Assembly (NCBI GenBank): GCA_944327845.1 | Contig: CALVHN010000001.1 | Span: forward strand, 197,149 to 261,148 | Direction of reading: 5' to 3' | Source: an uncultured Bacilli bacterium | Lineage (GTDB): Bacteria; Bacillota_I; Bacilli_A; RFN20; CAG-826 | Length of the DNA: 64,000 nucleotides | Shown: one piece after another, positions 1 to 64,000 of the stretch | How the letters are laid out: every line of letters starts with the position of its first letter | Numbering within the stretch: the first letter of the stretch is position 1 | The notes under the pieces: model-generated | Told to the model about the DNA's origin: nothing | The model's input: only the letters and a program-made list of their open reading frames with translations | Database searches by the model: none | Program-made: the position numbers and the translations under genes

Positions 1-574
1 TTATGATTTCTTCAACTCTAAATTTTAAGTCGGATGTCGTTAAAATTGTTTCATCATAATATTTAGGACCTTCAGGAAGTATTTTTTTAATATTATCGAT
101 TAAATCAGGGATTCCAAATCCTTCAATTGCACTCATTTCAACTATTGGAGCGTCGCTAAATTTGCTTAAATATTTTTCTTTTAATTCATTAATAAGAATA
201 ACATTAGTTAAATCGATTTTATTAAAAACTAATATGACGGGACAGTCAAATTTGATTTTTTCAAAAAGAAAATTATCATTTTCAGAAAATTTTCTTGATG
301 CATCGATAACATATAAAGCTAAATCACAATCTCTTATTGTTTTATAAGAGATTTTATCCATTGCTTCTCCAAGTTTATTAAATGGTTTATGAATCCCTGG
401 AGTATCAATAAAAACTATCTGAGATTCATCATCATTATATATGCCATAAATCGAATTACGTGTAGTTTGAGACTTTTCAGTAACAATAGAAATTTTCTCA
501 CCAATTATTTTATTTAAAATAGTCGATTTACCAACATTTGGTAAGCCGATAATGCTTACAAATCCACTTTTCAT
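1..574 (-). CDS. era: GTPase Era, N-terminal part (cut by window start)
   Basis: Era is a membrane-associated GTPase that binds the 3' end of 16S rRNA and helps assemble the 30S subunit. The first 191 codons are visible. G1 is GLPNVGKST (residues 10-18), the switch region has QTTRN, G3 is DTPG, G4 is NKID and G5 is SAIEG near residue 158. The KH domain lies beyond the window. The ATG (574-572) overlaps the TGA stop of cdd as ATGA, which indicates translational coupling. The order ybeY-cdd-era is the usual one in Bacilli. Partial only because of the window edge; no internal stop was seen. Confidence 0.95.
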   Translation of the reverse strand, partial: MKSGFVSIIGLPNVGKSTILNKIIGEKISIVTEKSQTTRNSIYGIYNDDESQIVFIDTPGIHKPFNKLGEAMDKISYKTIRDCDLALYVIDASRKFSENDNFLFEKIKFDCPVILVFNKIDLTNVILINELKEKYLSKFSDAPIVEMSAIEGFGIPDLIDNIKKILPEGPKYYDETILTTSDLKFRVEEII

Positions 575-975
575 ATATCTAAACACTCATTATTAAATGA
601 ATAAGGTAACAATTCATTAACTGTTGTTTCAATAATGTCATTGTTTAAATTAGCTAAAAAAATCTTAGTATTTTTTGGCAATAATTCATTCATTACTTGT
701 CTACATGCACCACATGGTGAGACAGGGCTTTCTCCTTGCGCAACAATAGCAAGAGCAACAATTTCATCAAAATTAACTCCATTACAATATGCATTATAAA
801 TTGCATTTCTTTCTGCACACATTGTTAAGCCATAAGAAGCATTTTCAATATTTGCACCTAAATAAACTTTCCCACTTTTAGCTAAAAGTGCGGCTCCTAC
901 CTTAAATTTAGAGTAAGGCGAATAAGATAATTTTTGAGCATTAATTGCTTCTAAAACAAGTTCTTCTTTTGTCAT
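571..975 (-). CDS. cdd: Cytidine deaminase
   Basis: Deaminates cytidine and deoxycytidine to uridine and deoxyuridine in pyrimidine salvage; cytosolic, usually a homotetramer. The 134-residue length is normal for the family. The zinc site is complete: the CAERNAI segment (about residues 53-59) supplies the first Cys and the catalytic Glu, and PCGACRQ (about 87-93) supplies the other two Cys. An AAGGAG ribosome site lies 8 bases before the ATG, inside the end of ybeY. The stop overlaps the era start. It belongs functionally with deoC and pdp elsewhere in the window. Confidence 0.96.
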   Translation of the reverse strand: MTKEELVLEAINAQKLSYSPYSKFKVGAALLAKSGKVYLGANIENASYGLTMCAERNAIYNAYCNGVNFDEIVALAIVAQGESPVSPCGACRQVMNELLPKNTKIFLANLNNDIIETTVNELLPYSFNNECLDI

Positions 976-978
976 AAT

Positions 979-1434
979 TTAAATCTCCTTTGGTGGCAAA
1001 ATTTTATCTTGTAAAGAAAACATTATTTCTTCTTGTTCCTTTGTTTGATGATCATAGCCTAAAAGATGTAAAAGGCCATGTACAAAAAGAAAACAAAGTT
1101 CCCTATCTAAAGTATTACCATATTTTTTTGCATTTGATGATGCTACATCATAACAAATATAAATTTCTCCTAAATCCAACGGAAATCCATTCAAATTAAT
1201 ATTTTTTTCTTTAATATCGTCTAAATAGGCAAAAGATATGACATCTGTTTTACGATCGATATTTCTATATTTTTTATTGATTTCATGAATTTTTTTAACT
1301 GAAACAAAAGTAACTGACATTGTGACATTTTCATTTAAATTAAGCAATTTTAAAGTCTTTTTAAATAATTCGTTATATATAGTTTCAAATTTACTAACGT
1401 TTTTGCGTGTCTTGTTACTAATTAATAAAAGCAT
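979..1434 (-). CDS. ybeY: Endoribonuclease YbeY (rRNA maturation)
   Basis: Single-strand endoribonuclease involved in 16S rRNA 3'-end processing and ribosome quality control. The zinc-binding signature HGLLHLLGYDH is present near residues 119-129 with all three His, and the 151-residue length is typical. Followed by cdd and era in the conserved order. A TATACT -10 box (1446-1441) ends only six bases before the ATG and no Shine-Dalgarno sequence is visible, so the message is probably leaderless and starts a new transcript behind the C39-peptidase gene. Confidence 0.95.
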   Translation of the reverse strand: MLLLISNKTRKNVSKFETIYNELFKKTLKLLNLNENVTMSVTFVSVKKIHEINKKYRNIDRKTDVISFAYLDDIKEKNINLNGFPLDLGEIYICYDVASSNAKKYGNTLDRELCFLFVHGLLHLLGYDHQTKEQEEIMFSLQDKILPPKEI

Positions 1435-1469
1435 GCAATAAGTATACCAAAATTATGTTAAAAAATTAA

Positions 1470-2657
1470 TTAAATACCAAAATAATTACGATAAATACAT
1501 TTATAAAATAGTGATTTTTTATTTTTATTAATTTGATCTAACAAATTAGAAAAAATATCACTTAGAAGATAATAAGAGAAAACATGGAATAATAAGAAAT
1601 TTAAACTAATATTATTGCTAAACCCTGAATAAAATAAAGATATAACAATTATTAAAGCTAACATTATGTACTTTTTTAAATTAAGTAAATTAATTAGCTG
1701 ATATGTTCTTTCATTAATTGAAAGGTATAAACTCTTTTTATTATTTACTTTGCTTTCTTCATTTATCAATGATTCATTCTTTAAAATTTCAAACTCTTTA
1801 TTTTTTGTAAGATGATTAAAAATGAAATAAAAGATAAGATTAGCAGTAATTATAATTAAAATATTTAAAATATTTAGATAAGAATTAATTGCAAGAGCAA
1901 CAAAAATTAATAATAAAGTTAAAACTGAAGAAATAATTTGGATTGGTATTAGAAAAAATGAAGATTTATATTTTGAAATATTTTGATAAAAGGTTTTTTC
2001 TTGAAAACAGTTAATTGGTAACGAATTATTGATTTCTTGATCAAATTTTTTCATTCCATAAATTGTTATTTGCTTATGCGCAAATTCTAATAAAATATAG
2101 ATAAAAAATAATAATAAAGGAACAAAGAATGGCACCTCATCATTTATGAAAAATATAGCAATTGATAGGGCTAAATAACTAAAAATTTGAAATATTGCAG
2201 AAATAACAACAATTGGTTTATCAAAAGATTTTATTTTTAAAGGTTTATAGTTAGTCTTTTTTATATCGTTAATTAATAATAATTCATTATTCCAAATTTT
2301 AAAAAAATCTTCTTCGTTAAGTTTAACTTTTCCTTTTTTTGGATCGCCAATATAGAATTTTTTACCCCTAATTTTATAAATGACATTCATATGAAGCAAA
2401 TTGTTATCTTTTACTAATGCTAAAATTGGGAATTTCTTTTCTTTATAGATATCTTCCTTATTTAAAAGACGAAATGCATTTAAAATAACACCTTCTTTTT
2501 CTGCTAAAGTTATAATATCTTTTAAAGAATAAGGATGATCTTCTTGATCTTGAGGATATAAAAGGTAGTTTTTGTTTTTGTGAACTGTGGCTAATAAAAT
2601 TTTTAAGCATGAAAACGCACAATCTTTTTCTTTAATTTGCTCAACGAAATAACTCAT
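1470..2657 (-). CDS. C39-type peptidase fused to membrane domain, no ATPase domain
   Basis: About 395 residues. Residues 1-125 look like a C39 (double-glycine leader) peptidase: Gln7, Cys13 in KDCAFSCL, His89 in LLHMN and Asp105 in GDPKKG match the Cys-His-Asp site of peptidase-containing ABC exporters such as ComA/LcnC. The rest has about five or six hydrophobic segments resembling an exporter transmembrane domain, and the protein ends with no Walker motifs. The start at 2657 is set by GGGAGGA six bases upstream; the longer reading frame to 2735 would translate the promoter. It carries the same upstream box as comEA and the Tad-like operon (see 2702-2733), so a role in competence or pilus biogenesis is inferred. 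The substrate is unknown. Confidence 0.72.
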   Translation of the reverse strand: MSYFVEQIKEKDCAFSCLKILLATVHKNKNYLLYPQDQEDHPYSLKDIITLAEKEGVILNAFRLLNKEDIYKEKKFPILALVKDNNLLHMNVIYKIRGKKFYIGDPKKGKVKLNEEDFFKIWNNELLLINDIKKTNYKPLKIKSFDKPIVVISAIFQIFSYLALSIAIFFINDEVPFFVPLLLFFIYILLEFAHKQITIYGMKKFDQEINNSLPINCFQEKTFYQNISKYKSSFFLIPIQIISSVLTLLLIFVALAINSYLNILNILIIITANLIFYFIFNHLTKNKEFEILKNESLINEESKVNNKKSLYLSINERTYQLINLLNLKKYIMLALIIVISLFYSGFSNNISLNFLLFHVFSYYLLSDIFSNLLDQINKNKKSLFYKCIYRNYFGI

Positions 2658-2701
2658 TAGAGTCCTCCCACTTAAGACAAATGCATGCAGTATGTCTATA
2701 T

Positions 2702-2733
2702 TAACAAGATGCAACAAATAACAAAAATTTCCC
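2702..2733 (-). promoter_or_regulatory. Shared competence-type promoter box, copy A
   Basis: On the minus strand the site reads GGGAAATTTT, nine bases, TTGCATCTTGTTA. The 13-mer (2714-2702) is identical to copies at 23426-23414 and 63897-63885, and the 10-base upstream block is at the same spacing in all three, with two differences in this copy. It lies directly behind the rpsU terminator and 44 bases before the ATG of the C39-peptidase membrane gene. It could be a promoter for an alternative sigma factor (GGTAAT as -35, GCATCT or TTGTTA as -10) or an activator site; the sequence does not decide which. Confidence 0.7.
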
Positions 2734-2760
2734 AAAAAAAATAGGATATTTCTATCCTAT
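2734..2760 (-). terminator. Intrinsic terminator of rpsU
   Basis: On the minus strand ATAGGATA and TATCCTAT form a perfect 8-bp stem around a GAAA tetraloop, followed by a run of seven T. The rpsU stop codon lies inside the left arm of the stem, so the coding region ends within its own terminator. Confidence 0.88.
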
Positions 2761-2930
2761 CTATATTTTTTTCTAGCGTTTTCAGATTTGAGTTTTCTTT
2801 TTAAATTCTTTTTTAAATAGAATTCTCTTTTACGACATTCTTGGATGGTTCCTGCTTTATTTACTTGTCTTTTAAATCTTCTTAAAGCTTCATCAAGACT
2901 TTCGTTTTCTCTAAGTAATACTTTGCTCAT
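2757..2930 (-). CDS. rpsU: 30S ribosomal protein S21 (bS21)
   Basis: Small basic protein of the 30S subunit that contacts the 16S 3' domain and aids initiation. The 57-residue reading frame begins [19 protein letters not shown] and continues with the Arg/Lys-rich helical tail typical of bS21. The ribosome site AAAGGTGGTG lies eight bases before the ATG. A plausible promoter, TTGAAT then 17 bases then TATTTT, lies in the gap behind deoC. The stop codon is embedded in the terminator stem (2741-2760), so the gene is apparently monocistronic. Confidence 0.95.
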
Positions 2931-2993
2931 ACATTCACCACCTTTCAGACCTCAAATAAAATACCAAAAAAATAATCAAAATTCAAGACAAAA

Positions 2994-3629
2994 TTAAATT
3001 ATTTTTGTTCCATTACTTGTTCCAATTCTTGTAGCACCAGCACTTATCATATCAAGCATTTGTTCGTGAGTTTTTATGCCACCTGAAGCTTTTACTTGAA
3101 CTTTTTCTGAAACTGAATTACGCATTAAGCTTACATCATGTACTGTTGCACCATGAAGAGAAAATCCTGTTGATGTTTTTACAAAATCAGCTCCTGCTTG
3201 CTCAGAAATTTGGCAAATCTTCACTTTTTCTTCATCAGTTAATAAGCAAGCTTCAATAATTACTTTCAATATTTTATCTTTACAGACAGATTTAATTGAT
3301 TTAATTTCATTTAATAGATTGTCATATTGTTTATCTTTTAACCATCCAATATTAATCACCATATCAATTTCATCTGCACCATTTTTAATAGCATTTTCAG
3401 TTTCAAAAACTTTTGTTTGAGTTGTATTTGCTCCTAATGGAAAACCAATTACAGTACAAACTAAAACCTCACTATCTTTTAATAACTCATGTGCTAAAGA
3501 AACAAAAGATGGGTTAATGCAGACACTTTTAAAATTAAATTTTATACTTTCATTACAAAGTTTAATGATATCTTCTTTTGTTGCATCAGCTTTTAATAAT
3601 GTATTGTCGATATATTTTTCATATTTCAT
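2994..3629 (-). CDS. deoC: Deoxyribose-phosphate aldolase
   Basis: Cleaves 2-deoxyribose-5-phosphate to glyceraldehyde-3-phosphate and acetaldehyde, the last step of deoxynucleoside breakdown. The 211-residue TIM barrel starts MKYEKYIDNTLLKADATK. The Schiff-base lysine is in FVKTSTGFS (about residue 155) and the second active lysine in VKASGG (about 184). The ATG at 3629 is preferred over an upstream frame extension (to 3662) because GAGGT lies just before it. With pdp and cdd in this window the cell can take deoxynucleosides to central metabolism. It sits between ribosomal protein genes rpmF and rpsU. Confidence 0.95.
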   Translation of the reverse strand: MKYEKYIDNTLLKADATKEDIIKLCNESIKFNFKSVCINPSFVSLAHELLKDSEVLVCTVIGFPLGANTTQTKVFETENAIKNGADEIDMVINIGWLKDKQYDNLLNEIKSIKSVCKDKILKVIIEACLLTDEEKVKICQISEQAGADFVKTSTGFSLHGATVHDVSLMRNSVSEKVQVKASGGIKTHEQMLDMISAGATRIGTSNGTKII

Positions 3630-3683
3630 ATTATTATTTACCTCATTTAAATAAAAAGGCACATTTTAAAGTGCCAATATTAT

Positions 3684-3875
3684 TTATTCTTCTACTTTTT
3701 GTTTTGTTTTAACAACTTGTTTACCTTTGTAATAACCACAATGAGGGCAAACAACGTGAGCATGAATCATTTCACCACAGTTTTCACAAACAGATAATCC
3801 ATTAACATGTAATTTATAATGAGTTCTTCTCATTCTTTTACTTGTTTTACTAGTTCTTCTAAATGGGACAGCCAT
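3684..3875 (-). CDS. rpmF: 50S ribosomal protein L32 (bL32)
   Basis: Small protein of the 50S subunit. It has 63 residues, an [19 protein letters not shown] start typical of bL32, and a zinc ribbon made of CENCG and CPHCG. An AGGAGG ribosome site precedes the ATG. It is the zinc-binding (four-Cys) form; whether a Cys-free paralogue exists outside the window is not known. About 125 bases separate it from mtaB upstream; this gap is very AT-rich and probably holds its promoter, which I could not fix to a single site. Confidence 0.97.
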
Positions 3876-4002
3876 AAAATACCTCCTAATTACTCTAAAT
3901 ATTATAAAGATTTATTAACTAAATTCAATTTTATTTAAAATAATTTTTACATTTTATAATAAAAAACAAAAAATGTACGATATAATCGAATAAAATATTT
4001 TT

Positions 4003-5274
4003 TTACATTGTCAAATTTATTGGTAAAACTTTACCAATAAGATCGATATTTGATGTAATAGAAACTTCTAAATAGTTTGAAGTATGACCTTTATAAATGT
4101 TATTTTCTTTATCATATTGTTCAAATAAAACTTCCATCTGTTTTCCAATAAATTTTTTATAATAGTCATTCTCCATATTTTTAGATAATTCCAGTATTTT
4201 TTTAACTCTTTCTTTTTTAATCTCTAAAGGAATTTGTTCCATTTTTGCTGCTAAAGTTCCAGGCCTTTTAGAATATGGAAAACAATGAATCTTACTAAAA
4301 TTCATTTCTTTACAAAAATTATAAGTTTCTAAAAATAATTCCTGAGTTTCACCAGGAAAACCAACTATTAAGTCTGTTGTTATTGAGATATCTTTTCGAA
4401 TTTCTCTAATTTTTTTAAGAATATTTCGATAATTTTCTAATGAATATTTACGATTCATTTTTTCAAGAATAGTTTGTGATCCACTTTGTAAAGGAATATG
4501 AAGGTGAGAAGCTAAATTATCATATTTTTTATATAATTCTAAAAATAAATCATCAATTTGGCTTTCTTCAATGCTAGATATTCTTAATCTAAATAAATCT
4601 TTGTTATTTTTTAAAATATCTTCTAATAAATTAGAGAATTTATAGTCTTTATATAAATCTAATCCATAAGAGCCCAAATCAATACCAGTAAGAATAATTT
4701 CCTTATGTCCTGAAAGTCGTAAATCTTCAATTTCTTTTAAGATACTTTCCTTTTTTCTACTTCTAGATTGTCCTCTAACAAAAGGAATTAAACAATAAGA
4801 ACAAAAATTATTGCAGCCATCCTGTATTTTTACATAAGCTCTTGTATGAAAGTAATCTTTTTTTATGGGATTATCTTCAAATTTTTTTACATTAAAAATA
4901 TTTTCATTAAAAATGATTTTCTTTTTATTATTGTTAAATTCTTCTAATAATTTAACAATATCAAATCTTTTTGATGTTCCTAAAACAATATCAACTTCTA
5001 AATTTTCACTAATAAATTTGCTTTGATATTGACTATAACACCCCATTACAACAATAATTGCTTTAGGAAAATCTTTTTTATATCTTCTAATTAATTTTCT
5101 ATCTTTTGAAAGACTAGTTTCAGTTACAGCACAAGTATTAATTAAAATAACATTTGGATAACTATCTTTTGTTTTATCAAAAAAAGTGTATCCAGCTTCT
5201 AATAGCTGTTTAATTGAACCATTAATTTCATATGAGTTAACTTTACATCCTAAATAATCAACCAAAAATGTCAT
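4003..5274 (-). CDS. mtaB: tRNA t6A37 methylthiotransferase MtaB
   Basis: Radical-SAM enzyme that converts t6A37 to ms2t6A37 in tRNAs reading ANN codons. The N-terminal UPF0004 domain starts MTFLVDYLGCKVNSYE, with cluster cysteines at Cys10, in NTCAV and in MGCYSQ. The radical-SAM motif CNNFCSYCLIP lies near residue 155. A C-terminal TRAM-like region follows from about 365. The Y-LGCKVN start and the FVRGQSRSR segment separate MtaB from MiaB and RimO. Its 423 residues are normal for the family. It lies directly downstream of rsmE, the same order as in many Bacilli near dnaJ. Confidence 0.92.
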   Translation of the reverse strand: MTFLVDYLGCKVNSYEINGSIKQLLEAGYTFFDKTKDSYPNVILINTCAVTETSLSKDRKLIRRYKKDFPKAIIVVMGCYSQYQSKFISENLEVDIVLGTSKRFDIVKLLEEFNNNKKKIIFNENIFNVKKFEDNPIKKDYFHTRAYVKIQDGCNNFCSYCLIPFVRGQSRSRKKESILKEIEDLRLSGHKEIILTGIDLGSYGLDLYKDYKFSNLLEDILKNNKDLFRLRISSIEESQIDDLFLELYKKYDNLASHLHIPLQSGSQTILEKMNRKYSLENYRNILKKIREIRKDISITTDLIVGFPGETQELFLETYNFCKEMNFSKIHCFPYSKRPGTLAAKMEQIPLEIKKERVKKILELSKNMENDYYKKFIGKQMEVLFEQYDKENNIYKGHTSNYLEVSITSNIDLIGKVLPINLTM

Positions 5275-5338
5275 AATAAAAACCTTTTAAGTAGATAAAA
5301 TATAATCAAATAAAAAAATTAATGCAATAAATAAAAAC

Positions 5339-6043
5339 TTAATTCATATAAAAAGAAATTAAAGACAAAATATATAAACAAGCTGTTTCACTTCTTAAAA
5401 TTCTATTGCCAAGTGAAATTGCTTGGAAATTATTTTGTGTCGCTATTTTTAATTCACTTTCATCAATTCCACCTTCTGCACCAACAATTACATTTACTGT
5501 TTTATTTTTTAAAGAAGAAAAAATTTCAACTAAATCTGAAAAAGAAAATTTACTATTTTCATAACAAATTAGATTAAAATCCCCGCTAAACCTTGATAAT
5601 TCTTTAAAAGTTATAATTTTATCAAGTTTAGTTAGGTTCGTCCTTTTAGATTGTTCAGAAGCTTCTTTAATTATTTTGTTAAATCTTTCTAATTTGGTTT
5701 TCTTATTTGATTCATTAATTTTAGCAATTGATCTCATCGAATTTATTAATACAATTTCATTAACGCCAAGTTCAACTGCTTTTTGAATAACTAAATTTAT
5801 TTTTTCGCCTTTTGGTATGCAGTAAAAAAGACGAAGGTATCCATTAAGCTCATGATTCTCATTTACTTCTTGTAAGATATTATATTTAAAAGGATTTAAT
5901 GAAATAATTTTAGCAATATAAACTTTAGAATTTTTAACAAGTTCAAATTTATCTTCAACCTTCAATCTCATTACCTTTGTAATATGAAAAATATCATCTT
6001 GATATAAATCAGAGGTTAAAGGATCGACAAAATATCTTTGCAT
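5339..6043 (-). CDS. rsmE: 16S rRNA (uracil1498-N3)-methyltransferase RsmE
   Basis: SPOUT methyltransferase that makes m3U1498 in 16S rRNA. It has 234 residues: an N-terminal PUA-like part (MQRYFVDP..., about 1-70) and a C-terminal knotted SAM domain with VIVGAEGGIDESEL (about 186-200) and LGNRILRSETA (about 211-221), the family signatures. In Bacilli rsmE is usually in the dnaK-dnaJ neighbourhood, as here. It starts almost at the stop codon of the TM2-protein gene, so the two are probably co-transcribed. Confidence 0.94.
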   Translation of the reverse strand: MQRYFVDPLTSDLYQDDIFHITKVMRLKVEDKFELVKNSKVYIAKIISLNPFKYNILQEVNENHELNGYLRLFYCIPKGEKINLVIQKAVELGVNEIVLINSMRSIAKINESNKKTKLERFNKIIKEASEQSKRTNLTKLDKIITFKELSRFSGDFNLICYENSKFSFSDLVEIFSSLKNKTVNVIVGAEGGIDESELKIATQNNFQAISLGNRILRSETACLYILSLISFYMN

Positions 6044-6044
6044 T

Positions 6045-6488
6045 TTATTTTAAAAATACTCCATTTTTATCTTTTATATTTGAATTAAAAAGTAAATAAA
6101 AACTATATGCAAAATAAATAATAAAGATTAATGAAAATCCAATTAAGAAAGAAAAATATGATAATTTAGTAAGAAAAAAAAGAGGAATTGAGACTAATAA
6201 AAATATTAATATATTAATAATTATTCTAAATATCCCTCTTTTTTTAAATCCAAGATAAAAATCATCTAATCCAAAAATACCAAAAATTATGCAAAGAATA
6301 AAAGCTATATTTCTTTTATGAAAAACTTTAGTTTCATTTGTTTTATTATCTTCTACAACATCAAAAATTTGAGTGATATCTTGTGTCTCATAACTAGCAA
6401 AATCAAAAGGTTCTTTTGTTCCACAATATGGACAAATATCTTTATCAAATTTTGTTATTTCTTCTCCACAATTTTTACATTTTGGCAT
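6045..6488 (-). CDS. Zinc-ribbon and TM2-domain membrane protein
   Basis: A 147-residue membrane protein of unknown function. An N-terminal zinc ribbon (CKNCG at 4-8 and CPYCG at about 19-23) is followed by a short acidic linker. A TM2-type domain then has two or three hydrophobic helices with the conserved GIFGLDDFYLG turn (about residues 71-81). TM2 proteins have no agreed bacterial role. It sits between dnaJ and rsmE and abuts rsmE, probably in one transcript. A TATAAAAT sequence about 20 bases upstream is a possible -10 element. Confidence 0.8.
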   Translation of the reverse strand: MPKCKNCGEEITKFDKDICPYCGTKEPFDFASYETQDITQIFDVVEDNKTNETKVFHKRNIAFILCIIFGIFGLDDFYLGFKKRGIFRIIINILIFLLVSIPLFFLTKLSYFSFLIGFSLIFIIYFAYSFYLLFNSNIKDKNGVFLK

Positions 6489-6590
6489 AATTAACTCTTA
6501 CTTTAATATTTTATATAATTTTATTCGAATATAAAATAATAAATTTTATCTTTTATTATTTTTAAAAAACTTGCTAATCCAAATGATTTT

Positions 6591-7730
6591 TTATTTTTTG
6601 AAATTCTTTTTAAATTTATCAATCCAGCTTTCTTTGCTTGATGCCTTAAATTGTTCAAGTAATTCTTTTTGCTTTGATGTTAAATTGGTTGGTGTTTTAA
6701 CATTTAATTTTAAATATTGTTCACCATAACCATTTCCACGTAAATCTTTAACACCTTTATCTTTTAAACGAATAACTTGATTTGGTTGACATCCAGCAGG
6801 AATTTTAACCTCTGTATCACCATAAACTGTTGGAACAACTATTGTTGTACCTAAACATACATCTACAAAGTCAATTGGAATTGTTAAATATATATCATTT
6901 CCTTTTCTTTCAAAGGATTGATGTGGAGCAACATTGACTTCAATATATAAATCACCATTTTGTCCACCATTAATTCCTCTATCACCTTTTCCAGCAACTC
7001 TAATATTTTGGCCAGAATTTATACCAGCAGGAATTTTAACATCAATGCTTTCTTTTGTTCTAATATAACCCTTTCCATTACACTTAGAGCAAGTTTCTTT
7101 AATTATTCTTCCACTACCTTTACATGTTGGACAAGTAGTTTCTTGTTGAATTATTCCAAAAATTGTTCTTTGTTGTTGCAAAATTCGACCTTGACCATGA
7201 CATGTATGACAAGTTTCATAAGAATTTCCGTTTTTTGCACCTGTACCATTACAGGAGTCACATTGTTTATCATAGGTTAAAGGAATATTAACAGTAGTAC
7301 CATTTATTGCATCCATAAAAGATATTTTAATCGAAATAAATGTGTCATCTCCTTTAATAGGCCCATTATTTCTTCTTGAACCTCTACTTCCAGAGAAACC
7401 ACCACCAAACATATTCCTTAAAATATCATTAAGATCGCCAAAATCACCACCAAAATTAAACCCATCGAAACCTGTGCCAGAAAATGGATTTGCTCCTCCA
7501 CTAGTTTGATCGAAAGCAGCTTGTCCAAATTGATCATAAGTTTTTCTTTTTTGTTCATCATTTAAAACAGAAAAAGCTTCAGTAGCTTCTTTAAATTTTT
7601 CAGCATCGCCAGTTTCTTTATTATCTGGGTGGTATTTTTTAGCTAAAGTTCGATATGCTTTTTTAATTTCTTCTTGTGTCGCACTTTTACTTACTCCTAA
7701 AACTTCATAGTAATCTCTTTTTGCCGCCAT
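6591..7730 (-). CDS. dnaJ: Chaperone protein DnaJ
   Basis: Hsp40 co-chaperone that delivers substrates to DnaK and stimulates its ATPase. The J domain (1-70) has the HPD motif in KYHPDNKE. A Gly/Phe-rich linker (about 75-125) follows, with four CxxCxGxG zinc repeats: [24 protein letters not shown] and CSKCNGKG. Two C-terminal beta domains and a short tail complete the protein. The 379 residues are full length (type I). It is the last gene of hrcA-grpE-dnaK-dnaJ and is separated from dnaK by a long perfect hairpin (7757-7784) that may lower its expression. Confidence 0.98.
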
Positions 7731-7756
7731 AAATCAAACTCCTTTCGCTATAAATT

Positions 7757-7784
7757 GTTAAAGAGAGCAATTGCTCTCTTTAAC
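7757..7784 (-). promoter_or_regulatory. Perfect 28-base palindrome between dnaK and dnaJ
   Basis: GTTAAAGAGAGCAA followed by its exact reverse complement. In RNA it gives a long hairpin in the dnaK-dnaJ gap, 26 bases before the dnaJ start. No T-run follows on the minus strand, so it is not a classical terminator. It could stabilise or be a processing point for the dnaK message, giving more DnaK than DnaJ. Confidence 0.6.
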
Positions 7785-7807
7785 ATATAAATTATTTTTA
7801 AATATTA

Positions 7808-9652
7808 CTATTTTTTATCTGTAAAATCAGCATCAATTACATCATCGTCATTTGGTTTGCTGCTTGAATCTGAATTTGAATTAGTAGAACCTGTATTTTG
7901 AGCTGATCCTTGTCCTGCTTGTGCTTGAGCTTGTTGTGCATAAGCGGCCATTTTTTCTAAATCATCAATCTTTGATTTAATACTATTAATATCGTTGTTA
8001 TTTAATGCAGATTGAATTTCATCTCTTAATTGTTCCATTTGACCTTTTTGAGTTGCGTCTAATGTATCACCTTTTGTTCTTAAAGTTTCATTTATTTGAT
8101 TTAAGTATGATTCAGCTTTATTTCTTAATTCAGCTTCTTCTTTTCTCTTATTATCAGCTTCTTTATTCATTTCAGCTTCTCTCATCATACGATCAATTTC
8201 TTCTTTAGATAAACCGTTAGAACCAGAAATAGTAATTTCTTGTTCTTTTTGAGTGTCTAAATCTTTTGCACTAACTTTAACAATACCATTAACATCAATA
8301 TTAAATGTAACTTCAATTCTTGGAGTACCTCTTGGTGCTGGTTTAATACCTGTTAATTGGAAATGACCTAAAAGTTTGTTGTCATGTGCCATTGGTCTTT
8401 CACCTTGATAAACCATAATATCAACAGCAGGTTGATTATCAGCAGCTGTAGAGAATACTTGTGATTTTGTTGTAGGGATTGTTGTGTTGCGAGGAATTAA
8501 AGGTGTCATAACTCCGCCCATTGTTTCAATACCTAATGTTAATGGAGTGACATCGAGTAAAATAACATCTTTAACATCACCACTTAAAATACCACCTTGA
8601 TATGCTGCACCAATGGAAACAGCTTCATCAGGATTGACACTTAAATTAGGTTTTTTACCAGTGATACGAGAAACAAGTTCTTGAACAGCAGGCATTCTAA
8701 TAGAACCACCAATTAATAATACTTCATCGATATCGTTATATGATAATTTTGCATCGCTAATTGCTTTATTTAAAGGTGCAACACATCTATCCAAAAGATG
8801 TTTTGTCATTTCTTGGAATTTTGCTCTTGTTAATGTAGTTTCAAAGCTAATAGGACCATTTGCACCCATTCCAATAAATGGTAATGAAATAGTTGTTTCA
8901 GTCGAACTTGATAATTCAATTTTAGCTTTTTCAGCAGCATCTTTATATCTTTGTAAAGCCATTTTATCATTAATATCTTGACCAAATTGAATTTTAATTT
9001 GGCTTCTAATCCAATCGGCAACTACGTTATCCCAGTCATCACCACCTAATTGATTATCTCCAGCAGTTGATACAACTTCGAAAGTTCCATCTCCGATATC
9101 AAGAATAGAAACATCTAATGTACCACCACCTAAATCAAAAACGGCAATCTTTTCACTTTTATCTTTACCTAAACCATAAGCTAAAGCTGCAGCTGTTGGT
9201 TCATTAATAATACGAACAACATTTAAACCAGCGATAGTTCCAGCATCTTTTGTAGCTTGTCTTTGAGCATCATTGAAATAAGCAGGAACTGTAATAACTG
9301 CTTTTTCAACAGGATGTCCAATATTTGCTTCTGCATAAGATTTCATGTAAGCAAGAACTTTAGCAGAAATTTCTTGTGGTGTGAAATCCTTATTAATGCA
9401 GTTAATGTGTACTTTTTCGTTACTTCCCATCTTTCTTTTAATAGAAGCTACGGTATCAGGATTAGTAATTGCTTGTCTTTTAGCAGCATTACCAACAATA
9501 ACTTCACCATTTGCTTTAAAACCAACAACTGATGGAGTGGTCATAGTTCCTTCTGGATTAGGAATAACTTTAACATTTCCATCACTTTGTAAATAACTAA
9601 CAACAGAATTTGTAGTACCTAAATCGATACCTAAAATAATTTCTTTTGCCAT
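7808..9652 (-). CDS. dnaK: Chaperone protein DnaK (Hsp70)
   Basis: ATP-dependent Hsp70 chaperone. It has 614 residues. The actin-like ATPase domain (1 to about 360) contains [10 protein letters not shown] at the N-terminus, [17 protein letters not shown], and [16 protein letters not shown]; the linker is [15 protein letters not shown]. The substrate domain and helical lid follow, and the C-terminus is the conserved acidic [19 protein letters not shown] lies before the ATG. It is the third gene of the CIRCE-controlled operon. No deviations from the family were seen. Confidence 0.99.
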
Positions 9653-9683
9653 ATATAATATCCTCCAAATTAATTTTTATTAA

Positions 9684-10268
9684 TTAAGCAACTTCTTTTT
9701 CATCACTTTTTTCAGCTTTTTCAGATGGGTGTTTAGTTGTAACAACCATAGAAGCACGAATTAAGTGATTATATAATTTATATCCTTTGCAAGATACAAC
9801 TTTAACAATGTTCTCTTCACCATCATCTTCGACTGTTTCTACTGCATGCATTGTAGTTTCATCAAACTTATCTCCAATTTTAGGTTCAATAACTTCTACG
9901 CCTTCACTTTTGATAAGATCAATTAATTGACTATATACATATTTGAAACCGGTTAGATAATTCTTTGTTTCTTCATTTTTTGGTTCATTTTTTAATGCCA
10001 TATCAAACGCATCTAAGATTCTAACCAAATTATCAACAAACCCTTCAATTCGGTATTTTTTAATTTCTTGATGATCTTTTTCAATATCTTTTCGAAGATT
10101 TGCCATGTCAGCATAAGCTTTATAGTATTCATTTTTCCAATGTTCCATGTCAGCTTTTGCTTTTTCAATTTCTTCATCTTTCTTTTCAAGTTTCTTTTTA
10201 TAAGAAGCTTTCATTGTTTCTTTTGTTTCTTGTTTTTCTTCCTCTTTTATTTCTTCTTTTTCACTCAT
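9684..10268 (-). CDS. grpE: Nucleotide exchange factor GrpE
   Basis: Releases ADP from DnaK. It has 194 residues: a charged N-terminal coiled coil rich in Glu and Lys (about 1-60), then the conserved helix with YADMANLRKDIEKD, and a C-terminal beta domain with the GVEVIEPKIGDKFD and HLIRASMVVTTK segments. It overlaps the hrcA stop by eight bases, so the two are translationally coupled. The low-complexity EEK/KET start is normal for the family in AT-rich genomes. Confidence 0.97.
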   Translation of the reverse strand: MSEKEEIKEEEKQETKETMKASYKKKLEKKDEEIEKAKADMEHWKNEYYKAYADMANLRKDIEKDHQEIKKYRIEGFVDNLVRILDAFDMALKNEPKNEETKNYLTGFKYVYSQLIDLIKSEGVEVIEPKIGDKFDETTMHAVETVEDDGEENIVKVVSCKGYKLYNHLIRASMVVTTKHPSEKAEKSDEKEVA

Positions 10269-11295
10269 TTATATCAACCTCCTTTAAATCATTCAAATGG
10301 TTAATAATCATTTTTACAGTGTAATTTAAATGTTGAATAACTGTATCATAATCCATTCTTGTAGGACCAACTACTGCAATTCGTCCTAATTCATGGTTAA
10401 TTTTAGGAATTCTAATATCTTTTGTAATGATTGAAATATCTTTATATTTACCATTACCGATAGAAATCGAAATTTCCTCACCACAATTAGAAAAAACTTC
10501 AGCGAGTTTATCAGAATTTAAGAATAACTCGAAAATCTTTTTTAATTCGTTAATGTTATCTTTAAATTCTGGTTGTTCTAAAAGTTGTTTTTTTCCATAA
10601 AACCTAGAACCACGTTTCATGAATAAATTAGAAAAAGTCGAAATTAAAGTATGAACTACATATTCAAACGCTTCAACATTTTCGTTTGATATAAGCTTAA
10701 TTTTAGATAATTTATTAGTAACATCTAAAACCTTAGTTCCTTTTATCTCAACATTAATAAATTCAACTATTTTTAAGACATAATCTAAACTAACATTTTT
10801 GTTTAATACAAAATTTTTATTTTCAACATATCCTTTGTTAGTAACAAAAATGATAGTAAATGAATTCAATGTTGTTGGAACAGCTTCAACTTTAACTAAA
10901 GTTTCATCATAGACACTTGGATTAAGGATACAAGTTGCTAAATTAGTTTTATGAGATAAAATTTGGCAAGATTCATTAAGGACTTGTTCAATAGATTTTG
11001 AACTATCAAATAATTTATCTATTTCAAAACGTAAAGTATTATCGATTTTATCATTTCTTAAATAATTAATGTAATATCGATATCCTTCGATAGAAGGTAT
11101 ACGGCCACTACTGGTATGAGTTTTTTCTAATAAACCATCCTTTTCAAGTTCGGCCATAACATTTCTAACTGTTGCACTAGATAAATTTAAAAACTTATGC
11201 CCTTCAAGTAAAGAATTGGAACCAACAGGTTGGGCAGTTTTTACATAATCTTCAACAATGTACTTAAGAATAATTTGCTTTCTATTTAATTTCAT
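10261..11295 (-). CDS. hrcA: Heat-inducible transcription repressor HrcA
   Basis: Repressor that binds CIRCE operators and shuts off the groE and dnaK operons in the absence of stress. About 344 residues: an N-terminal winged helix (VKTAQPVGS, then SSATVRNVMAELEKDGLLEKTHTSSGRIPS) and a GAF-like dimerisation domain. The ATG at 11295 is preferred by comparison with family N-termini. A TTG two codons upstream (11301) is also possible and lies nearer to the AGAAAGG ribosome site. Two CIRCE copies precede it, so it regulates itself. Confidence 0.97.
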   Translation of the reverse strand: MKLNRKQIILKYIVEDYVKTAQPVGSNSLLEGHKFLNLSSATVRNVMAELEKDGLLEKTHTSSGRIPSIEGYRYYINYLRNDKIDNTLRFEIDKLFDSSKSIEQVLNESCQILSHKTNLATCILNPSVYDETLVKVEAVPTTLNSFTIIFVTNKGYVENKNFVLNKNVSLDYVLKIVEFINVEIKGTKVLDVTNKLSKIKLISNENVEAFEYVVHTLISTFSNLFMKRGSRFYGKKQLLEQPEFKDNINELKKIFELFLNSDKLAEVFSNCGEEISISIGNGKYKDISIITKDIRIPKINHELGRIAVVGPTRMDYDTVIQHLNYTVKMIINHLNDLKEVDINE

Positions 11296-11302
11296 AATCA
11301 AT

Positions 11303-11328
11303 TTAGCACTTGCCTTTCTAAGTGCTAC
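11303..11328 (-). promoter_or_regulatory. CIRCE operator, proximal copy
   Basis: TTAGCACTT, eight bases, AAGTGCTAC, a near-perfect CIRCE with the spacer one base shorter than the usual nine. It lies between the -10 box and the hrcA start and covers the ribosome site, so it sits in the 5' leader. Confidence 0.85.
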
Positions 11329-11332
11329 TATA

Positions 11333-11360
11333 ATTATAAAGAGTTATTTAGCACTTGCAA
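11333..11360 (-). promoter_or_regulatory. hrcA operon promoter
   Basis: On the minus strand TTGCAA (11360-11355), 16 bases, TATAAT (11338-11333). The -35 overlaps the distal CIRCE and the transcript start would fall next to the proximal CIRCE, as expected for HrcA repression of the dnaK operon. Confidence 0.8.
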
Positions 11361-11374
11361 GTAAAAAGTGCTAA
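11348..11374 (-). promoter_or_regulatory. CIRCE operator, distal copy
   Basis: TTAGCACTT, nine bases, AAGTGCTAA: a perfect 27-base CIRCE inverted repeat. It overlaps the -35 element and lies four bases after the hemW stop codon. Confidence 0.95.
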
Positions 11375-11377
11375 AAA

Positions 11378-12472
11378 TTATATTAAAGTTCTTATAACAA
11401 AGTCTTGTAGAGCTAAACCATCTCTTGTACAGGCAAAATTATCACCTTCTATTTTTATTAAATCGCTTTTTAATAATTTTTTTATAGCTTCATTTTTTAA
11501 TTTCAAAAAATTAAATTTAAATATTTGATTTATTTCACTAATAGAAAACCCACTAATTAGTCGTAAATTAGTAATTAAATAGTATTCGTATAGAAGATCT
11601 TTTGTAATAATTTCTTCCTCTCTTTCACGAATTCCATTATTATATTTTGAAATAGAACTTGAGTTTTTATATCTAATATTTTTTTCATAACCTGATGCAC
11701 CTGCACCAATTCCTATATATTCCTTGTTTTTCCAGTATGTAAGATTGTGCTTAGAATAACATCCATTTTTAGCAAAGTTTGATATTTCGTAATGTTCATA
11801 AGAATGATTAAGCAAAAAATCGATTATAAAATCGTAAAATTCACGACTTTTATCTTCATCCTGTTCTCTCACTTTATTTAAATAAAACTTTGTATTAGGT
11901 TCTATGATTAAACTATAAATTGATATATGTGTAACATCAAGCATAATAAACTTATTTAAATCATCTTTTAATTCATCAAGAGTTTGATCATTAATACCAT
12001 ATATAAGATCAATATTAATATTAGATATATATCTTTTTGCGATATTGATTAATCTAAAAATATCAACATCATAATTTCTATCAATAAAATTTAAAATTCT
12101 TTTATTAAAACTTTGTATACCTATTGAAATTCGATTTATGTGAAATTTTTTAAATATCTCTAATTTTTGCTCATTTAACGACTCTGGATTACATTCAATT
12201 GTAAACTCATAATCTTTATCAAGAATTAATGAGCAAGAAAAAAGTAATTTTGTTAGATTATCGATAGATAAACATGAAGGCGTGCCGCCTCCAATATAAA
12301 TAGTTTTAAATTTATATTTTAGATTAATGTATTTTTTTAAGTCTTTAAGAATATTCTCTATATATAAATCTTCAATACTTTGATTTTTAAAAATTTTTAA
12401 AAAATCACAATATGGACAAATTTTATCGCAAAAAGGAATATGTATGTATAAGCTATTCGGACTTAGATTCAT
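11378..12472 (-). CDS. hemW: HemW-like radical-SAM protein
   Basis: Oxygen-independent coproporphyrinogen oxidase-like protein, thought to be a heme chaperone rather than the oxidase itself. The start MNLSPNSLYIHIPFC is followed by the radical-SAM CDKICPYCDF (C-x3-C-x2-C). The GGGTPS glycine motif is near residue 59, and the HemW C-terminal domain includes LTYWKNKEYIGIGAGA. I chose the ATG at 12472; the frame is open further upstream to 12538, but that would overlap the preceding gene by 86 bases and adds a Lys-rich tract not found in the family. About 364 residues. Immediately upstream of the hrcA operon, as in many Bacilli. Confidence 0.88.
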   Translation of the reverse strand: MNLSPNSLYIHIPFCDKICPYCDFLKIFKNQSIEDLYIENILKDLKKYINLKYKFKTIYIGGGTPSCLSIDNLTKLLFSCSLILDKDYEFTIECNPESLNEQKLEIFKKFHINRISIGIQSFNKRILNFIDRNYDVDIFRLINIAKRYISNINIDLIYGINDQTLDELKDDLNKFIMLDVTHISIYSLIIEPNTKFYLNKVREQDEDKSREFYDFIIDFLLNHSYEHYEISNFAKNGCYSKHNLTYWKNKEYIGIGAGASGYEKNIRYKNSSSISKYNNGIREREEEIITKDLLYEYYLITNLRLISGFSISEINQIFKFNFLKLKNEAIKKLLKSDLIKIEGDNFACTRDGLALQDFVIRTLI

Positions 12473-12716
12473 TATCTTTGTCGTTTTTTTCGTTAATTTT
12501 ATCGAATTCTTTTTGCTGATTCTCATCATCAACATCAACTAAATAACGATTTAATTCTTCTTCAGCAATTTCTTCATCAGAAGGTTTTTCTTCTTTTCCT
12601 TTATGTAAAAAATATTTTCTAAAAAGAAAAACTCCAGCAGCAATCACGCCAAAAATTATTATAATTAAAATTAATATAAACCATGGTTGATTAATAATAC
12701 TAGCTAATACTTTCAT
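12453..12716 (-). CDS. Small single-pass membrane protein
   Basis: Unrecognised 87-residue protein. Residues 12-32 form one strongly hydrophobic helix, followed by a basic stretch (FRKYFLHKGK) and then a highly charged, Asp/Glu-rich cytoplasmic tail to the end. The positive-inside rule puts the tail in the cytosol. It starts ten bases after the Fic-like gene and overlaps the hemW start by 20 bases, so the three are probably one operon. A small ORF with this composition, conserved spacing and a proper ribosome site (GGAGAG) is likely real; no function can be assigned. Confidence 0.65.
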   Translation of the reverse strand: MKVLASIINQPWFILILIIIIFGVIAAGVFLFRKYFLHKGKEEKPSDEEIAEEELNRYLVDVDDENQQKEFDKINEKNDKDNESKSE

Positions 12717-12726
12717 ACTTCTCTCC

Positions 12727-14181
12727 TTAATTTTTCTTTATTGGTGTATAAATATATTTATTTTTCAAATTCTCTTTACGATAATATCCTAAATAAACTA
12801 AATTATCCATACTTGTTCTTGCGGTTTCATATGAGCAACCTAACGCTTTTTTAAATTGAGCAATAGTATAATTCATACCAACTGTGCAGTGTCTAGCATA
12901 GAAATAGGCTTGACTTTCGCTCATCAAAGGTTGCATCTCAATAAGTCTTTTTTGAAAAAGTACTGCTTCTTCTTCGCTTAAATTTGAAGGAATGGTTGAG
13001 AAAGCTAATGATGATGATAAATTTATTTCATGATTATTAACTTCATTTTTTCTTTCATCATCCTTATTTTGTTTTGAATTATCTATTAACGAAGGAATTT
13101 CTAAACTTGCTACATAAGAATTCAATGATTTTTCTTTTTTTGGTATATCATTTTCCTTTTCTTTTATTGTTTGAAGCTCTTTTTGATAAAATTCATTTTT
13201 TAAAGCATTACTTTTTGCTACAGGAATATTTTCTAAACATTTATCAACTATTAAATTAGCTTTTTGTAGAATAAAGTTTAAAAAATAAGTTAGATCATGA
13301 GTTTTTTGACTCTCAATAAATTGCTTATCAAGATCGTCATATTCAAATATACTTTCCAAATTTATCATTGCTGCTACTGGGCCTAAATCATTGTGACTTA
13401 AAACTTTTTTAAAAAGTAACAACCCAATATCTTCACTATAAATTTCAAAAGGTCTTACATAATATAGATAATAAAATGTTACAACACCTTTAATAAATAT
13501 ACTCATATCTTTATAGTTAATAAAATTAAATAAATCATCCATTGCTTTTTCGATTAATTTATAAGGTATACCATAATAAATTTTTCCAATCATATATTTT
13601 GAAGCGTTTGAATCAATTTCTTTTGTTCTATAAAATTGGACTAATTCATCGTTTCCAGTAAGATTGCTAAAAAAGTTTCCTAAACAAGTATCATTTATAT
13701 CTTCTAAAGGTGTTTGTTCAATTAATTTTAAGCATTTAAAATATTTATTTAAATTCATTGCTTGTGGAGATAAAGCAGAAATATTTCCTGTAATAATCGA
13801 ATCAATTACATTATCTTCTACTCTTAAATTATATTTTTTATTGATTACATTTAAACATTCTTTATAGGCAATTAACTTATAATCACTCTCGGCGTGACAC
13901 TTTTCAAGTTTAAAGTACTCATTAGACAATCTAAATAGTTTTCTCTCTATTTGATTAACTGAATTAGAAATTGATGGTGTAAGGCAAATATTATATTTTG
14001 TGTCATCAATATGTTTTAAATCAATTGGTGTAATAAAATTACTTCTATATTCAACTACCTTATCCCAAATATTGTCGACAAGATTAATTTTTAAATCTCT
14101 AGCAATATCTTGTTTTGTTGCATACATATTATTACTATATTTTACAGGTAAAGGTATTGATTCTTTAGAATTATTCATCAT
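12727..14181 (-). CDS. Degenerate Fic-fold protein with C-terminal winged helix
   Basis: A 484-residue protein resembling Fic/DOC AMP-transferases but without the active site. Around residues 128-133 SIITGN stands where Fic proteins carry the inhibitory S/T-x-x-E-G-N helix. Near 240-260, YVRPFEIYSEDIGLLLF aligns with the catalytic HPFxxGNGRxxR loop, but His is Arg and the Gly-Asn-Gly-Arg residues are absent. A charged linker (about 330-400) leads to a C-terminal helix-turn-helix (YTIAQFKKALGCSYETARTSMDNLVYLGYY). Inference: a non-AMPylating Fic relative, perhaps a DNA-binding regulator. GGAGG precedes two adjacent ATG codons, so the start could be one codon later. A replication DnaB/DnaD protein was considered and rejected. 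Confidence 0.6.
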   Translation of the reverse strand: MMNNSKESIPLPVKYSNNMYATKQDIARDLKINLVDNIWDKVVEYRSNFITPIDLKHIDDTKYNICLTPSISNSVNQIERKLFRLSNEYFKLEKCHAESDYKLIAYKECLNVINKKYNLRVEDNVIDSIITGNISALSPQAMNLNKYFKCLKLIEQTPLEDINDTCLGNFFSNLTGNDELVQFYRTKEIDSNASKYMIGKIYYGIPYKLIEKAMDDLFNFINYKDMSIFIKGVVTFYYLYYVRPFEIYSEDIGLLLFKKVLSHNDLGPVAAMINLESIFEYDDLDKQFIESQKTHDLTYFLNFILQKANLIVDKCLENIPVAKSNALKNEFYQKELQTIKEKENDIPKKEKSLNSYVASLEIPSLIDNSKQNKDDERKNEVNNHEINLSSSLAFSTIPSNLSEEEAVLFQKRLIEMQPLMSESQAYFYARHCTVGMNYTIAQFKKALGCSYETARTSMDNLVYLGYYRKENLKNKYIYTPIKKN

Positions 14182-14269
14182 TAGACCTCCAAATACAAAT
14201 AAATAAAATTTAGCTTTTATTTTAATAAAATTATATATAAAAATATACTAAAAATATACTAACAATTAA

Positions 14270-16081
14270 CTAATTATCGTCATCAATGCTTAATAAAGAT
14301 AAAAACGCTTCTTGAGGAACTTCAACAGAACCAATTGCTTTCATTCTCTTTTTACCTTCTTTTTGTTTCTCTAATAGTTTTCGTTTTCTTGTTATATCTC
14401 CACCATAACATTTAGCAAGAACATCTTTTCTAACCGCTTTGATATTTGCTCTAGCTATAACTTTTCCTCCAATCGCTGCTTGAATTGGAATTTCAAATTG
14501 CATTCTAGGGATGACATCTTTTAATTTTGATACCAATTTTAATGCCCTATTATAAGCAAATGGTTTATATACGATAATAGATAGAGCATCAACTGCATCG
14601 CCATTTAATAAAATATCCATTTTTGCTAAATTTGATTCTCGATATTCTAAAAATTCATATTCTAATGAGGCATAACCTTTAGTATAAGATTTTAATTTAT
14701 CAAAGAAGTTAAAAATTACTTCACTTAAAGGCATTTCATATGTAAGGCACATTCTTGTATCATCAAAATATTCTAGATTTATATAAATTCCCCTCTTTTC
14801 CTGACATAACTCCATAATAGGACCAATATATTCTTGAGGTGTCATAATTGTAACTTTACAGAATGGTTCTTTAAATGAAGAAATCATCGATTGGTTTGGA
14901 AGCTGAGATGGATTATCAATTTTAATTTCATTTCCGTCTGTTAATTTAATTAAATATCTAACATTAGGTGATGTCAAAATTAAATCAAGACCATATTCTC
15001 TTTCAAGTCTCTCTTGTATAACATCCATATGTAACAGTCCAAGGAAACCACATCTAAATCCAAAACCAAGTGCTTTTGATGTTTCTGGTTCAAAAGTTAA
15101 ACTAGAATCATTTAAGCTTAGTTTTTCTAAAGATTCTTTCAAAATCTCATAATTTTTTGAATCTGTAGGATAAATTCCACAATAAACCATTGGATTCATT
15201 TTTTTATATCCAGGTAATGGTTCGCTTGCAGGATTATCGGCTTTTGTAATTGTATCACCTACGCTTACATCATGAATATCTTTTATTTGAGCACAAATAT
15301 AACCAACTTCACCACAATTTAATGTATCTTTTTGTACTTCGTGAGGAGTTCTAATTCCTATTTCTGTTACAAAATATTCGGTATTTGTACGCATAAATCT
15401 AATTTTATCTCCAATCTTAATGTTTCCTTGCTTTACACGAATTAAAACTACAACTCCTCTATAAGAGTCATAAAAACTATCAAATATTAATGCTTTTAGA
15501 GGTTCGTCATTACTTCCACTAGGATATGGGATATCACTAACAATTCTTTCTAATATTTCTTGAACATTTTGACCAGTTTTTGCACTAACACAAATTGCTT
15601 CTTCTCCATTTATGCCAATTCTTTCTTGTATTTCTTTTTTACAAAGATCGATATTTGCACTATTTAAATCAATTTTATTGATAACAGGAATAATAAATAA
15701 ATCGTTATCTATTGCTAAATAAGTATTAGCTAAAGTTTGAGCTTCAACTCCTTGAGTAGCATCAACAACTAAAATTGCACCTTCACACGCAGCTAAAGAT
15801 CTAGATACTTCATAAGTAAAGTCGACATGCCCAGGAGTATCGATTAAATTAAAAATATATTCGTCATTATTTAATGATTTATATTTAATAGAAACAGCAT
15901 TTAATTTGATAGTAATTCCTCTTTCACGTTCTAAATCTAAACTATCTAGTATTTGTTCTTTCATTTCTCTTTTATCAATAGTTTCAGTCAATTCTAAAAT
16001 CCTATCAGATAAAGTAGTTTTGCCATGGTCTATGTGAGCAATAATGCAGAAGTTCCTAATCTTTTTTATATCGTAATTCAT
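14270..16081 (-). CDS. lepA: Elongation factor 4 (LepA)
   Basis: Ribosome-binding translational GTPase that back-translocates or assists 30S assembly. About 603 residues. G1 is [10 protein letters not shown]2 RGITIK, G3 DTPGHVDF and G4 NKID; domain II, EF-G-like domains III and V, and the LepA-specific C-terminus with [21 protein letters not shown] follow. The ATG at 16081 matches the family N-terminus ([16 protein letters not shown]); a TTG six codons upstream is in frame but unlikely. No strong ribosome site is visible. It lies downstream of the nuclease-helicase gene. Confidence 0.97.
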
Positions 16082-16122
16082 ATTAGATGATTTTATCAAA
16101 AAGTATCAAAAAAATTAAATAT

Positions 16123-18474
16123 TTACTGGTTAGCATTGTAAAATTTATCTAATTCATTAATAAGTTCTTCATTACTTTCAATAAATTTATGATTCAGCCA
16201 AATTGAATTAAATAAATTAAGAAATTTGTTATTACCATAACGCCTATCAATTAATAAAACAGCTCCTCTATCATTCTCACTTCTTATAACTCTTCCAACA
16301 GCTTGCATCACCTTATTTATACCAACATTTAAAAAAGCGTATTCATAACCATCATATCCTATTGAAGTATAATAATTTTGTAGTAATTTGTTTTCATAGT
16401 TTACCATAGGCAATCCTATTCCAATGATAACGACTCCAATTAATTTTTCGCCAATTAGATCAATACCTTCAGAAAAGCTTCCTCCAATTACACAAAAAGC
16501 GATTCTTACTTTTTCCTCTACTATTGAGAAAAAATCTAAAAAGTCATTTTTTTCTTCAATGCTCATATTTCTTTTTTGAACAATAAAATCAATATTATCT
16601 AAGTTAAAATTTTCAAGAAGCATTTCTAAATATTCAAAACTTGGACAATAAACAATATAATTTCCATTTTTTTCTAAACAAAAAGTTTTTATCGCTTCAA
16701 TTACTTTATTAATAGAAGATTTTCTATCTTTATATAATAATGAAATGTTTTTATTAATTAAAATTTTAAGATTATCCTTATTAAAAGGAGAAGGAATAGT
16801 GTAACTTTCTAAGTCGTTCCTAGATAATAATAAATTTTCATAATAACTTACTGGAGAGAGAGTAGCCGAAAAAAATACACTCCCGCAACATTTATAAACT
16901 GTATCCTTAATAAATTTAGATGCATCTAAACATTTAATACATAAAACTATTTCATCATTTTCTTTTTCTAGGAAAAGTTTAAAAATATCATTGTCATTTA
17001 AAACGAGATGGTAAATTTGTATAAATTTATATAATTCTAAAGTTAAATCATCAATTAATGGAAAGTGTTCTAGTGAGTCCAATTTATATTTTTGAAATTG
17101 AGTTAAAAAAGCTTCACAGGTTAAAATAAAATCTTCATCATAATTTTCTACAACTAAATTTTTGTCTATCAAAAAATCATTAAATAATTTTATATATTTT
17201 TTTAAATCTAAAATAATTTTATTTAGTTTTTTATCAACGATTATATTGAATTCGTCTTCGCATGAATTAAATAATTTTAAAGGCAAGCGTTGAGAATACA
17301 TTTCTCTTCCTCGATCAATTAAATTATGTGCTTCATCAACTAATAAAAACTTATTATATTCCTTATCCGAAGTAACAAAATATCTTTTTAAAAGAGAAAT
17401 TTTATTAAATGCATAATTGTAATCACAAATAATAAAATCGCTGTATGATGAAATATCTAAAGCTAATTCAAAAGGACAAATCTTATATTTATAGGCTAGT
17501 TTTAAAATATTCTTTTTGGTGAACATTTTGGGTTTTATTAATTCTTGAGAAAGTATTTCCCTTAATTTTGAATAGTATCCAATTGTATAAACACATTCTT
17601 CTGGATTGCATCTCCCAACTTTCTTTGTATTTATACACATTTTAGTTTTTGCTTGTATTTCAACTGATGTTAAAAGAATTTCTTTTCCTCTTAAATCTTC
17701 TAGAGCTTTATTTGCTGATTCAAAACCACTATTTTTAGCAGTCAAATAAAAAACACGATTAATTTTTTGCTCTTTTATTCCAAATAAAGAACCATAAATT
17801 GTACTAATTGTTTTCCCAATACCAGTACTCGCTTCAATGAATATATTTTTATTAGTCAGTGCACATTCTTTGGTTTTTTCTATTAATAATTCTTGCCCAT
17901 CACGAATAAAAGGGAACGGAAAAGATAGATTTGATAACGATTTAAGGGTGCTTATTTGTTTTCTATAAATAATTGATCTAAAAGAAGAATATTCTTCAAT
18001 ATATTTATAAATTTTTTCTTCAATTTCACTAAAATTATAAAGAAATGATTTTATTTCCCTTTCATTAGTATTTTGACTTATGTATGTTAAAAGAATTTCA
18101 ATATTGTTACAACCATGCTCTTTTGCATACATATATCCATAAAATTCAGCCTGTGAAAGATGCCAGTCTTTATTTTCTAAGAAAAATTTTTCAATCGAAA
18201 TATTGGTAGTTTTAATTTCATCTATTATTACTTTGTTATTTTCAATTATTAAACCATCAATTCTTCCGTTAATATGATACTCAAAACTTTTATAAACAAG
18301 TATTGTAGATACACTAACTTCAGAGAGATAATTTTCGCTTTGTTTAGACTGATAGATTTCATGCATTTGGGAGCCAATTTGCATTGTACTACTATTAAAA
18401 ACACGAGAATCTATGTCTCCTTTTCTCATTAAAAAATCAACAATTTCATGAACACTAACGTTAATGATTTGCAT
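16123..18474 (-). CDS. PD-(D/E)XK nuclease fused to DinG/XPD-type helicase
   Basis: About 783 residues. Residues 1-190 form a RecB/Cas4-like nuclease: GRIDGL, then DEIKTT (the D...ExK core), then QAEFYGYMY (QxxxY). From about 205 there is an SF2 XPD/Rad3-like helicase with ASTGIGKT (Walker A), an iron-sulfur cysteine set (CINTKK, GRCNPEEC, CPFELA), LLVDEAHNL (motif II, DEAH), and VMQAVGRVIRSENDRG (motif VI). It is probably a 5'-3' helicase-nuclease in DNA repair; the exact role is unknown. The first in-frame start could also be TTG at 18483, which would overlap the fmt stop as TTGA. It is coupled to fmt in either case. Confidence 0.85.
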   Translation of the reverse strand: MQIINVSVHEIVDFLMRKGDIDSRVFNSSTMQIGSQMHEIYQSKQSENYLSEVSVSTILVYKSFEYHINGRIDGLIIENNKVIIDEIKTTNISIEKFFLENKDWHLSQAEFYGYMYAKEHGCNNIEILLTYISQNTNEREIKSFLYNFSEIEEKIYKYIEEYSSFRSIIYRKQISTLKSLSNLSFPFPFIRDGQELLIEKTKECALTNKNIFIEASTGIGKTISTIYGSLFGIKEQKINRVFYLTAKNSGFESANKALEDLRGKEILLTSVEIQAKTKMCINTKKVGRCNPEECVYTIGYYSKLREILSQELIKPKMFTKKNILKLAYKYKICPFELALDISSYSDFIICDYNYAFNKISLLKRYFVTSDKEYNKFLLVDEAHNLIDRGREMYSQRLPLKLFNSCEDEFNIIVDKKLNKIILDLKKYIKLFNDFLIDKNLVVENYDEDFILTCEAFLTQFQKYKLDSLEHFPLIDDLTLELYKFIQIYHLVLNDNDIFKLFLEKENDEIVLCIKCLDASKFIKDTVYKCCGSVFFSATLSPVSYYENLLLSRNDLESYTIPSPFNKDNLKILINKNISLLYKDRKSSINKVIEAIKTFCLEKNGNYIVYCPSFEYLEMLLENFNLDNIDFIVQKRNMSIEEKNDFLDFFSIVEEKVRIAFCVIGGSFSEGIDLIGEKLIGVVIIGIGLPMVNYENKLLQNYYTSIGYDGYEYAFLNVGINKVMQAVGRVIRSENDRGAVLLIDRRYGNNKFLNLFNSIWLNHKFIESNEELINELDKFYNANQ

Positions 18475-18479
18475 TTTAA

Positions 18480-19418
18480 TCAAATAATATCGCCTATTTC
18501 AAAAAAGTTTTTATTACCGTTATAAAAGTCAGAAATATTGAGCATTTTTTTCCCAGGTCTTTGAAGTTTAGTTATACATATAACATAATTTGAGGTTCCA
18601 ATCTTTAAGCCATCCTTAGAAAAATCTAATATTTCTCTTCTTTTTCCTGCTTTTAAATCAATAATTTTTGCTTCAGATACTTTAATCTTTTCGTTTTTAT
18701 ACACAAAATAAGCACCAGGATTTGAAGTAAATGCGCGTATTTTGTTAAAAATATTTTTTGAGGTATCGCTAAAAGAAATTTCTCCATCACTACTCAAGAT
18801 TTTCTTTGTAAAAGTTATCTCATTTTCATTTTGTTCTATACCTTTATTATTTCCATCAATAATTTCTTGTATACTATCGTTAAATAATTCATATGCACAT
18901 TGACTTATTTTAATTTGAAGAGAATCATAGTTATCTGAATCGCAAATTTTAAAAGACTTTTGAGTATAAATTCTTCCTGCATCCATCTTTTCAACCATTT
19001 GCATTAAAGTTACACCAGTCTCACTATCACCATTTAATAAAGCTGTTTGAATCGGAGATGCACCTCTATATTTAGGCAATAACGATCCATGTAAGTTCAA
19101 ACATCCAAATTTTGGAGTATCTAATACTTCTTTTGGAACAATTTGTCCATAAGCCATTGTTAAAATTAAATCAGGATTCAAATCGCGAATAAATAAATAA
19201 TCATTTTTTATTCTATGAGGTTGAAAAACAGGAATTCCATATTTTTTAGCAATAGCTTTTGTGGGAACATTAGTAATAATTTGTTTCCTTCCAATAGGTT
19301 TATCTTCTTGCGCTACTAAACCAATAATATTGAAATCTTCACTTAATAATTTTTCAAGAACATCAGCACTAATTTTTGGTGTTCCAAAATATAAAATTTT
19401 TATTTCTTTTTTGTTCAT
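18480..19418 (-). CDS. fmt: Methionyl-tRNA formyltransferase
   Basis: Formylates initiator Met-tRNA with 10-formyl-tetrahydrofolate. It has 312 residues. The N-terminal Rossmann domain has YFGTPKISADVLEKLL, and the catalytic signature LNLHGSLLPKYRGASPIQ gives the Asn-His pair, with the Asp in NGDSETGVT. The C-terminal OB-like tRNA-binding domain starts near residue 205. It ends in TGA, evidence for the standard code here. It is divergent from rpsT, with about 110 bases between them. Confidence 0.97.
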   Translation of the reverse strand: MNKKEIKILYFGTPKISADVLEKLLSEDFNIIGLVAQEDKPIGRKQIITNVPTKAIAKKYGIPVFQPHRIKNDYLFIRDLNPDLILTMAYGQIVPKEVLDTPKFGCLNLHGSLLPKYRGASPIQTALLNGDSETGVTLMQMVEKMDAGRIYTQKSFKICDSDNYDSLQIKISQCAYELFNDSIQEIIDGNNKGIEQNENEITFTKKILSSDGEISFSDTSKNIFNKIRAFTSNPGAYFVYKNEKIKVSEAKIIDLKAGKRREILDFSKDGLKIGTSNYVICITKLQRPGKKMLNISDFYNGNKNFFEIGDII

Positions 19419-19471
19419 GTTTCAATTATAATATAAAAACTTAAATCACACGATAGCGACATTCATTTTTA

Positions 19472-19500
19472 TTGATTATCGTCTTGTTTAAGTGTAAAAT
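19472..19500 (+). promoter_or_regulatory. rpsT promoter
   Basis: TTGATT (19472-19477), 17 bases, TAAAAT (19495-19500), preceded by TG in extended -10 style. The predicted start is near 19507, giving a leader of about 20 bases with the ribosome site GAAAGAGG. Confidence 0.75.
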
Positions 19501-19528
19501 ATTTCACGTATTGAAAGAGGTATTGTAA

Positions 19529-19795
19529 ATGGCAAACATTAAATCACAAAAGAAAAGAATTAAAACCAATGAAAAAGCACGAATTAGAAATGTAGCTTAT
19601 AAATCTAAATTAAGAACTGCAATTAAAGCTGTAAGAGTTGCCTGCGCTAATAAAGATTTAGAAAATGCAAAAGTTTTATTTGTTAAAGCAACAAGCATAA
19701 TTGATAGATCAGTAACTAAAGGTATTACTACAAAAAAAGCTGCTGCTAGACAAAAATCAAACTTACAACTTTTAATTAATAAAGTTTCTGCTTAA
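19529..19795 (+). CDS. rpsT: 30S ribosomal protein S20 (bS20)
   Basis: Helical 16S-binding protein of the 30S subunit. The 88-residue Lys/Arg/Ala-rich sequence begins MANIKSQKKRIKTNEKAR, and the C-terminal KGITTKKAAARQKSNLQ segment is diagnostic. It has its own promoter (19472-19500), a GAAAGAGG ribosome site and an intrinsic terminator, so it is monocistronic. It is one of few plus-strand genes in the first half of the window. It is convergent with holA, the usual neighbour of rpsT in Bacilli. Confidence 0.98.
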   Translation: MANIKSQKKRIKTNEKARIRNVAYKSKLRTAIKAVRVACANKDLENAKVLFVKATSIIDRSVTKGITTKKAAARQKSNLQLLINKVSA

Positions 19796-19826
19796 GTTTA
19801 TTTATTATTTTTAAAGTTCTTTAATT

Positions 19827-19852
19827 ACCAGGACTATTGTTCTGGTTTTTTT
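19827..19852 (+). terminator. rpsT terminator
   Basis: ACCAGGAC and GTTCTGGT form an 8-bp stem (one G-T pair) around TATT, followed by seven T. It lies between the convergent genes rpsT and holA, 32 bases after the rpsT stop. Confidence 0.9.
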
Positions 19853-19862
19853 ATGTTGTAAG

Positions 19863-20813
19863 TTAGAAATTTAACAAAAATAATTCAAATCCGAATTTTT
19901 GGTCGATTAAACTGTGTTTAATTTTATAATCTAATTCATAAAGAGATAATAAATTTCTATTTATATTATTTTCTCCAATTTTTAATCCATTTTTTAAATT
20001 AATTTGTACTCTATATGGGTGACAGTTAAGTTCTTTAGCAATTTCGCCACTATTAAACCCATTATTATTCATTAAAACAACTTGATCCATAAAAATTAAT
20101 GAAGTAGTTATTGTATTGATTAAAGTGACAACATCATAATAATTTATTAAATCTCTAAAATATTGAATGGCTTTATCTTTTTTATTGCTTACCAAGACAT
20201 TTACCAATTCAAAAATATCATTCTCAGGTTGAGATGTTACAATTTTTTTAACATCATCTAAATCAATATTATTAGATTTAAATAACAATAATTTTTGAAC
20301 TTCATTCTCGAAAAGATTTAAATCATTTTTGCAACGTATAACAATTTCATTTATCGCATCATCACTTATATTAATATTTTTGGATTGAAAATATTTAGTC
20401 ACATATTTATTCCATTCATAACTTTTTATATTTTCAAGTTTAATTAATTTTCCTTTTTCATTTATTAATTTAACTAAAGGGTTTGAAGAATTTATATTAT
20501 CAACTAAACACTCAAATATTATGAGAACATTTTCATTTTCATTATTCAAATAATCCTTAAAATTATTGATAACATTTTTTTGAAAATCTGATTTTTTGCT
20601 TTCTATTAAAAAATATGGATTAAAATAAACAATTATTTTTTTATCATTTGTCAAACTTATTTGATTTGCTTCATCAATTATGTTAAAAAGTGTCATCTCA
20701 TCCTTTTTAACCCTTATTAAGTTATAATCACTTTCACCTACAAAAGAATTAATAATCTTTTTTTCTTGTTTTTTAATCATTAATTCTTGTAGACCGAATA
20801 ATAAATAAACCAT
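19863..20813 (-). CDS. holA: DNA polymerase III subunit delta
   Basis: Clamp-loader subunit that opens the beta clamp. It has 316 residues, an AAA+-like fold without a Walker A, and the family start MVYLLFGLQELMIKKQ. The mid-region FNPYFLIESKKSDFQKN and the C-terminal helical part (HPYRVQINLKNGLKI, YELDYKIKHSLIDQKFGFE) are typical of HolA. It lies downstream of comEC in the standard comEA-comEC-holA-rpsT arrangement. A TATAAT (20826-20821) ends seven bases before the ATG with no ribosome site, so holA seems to have its own leaderless transcript as well. Confidence 0.9.
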   Translation of the reverse strand: MVYLLFGLQELMIKKQEKKIINSFVGESDYNLIRVKKDEMTLFNIIDEANQISLTNDKKIIVYFNPYFLIESKKSDFQKNVINNFKDYLNNENENVLIIFECLVDNINSSNPLVKLINEKGKLIKLENIKSYEWNKYVTKYFQSKNINISDDAINEIVIRCKNDLNLFENEVQKLLLFKSNNIDLDDVKKIVTSQPENDIFELVNVLVSNKKDKAIQYFRDLINYYDVVTLINTITTSLIFMDQVVLMNNNGFNSGEIAKELNCHPYRVQINLKNGLKIGENNINRNLLSLYELDYKIKHSLIDQKFGFELFLLNF

Positions 20814-20833
20814 AACTAGTATTATACTTTACT

Positions 20834-22858
20834 TTAAAAGTAATTATAAGTTATTGTTCCTTCTTTATCTGTTCTTCTTATTTTTACATCGTTATTTTCT
20901 AGAATTTTTATTACTTCTTTATGTGGATGATTATAAAAATTATTTTCTCCACATGAGATTATAGCTTCTTTTGGTTGTAATGTTTCAATAAAATTTTCTG
21001 ATGTTGATGTATTACTTCCATGGTGACCAACTTTAAGAATATCAGCTTTAAGGTTTTTAAAGTTCTTTAAAATATCTTCTTCCACTTTTTTCGATGAATC
21101 ACCCATCAACAAGAACATCACACCACTTATTTCAAAATTTAAAACTAAAGATTTGTCATTTTCATTATCATATTTATCTCTTTCAATATTTAAATCATTA
21201 AATTTAAGTTTTGTATTAACTTTTGAAATATCATCATTATTCGAAAATATATTTTTTACACAAAAATTTTCCCTTAATGATTCTAAAGCTCCATTATGAT
21301 CAAAGTCATCGTGTGTTATAAATAAATAATCAATATCATACACTCTTTCTTTTTTTAAAAACGGTATTAAAACGCTTTCTGATAAATCTTTATATTTTAA
21401 TCCTCCAGTATCAATTAAATAATTTTCAAGTCTATAGTTAATATAAATTGCATCTCCTTGACCAACATTTATAAAAGATACTTTATTAATAATTAAATTA
21501 TTTATCGGGATGCAATAAACTAACAATGAAGAACATAAAACTGGAGAAGCAAATTTTAATATTTTTTTGAAGTTTATTTCTGAAAAATAAATTAAAAATA
21601 AAACGATTAAGAAATATACTATATAACCAAATTGATTAAATGGTGGAACATTTATATCGAATTGACCAATATTGATGTAAAAAGAAAAATTTAATATCTT
21701 AAAGATAAATGTATTTATAAAACCAAAATTAATTCCATAAAATGCCGGTAATATCAACAGAAATAAAAACTTAGATAATGATAAAAATAATGAACTTAAA
21801 ATTAATCCAACAATATTTATTGAGTTATAAAATTGGATCATGAAAGGCAAAAATACACCTAATAAAATAATTTTTTTAATAAAAAATTGAGAAATCTTTT
21901 TATGCCTATATATTAATAACTGTGAAAAATTTAGTATTGTTACAATAGTAAACGGAATAATAAAAGAAAATTGAAATACATTATATGGTGAAATTAACAG
22001 AAGAATTATTCCTGTAATGGATATTATTTCAATTCTCTCAAATTTATTTTTAAGATATTCTTTATTAATTAAATTTAATAAGAAGAATATCAAAACTCTA
22101 AGTGTTGGCAATGTATTAATATTAAAAAATATAAACGGCGATAAAACTAAAAGAGCTAGCCAACTGCTTAATTTATCATTTACAAAAAAGGAAAAAACTT
22201 TTTTAAATGTATATAAAACAAAAGAAATAAATGTACCACTTAAAGCAATTAAATTTACCAATCTTAAGTCTCTGAAATTACTTTTAAGTGGATCATCATA
22301 TTTACTAGCATTAAACAGAATTGAAGATGCAAATTCTTTAACTAATGGTTCTTTAATGCGACCAAGAACTTTCTTTTTAAATAAATTAAAATTTATTGGA
22401 AAATCAAAAATAATATTTTCACTTAAAGGAACAATTTCTCTTTCTATCCCTTTATTTTTTAAATAATTTTCAAAATCAAACTCGCTTTCAAGTGTTATAA
22501 AATGTAAATCTTGTAACTCACCATTTATTTCCACACAATCAAATAAATCAATATTTTTATTCTCAGTTTTTACATAAAACGTTTCTAAACCATCATATAA
22601 AAGTAAATAATTTTCTTTTTTAGTTATTACTATGCCTTTTATATTTTCACTTTGAAATGATTTTATTGGAACATTTATAATAAATAATCCGAAGGAAAAA
22701 AATATAAGGGAAATAATCTTACATTTTTTTGAATAATTTTTATTCAAAAATAATTTTACAAAAATTATAAGCAGAAATACTATTCCAACGAAATAAGTAT
22801 CCTTATTGCATAAAATAATACCAGCAATTAACGATAAAAAATAAAGAAAAATTTTCAC
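20834..22858 (-). CDS. comEC: DNA-uptake channel protein ComEC
   Basis: Polytopic protein that forms the channel for single-strand DNA entry in natural transformation. It has 674 residues: two N-terminal helices, an extracellular OB-like part, the central competence domain of about ten membrane helices (about 180-440), and a C-terminal metallo-beta-lactamase domain. That domain has SFINVGQGDAIYI, ITHDDFDHNGAL (the HxDxDH site) and KVGHHGSNTST. All metal ligands appear present, so the nuclease-like domain is probably intact. It starts with GTG two bases after the comEA stop region and is clearly coupled to comEA. Expression is probably driven by the box at 23414-23445. Confidence 0.94.
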   Translation of the reverse strand: MKIFLYFLSLIAGIILCNKDTYFVGIVFLLIIFVKLFLNKNYSKKCKIISLIFFSFGLFIINVPIKSFQSENIKGIVITKKENYLLLYDGLETFYVKTENKNIDLFDCVEINGELQDLHFITLESEFDFENYLKNKGIEREIVPLSENIIFDFPINFNLFKKKVLGRIKEPLVKEFASSILFNASKYDDPLKSNFRDLRLVNLIALSGTFISFVLYTFKKVFSFFVNDKLSSWLALLVLSPFIFFNINTLPTLRVLIFFLLNLINKEYLKNKFERIEIISITGIILLLISPYNVFQFSFIIPFTIVTILNFSQLLIYRHKKISQFFIKKIILLGVFLPFMIQFYNSINIVGLILSSLFLSLSKFLFLLILPAFYGINFGFINTFIFKILNFSFYINIGQFDINVPPFNQFGYIVYFLIVLFLIYFSEINFKKILKFASPVLCSSLLVYCIPINNLIINKVSFINVGQGDAIYINYRLENYLIDTGGLKYKDLSESVLIPFLKKERVYDIDYLFITHDDFDHNGALESLRENFCVKNIFSNNDDISKVNTKLKFNDLNIERDKYDNENDKSLVLNFEISGVMFLLMGDSSKKVEEDILKNFKNLKADILKVGHHGSNTSTSENFIETLQPKEAIISCGENNFYNHPHKEVIKILENNDVKIRRTDKEGTITYNYF

Positions 22859-22859
22859 A

Positions 22860-23396
22860 TTAGTCGTGAAGTGTTATGTAGTTCTTACATAAATTAAATT
22901 TAGAGTTACCAATTCCAGTCACATTCATGATTGATTCAATGGTGTAGAATATTCCATTTTCATTTCGATAATCAATCAAGGATTCAGAGACAGTTTCACC
23001 AAATCCATTTAAAGTCATAAGTTCTTCAACATCTGCTTCGTTAATATTAACTTTAACAATTGGATCTTCACTACAGACATCAGTATGGTCATATTTTGGT
23101 GGAATATAATATGAATTATTTGCAACTACTTCAGCCTCAAGAAAAAAGCACCTTTCATCACCGTTTGTTGTAATCCCGCCTGCTGCTGCTAATAAATCTT
23201 CCATACATGCGCCTTCGCTTAAAACATATTCGCCAGGTTTAGCAACTTCACCTGTCACTCCAATTGTTAATGTATTATTATCATCAACAAATGTTGTATT
23301 ATCGTCTCCATGAGAAATATTTGGATCAACCATTTGAAATGCAACTAATCCAATAATCGTAACAATAGCGACAACTAAACAAATTTTTAAAATCAT
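22860..23396 (-). CDS. comEA: DNA receptor ComEA
   Basis: Membrane-anchored DNA-binding receptor for transformation. It has 178 residues: an N-terminal anchor (about 3-23), an acidic Asp/Asn/Thr-rich spacer, an SLBB-type domain (VTGEVAKPGEYVLSEGA, LLAAAGGI), and a C-terminal double helix-hairpin-helix (VNINEADVEELMTLNGFGE, IESIMNVTGIGNSKF). AGGAGG lies six bases before the ATG. It is first in the comEA-comEC pair, right after the shared promoter box and the greA terminator. Confidence 0.94.
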   Translation of the reverse strand: MILKICLVVAIVTIIGLVAFQMVDPNISHGDDNTTFVDDNNTLTIGVTGEVAKPGEYVLSEGACMEDLLAAAGGITTNGDERCFFLEAEVVANNSYYIPPKYDHTDVCSEDPIVKVNINEADVEELMTLNGFGETVSESLIDYRNENGIFYTIESIMNVTGIGNSKFNLCKNYITLHD

Positions 23397-23413
23397 TTTT
23401 ACCTCCTTTCATA

Positions 23414-23445
23414 TAACAAGATGCAAAAAGTAGGTAAAAATTACC
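23414..23445 (-). promoter_or_regulatory. Shared competence-type promoter box, copy B (comEA)
   Basis: Minus-strand GGTAATTTTT, nine bases, TTGCATCTTGTTA. The end of the box is 17 bases before the comEA ATG. The upstream block is identical to copy C (63907-63916) and the 13-mer is identical in all three copies. It overlaps nothing but the tail of the greA terminator T-tract. Because comEA is a known competence gene, this copy gives the box its likely meaning. Confidence 0.8.
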
Positions 23446-23447
23446 AA

Positions 23448-23484
23448 ATAAAATAAAAAAACTGCATTTTTTTACAAAATGCAG
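23448..23484 (-). terminator. greA terminator
   Basis: On the minus strand CTGCATTTT and AAAATGCAG form a 9-bp stem (23484-23462), followed by a T-rich tract (TTTTTTATTTTATTT). It ends greA transcription just before the comEA promoter box. Confidence 0.88.
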
Positions 23485-23504
23485 TGCTAATTCAAGATAT
23501 TTTT

Positions 23505-23999
23505 TTATTTTATATCAACAGAAAGGATTTTGATATCGTAAGGTTTTTTTGCTTTTACAGTTACAATATCACCAACTTTATGACCAACTAAAGCCATTCC
23601 AATTGGGCAGTCAGTTGAAATTTTCATAAATTCATTTGCTCCTGTTGAATAAGGAGAAGCTTCCTCGGTAGAAACAATTAAAACTTTAATTTGTTTGTTA
23701 TTTGATAAATTTTCAAATACAACATATTTTCCCATTCCAGCAGATTTATCTTTTTTATTAACTTCAACAACTTTTGCATTTACTAAAATTGTTTCTATTT
23801 CTTTAATTCTAGATTCAATAATAGATTGTCTATCTTTTGCAGCAGAATAATCAGCATTTTCGCTTAAATCTCCCATTGATCTAGCTGCTTGTAATTGTTC
23901 AATGACTGAAGGAAGTTCTTCATCAATCAATTTTCTTTTTTCTCGATTTAATTCATCAATACCTTCTTGTGTAAGAATAATTTCTTTATTTAATGCCAT
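23505..23999 (-). CDS. greA: Transcription elongation factor GreA
   Basis: Binds the RNA polymerase secondary channel and stimulates transcript cleavage in backtracked complexes. It has 164 residues. The N-terminal coiled coil has the acidic tip sequence ARSMGDLSENADYSAAKDRQ, including the Asp/Glu used in cleavage, and the C-terminal FKBP-like domain has the CPIGMALVGHKVGD segment. AGAGGT precedes the ATG. It is followed by a strong terminator, so it is not co-transcribed with comEA. Confidence 0.97.
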   Translation of the reverse strand: MALNKEIILTQEGIDELNREKRKLIDEELPSVIEQLQAARSMGDLSENADYSAAKDRQSIIESRIKEIETILVNAKVVEVNKKDKSAGMGKYVVFENLSNNKQIKVLIVSTEEASPYSTGANEFMKISTDCPIGMALVGHKVGDIVTVKAKKPYDIKILSVDIK

Positions 24000-24062
24000 A
24001 ATATACCTCTTTTTTATTCATGTGTGATTATATCATTAATTGAAATAATAAAAAATCTTTAA

Positions 24063-24332
24063 TTAATCTTTTATTTTCTCAAATTCAGGATCTTCATTAA
24101 AAGCTCCTAATACTTCCTGAGCTTCATTAAACTCTTCTTCATCTTCGATTTCAAAAATATTGCCTTCATCGTCATATCGATAAACAAAAACATCATCTGG
24201 ATTTGATTCTTCATAAACAAAACAATATTTTGCATTGCGATCTTCGTTTTCATATGTGAAAAGGATTTTTAACAAAAATTCTTTTTCACCATTATTTATA
24301 ATAATTTCATCATCATTAATCTTCTTGTTCAT
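24063..24332 (-). CDS. DUF1292 (YrzB-like) protein
   Basis: Acidic 89-residue protein of the DUF1292 family, unknown function. Seen here: IIINNGEKEFLLKILFTYENEDRNAKY, YVYEE-like core and VYRYDDEGN, followed by a Glu-rich end. In Bacilli it almost always follows ruvX and alaS, as here (alaS-ruvX-DUF1292). Its start overlaps the end of ruvX by 17 bases, consistent with coupling. The functional link to ruvX is inferred from gene order only. Confidence 0.85.
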   Translation of the reverse strand: MNKKINDDEIIINNGEKEFLLKILFTYENEDRNAKYCFVYEESNPDDVFVYRYDDEGNIFEIEDEEEFNEAQEVLGAFNEDPEFEKIKD

Positions 24333-24768
24333 ATTTAATACCCTTATCTTTATTATGTAAAAAATCTTCTAAAATAACAACAGCACTATACATATCAATA
24401 ACTTTTTTTATCTTTTCTTCTCTATATCCAAGAAAAATTAGCCTTTCTCTTGCTTCAATTGTTGAATATGCTTCATCATATAGATAGATTTTTAAATTTT
24501 TATTAGCTTTAAGCAAGTTATTAGCAAATTCTTTTGTTTCATTACACCTTCTAACACCTTTTGTATTACCTTGTAGCAAAGGAAATCCCAAAACGATATT
24601 AAATATATCGTTTTCCTTGGTAATTTTTAAAATGTGTTCGATTGCTAAATCAAGTTTACCAACAGGAAAAGTAAAATTTTCTCTAGGATGAACAAAACCC
24701 AATGAATCACTAACAGAAATTCCTAATGTTTTCGTCCCTAAATCTAAACCGATATATTTTTCTTCCAT
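24316..24768 (-). CDS. ruvX: RuvX/YqgF RNase H-fold nuclease
   Basis: Putative Holliday junction resolvase, also implicated in pre-16S rRNA 5' processing. It has 150 residues: GLDLGTKTLGISVSD at the N-terminus (first catalytic Asp), VLGFPLLQGNTKGVRR, the YDEAYSTIEARERL segment (catalytic Glu), and KKVIDMYSAVVILEDFL with the final Asp. It begins eight bases after the alaS stop and probably shares its T-box-controlled transcript. Confidence 0.94.
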   Translation of the reverse strand: MEEKYIGLDLGTKTLGISVSDSLGFVHPRENFTFPVGKLDLAIEHILKITKENDIFNIVLGFPLLQGNTKGVRRCNETKEFANNLLKANKNLKIYLYDEAYSTIEARERLIFLGYREEKIKKVIDMYSAVVILEDFLHNKDKGIKYEQED

Positions 24769-24776
24769 ATATTTGA

Positions 24777-27353
24777 TTAAAATTTAATTGAAGAAATCTT
24801 TGATGGATCAACGATATTACCTTGAGCAAAATCGTTTCTTCCACCACCTTTACCACCTAAAATGTTAGTAACATTTTTGATGATATCTTTTGCACTATAA
24901 TCATTTAATAATTTAGCTCCGACTCCAACAATAACTGGATATTTCCCATTTTCTTCACCAATTAAAACAATAATAAAGTCATCAAATTTTATTTTAACTT
25001 CATCATAAATTAAATTTAATTGGCTTTTAGCAGTGTTTTTTAAATAAAGAGCTATTTTTTTGTTTTCATTTAGTTTAGAAATTAATTCTTTAGCAATATT
25101 CTTAGAAGAATTTTTTAAATAATTTTCATTTTCAATTTTTAACTTTTCATTTTCATTTAAAATTGAATTAATCTTATTATTAACTTCATCGAAAGATTTT
25201 ATATTTAAAAGTTCAACAACCTTATTTTCTTTTTCTTTCATCAAATTTAAGTATTGATATACATTAAAACCTGTTAAAGCTTGAATTCTTCTAACTCCGC
25301 TTGCGATTGCACTTTCATTTTGAATCATAAAAATACCAATATCTGATGAATTTTCAACATGGCAGCCACCACAGAATTCTTTTGAAATATTTCCAAAACT
25401 AACAACTCTTACTTCTTTACCATATTTTTCATTAAATTCAGAAATAGCACCTAATTTATTTGCTTCTTCAATTGGTAAAATTTTAATATCAGAAGGAATC
25501 CCTTCTTTAATAAATTTATTGACTAATAATTCAACTTCTTTTAAATCTTTTTCATCAACTTTATGTGGATAAGAAAAATCAAATCTTAATATTTTATCAT
25601 CAACATAACTTCCTTTTTGTTTAACAGAATCACCTAATACTTTAATTAAAGCTGATTGTAATAAATGAGTTGCACTATGATTTTTTTCAATTTGTTTACG
25701 TCTGGTAACATCAAGTTTTAAAGTAACTTTATCATTTAATTTTAATACACCTTTATTTAATTTAATTTTGTGTAAATGTTGTCCATTAGGACATTTTAAT
25801 ACATCAAGAATTATTCCTTCTGAGTTTTTTGAAATAAATTTACCAGTATCGCTTACTTCTCCACCCATTTCTGAATAAAAATTGGTCTTTTGAAGAACTA
25901 TTTCACCTTCATTATCTATTTCATTAACTTTATTTCCGTCAATAAATAAGCCAATAACGGTGGTATCAATATCTTCTTTATCATAAATAAATTCACTTTT
26001 TTCGTTAAAATCTAATAAATCTTTTGATTGTTTTTTAAAAGATTCAAGAACTTTTCTTGAAGATTTTGCTTGTTCTTTTTGCTTTTGTAATAATTTATTA
26101 AAAGTTTCTACATCAACTGATACATTGCTATCGCTACAAATTTCAATTGTAAGTTCAATTGGAAAGCCAAAAGTATCATAAAGTTGAAAAGCATCTTCAC
26201 CACTTAAATGATTTGAATTTTCAATCTTTGAATTTAAGATTTTTTCACCTTTTACTAAAGTTTTTAAGAATTGATTTTCTTCATTTAAAATTAGATTTTT
26301 AATTTGTTCTTTTTTATCATTTAAATAAGGATAGAACGAATTCATATTTTTTACGACAGCATCAACTAATTTATACATAAAAGGTTCGTAGAGATCTAAT
26401 TTTTGACCATATCTCATAGCTCTTCTTAATAATCGTCTTAAAACATAGCCTCTGCCTTCATTAGAAAATTTTTCACCATCTGCTAAAGCAAATACGCAAG
26501 TTCTAATATGATCAATAATAACTCTATATGGAGTTAAAAATTTTCCTTCATAAGGTTTATGACATATTTTTTCTAATTCTTCAATATATGGCAAAAAGAG
26601 ATCTGTTTCAAAATTTGTTTCTGTTTCTTGTAAAATACAAGCAATTCTTTCAAGACCTGCTCCAGTATCAATATTTTTATGTGGTAATTCTTTATAATTT
26701 TCTCTTTTAACACCATTTTCAGCGTTAAACTGAGAGAAAACTATACCCCAAATCTCAATATATCGGTCATTTTCAATATCATCTTCTAATAATTTAACTC
26801 CTAATTTATTAGGATCATATTTTTCTCCACGATCAAAGAAAACCTCGGTATTTGGTCCACAAGGCCCTTCACCAATTTGCCAAAAATTACCTTCTAAAGG
26901 AATTAAATGTGTTTCATCCATTCCTTGTTTAATCCAAAGCTCTCTTGTTTCTAAATCATCTGGATGATAAGTAACATAAAGTTTATTTTTATCCATTCCG
27001 AAATATTTATCATTTGTTAATAAATCAAAAGCCCATTCAATAATTTCTTTTCTAAAATAATCACCAATTGAAAAATTACCGAGCATCTCAAAAAAAGTGT
27101 GATGTCTAGCTGTTTTTCCAACATTACTTATATCATTAGTTCTAATACATTTTTGAACATTTGTAATTCTTTTACATTCTGGAATTTCCGATCCGTCAAA
27201 ATATTTTTTTAAAGCAGCAACACCTGCATTAATCCAAAGTAAAGTTGGATCATTTTGGGGAATTAAACTTGCACCTGGTTCAATCATGTGTCCTCTTTCT
27301 TTAAAAAAGTTCAACCAAGTTTCGCGAATTTGTTGTGATGTCATCTTTTTCAT
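24777..27353 (-). CDS. alaS: Alanyl-tRNA synthetase
   Basis: Charges tRNA-Ala. It has 858 residues. The class II catalytic domain starts MKKMTSQQIRETWLNFF and has LLWINAGVAALKKYFDG and the RHHTFFEMLGNFSIGDYF motif. The editing domain has HSATHLLQSAL and CGGCHV (zinc ligands), and the C-Ala dimerisation domain ends GGRNDFAQG. Full length. AGGAGG precedes the ATG. It is controlled by the T-box leader immediately upstream. It is followed by ruvX and a DUF1292 gene, a conserved Bacilli order. Confidence 0.98.
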   Translation of the reverse strand: MKKMTSQQIRETWLNFFKERGHMIEPGASLIPQNDPTLLWINAGVAALKKYFDGSEIPECKRITNVQKCIRTNDISNVGKTARHHTFFEMLGNFSIGDYFRKEIIEWAFDLLTNDKYFGMDKNKLYVTYHPDDLETRELWIKQGMDETHLIPLEGNFWQIGEGPCGPNTEVFFDRGEKYDPNKLGVKLLEDDIENDRYIEIWGIVFSQFNAENGVKRENYKELPHKNIDTGAGLERIACILQETETNFETDLFLPYIEELEKICHKPYEGKFLTPYRVIIDHIRTCVFALADGEKFSNEGRGYVLRRLLRRAMRYGQKLDLYEPFMYKLVDAVVKNMNSFYPYLNDKKEQIKNLILNEENQFLKTLVKGEKILNSKIENSNHLSGEDAFQLYDTFGFPIELTIEICSDSNVSVDVETFNKLLQKQKEQAKSSRKVLESFKKQSKDLLDFNEKSEFIYDKEDIDTTVIGLFIDGNKVNEIDNEGEIVLQKTNFYSEMGGEVSDTGKFISKNSEGIILDVLKCPNGQHLHKIKLNKGVLKLNDKVTLKLDVTRRKQIEKNHSATHLLQSALIKVLGDSVKQKGSYVDDKILRFDFSYPHKVDEKDLKEVELLVNKFIKEGIPSDIKILPIEEANKLGAISEFNEKYGKEVRVVSFGNISKEFCGGCHVENSSDIGIFMIQNESAIASGVRRIQALTGFNVYQYLNLMKEKENKVVELLNIKSFDEVNNKINSILNENEKLKIENENYLKNSSKNIAKELISKLNENKKIALYLKNTAKSQLNLIYDEVKIKFDDFIIVLIGEENGKYPVIVGVGAKLLNDYSAKDIIKNVTNILGGKGGGRNDFAQGNIVDPSKISSIKF

Positions 27354-27370
27354 ATATGTTTTAGCCTCCT

Positions 27371-27526
27371 AAAAATAAAAAAATTCCTAAAAAATAACTT
27401 TTAGGAACGAAATTTATCCGTGGTACCATCCTATTTCTATTTCTAGCACTTAATTTAAATGAAATGAGTTTATGTGAAGCGGCACATTTAATAATTTATA
27501 AGGAATTCCACCAATTTCCTTTCTCT
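27371..27526 (-). promoter_or_regulatory. T-box riboswitch of alaS
   Basis: On the minus strand the leader contains the T-box core AGGATGGTACCACGG (27432-27418), followed by an intrinsic terminator: TTCCTAAAA / TTTTAGGAA stem (27407-27384) and a T-rich run (27383-27371). The upstream stem I region has the GAAAGGAAATTGG start and GTGCCGCTTCAC (27485-27474), which offers the Ala codons GCC and GCT as specifier. Uncharged tRNA-Ala would favour the antiterminator and allow alaS expression. A TATTAT -10 lies at 27532-27527. Confidence 0.93.
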
Positions 27527-27593
27527 ATAATAAATTTAATTAAATTTAACTTCACAATTATTTTAATGAAAATTTTTAAGATATCAATAAAAA

Positions 27594-28106
27594 TTATTTT
27601 TTAAGTTTTTCTTTTATAAATCGATCAACCTCATCATATCTAAGACTAAATATGATAGCAAATTCTTCATAGATTAATCTGATACATTTATCATATATTC
27701 CTTTATCAGTCATAGAAATCATTTTTTTAGTTTTTAAACTAGCAAATTCTTCTTTTTTTCTATCAATAGCATATATGATTCTTATAATATCTTCTTCATC
27801 ACCATCGATAAATAAGTTATTAAATAATGTTTTTCTTTCTTTAGCATTATCAATCCAAATTGAAGTTTTATTTTTATCTTTTAATATTTTAATTAATTCT
27901 AGAGCCTTCTTTTTAGAAATAATACTTTTAAAATTAGCACTTTGAGAAATTGGAATACGAATTTTAGAATCTGTATCATGAAATAAAGGTATAATTACAA
28001 AATAATCTATTGGGCCTTGTCCATTATTAAAATCAACAGTTTCAATCTCTTTTATTTCACAAACTCCAAAATTTTTTAAAATTATTTTATCCCCAATTTC
28101 AAACAT
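27594..28106 (-). CDS. CarD/CdnL family transcription regulator
   Basis: A 170-residue RNA polymerase-binding protein. The N-terminal CarD Tudor-like domain (MFEIGDKIILKNFGVCEIKEIE, then IPLFHDTDSKIRIPIS) contacts the polymerase beta subunit. The C-terminal half is helical (WIDNAKERKTLFNNLF ... DKCIRLIYEEFAIIFSLRYDE). In other Firmicutes and Mycobacterium such proteins stabilise open complexes, often at rRNA promoters. GAGGT precedes the ATG. It stands alone between mnmA and the alaS T-box. Confidence 0.85.
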   Translation of the reverse strand: MFEIGDKIILKNFGVCEIKEIETVDFNNGQGPIDYFVIIPLFHDTDSKIRIPISQSANFKSIISKKKALELIKILKDKNKTSIWIDNAKERKTLFNNLFIDGDEEDIIRIIYAIDRKKEEFASLKTKKMISMTDKGIYDKCIRLIYEEFAIIFSLRYDEVDRFIKEKLKK

Positions 28107-28183
28107 TATTTATACCTCATTACCAAATAATTATATCTAAAAAATTAGGAATTTGTAAGTGAAAACTCAACTATTAAGCTAAA

Positions 28184-29317
28184 TTAACTCTTTAATTCGT
28201 TATTGAAATACACTTTATCAATTATTCCGCTACCAACACAAATTTCACCATTATAAAGCACGCAGATTTGTCCAGGAGTAATTGCTTTATAAGGTAAAGC
28301 ATAAACAATGGTAAAAGTATTATCATTATTTAAAGTAACAAAAACTTCTTTATCTTCTTGACGATATCTAAATTTAGCCATTAATTTAGTTTTATTAAAG
28401 ATAAAATCACGATCTAAAATATTAATGTTAGTTAAAATAGCCTTATCAGTTAATAAATGGGAATCTTCTGAACCATTCGCTACATAAAGAATATTGTTTT
28501 TTACGTCTTTTTTACAAACAAACCAACGATTTGATGTTATTCCTTTAATACCACCAATTCCTAAACCTTTTCTTTGACCAAGAGTGTAATACATAACTCC
28601 ATCATGTTTTCCAATAACTTTATTAGCATTAATATCGATAATATCTCCACTTTTAGCAGGAATATAATTTTTTAAAAAATCCTTGAATTTCCTTTCTCCA
28701 ACAAAACAAATTCCTGTCGAATCTTTTTTATCTTCGACCGAAGTTAAATCTAATTCATGGGCAATTTTTCTTACCTCAGTTTTTAAAATATCACCAAGAG
28801 GAAATAAACAAGTAGTTAATTGTTCATAAGAAATTTGAGAAAGAAAATACGATTGATCTTTATTTTTATCTTTTGCTTTTAATAAATAAGTTTTCCCGTT
28901 CTCATCTACTCTTTTTGCATAATGTCCCATTGCAATTTTTTCACAATTATGCTTTTTTGCGACATTATAAAATGAACCAAACTTTATATATTTATTACAA
29001 AAAACATCAGGATTAGGTGTTCTTCCTTTTTTATATTCTTCAATTAAATAAGAAAAGACATTATCCCAGTATTCATCAATAAAATCTTCTCTAATTAAAG
29101 GTAAATTTAATTTTTTTGCAACTTCAATTGCATCGAGATAATCTTTTTCTTGTGAACACATATCTCCATTAAGCGTAGGATTTCCTAAAATATCACCATT
29201 AGTTATAGAATCCCAATTACGCATAAAACAACAAATAACATCATGTCCTTGTTTTTTTAAAAGATATGCAGCAACGGCGCTATCAACACCTCCACTTAAT
29301 CCTAATAAAATTCTCAT
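28184..29317 (-). CDS. mnmA: tRNA-specific 2-thiouridylase MnmA
   Basis: Adds sulfur to U34 of tRNA-Lys, Glu and Gln. It has 377 residues: the PP-loop LSGGVDSAVAAYLLK at residues 6-20, the first catalytic Cys in NGDMCSQEKD, the second in GICFVGERKF, and the DKNKDQSYFLSQI segment typical of MnmA. It overlaps the end of dtd by four bases. The encoded tRNA-Glu (UUC) at 57943-58019 is a natural substrate. Confidence 0.97.
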   Translation of the reverse strand: MRILLGLSGGVDSAVAAYLLKKQGHDVICCFMRNWDSITNGDILGNPTLNGDMCSQEKDYLDAIEVAKKLNLPLIREDFIDEYWDNVFSYLIEEYKKGRTPNPDVFCNKYIKFGSFYNVAKKHNCEKIAMGHYAKRVDENGKTYLLKAKDKNKDQSYFLSQISYEQLTTCLFPLGDILKTEVRKIAHELDLTSVEDKKDSTGICFVGERKFKDFLKNYIPAKSGDIIDINANKVIGKHDGVMYYTLGQRKGLGIGGIKGITSNRWFVCKKDVKNNILYVANGSEDSHLLTDKAILTNINILDRDFIFNKTKLMAKFRYRQEDKEVFVTLNNDNTFTIVYALPYKAITPGQICVLYNGEICVGSGIIDKVYFNNELKS

Positions 29318-29766
29318 TTAAAAAGCTCCTTTGAATCTAAAAATAAAGTAAATGGTCCATCATTTATTAGTTCAATTTTCATATCTGCACCAAAAATTCC
29401 AGTTGAAATTTTAAATTCACTTTTCTTTAATTCGCTATTAAAAAAATCATAAAGTTTACTTGATTCTTCACCTTTAAGAGCACTTATAAAAGAAGGTCTA
29501 TTTCCTTTTTTTACATCAGCATATAAAGTAAATTGAGAAATTGATAAAATCTCTCCATTAACTTCTTTTAAGCTTAGATTAGTTTTTCCGTTTTCATCTA
29601 AAAAAATACGCAGTTTTAATATTTTTTCTACCATTTTTCTAATAATTTCTTCATTATCACCTTCTGCAAAGCCAACAAATAATAAGAAACCTTTATCAAT
29701 AGAAGAATGAATACAATTATCAATTACACATTTAGCATTTTTCACAACTTGCAATATTACTCTCAT
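29314..29766 (-). CDS. dtd: D-aminoacyl-tRNA deacylase
   Basis: Removes D-amino acids (and Gly mischarged on tRNA-Ala) from tRNA. It has 150 residues and two family signatures: SQFTLYADVKKGNRPSF (about 76-92) and, near the C-terminus, NDGPFTLFLDS in place of the usual N-x-GPVT cross-subunit Gly-Pro loop. The Gly-Pro is kept. The start overlaps the ABC-F gene stop (ATGA-type), and the end overlaps mnmA, so the three form one operon. Confidence 0.94.
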   Translation of the reverse strand: MRVILQVVKNAKCVIDNCIHSSIDKGFLLFVGFAEGDNEEIIRKMVEKILKLRIFLDENGKTNLSLKEVNGEILSISQFTLYADVKKGNRPSFISALKGEESSKLYDFFNSELKKSEFKISTGIFGADMKIELINDGPFTLFLDSKELFK

Positions 29767-31643
29767 AATTTACTATCCTTTTCTAAAATTTCTAATAATT
29801 CTAAGTATCTGAACTCTAATTCATCTTTTTCTTCAGTAAGTTTGTCAATTTTATCATACGATTCAAAATCTTGTTCCAATTCTTCGTCAATTTCTTCAAT
29901 TCTTTTTTCAATTGTAGCAACTTCATCTTTATATTTTAAGATTTGATTATTGGATAATTTTTGAGGCTTTATTATTTTAGGATGCTCGATCTCATCGATA
30001 GTTTTTAACACTTTATTCTCGTTTATTCTATCAAGAGTTTTCTTTAAATTTTCATAATTTCCTTCCATAAAAAGAACTCTATCACGTGATAAATATAAAA
30101 TATGATTAGCAATGGAATTAATAAAATAACGGTCGTGAGAAATAAAAACTATACATCCTTCATAATTATTTAACGCTTCAATTATTGTTTCTTTAGCTAA
30201 CATATCAAGATGGTTAGTAGGCTCATCTAAAAATAAAATATCACTTTCTCTTAAAGAAAAATTACAAAGAAGCAAGCGCATTTTTTCTCCATTAGACATG
30301 ATAGATATATTTTTAAAAACATCTTCGCCTTGAAATAAAAATCTTCCTAAAGCACTTCTTACTTCCTTATCTAATAAAAAAGGATAATTTTTTTTAATAT
30401 AATCAAAAGGTGTATTGCAATTATCAAATGAGTAATCATTTTGTTGAATATAAGAAAAATTTAATTGTCTAGTATATTTAACTTTTCCTGAAATAGGTTG
30501 AATTAGCGAGGTTATTGTTTTAATTAAAGTAGTTTTTCCTATACCATTATCTCCACAAATAGCAAGCTTATCTTTTCCATATAATTGGAATGAAAAAGGA
30601 GGACATAATGGTGAATTATAACCAATTATTAAATCTTCAACATCCAAAAGTTTTTTATTTTTAAGATTACTTCCTTTAAAATCAACCTTAATTTTTTTAG
30701 TATCTTTTTTAACTTCGATTAAATTTTTCTCTATTTTTTCAAGCTTTTTCTCTTTATCCTTAGCTCGCGAAGTAAAACGTGGTTTAGGCTTATAATATTC
30801 AATAAATCTTTTTAGCTTTTGAATTTCTTTTTCCTGAATTTTTGATTCCTTTAATAAACTTTCATAACGTGTCTCTTTTTCTGTTAGATAGTGATTATAA
30901 TCTAAATTATAGGTTGTAGTTTTCTTATCATCTAACTCAATAACTTTAGTAGTTAAAGCTTCTAAAAAATATCGATCGTGAGAAATAAAAAATATTGTTT
31001 TAGTAGATGATTTTAAATAATTTTCTAACCATTCAATCGTAGAAATATCAAGATGATTGGTTGGTTCATCTAATAAAATTAAATCATAATCAAATAAAAG
31101 AATTTTGATGAAACCTATTTTCATTCTTTCTCCACCACTTAAAGTAGAAATTACACGATTTTTAATAGATAAATCAAAACCAAAACGATTGATCATCTCA
31201 TCAATTTGATTTTGATAATTATAACCATCTAATTCTTCCATTTTTTTAAGCAAAAAATTATATCGATCAAATATTTTTTCGTTTGCATCGCCTTTTTCAA
31301 TTTTTTGGGATATTTCCTTAAGTTCATTTTCAATTTCAATTTCTTCTTTAAAGCATAAAAGTAATTCTTCATTTACAGTATTGCTAACATCACTAACTGC
31401 ATTTTGATCTAAATATCCGATTTTTAAATTGCCTAATATATTAATTGAACCTGGTTTATCTTCTTTAGGATAAATTGATACATCTTCTTTTCCTAAAATT
31501 AATTTAAAAATCGTTGTTTTTCCAACTCCATTATTACCAATTAAAGCAACTTTTTCTTTTTTATTAATTGAAAAAGAAATGTGATCTAATATTAGATCAC
31601 TTTGATAAAACTTAGAAACATTGCTAAAAGAAATTAACGACAT
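29763..31643 (-). CDS. ABC-F family ATPase
   Basis: A 626-residue ribosome-associated ABC-F protein with no membrane domain. NBD1 has GNNGVGKTT (Walker A), LSGGERMKIG (signature) and LILLDEPTNHLD. The inter-domain linker from about 235 to 310 is Lys-rich. NBD2 has GDNGIGKTT, IMSNGEKMRLL and LFLDEPTNHLD. The second signature reads SNGE rather than SGGE. A charged coiled-coil C-terminus follows. The subtype (Uup, YdiF or antibiotic-resistance type) cannot be fixed by eye. The -10 TATAAT (31655-31650) lies six bases before the ATG with no ribosome site, which suggests a leaderless message. Confidence 0.88.
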   Translation of the reverse strand: MSLISFSNVSKFYQSDLILDHISFSINKKEKVALIGNNGVGKTTIFKLILGKEDVSIYPKEDKPGSINILGNLKIGYLDQNAVSDVSNTVNEELLLCFKEEIEIENELKEISQKIEKGDANEKIFDRYNFLLKKMEELDGYNYQNQIDEMINRFGFDLSIKNRVISTLSGGERMKIGFIKILLFDYDLILLDEPTNHLDISTIEWLENYLKSSTKTIFFISHDRYFLEALTTKVIELDDKKTTTYNLDYNHYLTEKETRYESLLKESKIQEKEIQKLKRFIEYYKPKPRFTSRAKDKEKKLEKIEKNLIEVKKDTKKIKVDFKGSNLKNKKLLDVEDLIIGYNSPLCPPFSFQLYGKDKLAICGDNGIGKTTLIKTITSLIQPISGKVKYTRQLNFSYIQQNDYSFDNCNTPFDYIKKNYPFLLDKEVRSALGRFLFQGEDVFKNISIMSNGEKMRLLLCNFSLRESDILFLDEPTNHLDMLAKETIIEALNNYEGCIVFISHDRYFINSIANHILYLSRDRVLFMEGNYENLKKTLDRINENKVLKTIDEIEHPKIIKPQKLSNNQILKYKDEVATIEKRIEEIDEELEQDFESYDKIDKLTEEKDELEFRYLELLEILEKDSKL

Positions 31644-31689
31644 AATAAAATTATATTATTTTCATACATTAATGTATAATTAAATTTGT
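31644..31689. promoter_or_regulatory. Divergent leaderless promoters of ABC-F gene and rarA
   Basis: A 46-base gap holds a -10 box for each side: TATAAT on the minus strand (31655-31650) six bases before the ABC-F ATG, and TATAAT on the plus strand (31675-31680) nine bases before the rarA ATG. Between them lies the perfect 14-base palindrome ATACATTAATGTAT (31664-31677). Neither gene has a Shine-Dalgarno sequence. Confidence 0.65.
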
Positions 31690-32976
31690 ATGATTCAACC
31701 ACTAGCTTTTCGTATTAGACCAAAAACAATTAATGATATTATTGGACAAAAACACCTTGTTGGAGAAAATGGTTTTTTGTCAAATTCAATCAAGGCAAAA
31801 ACCCCAATTTCTATTATTTTATATGGGGTACCAGGCTGTGGAAAAACAACTATTGCTGAAGCTTATGCAACTAGTCTTGATATTCCTTTTAAAAAATTAA
31901 ATGCAATCTCGACAAATAAAAAAGAAATAGAAAACGTCATTAATGAAGCAAAAATTAACGGACCTACTATCGTAATAATCGATGAAATTCATCGATTAAA
32001 TAAAGATAAACAAGATATTTTATTGCCTTATGTTGAAGATGGAACAATATTTTTAATTGGTGCTACTACTGCTAATCCTTATATTTCAATTAATAAAGCA
32101 ATTAGAAGCAGATGCCATCTATTAGAAGTTAAGATGCTTTCAATTGAAGAAATTATTGAGGGACTTAAAAAAGCAATTTCTAACCCATATGGTTTAAATA
32201 ATAGTATAGAAATTGATGAAGACTCGTTAAATTTTATTGCTAAATCGAGTAATGGTGATTTTAGATTTGCCCTTAATTTTTTAGAAATCCTTTCTATTTC
32301 CTATCCAAATCAAAAAATTAATCTCGAAATGACTAAAAAAATAAATAAAGTTCCAAATTATGGATTAGACCGAGATGAAGATGACCATTATAACGCTGTT
32401 AGTGCTTTACAAAAATCAATTAGAGGAAGTGACGTAAATGCTGCCTTATACTACGCCGCTAAACTTTGTATCGCTGGCGATTTAGAAAGCTTAGAAAGAA
32501 GGCTTTTAGTTTGTGCTTATGAGGATATTGGTATAGCTAATCCTCAAGCTTGTTTAAGAACAAAAATTGCAATTGAAGCTGCTGAAATGGTTGGACTCCC
32601 AGAAGCTATTATCCCATTATCAACGGCAATTGTTGATTTGGCTCTTTCTCCAAAAAGTAAATCCAGCTATTTAGCAATGAGTGAAGCAATGGAATTTGCT
32701 CGGAAATATCCTTTGGAAGTTATGGATTATTTAAAATATACTCCTGTTAATACTAAAGAAGAAGATAAATATCCTTATGATATGCCTGAAGTTTGGATCC
32801 ATCTGCAATATTTACCAGAAATTATCAAATCCGCAAGATTTTTTACTCCTAATCCTAATGCTCAATCTTCCTATGAAAAATATTTAAATGAAAATTATAA
32901 AAAAATCCTTCAAGTAGCTCGAAGTTCAAATTTAGCAAAATTAAAAAAGTTTTACGGAAATAATAAAAAATCTTAA
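31690..32976 (+). CDS. rarA: Replication-associated recombination protein A (RarA/MgsA)
   Basis: AAA+ ATPase acting at stalled replication forks. It has 428 residues. The ATPase core has YGVPGCGKTTIAE (Walker A, about 45-57), VIIDEIHRLNKDKQD (Walker B) and an arginine finger region SRCHLLEV. The C-terminal tetramerisation domain has RDEDDHYNAVSALQKSIRGSDVNAALYY and DIGIANPQA. It begins almost directly behind its -10 box and lacks a ribosome site, so it is probably leaderless. It is convergent with pdp. Confidence 0.96.
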   Translation: MIQPLAFRIRPKTINDIIGQKHLVGENGFLSNSIKAKTPISIILYGVPGCGKTTIAEAYATSLDIPFKKLNAISTNKKEIENVINEAKINGPTIVIIDEIHRLNKDKQDILLPYVEDGTIFLIGATTANPYISINKAIRSRCHLLEVKMLSIEEIIEGLKKAISNPYGLNNSIEIDEDSLNFIAKSSNGDFRFALNFLEILSISYPNQKINLEMTKKINKVPNYGLDRDEDDHYNAVSALQKSIRGSDVNAALYYAAKLCIAGDLESLERRLLVCAYEDIGIANPQACLRTKIAIEAAEMVGLPEAIIPLSTAIVDLALSPKSKSSYLAMSEAMEFARKYPLEVMDYLKYTPVNTKEEDKYPYDMPEVWIHLQYLPEIIKSARFFTPNPNAQSSYEKYLNENYKKILQVARSSNLAKLKKFYGNNKKS

Positions 32977-33003
32977 TTAATCTAAATACTTTTTAATAAA
33001 AAT

Positions 33004-34308
33004 CTATTCAATAATATTGTGTGTCAGCTTTTTATCGACATTTACTTTTTCAGGTACAATAGTAAATGCATTATATACATCATCAATTATCTCTTTAACA
33101 TCATCTTTATTTGTAAATAAAGTACATAAAAGTTCATTTTCAAAAATTGAATCTCCAATTTTCTTATTTAAAACTATTCCTGCAGACATATCGATTTTAT
33201 CGTCAATTTTTTCTCTTCCAGCGCCTAAATGCATGGAAGCTTCTCCAATTGATAAAGCATCTATTTTCTTAATATATCCACGTGTTTTTGAATAAATGTT
33301 TATTTCATTTTTTGCAATTTCAAATTTTTCTGGATGTAAAATATATGAAATATCTCCACCTTGAGCTTTAACAAATTCGATAAATTTATTAAAAGCTCTA
33401 CCATCAAGCAAGGTTTTCTCCAATTCTTTTCTTGCTTCATTTCGGTTCTTATAAATTTTTGCTTGTTCAAGTAAAATTGCTCCACTTGATAAACAAATTT
33501 CATTTAAATCCCATGGACCTTTTCCTTTTAAAGTTTGAATTACTTCTTTAATTTCTAAACTATTTCCTATAGCACAACCTAATGGTTGATCCATATCCGT
33601 AACTTCTGCACGAACATCTTTATTTAATTTTTTACCAATATTTACCATTAATTGAGCTAATTTTTTTGCTTCGGAAACAGTTTTCATAAAAGCACCTGAA
33701 CCATATTTAACATCAAGTAAAATGGCATCAGCTCCGCTTGCTAATTTTTTTGACATAATTGATGAAGCAATTAATGGAATTGAACCTACAGTTCCTGTAA
33801 CATCTCTTAAAGCATATATTTTCTTATCAGCAGGATTTAAATTTTTATTTTGGCCAATTATTGCAATGCCAATTTCTTCAATTTGTTTTTTAAATTTTTC
33901 ATAGCTAAGTTCAATTTTCATTCCAGGAATTGATTCAAGCTTATCTAAAGTTCCTCCAGTATGGCCAAGTCCTCTACCAGACATTTTTGCTAACTTTGCA
34001 CCCAAAGAAGCAATCATTGGACCTAAAATTAAACTAACTTTATCCCCAACTCCTCCTGTTGAATGTTTATCAACTTTAATTCCTTGAATATCTGATAAAT
34101 CCCAGACTTCACCGCTAAAGCGCATTGATTCAGTTAAATTAGCGGTTTCTTCTTCATCCATGCCATTAATATAAATAGCCATTAATAAAGCAGAAGCTTG
34201 ATAATCTGGAATTTCTCCATTTACATAATTCTTAATAAAAAAATCAATTTCTTCCTTAGTTAATTTTAATTTATCTCTTTTTCTTTCAATTATTTGTTCA
34301 ATCGTCAT
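33004..34308 (-). CDS. pdp: Pyrimidine-nucleoside phosphorylase
   Basis: Phosphorolyses uridine, deoxyuridine and thymidine to free base and (deoxy)ribose-1-phosphate. It has 434 residues. The signature KVDKHSTGGVGDKVSLIL lies near 79-96, followed by SGRGLGHTGGTLDKLESIPG (about 113) and the C-terminal LGAGREKIDDKID segment. GAGGT precedes the ATG, and a TATAAT-like -10 is just upstream. Works with cdd and deoC of this window. Thymidine phosphorylase (deoA) is a close relative; the Firmicutes context favours the broad-specificity pdp. Confidence 0.94.
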   Translation of the reverse strand: MTIEQIIERKRDKLKLTKEEIDFFIKNYVNGEIPDYQASALLMAIYINGMDEEETANLTESMRFSGEVWDLSDIQGIKVDKHSTGGVGDKVSLILGPMIASLGAKLAKMSGRGLGHTGGTLDKLESIPGMKIELSYEKFKKQIEEIGIAIIGQNKNLNPADKKIYALRDVTGTVGSIPLIASSIMSKKLASGADAILLDVKYGSGAFMKTVSEAKKLAQLMVNIGKKLNKDVRAEVTDMDQPLGCAIGNSLEIKEVIQTLKGKGPWDLNEICLSSGAILLEQAKIYKNRNEARKELEKTLLDGRAFNKFIEFVKAQGGDISYILHPEKFEIAKNEINIYSKTRGYIKKIDALSIGEASMHLGAGREKIDDKIDMSAGIVLNKKIGDSIFENELLCTLFTNKDDVKEIIDDVYNAFTIVPEKVNVDKKLTHNIIE

Positions 34309-34383
34309 AACAACCTCGATAATTATTATAATATTTTTTTAAAGAATATAGAAATATGTTATAAAACAACTTAAAATAATTTC

Positions 34384-35655
34384 ATGGATTTTAAGGAACA
34401 TTTATTAAAGTATTTACCTAGTGATTTTGTTGATGAATTATTAATTTCATTAGAAAAACCTAGAACTAATTCTTTAATTTTAAATACAAATAAAATAAAA
34501 GAAGAAGAATTCATTAATATGTTTCCTAACATTCAAAAGAATGAAAATTTATATAATTCTTATTCATACGATAAAAATATTTATCCTTTTGGTAAATCAT
34601 ATTTATTTGATAATGGAGCCTATTATATTATTGATAAATCAAGTCAATTAACTACATCTTTTTTAGAAGTTAATGATAATGATTTAATTTTAGACCTTTG
34701 TGCTGCTCCAGGTGGTAAAACTATTTCTTTAGCTCTTAAATATCCTAACGCTAACATTATTTCTAATGATCTATCCTTACAAAGAGCCTTAACTTTATCA
34801 TCAAATATTGAAAAACTTGGTCTAAGTAATGTTTATGTTATAAATAATGATTTTTCAAAAATATATAAAAATTTTCCTGAAACTTTTGATTCGATTATAC
34901 TTGATGCTCCATGTTCAGGAAGTGCAATGTTTAGAAAATCCACAGAAATGAAAAATGATTGGAACTATAAAAAAGTTTTAGCTTTTTCTAAAATTCAACA
35001 AGAATTACTTGAAATAGCATTTTTTATGTTGAAACCTGGTGGATTTTTAGTATATTCAACTTGTTCTTTTTCTTATGAAGAAGATGATGAAAATATACTA
35101 AATTTTCTAAAAAAACATAAGAACTGCAAGGTTTTTGCTTTAAAAGACGACAAAACTTTTTATCATACACAAGAACTTAAAGAAGGAATCCACTTGTTTC
35201 CAAATTTATTTGATGGCGAAGGTCAATTTATTTGTTATTTAAAAAAAGATGGTAATATAACTAACAATTTAACTAAAAATAATCCAAAAACAACATTTAA
35301 ATCTTATCCAATCAATTTAAATTATATTGAAGAAAATAAAGGAATTTATTATGGATATAATTTAAATTTTAATTTTAAAAACATGCATTTAATAAGAAAA
35401 GGACTTCTCATAGGTGAAGAAAATAAAGGAATATTTAAACCTTCATTTCACTTAGCTCATTATTTATCATGTACAAATACAATTTCTCTTAATGAAGAGG
35501 AATTTAAAAAATATATTCATGGAGATGAAATAAGCAAAAACTTAAATTTAAAAAATGATTACTATATCGTTAGTTATAAAAATCTAAACTTAGGATTTAT
35601 AAAATATACAAATGGAAAACTTAAAAATTTATATCCTAAAGGTCTAAGACACTAA
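34384..35655 (+). CDS. rRNA cytosine-C5 methyltransferase (RsmB/RsmF-like)
   Basis: A 423-residue NOL1/NOP2/Sun-type methyltransferase. The SAM domain has LDLCAAPGGKTISLA (about 104-118). The two catalytic cysteines are in DAPCSGSAMFRK (about 175-186) and VYSTCSFSYEE. The C-terminal part (about 300-423) resembles the RsmF PUA-like extension (LIRKGLLIGEENKG). The target is likely 16S m5C, but which position cannot be told by sequence alone. No ribosome site is visible. Its stop codon overlaps that of plsC on the other strand (CTAA). Confidence 0.88.
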   Translation: MDFKEHLLKYLPSDFVDELLISLEKPRTNSLILNTNKIKEEEFINMFPNIQKNENLYNSYSYDKNIYPFGKSYLFDNGAYYIIDKSSQLTTSFLEVNDNDLILDLCAAPGGKTISLALKYPNANIISNDLSLQRALTLSSNIEKLGLSNVYVINNDFSKIYKNFPETFDSIILDAPCSGSAMFRKSTEMKNDWNYKKVLAFSKIQQELLEIAFFMLKPGGFLVYSTCSFSYEEDDENILNFLKKHKNCKVFALKDDKTFYHTQELKEGIHLFPNLFDGEGQFICYLKKDGNITNNLTKNNPKTTFKSYPINLNYIEENKGIYYGYNLNFNFKNMHLIRKGLLIGEENKGIFKPSFHLAHYLSCTNTISLNEEEFKKYIHGDEISKNLNLKNDYYIVSYKNLNLGFIKYTNGKLKNLYPKGLRH

Positions 35656-36425
35656 TTTTTAATTTTATTTATTTTATTGTATTCAGCTTCGTTTAATGGC
35701 CTAACTTCATTTATATTTTCTTTTATTAAATTTTCAGCATATTCAGCAATTTCATTAGTTGTTTTATTTTGATAAAAATCATAATTTATTTTTTCAATAA
35801 AATTAAAATTAATTGGATAATATTTTCCTTTATCTTTTATATCTAAAACTTTTGGACAGCCAACAACTGAACAAATATATATCGGTTTTTTAAGTTTAAA
35901 AGCAGGTCTAAAAGAACCATGATGAAATGTTTTCATATTATAGTCTTGACTTCTTGTTCCTTCAGGAAAAATAACATAATCTCGATTTTTTTCTTCTAAA
36001 TTTTTTTGAACACGCATAAAACATTTTAGTTGTTGCTTTAAATCTTCTCGATCAAGAAATTCACCTTCTAATATTTTTACTATTCTTCCAACTAAGACCA
36101 TTTTTTTAGTTTCTTTTTTAGCAACAATTGAAAATGGTCTTTTTGCGATTGCAATAAATACTAATGGATCAATAAAAGAAATGTGATTACAAACATAAAT
36201 TAAACTTTCAGTATTTTTTAAATTTTCTGAATATTCTTCATAATTATTGACTTTAATTTTTACTCCAAATGCATTTAAGATTTTTCGAACAATTTTTTGA
36301 ACTTTATTAAATCGTTTTTCAAAAGAATATTTTGTTGGATTCAATGAATAACGTAAAATCCAAGTAAAATAATCAAAAATTAAAGGAAAAAGTACTTTAA
36401 TAACAACTTTAAAATATTTCCACAT
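35652..36425 (-). CDS. plsC: 1-acylglycerol-3-phosphate acyltransferase
   Basis: Membrane-bound acyltransferase that makes phosphatidic acid. It has 257 residues, an N-terminal hydrophobic segment, NHISFIDPLVF (H-x4-D catalytic motif, about 82-92), the SIVAKKET segment, and FPEGTRSQD (motif III, about 154-162). It follows pulA by two bases and acpS/ftsK further upstream, so this is a four-gene operon (ftsK-acpS-pulA-plsC). The link of plsC and acpS is lipid synthesis; pulA is unrelated in pathway. Confidence 0.92.
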   Translation of the reverse strand: MWKYFKVVIKVLFPLIFDYFTWILRYSLNPTKYSFEKRFNKVQKIVRKILNAFGVKIKVNNYEEYSENLKNTESLIYVCNHISFIDPLVFIAIAKRPFSIVAKKETKKMVLVGRIVKILEGEFLDREDLKQQLKCFMRVQKNLEEKNRDYVIFPEGTRSQDYNMKTFHHGSFRPAFKLKKPIYICSVVGCPKVLDIKDKGKYYPINFNFIEKINYDFYQNKTTNEIAEYAENLIKENINEVRPLNEAEYNKINKIKN

Positions 36426-36427
36426 GT

Positions 36428-38575
36428 TTAGTCCTCAACTTTCTTTTTCATTAACACATTTAACTCATGAGGTCCAAGAATAAAACTTCGAGTATAAATG
36501 CTACTATTTAAATTAGCTCCAGCATTTGCAACAACAACACGATAATAATCTTCTAATGTTATAGGTATACTATTAAATGTTGGATTAATTGCAATAATAA
36601 TATTTTCATATTCATGACTATTTAAATTAATATAAATTAATACCCCACCATTTGATAAATCAATGAAATCAACATTCTTTTCAATTTCCTCATTCTTTAT
36701 TAAATTATATTTAAATATTTTATTTTTAAAATTCAATATTGATTTAAAATAACTTACTAATTCTTGTCGTTTATCAAAAATTTTCCAATTAAATTTATTA
36801 ATTTCATCCCCCTTATTATATGAATTATCGCATCCATTTTTACTTAATCCAATTTCTTGACCAGCATGATAAAAGCTAATACCATAGCTAAAAGCAATAA
36901 TTGCATTAATCGCTTTAATCGTATCAAAGATATCTTCATCTTTTATATTATTTCCAAAACAAGCTAAAATTCTATCATATAAAGTTCGATTATCATGACA
37001 TTCAGCATAGTTAATTGATTGATTTACCGATAAAAATCTAGGTGAATAGCAATAATTTAAACTGGATCCAAGAAAAGAAAATTTAAATCCTTCTCTATAA
37101 GAAGTATCACCTAAAAAATATCCTCCATCATTACCTTCGTTTTTTCCACGAACAATATCTCTAAAAGTGTCATTAAAAAAAGCAAAATCAGGAGTTTTAA
37201 AAGAATTATAAATTGTTGTTTTTTCACTATTTAAAAGCTCAGTATTCATGTCCCAACCTTCTCCATAAATCATACAATCTGGACGAATTGCTCGACATGT
37301 ACTTAAAACTTGTCGCATTGTTTCAATATCAATTATTCCCATTAAATCAAATCTATAGCCATCAATTCCATATTCTTCCATCCAGAATTTACAAGCATCA
37401 ATAATCAGCTTTCTTACCATTGGTCTTTTTGTATCTAAATCATTTCCACAATATGATCCGTTAGATAAAGTTCCATTTTTTCTTTTTCTAAAATAATATC
37501 CAGGAACAATTTTTTCAAAACTTGAGAACTGTTCTTCATAAACATGATTAAAAACAACATCCATATTTACTTTTATTCCAACTTTATGAAGCTCTGAAAT
37601 CATCGTTTTTAACTCAATAATTCTTGAATAAGGATCATTAGGATTAGTTGAATAGCTTCCTTCTGGGACAAAATATTGCTGAGGATCATAACCCCAGTTA
37701 TATGTATTTTTAATATTTAATTCATCAGTTGTTTTAAAATCAAAAATAGGTAAAACTTGAATGTGGGTTATTCCTAAATCTTTTAAATAATCAAAACCAC
37801 AAGGATTATTTCCATTTGTTTTTGTATTTTTCTCTACTAAACCAAGATATTTTCCTTTATTTATAATATTAGTTGAATCATCAATTGTGAAATCTCTTAT
37901 ACTTAATTCATAAATTATCGCATCAGAATATCTTAATAAATGTGGTAATTTACCGTTATTAAGGTCAATTTTTGTTTTATTAAAATCGATAACAACACTA
38001 TCCTTACCATTAGCGGTTGAGGCTTTGCCATATGGATCAGTTGAAATAACAGAAATTCCATTATTTGTTACGCGATATCGATATTTATATCCATCAAAAT
38101 CACCTTTTAAAGTAAGAGAATAAACTCCATTTTTTCCTCTTTTTAAAGGAAAAGTTTTAAAAGTTTCAGAGCTTTCTTTTCTAATTAAAATAACAACCTT
38201 ACTTGCAAGAGGAGCCCATAATTTAAAAGTAGTTTCATTTTTATTATAGGTAAATCCTAAATCATTCCCGTTATAATAATATAAACGATCAAAATTAGGA
38301 AAATTTAAAGCATCTTCAACAATTAATGGAGTGATTCCATAATCTTTAATGACAACAGAATAAGAATTACCTAATACAATAGGTTCTTTGGTCTTACACT
38401 CAAAAATAACTAAACCATTTAAAAATGATTGTCTAGAAATAGTTAAAGCTTGATATTTAGTTTCATTAATTATTAAATTAATTGGACTATCAATAGGTTT
38501 TTGATAATTTGAAAAAACACAAACATTTATTGTATTTTCATCCCTTAATCTTGCACCAAAATATGTATCACGCAT
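36428..38575 (-). CDS. pulA: Type I pullulanase
   Basis: GH13 debranching enzyme that hydrolyses alpha-1,6 links in pullulan, glycogen and starch. It has 715 residues with no signal peptide, so it is cytosolic and likely acts on glycogen or imported maltodextrins. An N-terminal beta domain and CBM48 (about 105-200) precede the barrel. Conserved regions: YNWGYDPQQYFVPEGSYS, DVVFNHV, GYRFDLMGI (Asp nucleophile), IYGEGWDM (Glu acid/base), and AECHDN (transition-state Asp). YNWGYDP marks type I pullulanase rather than glycogen-branching or isoamylase types. It overlaps the acpS end by eight bases. Confidence 0.95.
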   Translation of the reverse strand: MRDTYFGARLRDENTINVCVFSNYQKPIDSPINLIINETKYQALTISRQSFLNGLVIFECKTKEPIVLGNSYSVVIKDYGITPLIVEDALNFPNFDRLYYYNGNDLGFTYNKNETTFKLWAPLASKVVILIRKESSETFKTFPLKRGKNGVYSLTLKGDFDGYKYRYRVTNNGISVISTDPYGKASTANGKDSVVIDFNKTKIDLNNGKLPHLLRYSDAIIYELSIRDFTIDDSTNIINKGKYLGLVEKNTKTNGNNPCGFDYLKDLGITHIQVLPIFDFKTTDELNIKNTYNWGYDPQQYFVPEGSYSTNPNDPYSRIIELKTMISELHKVGIKVNMDVVFNHVYEEQFSSFEKIVPGYYFRKRKNGTLSNGSYCGNDLDTKRPMVRKLIIDACKFWMEEYGIDGYRFDLMGIIDIETMRQVLSTCRAIRPDCMIYGEGWDMNTELLNSEKTTIYNSFKTPDFAFFNDTFRDIVRGKNEGNDGGYFLGDTSYREGFKFSFLGSSLNYCYSPRFLSVNQSINYAECHDNRTLYDRILACFGNNIKDEDIFDTIKAINAIIAFSYGISFYHAGQEIGLSKNGCDNSYNKGDEINKFNWKIFDKRQELVSYFKSILNFKNKIFKYNLIKNEEIEKNVDFIDLSNGGVLIYINLNSHEYENIIIAINPTFNSIPITLEDYYRVVVANAGANLNSSIYTRSFILGPHELNVLMKKKVED

Positions 38576-38885
38576 TTAACACGACTCCTATACAATATTC
38601 ATCTTCATGAGATAATGAACAAGGATATTCTTTATTATCATATAAAATATGAATTGCACCGCTTTCTTCCTTGATAACATTAATTTCTTTCAACTCAATT
38701 TCTAAAATTCCTTTTTTAATCGATTTTAAAAAAGCTTCTTTTAAAGCGAATCTACTAGCAAGATATTGCATCTTATTAGCTGATTTTTCTAATTCAAATA
38801 ATTCTTTATTAGAAAGAATTTTTTTTGATAATTTATCAACACTTTTAAAACGACTAATTTTTACTAAATCTACGCCTATATTCAT
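38568..38885 (-). CDS. acpS: Holo-ACP synthase
   Basis: Transfers 4'-phosphopantetheine from CoA to acyl carrier protein. It has 105 residues, slightly short of the usual 115-125. MNIGVDLVKISRF carries the first metal-binding Asp, and LASRFALKEAFLKSIKKG the second motif (Glu-x3-Lys). The C-terminal SLSHEDEYCIGVVL is typical. It lies between ftsK and pulA with GAGGA before the ATG. Its substrate is presumably the AcpP encoded at 57557-57778. Confidence 0.93.
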   Translation of the reverse strand: MNIGVDLVKISRFKSVDKLSKKILSNKELFELEKSANKMQYLASRFALKEAFLKSIKKGILEIELKEINVIKEESGAIHILYDNKEYPCSLSHEDEYCIGVVLNA

Positions 38886-38888
38886 CTT

Positions 38889-41807
38889 TTATTCCTCATC
38901 AGGATTAACGTAGCGATCTAATTTAGTATCTTCACCACTAAGTACAGTTTCCCCAGTTGAATAAGGTTTAGAATGAATCAATACTTTAGTTCCACGCGAA
39001 TCATTATTTTGTGGGTTATCATCGATAATTCCATCTTTTTGCAATTGAATAAATATTTTACCAGCACGATTAAATCCAACATTAAAGATACGAGTAATTT
39101 TAGAAATTGAAAAATATTCCATGCTCATCGCTAAATTCTTAACTTTTTCATAAAGTTCATCATTAAAAGAATCTCTTCTAGCTTGTAAATCGTTTGGATC
39201 AAGTTTAGTTTCTTCTTTTAATTCGTCTTTTAAATCTACAAATTCTTTAACGTAATCTGAATCATATCGAGATTTTATATATTCAACAACATTTTTAATC
39301 TCTCTTGCTTCAACAAAAGCACCTTGCACACGAGCACAACCTGTTGTTGAAATTAAAGGTGACTTAATAAGCATATCACCATTTCCAAGCAATCTTTCAG
39401 CACCTCCAACATCAATGACATTTTGTGAATCAGTAGAATTACCACAAAGTAAAGCAACTCTTGTAGGAAGATTAGCTTTTATAACACCAGTTATAATTGA
39501 AGTACGTGGAGCTTGAGTAGCAATAATTAAATGTATTCCACATGCTCTAGCTTTTTGAGCAATCGATAAAACAGGTTCACTAACCTTTTTATAGCCTTCA
39601 ACAAGATTAGAATATTCATCGATAACAACGACAATATAAGGTAATTTTTTTAATCTATGAGCTGGAGCATAATCTCGATTATATTCTTTAATATCTGTTG
39701 TTTCGCTATCCTCAAAAAGACGATAACGATTTTCCATTATTTCTACAATTTTTAATAATCCATTATAAGCTTCAATCGCTTCGGTACATATTGGACCTAA
39801 AAGATGTGGAATATCTTTATATTTTGTAAATTCAACTCTTTTTGGATCAATAATAAATAAACGTAAATCCTCTGGAGAATTTCTCATAATCATAGTCATA
39901 ATCATTGTTTGCATAAAAACAGACTTACCACTACCGGTAGTTCCAGCGATTAATAAATGAGGGAATTCTCTTAAATCAGCAGTGATATAATTGCCAGAAA
40001 TATCTTTTCCAAAAGGAATTAACAATCCATTATATTTTTTACGATCTAATGTTGGTAAATGTTCAAATACATCTTTAAAATCAACAATGCTTCCTTTTTC
40101 ATTTTGAATTTCAATACCACTTGTATTTTTGCCAGGAACAATTCTTTCAAATCTAACTTTAACACCAGATAATCTAACGCCTAAATCTTCAACATAATTA
40201 TTAAAACGAGAAACTTGTGTATTTTCATCAACTTTTAAATCATATCTTGTAACAGATGGACCAATTGTAAAAGAGACAACATGTGCCCCAAAATTAAAAT
40301 CTCGACAAAGTTTATTAATTATTTCACTTCTTTCATTAGCAATTCTTCGATTTAAATCATCATTTTTTGCATTTTGTCTTTCTAAAAGAAGACTAGAAGG
40401 TGGATAGTCATAATTTGTAACTTTTGAAACTATATCATTATTTCGATCATCAATATTTTCTTTTTTTAAAGTCGAAGACAAAGTATTTTTATTTTGACTA
40501 ACATAATCTTCACCACGAACAACACCAGAATTCATATCATAAAAATTAATTGATCGTCCAGTATTAATGTTTTGTTGAACAGGATTTTCTTCTTGCTTAA
40601 CAAAGAAAGTATTTGAATTATTAAAAGATTTAGCCTCTTGAATTATATTATTTTCATCTGTTTTATTAGCTAATTCGCTATTAAAAATACGATTTTTTAA
40701 AGGTTCATCATTATAAGTTTCTTTATGATAAAGATTAGAATTACTCTCTTTAACTAAATTAGATGAAGTAAAAATTTCATTTTTAGTAGCTCTATTATTG
40801 TTAGTTTCTTCTTTATAATAAGAATTATTGATACTGTTATTAATGCTTCTTGAATCAGATGAATAATTATTTTGCACTTTATTTAAATTTGTTTCTTGTA
40901 CAACTTGATTATTATTTTTAAATAAAGCACTATCATAAATTGCTTTTTTAAGTCCGCCATCAATACTTTGATTAGGAGAATAAATAGGTTTTTCATTATA
41001 GAATGAATTATTAGAATTAGTATTATTCGAAGAAATAAAAGGTTTTTGTTCTACTTTATCATTGATTTCTGTTCTTGTTACACTAAATGCATTATTATCA
41101 TTTAAATTTATGTTTGTTTTATGAAAAATTTCATTTTCAGGAACACTTTCAAAAACAGGATCATCATTAGAGACATTTTTATATTCATTTATATCAATAA
41201 TTTGAGCATCAGTTTTTTCTTTTAAATTCTTGTTATAACTTTTAATTAAATTAAAGAAACGAACAAATATTTTTAAAAATGTAAAAATAAATCCTAAACA
41301 AATTAAAGCTGAACCAATAACATTGCTTCCAATATATGTCATTCCAGTATTAATTATTGCAACTAAAATAAGTCCAATTAACCCACAATTTTGTGAAAAA
41401 TCAACTAAAGGAAAGTTCTCACTAATTGAAATTCCTTGAAGAAAATTTTCGTAAAAATTCCCATCATTAAATGTTAAATAACTATTTTCTGTTAAAAACA
41501 TTGAATTGGTAATAATTATAATTACACCTAATGCCATAAAAATAAGACCTAAAATTACAAAATTAAAGCTTATTTTATTTTTATTCCAATGAAAAATTAA
41601 TGATAAACCAAAAAGGAAAAATATTACATAAAAGACATAAGAAAAAATTCCACCTACAAGAAATGAAATACACCAAGTTATAAAATTTGAAACAATACCA
41701 TAATTTAATGCGCCAAAGATGGAAAATAAGCAAATGAAAACACCACCACAAACGCGAATTAGATCTTTTATTTTGAAATTTCCTAAATAATTTAAGTCAT
41801 TATTCAT
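38889..41807 (-). CDS. ftsK: DNA translocase FtsK/SpoIIIE
   Basis: Septal DNA pump that clears chromosome ends during division. About 972 residues. Four or five N-terminal membrane helices (up to about residue 190) are followed by a long Asn/Ser-rich linker (about 200-460). The motor has LIAGTTGSGKSVFMQT (Walker A) and YIVVVIDEYSNLV (Walker B), and the C-terminal gamma winged helix is SISKITRIFNVGFNRAGKIF. I start at the ATG 41807 (MNNDLNYLG) instead of the extended frame to 41825. No ribosome site is visible. It is first of the ftsK-acpS-pulA-plsC run. Confidence 0.95.
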   Translation of the reverse strand: MNNDLNYLGNFKIKDLIRVCGGVFICLFSIFGALNYGIVSNFITWCISFLVGGIFSYVFYVIFFLFGLSLIFHWNKNKISFNFVILGLIFMALGVIIIITNSMFLTENSYLTFNDGNFYENFLQGISISENFPLVDFSQNCGLIGLILVAIINTGMTYIGSNVIGSALICLGFIFTFLKIFVRFFNLIKSYNKNLKEKTDAQIIDINEYKNVSNDDPVFESVPENEIFHKTNINLNDNNAFSVTRTEINDKVEQKPFISSNNTNSNNSFYNEKPIYSPNQSIDGGLKKAIYDSALFKNNNQVVQETNLNKVQNNYSSDSRSINNSINNSYYKEETNNNRATKNEIFTSSNLVKESNSNLYHKETYNDEPLKNRIFNSELANKTDENNIIQEAKSFNNSNTFFVKQEENPVQQNINTGRSINFYDMNSGVVRGEDYVSQNKNTLSSTLKKENIDDRNNDIVSKVTNYDYPPSSLLLERQNAKNDDLNRRIANERSEIINKLCRDFNFGAHVVSFTIGPSVTRYDLKVDENTQVSRFNNYVEDLGVRLSGVKVRFERIVPGKNTSGIEIQNEKGSIVDFKDVFEHLPTLDRKKYNGLLIPFGKDISGNYITADLREFPHLLIAGTTGSGKSVFMQTMIMTMIMRNSPEDLRLFIIDPKRVEFTKYKDIPHLLGPICTEAIEAYNGLLKIVEIMENRYRLFEDSETTDIKEYNRDYAPAHRLKKLPYIVVVIDEYSNLVEGYKKVSEPVLSIAQKARACGIHLIIATQAPRTSIITGVIKANLPTRVALLCGNSTDSQNVIDVGGAERLLGNGDMLIKSPLISTTGCARVQGAFVEAREIKNVVEYIKSRYDSDYVKEFVDLKDELKEETKLDPNDLQARRDSFNDELYEKVKNLAMSMEYFSISKITRIFNVGFNRAGKIFIQLQKDGIIDDNPQNNDSRGTKVLIHSKPYSTGETVLSGEDTKLDRYVNPDEE

Positions 41808-41876
41808 AACTAAAATTATAATCAAAAAATTAAATGTTTACTACAAAAAGAAAGCAAAAATAAGGTATTTTTTTAT

Positions 41877-43565
41877 TTATTCGACAATAATAACGTTAGG
41901 TTTAACGACCGGATTTCTATTATTATTTTTCAATAAAATTTTTGATAATTTAAAGGCGATTTGGTTTTCTAAAGAATCAACATCAAATGTTTTAGTCGTT
42001 TTAAGCCATTCCTCAACTTCATTAATGAAAAACTTAGTAATCTCTTTAAGTAAAGCATCAGCTTCTTTATCTTTTAAGAATAAAAATCCACGCATTTGAA
42101 CATCAGTTGAACAAACAATTTTTCTTAAACTTCTTGAAATTCCACAACCAATTACAACAACTCCATCTTCACTTAATCGACTTCTTTCATTAATAATTTC
42201 ATTAACAACGTCGCCAACTCCAATTCCATCAATCATGATGTCACTAACATCGACTTTGGAATCTAAATCATAGTCAATATTTGCTCCTTTTTCATCAATA
42301 TATAAACTTTGCCCATTATCAAGAAGAATAATATTACTATGAGTTAATCCAATATTCATATCATAAGCGATTCGAGCATTAGCAAGTAGATTAACATAAT
42401 AACCCTTAATTGGTAAATAATATTTTGGTTTAAGTAAGGATAAAAGCATTCTTAAATCTTCTTCATAAGCATGCATTTTATTGATCATTTTTGAAGTAAT
42501 ATATCTAACATCACATCCAGAGCGATATAAATCATCAACGACGGATGTAGCAATAACTTCAGTATTATCAGAAGCTGGGCAAGCGACAATAAACATATCA
42601 TCGCTTTGAATTTTTATTTGCTTCTCATCATTTTCTCTATTAGCTAAAAGTGAAATTTTTTCATAAATTTTTTCACCCTCATCTGCCATTAATATTACTA
42701 AATCTTGTTCTTTAATTCTTAATATATCATCAGTTGAAATTATATTTTTTGGATTAAAAAAGTCGTTTTTCCCGAGTGATCTAAGATTATAAATAAATTT
42801 CATCTGTTCATCATATAAAAATATTTTTTTATTAAATTCTTTACAAACAAGGAAAGCTTCATTTACTCGATATAAATTATCACTATTTAAAGCTAAAAAA
42901 ATTCGACCTTTAGCTTCTTTAAAATATTTAGTTAAAAAAGTAGATAATTTATGATTTGGAGCACAATATCCGCTCTTTGTAGAATTAAGAGATTCAGAAA
43001 GCAAAATTAAAGTTGGATGCTCGGCAATTTTACCTAAAGTATTTAAATCTAATTTAAAGTAGTTTGCATTAGCATATTCAACAATAAAATCACCTGAATA
43101 AACAATATTTCCTAAGTCAGTTCTTATTGAAAGTCCGAATGTTTCAGGAATTGAAGCACATGTAGAAAATAGATCGATTGTATGTCCTGCGATATTAATA
43201 GTATTTGGCAGTTCAACAACATTAAAAACATAGTCATTTTCTTGGTGATAATGCTGAGAAAAAGACTCAAGAAGCAATTTTGTTAATTTTGTACAATAAA
43301 TTGGTGCTTGTACTTCTTTATAAATATATGGAATTGCACCAAAAGAATTTTTCTTTCCTTTTGGTAAGATAAATGCTTTAACTCTTTCTTTATTTTCTTT
43401 TAAATATGAAAAATTTGAAATAATAAAATCGATACCAGGTGTGTTTTTAGTTGGAAACTTAATCCCTCCGCCAATTACGATTATATCTTTATTAATTTCA
43501 ATACAATATAAATCTCTTCCGTCTTCGTCAAGTCCACCTAACGCTAAAATTTTAATTTTGTCCAT
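41877..43565 (-). CDS. RNase J-like protein with lost catalytic site
   Basis: A 562-residue protein with the RNase J layout: a split metallo-beta-lactamase domain, beta-CASP domain (about 200-385) and C-terminal domain. The start ILALGGLDEDGRDLY fits the family. The metal motif HxHxDH is gone: residues 69-74 read KGKKNS in the place before FGAIPYIY. The third His region (usually NHSIPDS) is CASIPET, and the later HGEYR is KGYYV. Only the SGDF Asp is kept. Inference: a non-catalytic partner, like RNase J2 in staphylococci, which pairs with an active RNase J1 encoded elsewhere. GAGGA precedes the ATG. It sits just after yfcE-like and pnp, both RNA-degradation neighbours. Confidence 0.82.
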   Translation of the reverse strand: MDKIKILALGGLDEDGRDLYCIEINKDIIVIGGGIKFPTKNTPGIDFIISNFSYLKENKERVKAFILPKGKKNSFGAIPYIYKEVQAPIYCTKLTKLLLESFSQHYHQENDYVFNVVELPNTINIAGHTIDLFSTCASIPETFGLSIRTDLGNIVYSGDFIVEYANANYFKLDLNTLGKIAEHPTLILLSESLNSTKSGYCAPNHKLSTFLTKYFKEAKGRIFLALNSDNLYRVNEAFLVCKEFNKKIFLYDEQMKFIYNLRSLGKNDFFNPKNIISTDDILRIKEQDLVILMADEGEKIYEKISLLANRENDEKQIKIQSDDMFIVACPASDNTEVIATSVVDDLYRSGCDVRYITSKMINKMHAYEEDLRMLLSLLKPKYYLPIKGYYVNLLANARIAYDMNIGLTHSNIILLDNGQSLYIDEKGANIDYDLDSKVDVSDIMIDGIGVGDVVNEIINERSRLSEDGVVVIGCGISRSLRKIVCSTDVQMRGFLFLKDKEADALLKEITKFFINEVEEWLKTTKTFDVDSLENQIAFKLSKILLKNNNRNPVVKPNVIIVE

Positions 43566-43681
43566 CTACAATTTTCCTCATCAATAAAAACGAATTATAA
43601 AATATATTAAGAAATAAATCTTAAGTTATTAGTATTTTATACTATTTTTAATTAAACATATATTAAAAGTTTTTTACAATT

Positions 43682-44224
43682 TTAAAAATCAATCGATTTT
43701 AATAATTGATCATCTAAATTATATAAACAAATAGTTTTTAATTTAAAATCCATAATCATATATGTTTTTTCTTTGTTTACTTTAGGTAAACTCATACTGC
43801 CTGGATTTAAAACTAAATGATTATCAATTTTTTCTAATCGATAAACATGTGTATGACCGTATAAAAATATATCATTTTCTTTAAAATTAAATGAATTTTC
43901 ATCGTATAAATCACCATGTGTTAAAATTAAGCGGTGATTTTTTAAATTTAAAGTATATTTATTGTAAAACTTCTTTTTTAAAACAAATTCATCTACTCGA
44001 GAATCACAATTCCCTCGAATAAGTAAAAGCTTATTTTTAATTAATTCTAAATTTTTAAATACATCAATAGGATAATAATCAAGAGGTGGAATATTTCTTG
44101 CACCACTATATCCAATGTCCCCTAACAAAATTATTTTTTTAAAATTATATTCTTCATCTAAAGAAACTAGTTTTCGACTAGCTTCTTTAGAACCATGAAT
44201 GTCACTTGCGATTAAAAATTTCAT
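43682..44224 (-). CDS. YfcE/MJ0936-type metallophosphoesterase
   Basis: A 180-residue calcineurin-like phosphodiesterase. Metal-binding motifs are complete: ASDIHGS (7-13), LLGDIGYSG, RGNCD, THGDLYD, and YGHTHV near 122. The family hydrolyses bis(p-nitrophenyl) phosphate in vitro; the physiological substrate is uncertain. The start codon overlaps the pnp stop (TAATG), so it is coupled to pnp. Upstream of the RNase J-like gene. Confidence 0.9.
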   Translation of the reverse strand: MKFLIASDIHGSKEASRKLVSLDEEYNFKKIILLGDIGYSGARNIPPLDYYPIDVFKNLELIKNKLLLIRGNCDSRVDEFVLKKKFYNKYTLNLKNHRLILTHGDLYDENSFNFKENDIFLYGHTHVYRLEKIDNHLVLNPGSMSLPKVNKEKTYMIMDFKLKTICLYNLDDQLLKSIDF

Positions 44225-46521
44225 TATTTTTTAAATCTTTTAAAGAATCCTTTTTTATCTTCTTCTTTTGGCTCGTTTTCGTTTTTATGTTCTTTAATTA
44301 AGAAAGAGTCAAAATCATTTGTTGAAGATTTTACTTTGTCAGTTTCCTCATCTTTTTTATTAAAATCCTTGGTTTTTGCAGGTTTATTTTGAAAATTAGA
44401 AGGATTTTTTTCAAGTAAATCTTTATGAGACACTTTAATTTTACCATGACTATCAATGTCGACAACTTTAACTTTTAAAATATCTCCAACTTTAACAACA
44501 TCACTTGCATTTTTTACATATTTATTGTCAAGTAAAGAAACGTGACATAATGCTTCTTTATTTCCGAAAAGATTTACAAAAGCACCTAAACGATCATCAA
44601 CTTTAACAACAACTGAATCAAATATTTCACCAATTTCAGGAACTCTAACAATATCTTTAATCATTTGAATAGCTTTATCAATTGATTCTTGATCCTTATG
44701 ATAAACACTAACTAAACCATCATCATTAATGTCAATTTTTACATCATCACATTTTTCAATGATATCATTGATAACTTTTCCACCAGTTCCAATAACATCT
44801 TTAATTTTGTCTTTATCAATTTGTAATGTAGCAAATTTTGGAGCATATTTAGATAATTCTTTTCTTGGTTCACTAATTGCTTTTGACATTACTTCTCTAA
44901 TTTGAGCACGAGCATCATGAGCTTGCATTAAAGCATCATGTAAAATTTCTCTTGTTATTCCTTTGATTTTAATATCCATTTGAAGAGCGGTAATACCTTT
45001 TTCAGTTCCAGCAACTTTAAAGTCCATATCCCCAAAGTGATCTTCTAAGCCTTGAATATCAGTAAGAATTGTATAAGGGTGTTTACCATCTAAAGGTCCA
45101 CTAGTAATTAAACCCATTGCGATACCACTGACCATTCTTTTAATTGGTACGCCAGCATCCATTAAAGCCATACAAGAAGCACAGATTGAAGCTTGAGAAG
45201 ATGAACCATTTGATTCACAAACTTCAGCAACACATCTAATGGTATAAGGGAATTCCTCTTCACTAGGTAAAACATAAGATAAAGCTCTTTCGCCTAATGC
45301 ACCATGTCCGATCTCTCTTCTTCCTGGAGCACCAGTTCTTCCAATTTCACCAACACTAAAAGGTGGAAAATTATAATGATGCATCCATCTTTTTGTTTCT
45401 TCTGGAGACAAACTTTCAATAATTTGCTCATCATCTTTAATTCCTAAAGTACAGGTTGAAATAACTTGAGTTTGTCCTCTTGTAAACATAGCACTTCCAT
45501 GAACTCTAGGTAATAAGCCAACTTGAGCATCTAATGGACGGATTTCATCAACCTTTCTTCCATCAGGTCTAATTTTTTCTTCAGTAATTAATCTTCTTAC
45601 TTCGTCTGCGACCATTTTTTCTAAGATGTCATTGACCATAAGCATAGTCAAAGAATGATCTTTTTCATTTTTATATTGCTTATTATCGTATTCTTCTAAA
45701 ATGCTTTCTTTTAATGAATCAATTGCATCTTGTCTTTCAAGTTTATCAAAGATAGAAATTGCTTTAACCATCTTATCATAAATTTTGTCGTAAATATCTT
45801 TTTTGACTGTTTCATCAGGAGCATATAAAGAAACTTCTCTTTTTGGTTTGCCAATTTCGTTAATTATTTCTTTTTCAAATAAGCAAAGTTCTTTAATAGC
45901 TTCATGTCCAAACATAATTGCATCGAGCATTTCTTCTTCAGAAAGTTCATTTGCACCACATTCAACCATGTTAATTGCATCAATTGTTCCAGCGACTGCT
46001 AAATTTAAATCGCTTAATTCTCTTTCTTTAACAGTTGGATTAATAATTAATTTTCCGTCAACTCTTCCAACATAAACTCCAGCAATAGGACCATCAAAAG
46101 GAATATCACTTATTCCTAAAGCTAATGAAGATCCAAGCATTGCAGTCATTTCAGGAGTTGCATCTAAATCAACTGACATAACAGTATTAATGATTTGGAC
46201 TTCATTTCTAAATCCATCAGAAAACATAGGTCTAATTGGACGGTCAATTAATCTTGCAGTTAAAGTTGCATGTTCTCCAGCTTTTCCTTCTCTTCTTAAA
46301 AATCCACCTGGGATTCTACCAATTGCGTATTGTTTTTCTTCGTAAGTGACAGTTAAAGGAAAAAAATCTCCTTCTTTTGGTTCATCACTACAGCATACAG
46401 TTGACAAAACAACTGTGTCATTAAATCTAATAAAAACAGCTCCATCAGCTTGTTTTGCTATTTCGCCTGTTTCAACAATAATTTTTTTACCATAAAATTC
46501 TTTTTCAAATACTCTTTTCAT
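44224..46521 (-). CDS. pnp: Polyribonucleotide nucleotidyltransferase (PNPase)
   Basis: 3'-5' phosphorolytic exoribonuclease of the degradosome. It has 765 residues. Two RNase PH domains; the first has FIRFNDTVVLSTV and GRIPGGFLRREGK, and the second has IRPDGRKVDEIRPLD, TRGQTQVISTCTLG and CVAEVCESNGSSSQA. A KH domain (VIGTGGKVINDII, about 565) and an S1 domain (GAFVNLFGNKEALCHVSLL) follow. The C-terminal tail is Lys/Glu-rich. A -10 TATAAT lies in the 60-base gap to the ABC gene. It is followed by a phosphoesterase and a dead RNase J-like gene. Confidence 0.98.
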   Translation of the reverse strand: MKRVFEKEFYGKKIIVETGEIAKQADGAVFIRFNDTVVLSTVCCSDEPKEGDFFPLTVTYEEKQYAIGRIPGGFLRREGKAGEHATLTARLIDRPIRPMFSDGFRNEVQIINTVMSVDLDATPEMTAMLGSSLALGISDIPFDGPIAGVYVGRVDGKLIINPTVKERELSDLNLAVAGTIDAINMVECGANELSEEEMLDAIMFGHEAIKELCLFEKEIINEIGKPKREVSLYAPDETVKKDIYDKIYDKMVKAISIFDKLERQDAIDSLKESILEEYDNKQYKNEKDHSLTMLMVNDILEKMVADEVRRLITEEKIRPDGRKVDEIRPLDAQVGLLPRVHGSAMFTRGQTQVISTCTLGIKDDEQIIESLSPEETKRWMHHYNFPPFSVGEIGRTGAPGRREIGHGALGERALSYVLPSEEEFPYTIRCVAEVCESNGSSSQASICASCMALMDAGVPIKRMVSGIAMGLITSGPLDGKHPYTILTDIQGLEDHFGDMDFKVAGTEKGITALQMDIKIKGITREILHDALMQAHDARAQIREVMSKAISEPRKELSKYAPKFATLQIDKDKIKDVIGTGGKVINDIIEKCDDVKIDINDDGLVSVYHKDQESIDKAIQMIKDIVRVPEIGEIFDSVVVKVDDRLGAFVNLFGNKEALCHVSLLDNKYVKNASDVVKVGDILKVKVVDIDSHGKIKVSHKDLLEKNPSNFQNKPAKTKDFNKKDEETDKVKSSTNDFDSFLIKEHKNENEPKEEDKKGFFKRFKK

Positions 46522-46583
46522 CTTTCTTTTCCTTTTTCAAACGTTTTTAATTATATTATTTAGAATATTAAATTTCCATAATT

Positions 46584-48359
46584 TTAATACTCTTTTAAAC
46601 TGTTAAATTGAGAATTGTACAATTTAAAATATTCACCTTTCTTATTTAATAGTTCTATATGATTACCAACTTCTATAACTTCACCGTTTTTTATAACAAC
46701 AATTAGATCGCATTTTTTAATTGTTGATAATCTATGGGCAATAATAAATGATGTTTTATTTCTCATTAATAAATCAAAAGCATCAACAATCTTCTTTTCT
46801 GTTAATGAATCAATATTTGAAGTAGCTTCATCTAAAACAATTATCTCTTTATTTGCAAGCATAGCCCTTGCAATGGATAAAAGTTGTTTTTGTCCTTCAC
46901 TTAAAGAAGTACTTTCATCAATAACAGTTTCATATCCATCAGGAAGAGACATAATAAAATCATGGCAATTACTACTTATAGCACATTTAATAATTTCTTC
47001 TTTTGTTGCGTTTGTCCTTGAAAAACCTATGTTTTCTAATATATTTCCATTAAAAATCCAACTTTCTTGCAATACTAAACCAAATAAATCACGAATCGAA
47101 TCTTTTGTAAAATCATTTATATTTTCTTCATTAAATAATATTTCTCCTTTTGTTACATCATAAAATCTTAATAGCAAATTGATTAAAGTGGTTTTCCCTG
47201 AACCTGTTTCACCAACAAAAGCTACCTTTTCTCCTTTATTTATTTTTAAATTAAAGTTTTTAATAACTTCTTTTTTTGAATCATAAGAAAAAGAAATATT
47301 ATTAAAATATATGGATTCTAAAGGTTTTTTAAATTTTTTATCGATATTTTTATTATTTTCCGTATCTTCAAACAACAGTTTATTAATTCTTTTTAAAGAC
47401 TGATAACCTTGTTGAATTTCAGAAATAGTTGAAGACATTTCATTAAAAGGTTTAGCAAATTGATTAGCATATTGTAAGAAAGTTGAAATTACACCTATTG
47501 TTGAAGTTGCTCCTAAAATAACAAAATTATTTTCACTTGAGAAAATACATAAAATTGCACCAACAAAACCAACGATTGCATAAACAAAATTATTTATTAA
47601 TCTTGTAGATGGGTTAGTAAAAGTTGAAATAAACTGAGCTTTTTGTCCGTTTTTATAAAATTCTTTATTAATATGAGAGAATTTTTTTAATTTTTCATCT
47701 TGATAATTTAAACTGATTATTTGCTCAAAATTTAGGAAATCTTCCATAATAACACCATTTAATTTTGCTTGAGTTTCCACTTGTTTCTTATAAAATTTAT
47801 TAGAATTTTTAGAGACTTTATAAGAGATTAAAAAGCTTAACGGTGAAAGAATTAAAACAACGCAAGCTAAAATCCAGTTTATATAAAACATAAAACCAAT
47901 TGTAAAAATGATAGTAAGTATGCCTTCATAAAATTGTTTTAAAAAGCCAACCAAAGCAAGATTAATATTATCGGTATCATTAATTGCTAAAGATAAAATA
48001 TCGCCTCTAGTTCTAGAATCCAAATACTTAATAGGTAAATAATTTATTTTTCTAAAACAATCATTTCTAACATCTCTTAAATTCTTTTCAATAATAAAAC
48101 TAATAAGGAAATTAAAAATGAATTGAGCGATGCTTCCAAAAACAATAAAAATTGAAATAATTGAAAGCATTAAAATTATTGTATTGAAATTACCACTTAA
48201 ATCTCTTATTTGTGCTGCAATTTCATCGATTGAAAGTCCAATTAAATATGGAGTTATTACGCTTGATGCAACATAAATTAAAACTAAAATAAATATCAAA
48301 AATATAGAAAATTTATTTTTTCTAAAATATTTAAAAAGATTTTTAATTTCTTTTTTCAT
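46584..48359 (-). CDS. ABC exporter half-transporter, consensus ATP site
   Basis: A 591-residue type-1 ABC exporter with six membrane helices and a C-terminal NBD. Walker A is GETGSGKTTL (about 379), the signature LSEGQKQLLSIARAML, and Walker B IIVLDEATSNID with the catalytic Glu. Together with the next gene (48359-50107) it makes a heterodimer of the LmrCD/TmrAB/YheHI type. The start overlaps the upstream stop as TAATG with GGAGG before it. The substrate (drug, lipid or peptide) is unknown. Confidence 0.88.
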   Translation of the reverse strand: MKKEIKNLFKYFRKNKFSIFLIFILVLIYVASSVITPYLIGLSIDEIAAQIRDLSGNFNTIILMLSIISIFIVFGSIAQFIFNFLISFIIEKNLRDVRNDCFRKINYLPIKYLDSRTRGDILSLAINDTDNINLALVGFLKQFYEGILTIIFTIGFMFYINWILACVVLILSPLSFLISYKVSKNSNKFYKKQVETQAKLNGVIMEDFLNFEQIISLNYQDEKLKKFSHINKEFYKNGQKAQFISTFTNPSTRLINNFVYAIVGFVGAILCIFSSENNFVILGATSTIGVISTFLQYANQFAKPFNEMSSTISEIQQGYQSLKRINKLLFEDTENNKNIDKKFKKPLESIYFNNISFSYDSKKEVIKNFNLKINKGEKVAFVGETGSGKTTLINLLLRFYDVTKGEILFNEENINDFTKDSIRDLFGLVLQESWIFNGNILENIGFSRTNATKEEIIKCAISSNCHDFIMSLPDGYETVIDESTSLSEGQKQLLSIARAMLANKEIIVLDEATSNIDSLTEKKIVDAFDLLMRNKTSFIIAHRLSTIKKCDLIVVIKNGEVIEVGNHIELLNKKGEYFKLYNSQFNSLKEY

Positions 48360-50107
48360 TATTCATTCCTCCCAAATTGAGAGTTATAAATATCACGATA
48401 AATTTTAGAATTAACCAACAAATCATCATGTTTTCCAACATCAACAATTTTTCCATGGTCTAAAACATATATTCGATCAAGATTGATTAATGCTGAAATT
48501 TTTTGAGAAACGATTATTAAAGTTAAATCTTTTAGATTAAATAATTCCTTTAATAATTTCTTTTCAGTTATAGCGTCAAGTGCGCTTGTAGAATCATCTA
48601 AAATTAAAACTTCAGGTTCTTTTAATAAACTACGCACAATAGATAATCTTTGCTTTTGTCCTCCTGAAAAATTTGATCCATTTTCTTCTACGTTATGTTT
48701 TAAAAAATCAGAATAATTTCTTACAAAATCATAAGCTTGCGCTACTTTTAATGCATTAATTATTTTACTTTCATCGATTGAAGGATTATCTAATGTTAGA
48801 TTTGAAAGTAAATCACCTTTAAATAAGATACTTTTTTGATTAACAATGCTTACATTATCTTTTAGATAATTTAAATCATATTCTTTTATATTTTTATCTT
48901 TAAAAAATACTTTTCCATTTTTTGCATCTATTAGTCTATTAAATAATTTTAATAAAGTAGATTTTCCACTTCCAGTTAAGCCAATAATTCCAATTTTTTC
49001 ACCTTTTTTAATTTCTAAATTGATATTTTGTAATACATTATGTTTATCTTCAGAAAAAGAAAAACTAACGTTTTCTAGCTTAAAAATATAATCATAATTT
49101 AAATCTTGGTAATCATTAAAAATATTTCCATTTTTAATTGTTGGCTCTACACTTAATACTTTATTAATTCTTTCATTTGAAGCATAAGCTTTAGTAAAAA
49201 TAACAATTAAATTACAAACAACAATTAAAGCTAGTAAGATTTGATTTAAATATGAGATTAAAGCTACTAAATCTCCTGATGTAATAAAACTTAAATTATT
49301 ATCAATAAAAATATAATTTGTAGAAATGTAAACAATTAAAATTACTGCAATATTTACTATAAAAAAAGTAAAAGGATTAATTATTGAATTTAAAATAGAG
49401 TTTCTTTTACTTTCTTTATAATATTCATCAGTTGCTTTTTCAAATTCATTTATAACATTTTCTTCTTTATTAAATCCTTTAATAAACCTCATTCCATTAA
49501 AAGAATCCTTGCAAATCTCGGTTATTTTATCATTTTTTTCTTGCATTTTAAGAATCTGTTTACTCGAAAATTTAAAAACAATAAAGTAAATTATGCAAAT
49601 TAATGGAATAAGTCCTAAATAAATTAAACCAATTTGCCATTTAATAATAAAAGAGCAAATTAAGGCACCAATTACAAGGCAAGGAGCTCTTAAAGCTAAA
49701 CGTATTGCCATTGAAACACCATTTTGTAATTTAATTACATCATTTGATATTGTAGTTATTAAATAATTCGAACCAAATTTATTTAGTTCATTGCTAGAAA
49801 ATGATGAAACCTTTTTATAAAGCCTGTTTCTTATATCTTCACCAACTCCCCAAGTCGTAATTGAAGCAAAATATTGGCAAACAATTGTTGAAGAAAAACC
49901 TAAAACCGCTAAAAGAAGCAAAAGAATTGAATAAAATATAATATTAAAATAGTTTTTATCATAAATAGCTTCATTAATACCTACGTTAATAATAAATCTC
50001 ATTATAAAAGGAGTTATTAATTCAAAAATAACTTCGACCATTTTAAATATTGGACCTAATATACAAGGGATTTTGTATTTTTTTAATGAAGATAATGCTT
50101 TTTCCAT
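48359..50107 (-). CDS. ABC exporter half-transporter, degenerate ATP site
   Basis: A 582-residue partner of the previous exporter gene. Six helices precede an NBD with GLTGSGKSTLLKLF, FSGGQKQRLSIVRSLL and VLILDDSTSALD. The usual catalytic Glu after Walker B is Asp, as in the non-catalytic half of heterodimeric exporters. It starts only four bases after the rpsO terminator T-tract and has no ribosome site. It probably relies on readthrough from rpsO or a weak promoter in the end of rpsO. Confidence 0.87.
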   Translation of the reverse strand: MEKALSSLKKYKIPCILGPIFKMVEVIFELITPFIMRFIINVGINEAIYDKNYFNIIFYSILLLLLAVLGFSSTIVCQYFASITTWGVGEDIRNRLYKKVSSFSSNELNKFGSNYLITTISNDVIKLQNGVSMAIRLALRAPCLVIGALICSFIIKWQIGLIYLGLIPLICIIYFIVFKFSSKQILKMQEKNDKITEICKDSFNGMRFIKGFNKEENVINEFEKATDEYYKESKRNSILNSIINPFTFFIVNIAVILIVYISTNYIFIDNNLSFITSGDLVALISYLNQILLALIVVCNLIVIFTKAYASNERINKVLSVEPTIKNGNIFNDYQDLNYDYIFKLENVSFSFSEDKHNVLQNINLEIKKGEKIGIIGLTGSGKSTLLKLFNRLIDAKNGKVFFKDKNIKEYDLNYLKDNVSIVNQKSILFKGDLLSNLTLDNPSIDESKIINALKVAQAYDFVRNYSDFLKHNVEENGSNFSGGQKQRLSIVRSLLKEPEVLILDDSTSALDAITEKKLLKELFNLKDLTLIIVSQKISALINLDRIYVLDHGKIVDVGKHDDLLVNSKIYRDIYNSQFGRNE

Positions 50108-50110
50108 TTA

Positions 50111-50141
50111 AATAAAAAATAAAGCCCTTATTCAGGGCTTT
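50111..50141 (-). terminator. rpsO terminator
   Basis: On the minus strand AAAGCCCT and AGGGCTTT form an 8-bp stem around GAATA, followed by a T-rich run (ATTTTTTATTT). It lies 8 bases after the rpsO stop and just before the ABC exporter start. Confidence 0.9.
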
Positions 50142-50148
50142 ATAATTA

Positions 50149-50418
50149 CTACTTTCTTAATCCAAGTTCAGCTAAAATTTTAATATAGCGATCACGATTA
50201 GTTCTTTCTAAATAACTTAATAAAGATTTTCTTTGTCCGACAAGAATAAGTAAACCACGTCTTGCAACATGATCCTTATGATTCTTTTTTAAGTGTTCAG
50301 TTAAAGCTTTAATTCTTTTTGTTAATAAAGCAATTTGAACTTCGATTGATCCTGTATCTTTTTCGTTTTTACCGAATTGAGATACAACTTCAGCTTTTAA
50401 TTTCTTTTCTAAAGCCAT
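50149..50418 (-). CDS. rpsO: 30S ribosomal protein S15 (uS15)
   Basis: Primary 16S-binding protein of the 30S platform. It has 89 residues starting MALEKKLKAEVVSQFG, with the GSIEVQIALLTKRIKALTEHLKKN and GLLILVGQRKSLLSYL segments. The ATG at 50418 is fixed by GGAGGG five bases upstream; a longer frame to 50430 would cover the ribosome site. It carries a structured leader (see 50419-50494), and a terminator follows. The classical order rpsO-pnp is broken here by the inserted ABC exporter pair. Confidence 0.97.
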   Translation of the reverse strand: MALEKKLKAEVVSQFGKNEKDTGSIEVQIALLTKRIKALTEHLKKNHKDHVARRGLLILVGQRKSLLSYLERTNRDRYIKILAELGLRK

Positions 50419-50530
50419 AATTCCCTCCATTTAAATAAATATGCGTTAATCTATGATTATCGTTTTGGGATTCGATAATCTTGGAAAAACGTAGCTATTT
50501 AGTATAACAATTTAATATAAATAAATACAA
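50419..50530 (-). promoter_or_regulatory. rpsO promoter and structured leader
   Basis: Promoter: TTGTAT (50530-50525), 18 bases, TATACT (50506-50501). The roughly 75-base leader has a perfect 8-bp hairpin GATTATCG / CGATAATC (50480-50455), with a possible outer stem CGTT/AACG. In many bacteria S15 represses its own mRNA through a leader structure; this may be an S15-binding leader, but I cannot confirm the fold. Confidence 0.5.
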
Positions 50531-50547
50531 GATAGATTTTCTAAAAA

Positions 50548-51468
50548 TTAATTGTTCTTGAATTTATTATAATCAAAATAGTGAATTGCTTCCTCAATAT
50601 CTACTTTTACTCTTTCTTTTAAGCTATCAATATCATCGAATTTAATTTCATCTCTTATTTTATCTAAAAATATTAAATCAATGTGTTGTCCATATAAGTC
50701 ATTATTAAAATTAATAATATGAGTTTCAATTGATTTAACACCAGAATCATCAATTGTAGGATTAATTCCGATATTTGTAATTGAGTTAAATTTTAATCCA
50801 TTTATAACACATTTTGTTATATAGACACCATTTTTTGGTATTACATATTTTTCATCACATTCTAAATTTGCCGTAGGAAAACCAAATTTTTTTCCATTTC
50901 CTTTTCCGTGAACAATTTTTCCACTAATTAAATATTCTCTTCCTAACCAACGATTAGCATCTTTAATATCCCCTTTAATAAGCAATTCTTTAATACTTGA
51001 AGAAGATATTTTATTTCCAAAATGATCAGTAACATAATTTAAAACATATACTTCAGAGAATCTTTCTTTTAAAAATGAAACATCGCCTAATGCGTTATAT
51101 CCATACTTAAAATCTGGCCCACAAAATATTTTAATAGGATTAATTACTTTTAAAACTTTGTTTACAAAGTCAACATATGAAATTTTCCTAAATTTTTCAG
51201 AAACTTTTACGATTAATAAATAATCAACACCAAGTTTTTCCATTAACTTAATTTTTGTATTTAAATTTGTTAAATAAGAATTTGAATTTGCTTTTAAAGA
51301 TTTATCAAATGTTAAAACAGCAAGATTTCCTTCTTGAGTCATAGATTTTGCAAAAGAAATTAACTGAGAATGTCCAATATGCACTCCATCAAAGTTTCCT
51401 AAAACTAAAGATAAATTATCAATATTTATTCTTGAATCTTCAAATTTATTTAAATAAATAATTTCCAT
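50548..51468 (-). CDS. ribF: Bifunctional riboflavin kinase / FAD synthetase
   Basis: Makes FMN and FAD from riboflavin. It has 306 residues. The N-terminal nucleotidyltransferase domain has LGNFDGVHIGHSQLI (about 24-38) and IFCGPDFKYGYNALGD with SSSIKELL. The C-terminal kinase domain has GKIVHGKGNGKKFGFPTANL (Gly-x-Lys and PTAN motifs), NGVYI and NIGINPT. It lies upstream of rpsO, an order common in Bacilli. TATAAT (51484-51479) ends ten bases before the ATG with no ribosome site. Confidence 0.97.
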   Translation of the reverse strand: MEIIYLNKFEDSRINIDNLSLVLGNFDGVHIGHSQLISFAKSMTQEGNLAVLTFDKSLKANSNSYLTNLNTKIKLMEKLGVDYLLIVKVSEKFRKISYVDFVNKVLKVINPIKIFCGPDFKYGYNALGDVSFLKERFSEVYVLNYVTDHFGNKISSSSIKELLIKGDIKDANRWLGREYLISGKIVHGKGNGKKFGFPTANLECDEKYVIPKNGVYITKCVINGLKFNSITNIGINPTIDDSGVKSIETHIINFNNDLYGQHIDLIFLDKIRDEIKFDDIDSLKERVKVDIEEAIHYFDYNKFKNN

Positions 51469-51517
51469 AATGTTGAATATTATAATAGAAATGTTGTTAT
51501 AATTAAAGACGTTAACT
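51469..51517. promoter_or_regulatory. Divergent promoters of ribF and TtcA-like gene
   Basis: The 49-base gap has TATAAT on the minus strand (51484-51479), ten bases before the ribF ATG, and TATAAT on the plus strand (51498-51503), 14 bases before the other ATG. Leaders would be a few bases long, without ribosome sites, on both sides. Confidence 0.6.
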
Positions 51518-52681
51518 ATGAAATCGCTAAGAACATTATTATCATTAATTAGAAAAGCAAATAAAAAATATAATCTTATCGAAAATGGAGATAAAATCGC
51601 TGTTGGAGTTAGTGGGGGTAAGGATAGTATAATCCTTCTTTATGCATTAACTTTATTTAAAAAATACTCACATATAGCCTTTCAAATTTTCCCTGTAACA
51701 ATGAATTTAGGTTTTGAAAATTTTGATATTAACGGAATTAAAAGCTTTGTAAAAAAATTAGGTTTAGACTTGATTGTAACTGATTCTACCAATGTTTTTA
51801 AAATCTTAAAAATACAAAAAAATCAACAAAAATTAACGCATCTTCCTTGTTCGATTTGTTCAAGAATGAAAAAGGCTATAATAAATAAAATAGCAAAAGA
51901 AAATGAATGCAATAAGGTTGCTTTTGCACATCATGCAGATGATGCAATAGAGACTTTATTTTTAAATGAGATATATGGAGGAAGAATAGCTACATTTGCT
52001 CCTAAAATGTTCTTATCAAATGAAAAAATCACCTTTATAAGGCCACTTGTTTTATGTAGTGAAAAACTTATTAAAAAAACTTTAAAGGAAGAAAATTTGC
52101 CTTCTTTTAAATCCAATTGTCCAAATGATGGAATTACAAAAAGAGCCGAGATTAAGGAACTTATTAAAAAAATAACGACTGATTTTAAAGGATCAGACTC
52201 TAATTTATTAACAATGCTTGAAAATGATGAACAACTTGATTTATTTTTTGAACATCAAGAAATTAAATTAGAAAACTCAAATAATCTTTTTTATAAAAAC
52301 ATTATTAATATTGATGATTATAACGAATATTTAATCTATTTAAATGAACTAGATAATAACCCATACAATAATAAATATTTTGAGAAAAAATTAAAATATT
52401 ATGCTTTATATGATAAGCATCAAATCATCGCAACACTTTCGTTAAAACAAGCAGGAAAAGATTTTGAAGTTATATCATATAAATATAATAACTATAATGA
52501 TTTTTTAAATTTTATCTTTGATTTATATACTGAACTTTATAAAAAGTATAATCCAATAAACTTGTATATATTATCATCTAAGGAAAATTTCTTAAAAGAA
52601 ATAGGGTTTAGCAAGGTTTTTGATAAAAAATATGTATTAAATTTAAATCCTATTCATATTGAAAAGCTAAAGAAAAACTAA
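51518..52681 (+). CDS. TtcA/TilS-like PP-loop protein with C-terminal GNAT-like extension
   Basis: A 387-residue protein. Residues 1-230 are a PP-loop ATPase: VGVSGGKDSIILLYAL (about 29-44), PCSICSRMKKAIINKIA (CxxC), AFAHHADDAIETLFLNE and SNCPNDG, as in TtcA-type tRNA 2-thiocytidine synthases. The last 120 residues (DNNPYNNKYFEKKLKYY ... KEIGFSKVFDKKYVLN) look like an acetyltransferase end, but a GNAT assignment is tentative. Probably modifies tRNA; the target is unknown. It is divergent from ribF, and its stop codon overlaps that of rbfA (CTAA). Confidence 0.75.
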   Translation: MKSLRTLLSLIRKANKKYNLIENGDKIAVGVSGGKDSIILLYALTLFKKYSHIAFQIFPVTMNLGFENFDINGIKSFVKKLGLDLIVTDSTNVFKILKIQKNQQKLTHLPCSICSRMKKAIINKIAKENECNKVAFAHHADDAIETLFLNEIYGGRIATFAPKMFLSNEKITFIRPLVLCSEKLIKKTLKEENLPSFKSNCPNDGITKRAEIKELIKKITTDFKGSDSNLLTMLENDEQLDLFFEHQEIKLENSNNLFYKNIINIDDYNEYLIYLNELDNNPYNNKYFEKKLKYYALYDKHQIIATLSLKQAGKDFEVISYKYNNYNDFLNFIFDLYTELYKKYNPINLYILSSKENFLKEIGFSKVFDKKYVLNLNPIHIEKLKKN

Positions 52682-53031
52682 TTATTTTTCATATTTTCAA
52701 GCTCTTCTTCTTCCTTTTTTAATAAATCAGTAATCTTATCTTCCGTAGCAAAACCTCTATCCAAAATAAATTCAATTTCAGGAGCTCTTCTTAATTTAAT
52801 TTTTTTAGCAAGTAAGCTACGCACTAGACCTTTTATTTTTAATAACTTATTAAAGTTTTCTTCATGATTAAAATAAAAACTAACATAGACTTTAACATAA
52901 CTATAATCGCTACTAACATCAACATTTGAGACAGTAATAAAACCAATGTTAGAATTTTTTGATTCTTTTAAAAGAATATCACGGATATTCTTATCAATAA
53001 TCATTTTTATTCTTTCTTGTCTATTTGCCAT
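52678..53031 (-). CDS. rbfA: Ribosome-binding factor A
   Basis: KH-like protein needed for late 30S maturation near the 5' end of 16S rRNA. It has 117 residues with MANRQERIKMIIDKNIRDIL, VSNVDVSSDYSYVKVYVSF and a C-terminal LRRAPEIEFILDRGF. It is the last gene of rimP-nusA-ylxR-infB-rbfA and starts two bases after infB. Its stop overlaps the stop of the convergent TtcA-like gene. Confidence 0.96.
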   Translation of the reverse strand: MANRQERIKMIIDKNIRDILLKESKNSNIGFITVSNVDVSSDYSYVKVYVSFYFNHEENFNKLLKIKGLVRSLLAKKIKLRRAPEIEFILDRGFATEDKITDLLKKEEEELENMKNN

Positions 53032-53032
53032 T

Positions 53033-54871
53033 TTATTCTTTCTCTACCATCCTATAAGCTTCAATTAAGTCACCTTCATGTAAATCATTAAAATTAGCAA
53101 CTTTTAAGCCACATTCAAAGCCAGCTTTAACTTCTTTAGCATCGTCTTTATAACGTTTTAAAGATTCAAGTTTACCTTCATAAATGATTGTACCATCTCT
53201 TAAAATACGGACGTTTGAATCGTTAAATAACGATCCATCTCTTACCATACATCCAGCAATTGTTCCAACCTTTGAAATTTTAAAGATATTTCTAACTTCT
53301 GCTTCACCATCAATCTTTTCAACTTCTTCCTTTTTCATCTTACCTTTAATTGCAGATTCGACTTCTTCGGTTAAAGCATAAATAATACGGTGAAGTCTTA
53401 TTTCAACGCCTTCTTCTTCACTCTTTTTTCGAATAAATGAACTAGGTCTAACATTGAAACCATATATGATAGCATTACTTGCTGCAGCAAGTAACAAATC
53501 AGATTCATTTATAGCTCCAGCAGCTGCACGAATAATATTAATTTTAATTTGGTCGTTATTTAACTTTTCTAAAGAAGATTTAACAGCCTCAGCTGTTCCA
53601 GCACTATCAGCTTTTAATAAAATATTAATTTGAACAAGTTGACCTTCTTGAATTTTTGTGTAAAGTTCATCAAGTGATTTGACTCCTCCACTCTTATTTC
53701 TTGTTTCTTCGATCTTTCTGTTCTTCCTTTTTTCTGCAATCTCTTTTGCTTGCTTTTCAGTTGGGAAAGCCATAAATCTATCACCAGCCTGAGGAACTTC
53801 ACTTAATCCAATTATACTAACTGGTGTAGAAGGTTTTGCTTCTTTAAGAACTTGATTATGCTCATCAGTCATTCTTCTTACTTTTCCATAAGCAGTTCCG
53901 ACAACAACATAATCACTTGAATATAAAGTTCCATTTTGTACTAAAAGAGTTGCTTTTGGTCCACCGCCTTTATCCAATTCAGCTTCTAAAACTGTACCGC
54001 TAGCATATCTATTAGGATTTGCTTTTAATTCCAAGATGTCGGCTTGGAGCAAAATCATATCAAGTAAATTATCAATTCCGATATTTTTCTTTGCTGAAAT
54101 TTCGCAAACCATTACATCGCCACCAAAGGATTCAGCAATTACATTGTGTTCAGCTAATTGATTGATTACTCGATTTGGGTTTGCACCAGGAACATCAATT
54201 TTATTAACAGCTACAATAATTGGAACATTTGCCGCCTTAGCATGATCAATTGCTTCAATTGTTTGAGGCATAACTCCATCATCAGCAGCAACAACTAAAA
54301 CAACAATATCAGTAACAGAGGCACCACGTGACCTCATTTGTGAAAAAGCTTCATGACCTGGAGTGTCAATAAATGTAATCTTTCTATTGTTATAAGTTTT
54401 TTGATAAGCACCAATTTCTTGAGAAATTCCTCCAAATTCAGAAGCAACAAGGTTAGATTTTCTTATTGCATCAATTAAAGTAGTTTTACCATGATCAACA
54501 TGTCCCATAATAGTAACAACTGGTGCTCTTTCAACTAAATTCTTTTCATCATCATTAAATTCAATTTTTTCAAAATCTTCTTCATTAACAATATTTTTCT
54601 TTTGAAAGTCATAGCCAAATTCTAAACAAATTTCGCCAATTGTATCATCATCAAGATATTGGTTAATGGTAACAATCTTTTTTTGAAGAAAAAGTTTTTT
54701 AATAATATCGGTTGCGTTTATATTTAATTCTTTTGCAAGTTCACCAACCGTTAAGGATTTTGTAAAGACAAAAACACCATTATTTACTTTATTTAAATCT
54801 TTTTCATTAACTTTATTTGTAAAATTAGACTCACGTTTATCATTGTTTCTTTTATTAGTGTTATTCTTCAT
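53033..54871 (-). CDS. infB: Translation initiation factor IF-2
   Basis: GTPase that places initiator fMet-tRNA on the ribosome. It has 612 residues, a short form with little more than a 40-residue Asn/Lys-rich head before the IF2N domain (LTVGELAKELNINATDIIKKLF). G1 is GHVDHGKTTLID, G3 DTPGHEAF and G4 NKID; C-terminal domains C1 and C2 include GAINESDLLLAAASNAIIYGF. An AAGGGGGA ribosome site. Short N-termini are common in small-genome Firmicutes. Confidence 0.98.
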   Translation of the reverse strand: MKNNTNKRNNDKRESNFTNKVNEKDLNKVNNGVFVFTKSLTVGELAKELNINATDIIKKLFLQKKIVTINQYLDDDTIGEICLEFGYDFQKKNIVNEEDFEKIEFNDDEKNLVERAPVVTIMGHVDHGKTTLIDAIRKSNLVASEFGGISQEIGAYQKTYNNRKITFIDTPGHEAFSQMRSRGASVTDIVVLVVAADDGVMPQTIEAIDHAKAANVPIIVAVNKIDVPGANPNRVINQLAEHNVIAESFGGDVMVCEISAKKNIGIDNLLDMILLQADILELKANPNRYASGTVLEAELDKGGGPKATLLVQNGTLYSSDYVVVGTAYGKVRRMTDEHNQVLKEAKPSTPVSIIGLSEVPQAGDRFMAFPTEKQAKEIAEKRKNRKIEETRNKSGGVKSLDELYTKIQEGQLVQINILLKADSAGTAEAVKSSLEKLNNDQIKINIIRAAAGAINESDLLLAAASNAIIYGFNVRPSSFIRKKSEEEGVEIRLHRIIYALTEEVESAIKGKMKKEEVEKIDGEAEVRNIFKISKVGTIAGCMVRDGSLFNDSNVRILRDGTIIYEGKLESLKRYKDDAKEVKAGFECGLKVANFNDLHEGDLIEAYRMVEKE

Positions 54872-54891
54872 AAAATCCCCCTTATTAAACT

Positions 54892-55152
54892 TTATTTCAT
54901 TTTCAAGAACATTATCATTCGATCATAAATTTCATCTGGGATTTCTATTCCTAAAGTTTTATCAAGAGATTTATTTTTTCTTGCTTTTTCTATAGTTTCA
55001 AAATCCTTATGAATATATGCTCCTCTGCCATTTAATTTTCCTGTAATGTCTAATACAACACCCATATCTTTATTATTAACTACTCTAAAAAGTTCTTCTT
55101 TAGGATAGCTAGTATTAGTTGCAACACATCTTCGAACAGGAATTTTTTTCAT
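54892..55152 (-). CDS. ylxR: YlxR (RnpM) RNA-binding protein
   Basis: An 86-residue DUF448 protein. It begins KKIPVRRCVATNTSYPKEELFRVV and has the conserved GRGAYIHKD turn. In Bacillus, YlxR (RnpM) has been reported to bind RNase P RNA and modulate RNase P; whether it does so here is inference. It is located between nusA and infB, its standard place, with GAGGA before the ATG. Confidence 0.93.
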   Translation of the reverse strand: MKKIPVRRCVATNTSYPKEELFRVVNNKDMGVVLDITGKLNGRGAYIHKDFETIEKARKNKSLDKTLGIEIPDEIYDRMIMFLKMK

Positions 55153-55154
55153 AA

Positions 55155-56900
55155 TTAATCCTCGTAGTAATCGTCATCATCATATTCAGAGAAGTCTTCA
55201 TCAAAATCGTCAAAATCATCAAAATCTTCATCTTCCATTTCACGAAGTTCTTCTTCTGTATAAATTTCCATCTTTTTAATAGGTTTTTTATATTCGTCTT
55301 TGTTTTTATTTTCTTTATGATTATCCTTTTTATTTTTCTTTTTATTTAATGATTCTTCCATCTTTTGTTTTTTCTCATTTTCTAAAGAAGCTTCTAAATC
55401 ATTTAAAGAAATTGTGGTATTAACTTCAACTGTTTCAATTGGTTCTTCGACCTTAGCCTTTTTAGGTTTAATGAGTTCAGTTTTAGGAGTTTCAATAACT
55501 TCATCGTTTTCTTTTGTATTTGTATCTTCAGAAATTATTTCTTCATTTTCTATAGTAGTATCAAAATCATTTAAATCGTCGTCTTTACTATAGAAATCAT
55601 TTTGTGTCTCTTCTTTTGTAATAACAACCTTATCATTATTTTTAGCTTTCTCTTCTTGCAATTTAAGAGCTTTTTCTCTAATTTTTCTCTTTTCTTCCTC
55701 TTTTTCTTCAGTTTCAAATACTGAAATTGGAGTATATTCAAGGTTTTCTTTATTTGCATCATCTTCAGATAAAACAGAAATTTTAGACATTTTTAAAAGT
55801 GCAGTAGCAAGTTTAAGGTTTTGGCCTTGTTTTCCGATTGCAGCGCTTTCAGTGCCATTTTCACAAACAACTTTTGCTTCACTATAATCAGGAGAAAATT
55901 GAATTCCTATAACTTCGCCAGGTTTTAAAGCTTCTGCTAAATATAAGCCTTTATTTTCATGATAATTAATAACATCAATTTTTTCTCTTTCATTATTTTT
56001 GTTTTGTCTACCAAGCTGAGAAACAATAGCTTGAATACGGCTACCATTTGGTCCAATACAAGCACCACAAGGATCAACATCAGGATTTATTGCATAAACA
56101 GCAACTTTACTTCTCTTACCAGCAATACGAGCAACACCTTTAATAATTACAGTACCATCATAAATTTCATGAATTTCACCTTCAAAAAGTTTTTCCAAAA
56201 ATCCGTTACATGAACGAGAAATTTGAACAAGATTTCCACTTTTTGAATCTCTACTATCTTTACCGATACCTTTAATAAAAACTTTTACAGATTCACCAAC
56301 AGTAAAGATTTCATTTCCAATCCAATCTTTTTCATTTAATGTTGCTGAATACTTACCAATGTTTAATTCAATAATTACACTATGTGGATCTACTTTTGTA
56401 ACAACACCATTAACAATTTCACCAATTTTACCTTTATATGTTTCAATTAAAGCGTCTTTTTCAGCTTTAGAAATTTTTTGTTTAAAATTAGAAATAAATT
56501 TTTCAACATATCCCTTTTCAAGGCTGGCAAAATCTAATTCTTCTTCATAGAAATCTCCAACTTTAAGTCCTTTTTCTATTACTTTTGGATCATCACTTGG
56601 AATTTGAATAAAATCATCTTCAATGTCATCATCTAATCTAACTTCCCATTGACGATAAATATTAATAGTTCCTTTTTTGAAATCAAAATCGCATCTTATT
56701 AAAGCAGGAGGAAGTTTAACATCTTCTTTGCTACTTGTTTTATTTCCAAATTTATTGATATTTAATTCATCTTCAAATTTTTTTGAAAAAGCAACTTGAA
56801 ATGATTCTTGTAAAATATCAACAATTTGTTCCTTATTAATACCTCTAGCTTCTGCAAGGCTTGTAAGTGAGCCTAAAAAATCTTTTTTCTTATTTGCCAT
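55155..56900 (-). CDS. nusA: Transcription termination/antitermination factor NusA
   Basis: RNA polymerase-bound factor for pausing, termination and antitermination. It has 581 residues. An N-terminal polymerase-binding domain (1 to about 160) is followed by an S1 domain, then KH1 with CGACIGPNGSRIQAIVSQL and KH2 with AIGKQGQNLKLATALL, ending near 370. The remaining 210 residues are a low-complexity, Lys/Glu-rich tail that ends in a run of Asp, Glu, Phe and Tyr. Firmicute NusA often stops after KH2, so this tail is extra. AGGAG precedes the ATG. Confidence 0.97.
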   Translation of the reverse strand: MANKKKDFLGSLTSLAEARGINKEQIVDILQESFQVAFSKKFEDELNINKFGNKTSSKEDVKLPPALIRCDFDFKKGTINIYRQWEVRLDDDIEDDFIQIPSDDPKVIEKGLKVGDFYEEELDFASLEKGYVEKFISNFKQKISKAEKDALIETYKGKIGEIVNGVVTKVDPHSVIIELNIGKYSATLNEKDWIGNEIFTVGESVKVFIKGIGKDSRDSKSGNLVQISRSCNGFLEKLFEGEIHEIYDGTVIIKGVARIAGKRSKVAVYAINPDVDPCGACIGPNGSRIQAIVSQLGRQNKNNEREKIDVINYHENKGLYLAEALKPGEVIGIQFSPDYSEAKVVCENGTESAAIGKQGQNLKLATALLKMSKISVLSEDDANKENLEYTPISVFETEEKEEEKRKIREKALKLQEEKAKNNDKVVITKEETQNDFYSKDDDLNDFDTTIENEEIISEDTNTKENDEVIETPKTELIKPKKAKVEEPIETVEVNTTISLNDLEASLENEKKQKMEESLNKKKNKKDNHKENKNKDEYKKPIKKMEIYTEEELREMEDEDFDDFDDFDEDFSEYDDDDYYED

Positions 56901-56908
56901 AATTACTC

Positions 56909-57358
56909 CTAAAATTTAATTGCTATATTACCTTTTAAAATATTATTAATTTCAATTTTTTTCTTTATTTTTCTTCCTTTATCTAAAAACATTAAAACTA
57001 AATAATTATCAAGAACATCAATAATCGTTCCTTCTAATTTATTTTTTCCATCGACTGGACGATCTAAAGAAAGAGAAACATATTTATCGATATATTTTGT
57101 TAAATTTGATAAATCTAGTGGTTTTTCGACACCTAAAGTTGAAACGTTTAAAGTATAAGATTCATTACAAAAATCATTATCATCTAAAAAATCAGATAAA
57201 ATTTGAGAAATATTTATAATTTCATCCATACTAATAAAAGAATCACGATCAATTATAATATCTAAATTCCCATGATAAAAAGTAATAGAATAAAGACTAA
57301 ATCCATTCTCATTAATCAACGTATTTATTTTTTCTTTAACTGTGTCGAAATTTTCCAT
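56909..57358 (-). CDS. rimP: Ribosome maturation factor RimP
   Basis: Needed for 30S assembly. It has 149 residues, with the N-terminal domain VKEKINTLINENGFSLYSITFYHG, the YTLNVSTLGVEKPLDLSNL signature (usually EVSSPGLERPL, here STLGVEKPL), and a small SH3-like C-terminal domain. It is first of the nusA operon, with a strong AAAAGGGGG ribosome site and a terminator-like hairpin in the leader. Confidence 0.94.
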   Translation of the reverse strand: MENFDTVKEKINTLINENGFSLYSITFYHGNLDIIIDRDSFISMDEIINISQILSDFLDDNDFCNESYTLNVSTLGVEKPLDLSNLTKYIDKYVSLSLDRPVDGKNKLEGTIIDVLDNYLVLMFLDKGRKIKKKIEINNILKGNIAIKF

Positions 57359-57370
57359 TTAACCCCCTTT

Positions 57371-57426
57371 TAAAAAAATAAGATGCCAATTGGCACCCTC
57401 ACGAGTAGAGATTTCTTACTCCTTTA
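57371..57426 (-). promoter_or_regulatory. Leader of rimP-nusA operon with attenuator-like hairpin
   Basis: On the minus strand GGTGCC AATT GGCATC (57397-57382) forms a short hairpin followed by TTATTTTTTT, that is, a terminator placed before rimP. Just upstream GAGTA / TACTC (within 57424-57402) makes a second small stem. This looks like an attenuator that could let NusA adjust its own operon; the regulator is inferred. Confidence 0.55.
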
Positions 57427-57430
57427 TTAT

Positions 57431-57458
57431 TTTATAAAATTGAGGTTATTAAAGTCAA
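57431..57458 (-). promoter_or_regulatory. rimP-nusA-infB operon promoter
   Basis: Minus-strand TTGACT (57458-57453), 16 bases, TATAAA (57436-57431). TAAAAT with an 18-base spacer is an alternative -10. The transcript would begin just before the attenuator-like leader. Confidence 0.7.
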
Positions 57459-57556
57459 ACAATTGTAATATTTATTTTGATTGCTCTTATAAATAACTAC
57501 GGAATAAAAAATATATTTTTTAAAAAAATATGCTAAAATACTTGCGAGGTATTTTT

Positions 57557-57778
57557 ATGGCAAAAATAAATGAAATAGAAAACTTAATTAAAGAAAGATT
57601 GAAAATAACAGAAATTGATAGAAATGCAACATTGGTTGACTATGGCTTAGACTCACTTGATGTTGTTGAGTTTATACTTGATTTAGAAGAAAATTTTAAT
57701 ATTACTTTTTCTGCTGAAGAAACAAAAAATTTAAAAACTGTTGGCGATCTTTTAGACTTAATTGAGAAAAAAATTTAA
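57557..57778 (+). CDS. acpP: Acyl carrier protein
   Basis: Carries acyl chains on phosphopantetheine in fatty acid synthesis. It has 73 residues starting MAKINEIENLIKERL. The attachment Ser is in YGLDSLDVVEF (about residue 35). The ATG at 57557 is supported by GCGAGGT six bases upstream; an upstream in-frame ATG at 57530 overlaps the extended -10 (TGCTAAAAT, 57531-57539) and is unlikely. It stands alone, divergent from rimP. It is modified by AcpS (38568-38885). Confidence 0.95.
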   Translation: MAKINEIENLIKERLKITEIDRNATLVDYGLDSLDVVEFILDLEENFNITFSAEETKNLKTVGDLLDLIEKKI

Positions 57779-57782
57779 AACG

Positions 57783-57859
57783 TTGAAAAAGCTTAATATT
57801 TTTTAATTTTCCTGTTGATTTTACAATTTCAGGTGTGATATATTTATTAAGCTTTTCAA
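57783..57859. repeat. Inverted repeat between acpP and tRNA-Asn
   Basis: TTGAAAAAGCTTAATA (57783-57798) and TATTAAGCTTTTCAA (57845-57859) are inverted copies with one extra A in the left arm. The 46-base loop is very AT-rich and holds CCTG/CAGG as a possible inner stem. It starts five bases after the acpP stop and ends five bases before tRNA-Asn. It may act as a weak acpP terminator or a processing structure. Nothing else was seen in the 57779-58105 gap apart from the two tRNAs and the terminator. Confidence 0.6.
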
Positions 57860-57864
57860 AAGCT

Positions 57865-57939
57865 GCTGACTTAGCTCAATGGTAGAGCAATCGGCTGTTA
57901 ACCGATCGGTTGTAGGTTCGAGTCCTATAGTCAGCGCCA
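57865..57939 (+). tRNA. tRNA-Asn (GTT)
   Basis: The acceptor stem GCTGACT pairs with AGTCAGC, followed by G and an encoded CCA. The D arm has AGCTCAATGGTAGAGC, the anticodon stem ATCGG/CCGAT encloses CTGTTAA (anticodon GTT), and the T arm has GGTTCGAGTCC. All arms fold. Three bases before tRNA-Glu, so the two are cotranscribed. Confidence 0.95.
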
Positions 57940-57942
57940 GTT

Positions 57943-58019
57943 GGCCTGTTGGAGAAGTGGCTTAACTCACATGCCTTTCACGCATGCATTCATGGGTTCG
58001 AATCCCGTACAGGTCACCA
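57943..58019 (+). tRNA. tRNA-Glu (TTC)
   Basis: The acceptor GGCCTGT pairs with ACAGGTC (one G-T), then A and an encoded CCA. The D arm is GAG...CTC; the anticodon stem CATGC/GCATG encloses CTTTCAC (anticodon TTC); the T arm has GGGTTCGAATCCC. It is a substrate for MnmA thiolation at U34. Followed by an intrinsic terminator. Confidence 0.94.
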
Positions 58020-58031
58020 AATTCATTTATT

Positions 58032-58054
58032 GCTTCAGTATTGAAGCTTTTTTT
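58032..58054 (+). terminator. Terminator after tRNA-Glu
   Basis: GCTTCA and TGAAGC form a 6-bp stem around GTAT, followed by seven T. It ends the tRNA-Asn/tRNA-Glu transcript. Confidence 0.88.
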
Positions 58055-58105
58055 GTACCAAAATATACTAATTTTCTACTACTTTTGTACTATTTATTTA
58101 CAATT

Positions 58106-58693
58106 TTAGTATATTATTAGATTATTATCTAATTTTAGATTCCAAATATTGATAAAACCATAAATATTAATATATCCATGTTTTAAATTACCTATTTGTA
58201 TTTTAAATTGATCTAATTCATCATTAGTATCATTTTTAATCATTATACGATCTACTTTTAAAATATCTTTTAATATTTCTTCAATTTTTTTATCAAAATA
58301 TATTGAATATTCATTTTCCGTTTTCAAAATTTTAAAATATTCATTGATAGAAAGCATATCAATATCATATTTTTTTAAGTAAATCTCTTCATCCCCATTA
58401 TCAATAAGTGGATTGTAGTCAAAATTGAAATAGATATTAAAGTCGACTTCTTCTTCGAATTTTGAACCATCAAGATTATATAATTTAAAGAAATGCAATG
58501 TTTTAAAATCAAACTTTGTAGAATAAACATCTTTTTCTATTTTCATTTTAAAATCATCGTGACTATAATCTACAACAAAGCCTATTTTGCTATTATTTCT
58601 TTTTCCTAACACAATAAGTAATGTTGCACTTATAGGAATGAGTATAGCAAAAACTGAAGTTAAAATTAGAATTTTTGAATAATTTTTATTCAT
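58106..58693 (-). CDS. Membrane-anchored protein, last gene of Tad-like operon
   Basis: Unrecognised 195-residue protein. A short Lys-containing start is followed by one hydrophobic helix (residues about 8-29), and the rest is an exported acidic domain with many Asp, Glu, Lys and aromatic residues and no Cys. The layout (N-terminal anchor, beta-rich body) resembles a minor pilin or assembly protein. It starts at the stop of the preceding gene (TAATG) and closes the eight-gene operon. Downstream, the inverted repeat AATATACTAA/TTAGTATATT (58063-58113) brackets its stop codon and has no clear T-run. Confidence 0.6.
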   Translation of the reverse strand: MNKNYSKILILTSVFAILIPISATLLIVLGKRNNSKIGFVVDYSHDDFKMKIEKDVYSTKFDFKTLHFFKLYNLDGSKFEEEVDFNIYFNFDYNPLIDNGDEEIYLKKYDIDMLSINEYFKILKTENEYSIYFDKKIEEILKDILKVDRIMIKNDTNDELDQFKIQIGNLKHGYINIYGFINIWNLKLDNNLIIY

Positions 58694-59655
58694 TAAAACA
58701 CTATGGTAGTTTCATCAAGTTCTAATGATTGGACAGCAACAGAAGTATCAAATTTACATTTAATTGTATCTTCTTTATTTTTTGTAGAAACCTTAAATGT
58801 CATTGTTTGCTTTCCTAACATTGAAATATATTCATCAATAGTAACATCACTTTTTTTATCCCATTCCATATCTCCATAAATATTGAGGTATGAATATTGT
58901 ACCCATCCATAATCCTTAACATTGCTTAATAGCCATGATCTCAAACTTTCTTTTGAGTAAGATGTTGATGAATTAACTAATTCTTTAAAATACTTATTTA
59001 CAGCTGATAAATTATATTCTCCTCTTTTCGATTGTATATCTACCTTATAATTTTGTAATTCAACAAAAGAATATTCATATTTATAGTCATAATCTTTTGT
59101 AAATACATCAGAATATGTAACGTCATGACTAACTAAAACTTTCTCATTATTTTTAATTAAAATATTATCTTCAGTTTTTCCGTTTACACTAACTGATAAT
59201 GCTTCAATTTTCTTTTCATACTCTAATGAACAAAGGCCAAATGCTTCTTCATTATCAAGTGCTACTGCTTTTACAATGATTTTTTCACCAAATGCTTTTT
59301 TACAAACAAGTGTAATAGCTAAAGTATCAGTTGTTGTTGATTTAATTTCGACAAATTCTGATACATCTTTATTTCTTGCAAAATCAGATGATGGATCATT
59401 CCAATATATACTCCATTTAATTGTTTTATATGTGGCATCACTAGGTGTTATAGTCGCTTTTAATGAATATGTATTTTCATCAATTTTCTTTAATAAAATA
59501 TTTGTTGAATTTGATATATTTAATCCACCAAATTCATCAACGTATGTAGTATCAATTTTTTTATGTAAATAAATACCTAATGTTGAAATTCCCCCTAATA
59601 GTAATAAACCTGCGGTTGCTAAAATAATTATTTTCTTTTTGTTATTATTAAACAT
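58693..59655 (-). CDS. Membrane-anchored Ig-like (Big-type) protein of Tad-like operon
   Basis: A 320-residue protein with an N-terminal anchor (Lys-rich start, helix about 9-30). Residues about 60-150 look like a bacterial Ig-like domain: SLKATITPSDATYKTIKWSIYW is typical of Big-type repeats in surface proteins. The rest is beta-rich with no catalytic motif. AAAGGAGG precedes the ATG. It lies between the TadE-like gene and the last gene and is presumably exposed on the surface as part of the apparatus or as an adhesin. Function is inferred from context. Confidence 0.6.
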   Translation of the reverse strand: MFNNNKKKIIILATAGLLLLGGISTLGIYLHKKIDTTYVDEFGGLNISNSTNILLKKIDENTYSLKATITPSDATYKTIKWSIYWNDPSSDFARNKDVSEFVEIKSTTTDTLAITLVCKKAFGEKIIVKAVALDNEEAFGLCSLEYEKKIEALSVSVNGKTEDNILIKNNEKVLVSHDVTYSDVFTKDYDYKYEYSFVELQNYKVDIQSKRGEYNLSAVNKYFKELVNSSTSYSKESLRSWLLSNVKDYGWVQYSYLNIYGDMEWDKKSDVTIDEYISMLGKQTMTFKVSTKNKEDTIKCKFDTSVAVQSLELDETTIVF

Positions 59656-59667
59656 GACTTCCTCCTT

Positions 59668-60006
59668 TTAATTGTAATATTTAATAACTGCAAATCTTTT
59701 AATGATTAGATTTTGTTTTTTGTTTAAAGTTAATGGATAAATTTCCTTTTTTAAATAAAATTCAAATAATTGACCATCTTCTATAATTTCATCTTCTACT
59801 GTATATAATTCTGCATCAACTTTTTCTTTTACAAACTGCTTTAGTTCAGATGATATTGTTCCGTTTTTTGAAATATTTTCACTGACAAAAGTCGATATTG
59901 AATCTAAAGAAATATAAGTTAATTGAACATGAATTAAATCAATTCCAAAAAGAAGAATTAGAAAAACTATAGGTAAAGTTAAAATAAAACCAATTTTAGA
60001 ACGCAT
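59668..60006 (-). CDS. TadE-like minor pilin
   Basis: 112 residues. The short start MRSKIGF leads to a hydrophobic helix (ILTLPIVFLILLFGIDLIHV), like the TadE/TadF signature in which a helix ends in FGI/LEL. The rest is a small exported domain. It lacks the G-x4-EY Flp cleavage site, so processing by a TadV peptidase is not predicted. It overlaps the TadC-like gene by eleven bases. The best guess is a pseudopilin of the Tad-like system. Confidence 0.62.
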   Translation of the reverse strand: MRSKIGFILTLPIVFLILLFGIDLIHVQLTYISLDSISTFVSENISKNGTISSELKQFVKEKVDAELYTVEDEIIEDGQLFEFYLKKEIYPLTLNKKQNLIIKRFAVIKYYN

Positions 60007-60664
60007 TATTGATATCTCCTATTAAGAAAATTATTGAATATATTAAAATAACAAACAATATTCCAATACCAACCAAACTCAAGGCATTAATAAAATCAAT
60101 TTTTCTATTGTTAATTTTTGTATATTTTTTATAAGTAGAATCACTCAGTCTATCCATTAATTGATTAAACCTAATTAAGCTAGCTTCATTAATTCCTTCT
60201 TCCAAAAACCAATAAATAGAAATAAATGCTTCATCAATCATTTGATCATTATACCTATGTGAAATATTTAAAAATGGTTCAATTGTTCTATCGTTTTTAA
60301 TATTATCAAACAAAGTTATTAACTGTTCTTTTGTTTTAAAAGAAGCATATTCTTTTAGATTTTCAAGAGATTTATAAATATTCTCACTATTATTTAAAGA
60401 TACTTTAAAAAGATTTAATAAGTTTATAACTTCAAGTTTTGAAGCCAAATTATTTTTAGTTTTCAAAAAGTCATATCTTTTAAAAAATATAAAATTTGAA
60501 GCAAGTAAAAGTAATACAAAAATTATCCCGAATAAATAACTTTTTAAAAATAATATTGATATAAGTACGCCAAATATAAATAATATGTTAATTACTATTA
60601 ACTTTCCTATTTCTCTTTGTAAATTTAAATTTAACTCGTTTATTATTTGTTTGAACTTTTTCAT
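59996..60664 (-). CDS. TadC-like membrane platform protein
   Basis: About 222 residues. Two hydrophobic hairpins lie near residues 18-55 and at the C-terminus (about 198-220), with a cytoplasmic helical region between them (FKVSLNNSENIYKSLENL, FLNISHRYNDQMIDEAFISIYWFLEEG). This is the T2SS F / TadC layout. The ATG at 60664 has AAAGGAAAC upstream; the frame extends to 60691 only through a TTG. The gene overlaps the end of the TadB-like gene by 77 bases in another frame. Confidence 0.62.
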   Translation of the reverse strand: MKKFKQIINELNLNLQREIGKLIVINILFIFGVLISILFLKSYLFGIIFVLLLLASNFIFFKRYDFLKTKNNLASKLEVINLLNLFKVSLNNSENIYKSLENLKEYASFKTKEQLITLFDNIKNDRTIEPFLNISHRYNDQMIDEAFISIYWFLEEGINEASLIRFNQLMDRLSDSTYKKYTKINNRKIDFINALSLVGIGILFVILIYSIIFLIGDINNAF

Positions 60665-61376
60665 AATTATTGTTTCCTTTAAGGTAATCAAAATTTGTGT
60701 AATTTTTTATAAATAGTATTAAAGAAAAAATAAAGAAAACATTGAAACCAAAGATTGAAATTGTATAGAAATCATAACTTATGATCTGATTAAAATAGTT
60801 AAATAAAGAAAATCTTAAAACAACTAAAATTAAGTAAATTAATGACCATAATCCAATAAATTCCATACTTCTTGTTTGTTTATTATTTTCATTTTTTAAT
60901 AAATTTAGTTTTTCTTTATCGAGTAAGATTAAATATTCATTTGATATTTTTAAAATATTTCCGCCTTCCTCATAGTATTTTTTTACAATTTTTGAAAAAT
61001 AATTATAGAGATTAAAATTAAAATATTTTTCTAGCTCTTCTATTTTTTCAACTTCATTTAAACTTAGCATCATTTCATTTTGCTTTTTTAATTCATCATT
61101 AAAGCCAATAGAAATCTTTTTATATGTGTCTTTAAGGCTGTTGCTTATGCTTAAATTTAATAAAAAATCTCTTATAAAATTAATTCCATACATTGTTCTT
61201 TGATAATTGTCTTTATAATCAATAATATTTTTTCTTAGCATTACAAAATAAGGGATAATAAATAAAGTTAATAAAATTGCTGAAAATATAATACTTTCAG
61301 TTATTAAAAAATTAATAAATGATATTCCGATTGCACTTAGAAAATAATATATTGAAATTTTATCTATTTTTTTCAT
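60588..61376 (-). CDS. TadB-like membrane platform protein
   Basis: About 262 residues. N-terminal helices (about 8-48) and C-terminal helices (about 170-225) enclose a cytoplasmic helical core (FIRDFLLNLSISNSLKDTYKKIS ... LNEVEKIEELEKYF ... KKYYEEGGNILKISNEY). This matches TadB/T2SS F inner-membrane platform proteins. The tail after the last helix is Asn/Lys-rich and overlaps the next gene. The ATG at 61376 overlaps the ATPase stop (TAAAATG); a GTG three codons upstream is possible. Confidence 0.65.
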   Translation of the reverse strand: MKKIDKISIYYFLSAIGISFINFLITESIIFSAILLTLFIIPYFVMLRKNIIDYKDNYQRTMYGINFIRDFLLNLSISNSLKDTYKKISIGFNDELKKQNEMMLSLNEVEKIEELEKYFNFNLYNYFSKIVKKYYEEGGNILKISNEYLILLDKEKLNLLKNENNKQTRSMEFIGLWSLIYLILVVLRFSLFNYFNQIISYDFYTISIFGFNVFFIFSLILFIKNYTNFDYLKGNNNYEKVQTNNKRVKFKFTKRNRKVNSN

Positions 61377-62386
61377 TTTACCCACTCTTCTTTTATTTTT
61401 TCCTTTCCAGAATCATCAACACTTAGTAAATTCAATAAACCCTTAGGAATACTTCTATATTTTTCTGAGTATTTATAAATTTCATAGATTTTTTCTTTAT
61501 AATTGGTTACTAATGAATAAATTTTTGATAAACCATCAATTCTTTTTAAAGTGATAATTAATTTAAAAGAATTAAAAGCACCAATTAAAGCTTCAGAATA
61601 TTTCATATTGGAATTATTTAATAAAATTAATCTAGCTAATTTATCATATGTGTTAATTCCATCTTTTGAGGAAAAAGTCCCAATAATATTAATTCCAGAA
61701 AGAGAACAGTTAATCAAAAATTCTACATCATTTAAACTTATATCATTAAAAATTAACCGATCTGGAGTAAGTTTCCTTGCCTCCTCTAAAAGACTTTTTG
61801 AAGAATTAATTTTATTGTCATCAATTGTCCAAAAACGTAAATTAAATTTATCTAAAAGATCATTAGAAAAGAACATTTTCTTTTCTCTTTCTAAAATAAC
61901 AAGCTCAGAATTTAAAGGAAGTTGACTGATTATAAATTTTAAAAATTCTTTTTTACCACTTTCATTTTCTCCACATATTAGTAAAGAATTTTTGTTTGTT
62001 AAATAACTTTTTATTAGATTTAAACACTTTGTTTCAATATTATTTAAATCATAATCTAACATTTCAGGATAGATTTTTATTTTAAAATTAAAGTTTTGAT
62101 TATTCCTTGAACAAACTGAATAATGAATGATATAAAACAAAAAATTCTCAATATTAAAATTTAAAAACGGGTTATTTTTATTTATTTCATTATCTGTAAA
62201 ATTAATTATTTCTCTTACAAAAGTATCAATTTCTTTTAATGGAATTTCCTCATCATATTTTTTATTAACACCATTAAAATCTTTATAAAATAATTTATCT
62301 CCATTGAATGAAATTTCTTTTACTTTCATTGAAATCAATGGTTTTAAAAAAGAATTATTTATATAATCAATTGCTTTATTGTTCAT
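61373..62386 (-). CDS. Degenerate TadA/CpaF-like secretion ATPase
   Basis: 337 residues with the VirB11/TadA fold order. The N-terminal part has KVKEISFNGDKLFYKD. The P-loop is CGENESGKK (138-146), with Lys where Thr/Ser is required. The Asp-box region is VILERE. Walker B LTPDRLIFNDIS (206-217) matches the usual RPDRIIVGEVR but has Asn-Asp for Gly-Glu, and the His box (TTIHAN) reads GTFSSK. Inference: nucleotide binding or hydrolysis is impaired, or the protein uses an unusual mechanism. The start overlaps the previous gene; GGAG is nine bases upstream. Confidence 0.7.
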   Translation of the reverse strand: MNNKAIDYINNSFLKPLISMKVKEISFNGDKLFYKDFNGVNKKYDEEIPLKEIDTFVREIINFTDNEINKNNPFLNFNIENFLFYIIHYSVCSRNNQNFNFKIKIYPEMLDYDLNNIETKCLNLIKSYLTNKNSLLICGENESGKKEFLKFIISQLPLNSELVILEREKKMFFSNDLLDKFNLRFWTIDDNKINSSKSLLEEARKLTPDRLIFNDISLNDVEFLINCSLSGINIIGTFSSKDGINTYDKLARLILLNNSNMKYSEALIGAFNSFKLIITLKRIDGLSKIYSLVTNYKEKIYEIYKYSEKYRSIPKGLLNLLSVDDSGKEKIKEEWVK

Positions 62387-62789
62387 AAATTAAATCTCCG
62401 ATTGAAAATGTTAAATATTTTTCTAGATTAAGATTAAAAAAATACTTTGTTTTAAAATGAATTTGAACATTTTTTGGATAATCATTTAAATCAATCTTAA
62501 TTTCATTGTTTTCATTTACTGTATAATAAAAGAAACTAATTTGATATCTTGAAACTTTATTTTTTAAATTAAACTTCAAATAATTATTAACATTATTTTT
62601 AAGCGAATTTTTGTCAAAATATCCTTCAATAGTGTCGCTATTATCAATTATAAATACACTCTTTTCAATTAAACCTAAAGGAATTGTAGAAACTATCCTT
62701 TCAATGGTTTCATACTGAATTTGAATTAAAAATATTGAAAAAAATTGTAAAAATATCAATGAAACAATAAAAACAGAAAATTGTTTCAT
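62376..62789 (-). CDS. Pilin-like membrane-anchored protein
   Basis: 137 residues. The N-terminus is MKQ followed by a long hydrophobic helix (about 4-24), then an exported domain of about 110 residues with few features. The layout is that of a TadE/TadF-like or minor pilin, but I see no processing motif. It starts within the stop of the 361-residue gene (ATGA overlap) and overlaps the ATPase gene by eleven bases. Function is inferred from context. Confidence 0.58.
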   Translation of the reverse strand: MKQFSVFIVSLIFLQFFSIFLIQIQYETIERIVSTIPLGLIEKSVFIIDNSDTIEGYFDKNSLKNNVNNYLKFNLKNKVSRYQISFFYYTVNENNEIKIDLNDYPKNVQIHFKTKYFFNLNLEKYLTFSIGDLIYEQ

Positions 62790-63871
62790 AGAATCACAGT
62801 ATCAAAGAAATTATCTTCAATTACTTTTTTATGATCTCCTATAATTTCAAAACAATTTTCAATAAATAATTTATTCATTTTTATTCGAAAAATATAATGA
62901 ATACTTGCTTTACTTTTCCCTAAATTATCAATTTTTAAACAATGATAAGTATTACTAAATGTTGAAAAATATTTTTTAGGAAAATAAATCGTTTTAACCT
63001 TTTGATTAAAAGATTCAGTTCTATAAAGACTCATTTCATAAGTCTTTTCATTTAAAAAAATATCATTCTTAACTTCTAGTTCAATTAAGCCATCATCATT
63101 AATAGTTTTTAATTCTAATCCATTAAAATTAAATTCAGAGTTAAAGTTTAAAGGCAAATAACTTATTAAATAGTTATTAAAATCACAAACATAATAATAC
63201 ACTTTTCCATTAAACTCTTCGCCTTTATTAAAAGTATATTTAATTTTAATTTCATCTAAAGGTACACTACGATAAAGATCATAAGTTAATAAATCATCAA
63301 CGCCCAAAATTGATAATTTTTCATATCTTTCTATTATCTTTTTACTATTAAGCAATACCTCATAATAGATCTTAAAATCAGTTGTTGGCATTTTAATTGA
63401 ACGATTCGTAAGAGAATGAATTTTAAATGTGAAGGAATAGAGATTTAAATCATTTTTATAAAAACTTATCTTGAAATTTAATAGACCTTTTAAAACATGC
63501 AAACCAAGATCAAGATTAATATTTATTGAACCAGTTTTTAAATCAACGCCTTTAAATTCATTATATAAACCAGGAATATTTAGCTTATTATATGTTTTGT
63601 TTGACTCGTTTGTTACCTCAAATTCAATTCCGTATTTTGCATCTTCATCAATTTGCTTTGAGTTTACTTTGAATCTAGATAATAATCCATCATTAGAGAA
63701 ATTAGTATTATTTATTTTAAAGTTTTCAAAGTACAATTCATCAGACATATTAATATCATTAACAGTTTCTAATATTTCTTCATTTGAAAGCTTGCCATAT
63801 ATTAAGGGGGATTTTAAGGGGATTAAAGCAAAACATCCGAATGTTAGAAAAGTTAATAATTTAAATCTCAT
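62786..63871 (-). CDS. Secreted beta-rich protein, first gene of Tad-like operon
   Basis: Unrecognised 361-residue protein. Residues 1 to about 26 form a signal peptide (MRFKLLTFLTFGCFALIPL), and the mature part is beta-strand-rich with repeated Phe/Tyr/Asn patterns and no second membrane helix. It may be the external component (tip or channel-associated protein) of the Tad-like apparatus. AGGAGG lies six bases before the ATG. It is the gene directly behind promoter box C. Confidence 0.6.
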   Translation of the reverse strand: MRFKLLTFLTFGCFALIPLKSPLIYGKLSNEEILETVNDINMSDELYFENFKINNTNFSNDGLLSRFKVNSKQIDEDAKYGIEFEVTNESNKTYNKLNIPGLYNEFKGVDLKTGSININLDLGLHVLKGLLNFKISFYKNDLNLYSFTFKIHSLTNRSIKMPTTDFKIYYEVLLNSKKIIERYEKLSILGVDDLLTYDLYRSVPLDEIKIKYTFNKGEEFNGKVYYYVCDFNNYLISYLPLNFNSEFNFNGLELKTINDDGLIELEVKNDIFLNEKTYEMSLYRTESFNQKVKTIYFPKKYFSTFSNTYHCLKIDNLGKSKASIHYIFRIKMNKLFIENCFEIIGDHKKVIEDNFFDTVIL

Positions 63872-63884
63872 TTTTACCTCCTAA

Positions 63885-63916
63885 TAACAAGATGCAATTA
63901 GTTCAAAAAAATTACC
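63885..63916 (-). promoter_or_regulatory. Shared competence-type promoter box, copy C (Tad-like operon)
   Basis: Minus-strand GGTAATTTTT, nine bases, TTGCATCTTGTTA. The upstream block and the 13-mer are identical to the comEA copy. The box ends 13 bases before the first operon ATG and four bases before AGGAGG, so the 5' leader must be very short if the -10 lies in the 13-mer. Confidence 0.78.
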
Positions 63917-63948
63917 AAAAAATTTTAAAAAAGTTTATTATTTTATAT

Positions 63949-64000
63949 ATGATTATTTTAATTGGTCCTAGTGCTAGTGGTAAAACCGAGGTTTGTAAAT
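63949..64000 (+). CDS. P-loop kinase, N-terminal fragment (guanylate kinase-like)
   Basis: Only 17 codons are visible before the window end: MIILIGPSASGKTEVCK. The GPSASGKT P-loop at the very N-terminus resembles guanylate kinase (usually GPSGVGKGT) or another small nucleotide kinase. It is transcribed divergently from the Tad-like operon. No ribosome site is visible. Identity cannot be decided from this fragment. Confidence 0.5.
   Translation, partial: MIILIGPSASGKTEVCK

Follow-up and report, generated by a model that had tools for sequence, protein, structure and literature searches.

Competence pili of the Tad type are already known. In Micrococcus luteus, the Tad/Flp genes are required for transformation (PMC4322843), a precedent cited in a sequence-only reading of the DNA described here and confirmed in the literature; in that organism there are two tad clusters, the motors are intact, and a Flp pilin and a TadV peptidase are present (PMC4322843). 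In Bacillus and Streptococcus, the filament machine under the competence regulon with comEA-comEC is the ComG pilus. Bulleidia extructa PP_925, a member of the Bacillota with a reduced genome, carries comG together with a tad locus of 13 genes, of which tadV is the first (PMC12786226). In the Caulobacter CpaF/TadA motor, residues T288, E312, R347, E357, and R223 act at the nucleotide site, where they coordinate Mg or nucleotide (PMC12019362).

The window, i.e., the whole stretch of 64,000 nucleotides analysed here, comes from an uncultured gut bacterium of the Bacilli with a very small genome (assembly of 1.135 Mb, nine contigs, 97% complete) and contains a Tad-like operon. The likeness to M. 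luteus is that a Tad-type machine appears to be tied to ComEA/ComEC in a genome that lacks any further genes for type IV filaments (PMC4322843). The differences lie in a single minimal operon, the lack of an A24 peptidase, and a promoter box common to the com genes; the window copy, in addition, has a motor stripped of catalytic residues, and no Flp pilin. As with the ComG pilus, a filament machine seems to be placed under the competence regulon with comEA-comEC; the ATPase, however, is of the TadA/VirB11/GspE2 branch and not ComGA, and no ComC-type prepilin peptidase accompanies it. In contrast to B. extructa, there is no filament system beside the Tad-like operon, which lies within the predicted competence regulon. 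What is new is the use of a Tad-like machine in comG-less Bacilli, the co-drifting promoter box, the missing prepilin peptidase, and a motor without catalytic residues; the open-access literature yielded no report of such a competence system in comG-less Bacilli or of a catalytically stripped motor. The reading that we favor, and consider probable, is that in the relatives a Flp-like pilus has replaced ComG and works without the usual peptidase, and that in the window genome this machine has been remodelled into a static complex that would hold DNA.

Architecture of the operon and its relatives

Eight intact ORFs, overlapping or abutting, occupy positions 58106-63871 on the minus strand, as had been read from the sequence. 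The first encodes a secreted protein of 361 amino acids (62786..63871), whose closest relative is in genome G007 (E 2e-46), and is followed by genes for a 137 amino acid pilin-like protein (62376..62789), a 337 amino acid TadA/VirB11-type ATPase that has lost its catalytic residues (61373..62386), TadB-like and TadC-like platform proteins of 265 and 222 amino acids (60588..61385 and 59996..60664), a 112 amino acid TadE-like protein (59668..60006), an anchored protein of 320 amino acids, judged by eye to be Ig-like (58693..59655), and a last anchored protein of 195 amino acids (58106..58693). Single-sequence Pfam searches of these proteins gave almost no matches because the proteins are very divergent; the Ig-like protein was among those without a match.

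The names proposed earlier for these proteins held to different degrees. The ATPase assignment is solid: the protein matches the VirB11/TadA NCBIfam models TIGR02788 (5e-16) and TIGR03819 (3e-4), and a profile of its 33-member family found PDB chains of GspE2, VirB11, and CpaF at 2e-31 to 9e-25, with Caulobacter CpaF aligned across the whole core (E 9e-25; PMC12019362). The TadB-, TadC-, and TadE-like names are weaker, being based on weak profile matches and gene position. Two members of the TadC-like family match T2SSF (PF00482, best 1e-4), and the TadB-like family, with a helical model, is homologous to it by profile (hhalign 96%, E 1.7e-9); the TadE-like protein matches PF07811 below the cut-off (E 0.017) and has orthologues in 38 of 40 fetched loci, and one relative's protein matched a TadF model at 0.0014. 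"Pilin-like" is apt for the predicted shape of the 137 amino acid protein, which resembles that of a minor pilin (a long N-terminal helix and a small alpha/beta domain; pLDDT 92.8) and has relatives in 34 of the 40 loci, but no major Flp-type pilin is found in the operon or genome. A PDB fold search gave no significant match for either the pilin-like or the TadB-like model.

The ATPase has relatives in 66 of the 115 genomes searched (the window genome included), mostly from the same family; in a scan of genome contigs, the family alignment recovered relatives and the single protein none. Gene order across the 40 fetched loci is nearly constant (secreted, pilin-like, ATPase, TadB-like, TadC-like, TadE-like), and in nearly all of them a short protein beginning MSEIKGQLLG(I/V)xLV follows TadE. 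It resembles a pilin of the Flp type but lacks the usual G/XXXXEY processing site. A profile of this protein had no match in the window genome at E up to 1, although in an assembly that is 97% complete it could be missing. In the window operon its place is filled by the unrelated 320 and 195 amino acid anchored proteins, neither of which has relatives in the other operon loci. Upstream of the secreted-protein gene, many relatives outside the genus encode a protein of 99-128 amino acids with conserved WW and YYR-K-AM motifs; it had no Pfam match but by eye is like a sigma/ArpU-type regulator.

A promoter box common to the operon and the competence genes

The box GGNAA-N14-TTGCATCTTGTTA has three matches in the window, where 0.08 were expected, all on the minus strand. 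One lies before the Tad-like operon (63885..63916; GGTAATTTTTTTGAACTAATTGCATCTTGTTA); the box search placed the others before comEA-comEC (23414..23445) and before the gene for a C39 peptidase (2702..2733). The box that the operon was said to have in common with comEA-comEC is thus real, and the C39 gene also has one. Also on the minus strand, comEA (22860..23396) encodes SLBB and HHH domains (PF12836 1e-17, PF10531 1e-9) and comEC (20834..22858) matches PF03772 (1e-9) and PF00753 (3e-11). Allowing up to two mismatches, the genome holds 11 sites. Behind the boxes are comEA-comEC, comFA-comFC, dprA, rpsF-ssb-rpsR, recA after cinA, and the Tad-like operon, together with a small peptide gene and radC, a RecX-like gene, two ABC transporter genes, a gene without known function, and the C39 gene. 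The two ABC transporter genes at L052:740-5613 (ATPase fused to an FtsX-like permease) follow a perfect box, as does a gene at L050:1042-1536 for a 164 amino acid protein that had no match in Pfam.

In relatives from the genus, the box varies from species to species, yet within each genome the boxes match. Mean within-genome promoter similarity was 17.7, compared with 11.5 when genome labels were shuffled, and the observed value was reached in none of 5000 shuffles. It is because promoters match within genomes that the operon is assigned to competence, and this is the strongest evidence that we have. Judged from these promoters, the genes behind the box form a predicted competence regulon that includes the Tad-like operon, in the window genome and across the genus.

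ComG, prepilin peptidase, and ComEC

The sequence-only reading had seen no comG-type genes in the window; this now extends to the whole assembly (97% complete) for the comG-type ATPase, of which there is almost none in relatives either. No T2SSE match exceeded the cut-off in the window genome, where a single sub-threshold P-loop match was seen elsewhere. The same assembly, from which a second ATPase could be missing, revealed no other VirB11/TadA ATPase, the operon gene being the sole match, and no match to PF01478 (ComC-type prepilin peptidase). Strong PilB/ComGA-type ATPases (>400 bits) occur in only 5/115 genomes, and the same five hold an A24 peptidase over the cut-off. These are genomes G005, G022, G076, G089, and G109, among which only G005 and G022 also carry the Tad-like operon. 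A TadV/A24 prepilin peptidase is absent from the window genome and from 64/66 operon carriers, and therefore the Tad-like machine would run without a canonical prepilin peptidase nearly everywhere.

When counted by family profile, comEC is present in 112/115 genomes (PF03772 gave an under-count, 78/115). It is found in 65 of the 66 operon carriers, the exception being a genome that is 69% complete, and 47 genomes have comEC but not the operon. The operon is therefore not frequent in genomes lacking comEC, but this co-occurrence, proposed earlier as a check, has little weight because comEC is nearly universal in the order, and the argument is carried by the promoters. A separate pattern was seen in families f3, f4, and f5 of the order: ComEC is present, and in nearly all genomes no filament ATPase exceeds the cut-off, except that PilB types occur in G089 and G109. 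This hints that ComEC can work without a pilus.

The motor ATPase has lost most of its catalytic residues

The window ATPase retains only 29 of 77 columns that are invariant in 20 genus relatives, and every other ATPase of the genus keeps at least 93% of them. Its neighbors keep 12/27 (TadC-like), 10/16 (TadB-like), 11/13 (TadE-like), and 5/6 (pilin-like) invariant columns, and ComEC of the window genome, in its own alignment, keeps 51/51. Residues affected in the ATPase (window numbering) include Thr146 of Walker A, Glu170 of the Asp-box, and Arg205, all changed to lysine. Asp has replaced Glu215 of Walker B and Ser has replaced His239, and where relatives have Arg41, Arg83, and Arg104 the window protein has Asn, Leu, and Lys, respectively. 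The Walker A threonine, Walker B glutamate, Asp-box glutamate, and arginine fingers are invariant in 32 relatives. By alignment and spacing, Thr146, Glu170, Arg205, and Glu215 are equivalent to CpaF T288, E312, R347, and E357, and Arg83 probably corresponds to R223. The window ATPase is thus predicted to be without residues needed for ATP hydrolysis. The P-loop glycine and lysine are still present, and some nucleotide binding is possible.

Loss on this scale raises the question of whether the operon in this genome is a remnant in decay, left behind after loss of the pilus, with reading frames that have simply not been broken so far. Many conserved columns have gone from both the ATPase and the TadC-like protein, the Flp-like pilin is missing, and the genome is reduced, all of which would be expected of decay. 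Yet none of the eight frames is interrupted, in DNA with a G+C content of 25.5%, the box still matches those of other competence genes, and the TadE-like and pilin-like proteins keep most of their conserved columns. Furthermore, neutral simulations with the G007 gene as starting point broke the ATPase frame in every run, even when only 15% of residues had changed. So simple a simulation is no proof of selection, but the open frame makes plain decay less likely, and we consider this explanation improbable, if still worth weighing, beside that of a remodelled, static complex.

The double-glycine peptide and the C39 peptidase

The C39 peptidase (1470..2657, minus strand; PF03412 1e-19) has membrane segments and no ATP-binding domain, and residues C13, H89, and D105 are present. 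Relatives are found in 82/115 genomes, and in several of these its promoter resembles the tad promoter. The small peptide linked to radC (L049:1089-1268, plus an upstream start; located outside the window, at about 152.1 kb of G000:C1) also has a competence box, and being in the same regulon it is a second new component. Besides a leader of the double-glycine type, it has a single hydrophobic helix and a tail with the pattern PGG(F/W/Y)xF; the leader ends in Pro-Gly in the window genome and in Gly-Gly in many relatives. In 26 of 30 loci from across the order, the peptide gene was found close to radC, and an NCBIfam class IIb bacteriocin model matches some members. The C39 enzyme may cut this peptide, although detection of the one tracks the other imperfectly. 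Both occur in families without the operon, and hence they are not considered to be Tad parts. The peptide was also rejected as a replacement for the Flp pilin, as it is present alongside that pilin and in families that have no operon.

A broader proposal is that in this lineage DNA uptake has been rebuilt on another route of maturation, with the C39-cut peptide working together with ComEA/ComEC and the Tad-like machine of the window serving as a motor-free DNA holder; we regard this as a tentative and rather unlikely extension. Somewhat less credible still is the proposal made from the sequence alone, that the window genome makes a Tad-type competence pilus that works in full; the altered residues would then be functional, or a further ATPase would assist, and some other small protein would act as pilin. 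Such a pilus would fit the open frames, the intact box, and the retention of most conserved columns by the TadE-like and pilin-like proteins, and the genome does encode a small helical peptide behind a copy of the box. However, the Walker A threonine, Walker B glutamate, Asp-box glutamate, and arginine fingers have all been replaced, the window genome yielded no further ATPase of the TadA type, and the distribution of the peptide in Flp-pilin-bearing relatives and operon-less families does not suit a substitute pilin. A dynamic pilus is unlikely in this genome because both a catalytic motor and the Flp-like pilin are lacking.

A static complex in the window genome

A Tad-like competence pilus remains the best reading for the operon family in this lineage of Bacilli with reduced genomes. 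In the relatives, a short Flp-like pilus would be made along with the DNA-uptake genes, and its subunits would be displayed or moved so that DNA is brought to ComEA and ComEC; the Tad-like machine would thereby stand in place of the ComG pilus, with no usual prepilin peptidase. The claim that a Tad-type machine serves as the DNA-uptake pilus consequently fares well for its Tad-like nature, its membership of the predicted competence regulon, and the lack of a comG ATPase, but not for the window copy as a working pilus. In the window genome, where the hydrolysis residues of the motor and the Flp-like pilin have gone and two unrelated anchored proteins occupy the position of the pilin, the operon more likely specifies a static surface complex. 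Membrane-anchored and composed of the secreted, pilin-like, TadE-like, and Ig-like parts, it would hold DNA near ComEA/ComEC. That it is made at all is suggested because the competence box is still intact; that the genes are expressed, that they act in DNA uptake, and that a static complex forms are all things that we infer from sequence. If the species is wall-less, there would be no wall to cross, and the cell could do without a pilus motor.

That the operon encodes an adhesive or other surface structure merely co-expressed with competence is very improbable: most studied Tad pili do serve adhesion (PMC4322843), and the box also fronts the ABC transporter genes and the gene without known function, but most of the box genes belong to the core set for DNA uptake and recombination, the match between promoters holds across the genus, and most genomes are without any other filament ATPase.

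The favored reading, a Flp-like competence pilus in the relatives and a static complex in the window genome, would provide a concrete case of a Tad-type machine at the place taken by the ComG pilus in other Bacillota, with a promoter code that changes between species as its backing. It also suggests that in this filament system the pilins escape maturation by the usual peptidase. The window genome may also be seen as a natural experiment in which a competence-linked motor has lost its catalytic residues while its genes are still open, and the contribution of a pilus to DNA uptake thereby becomes testable, above all if the cells are without a wall.
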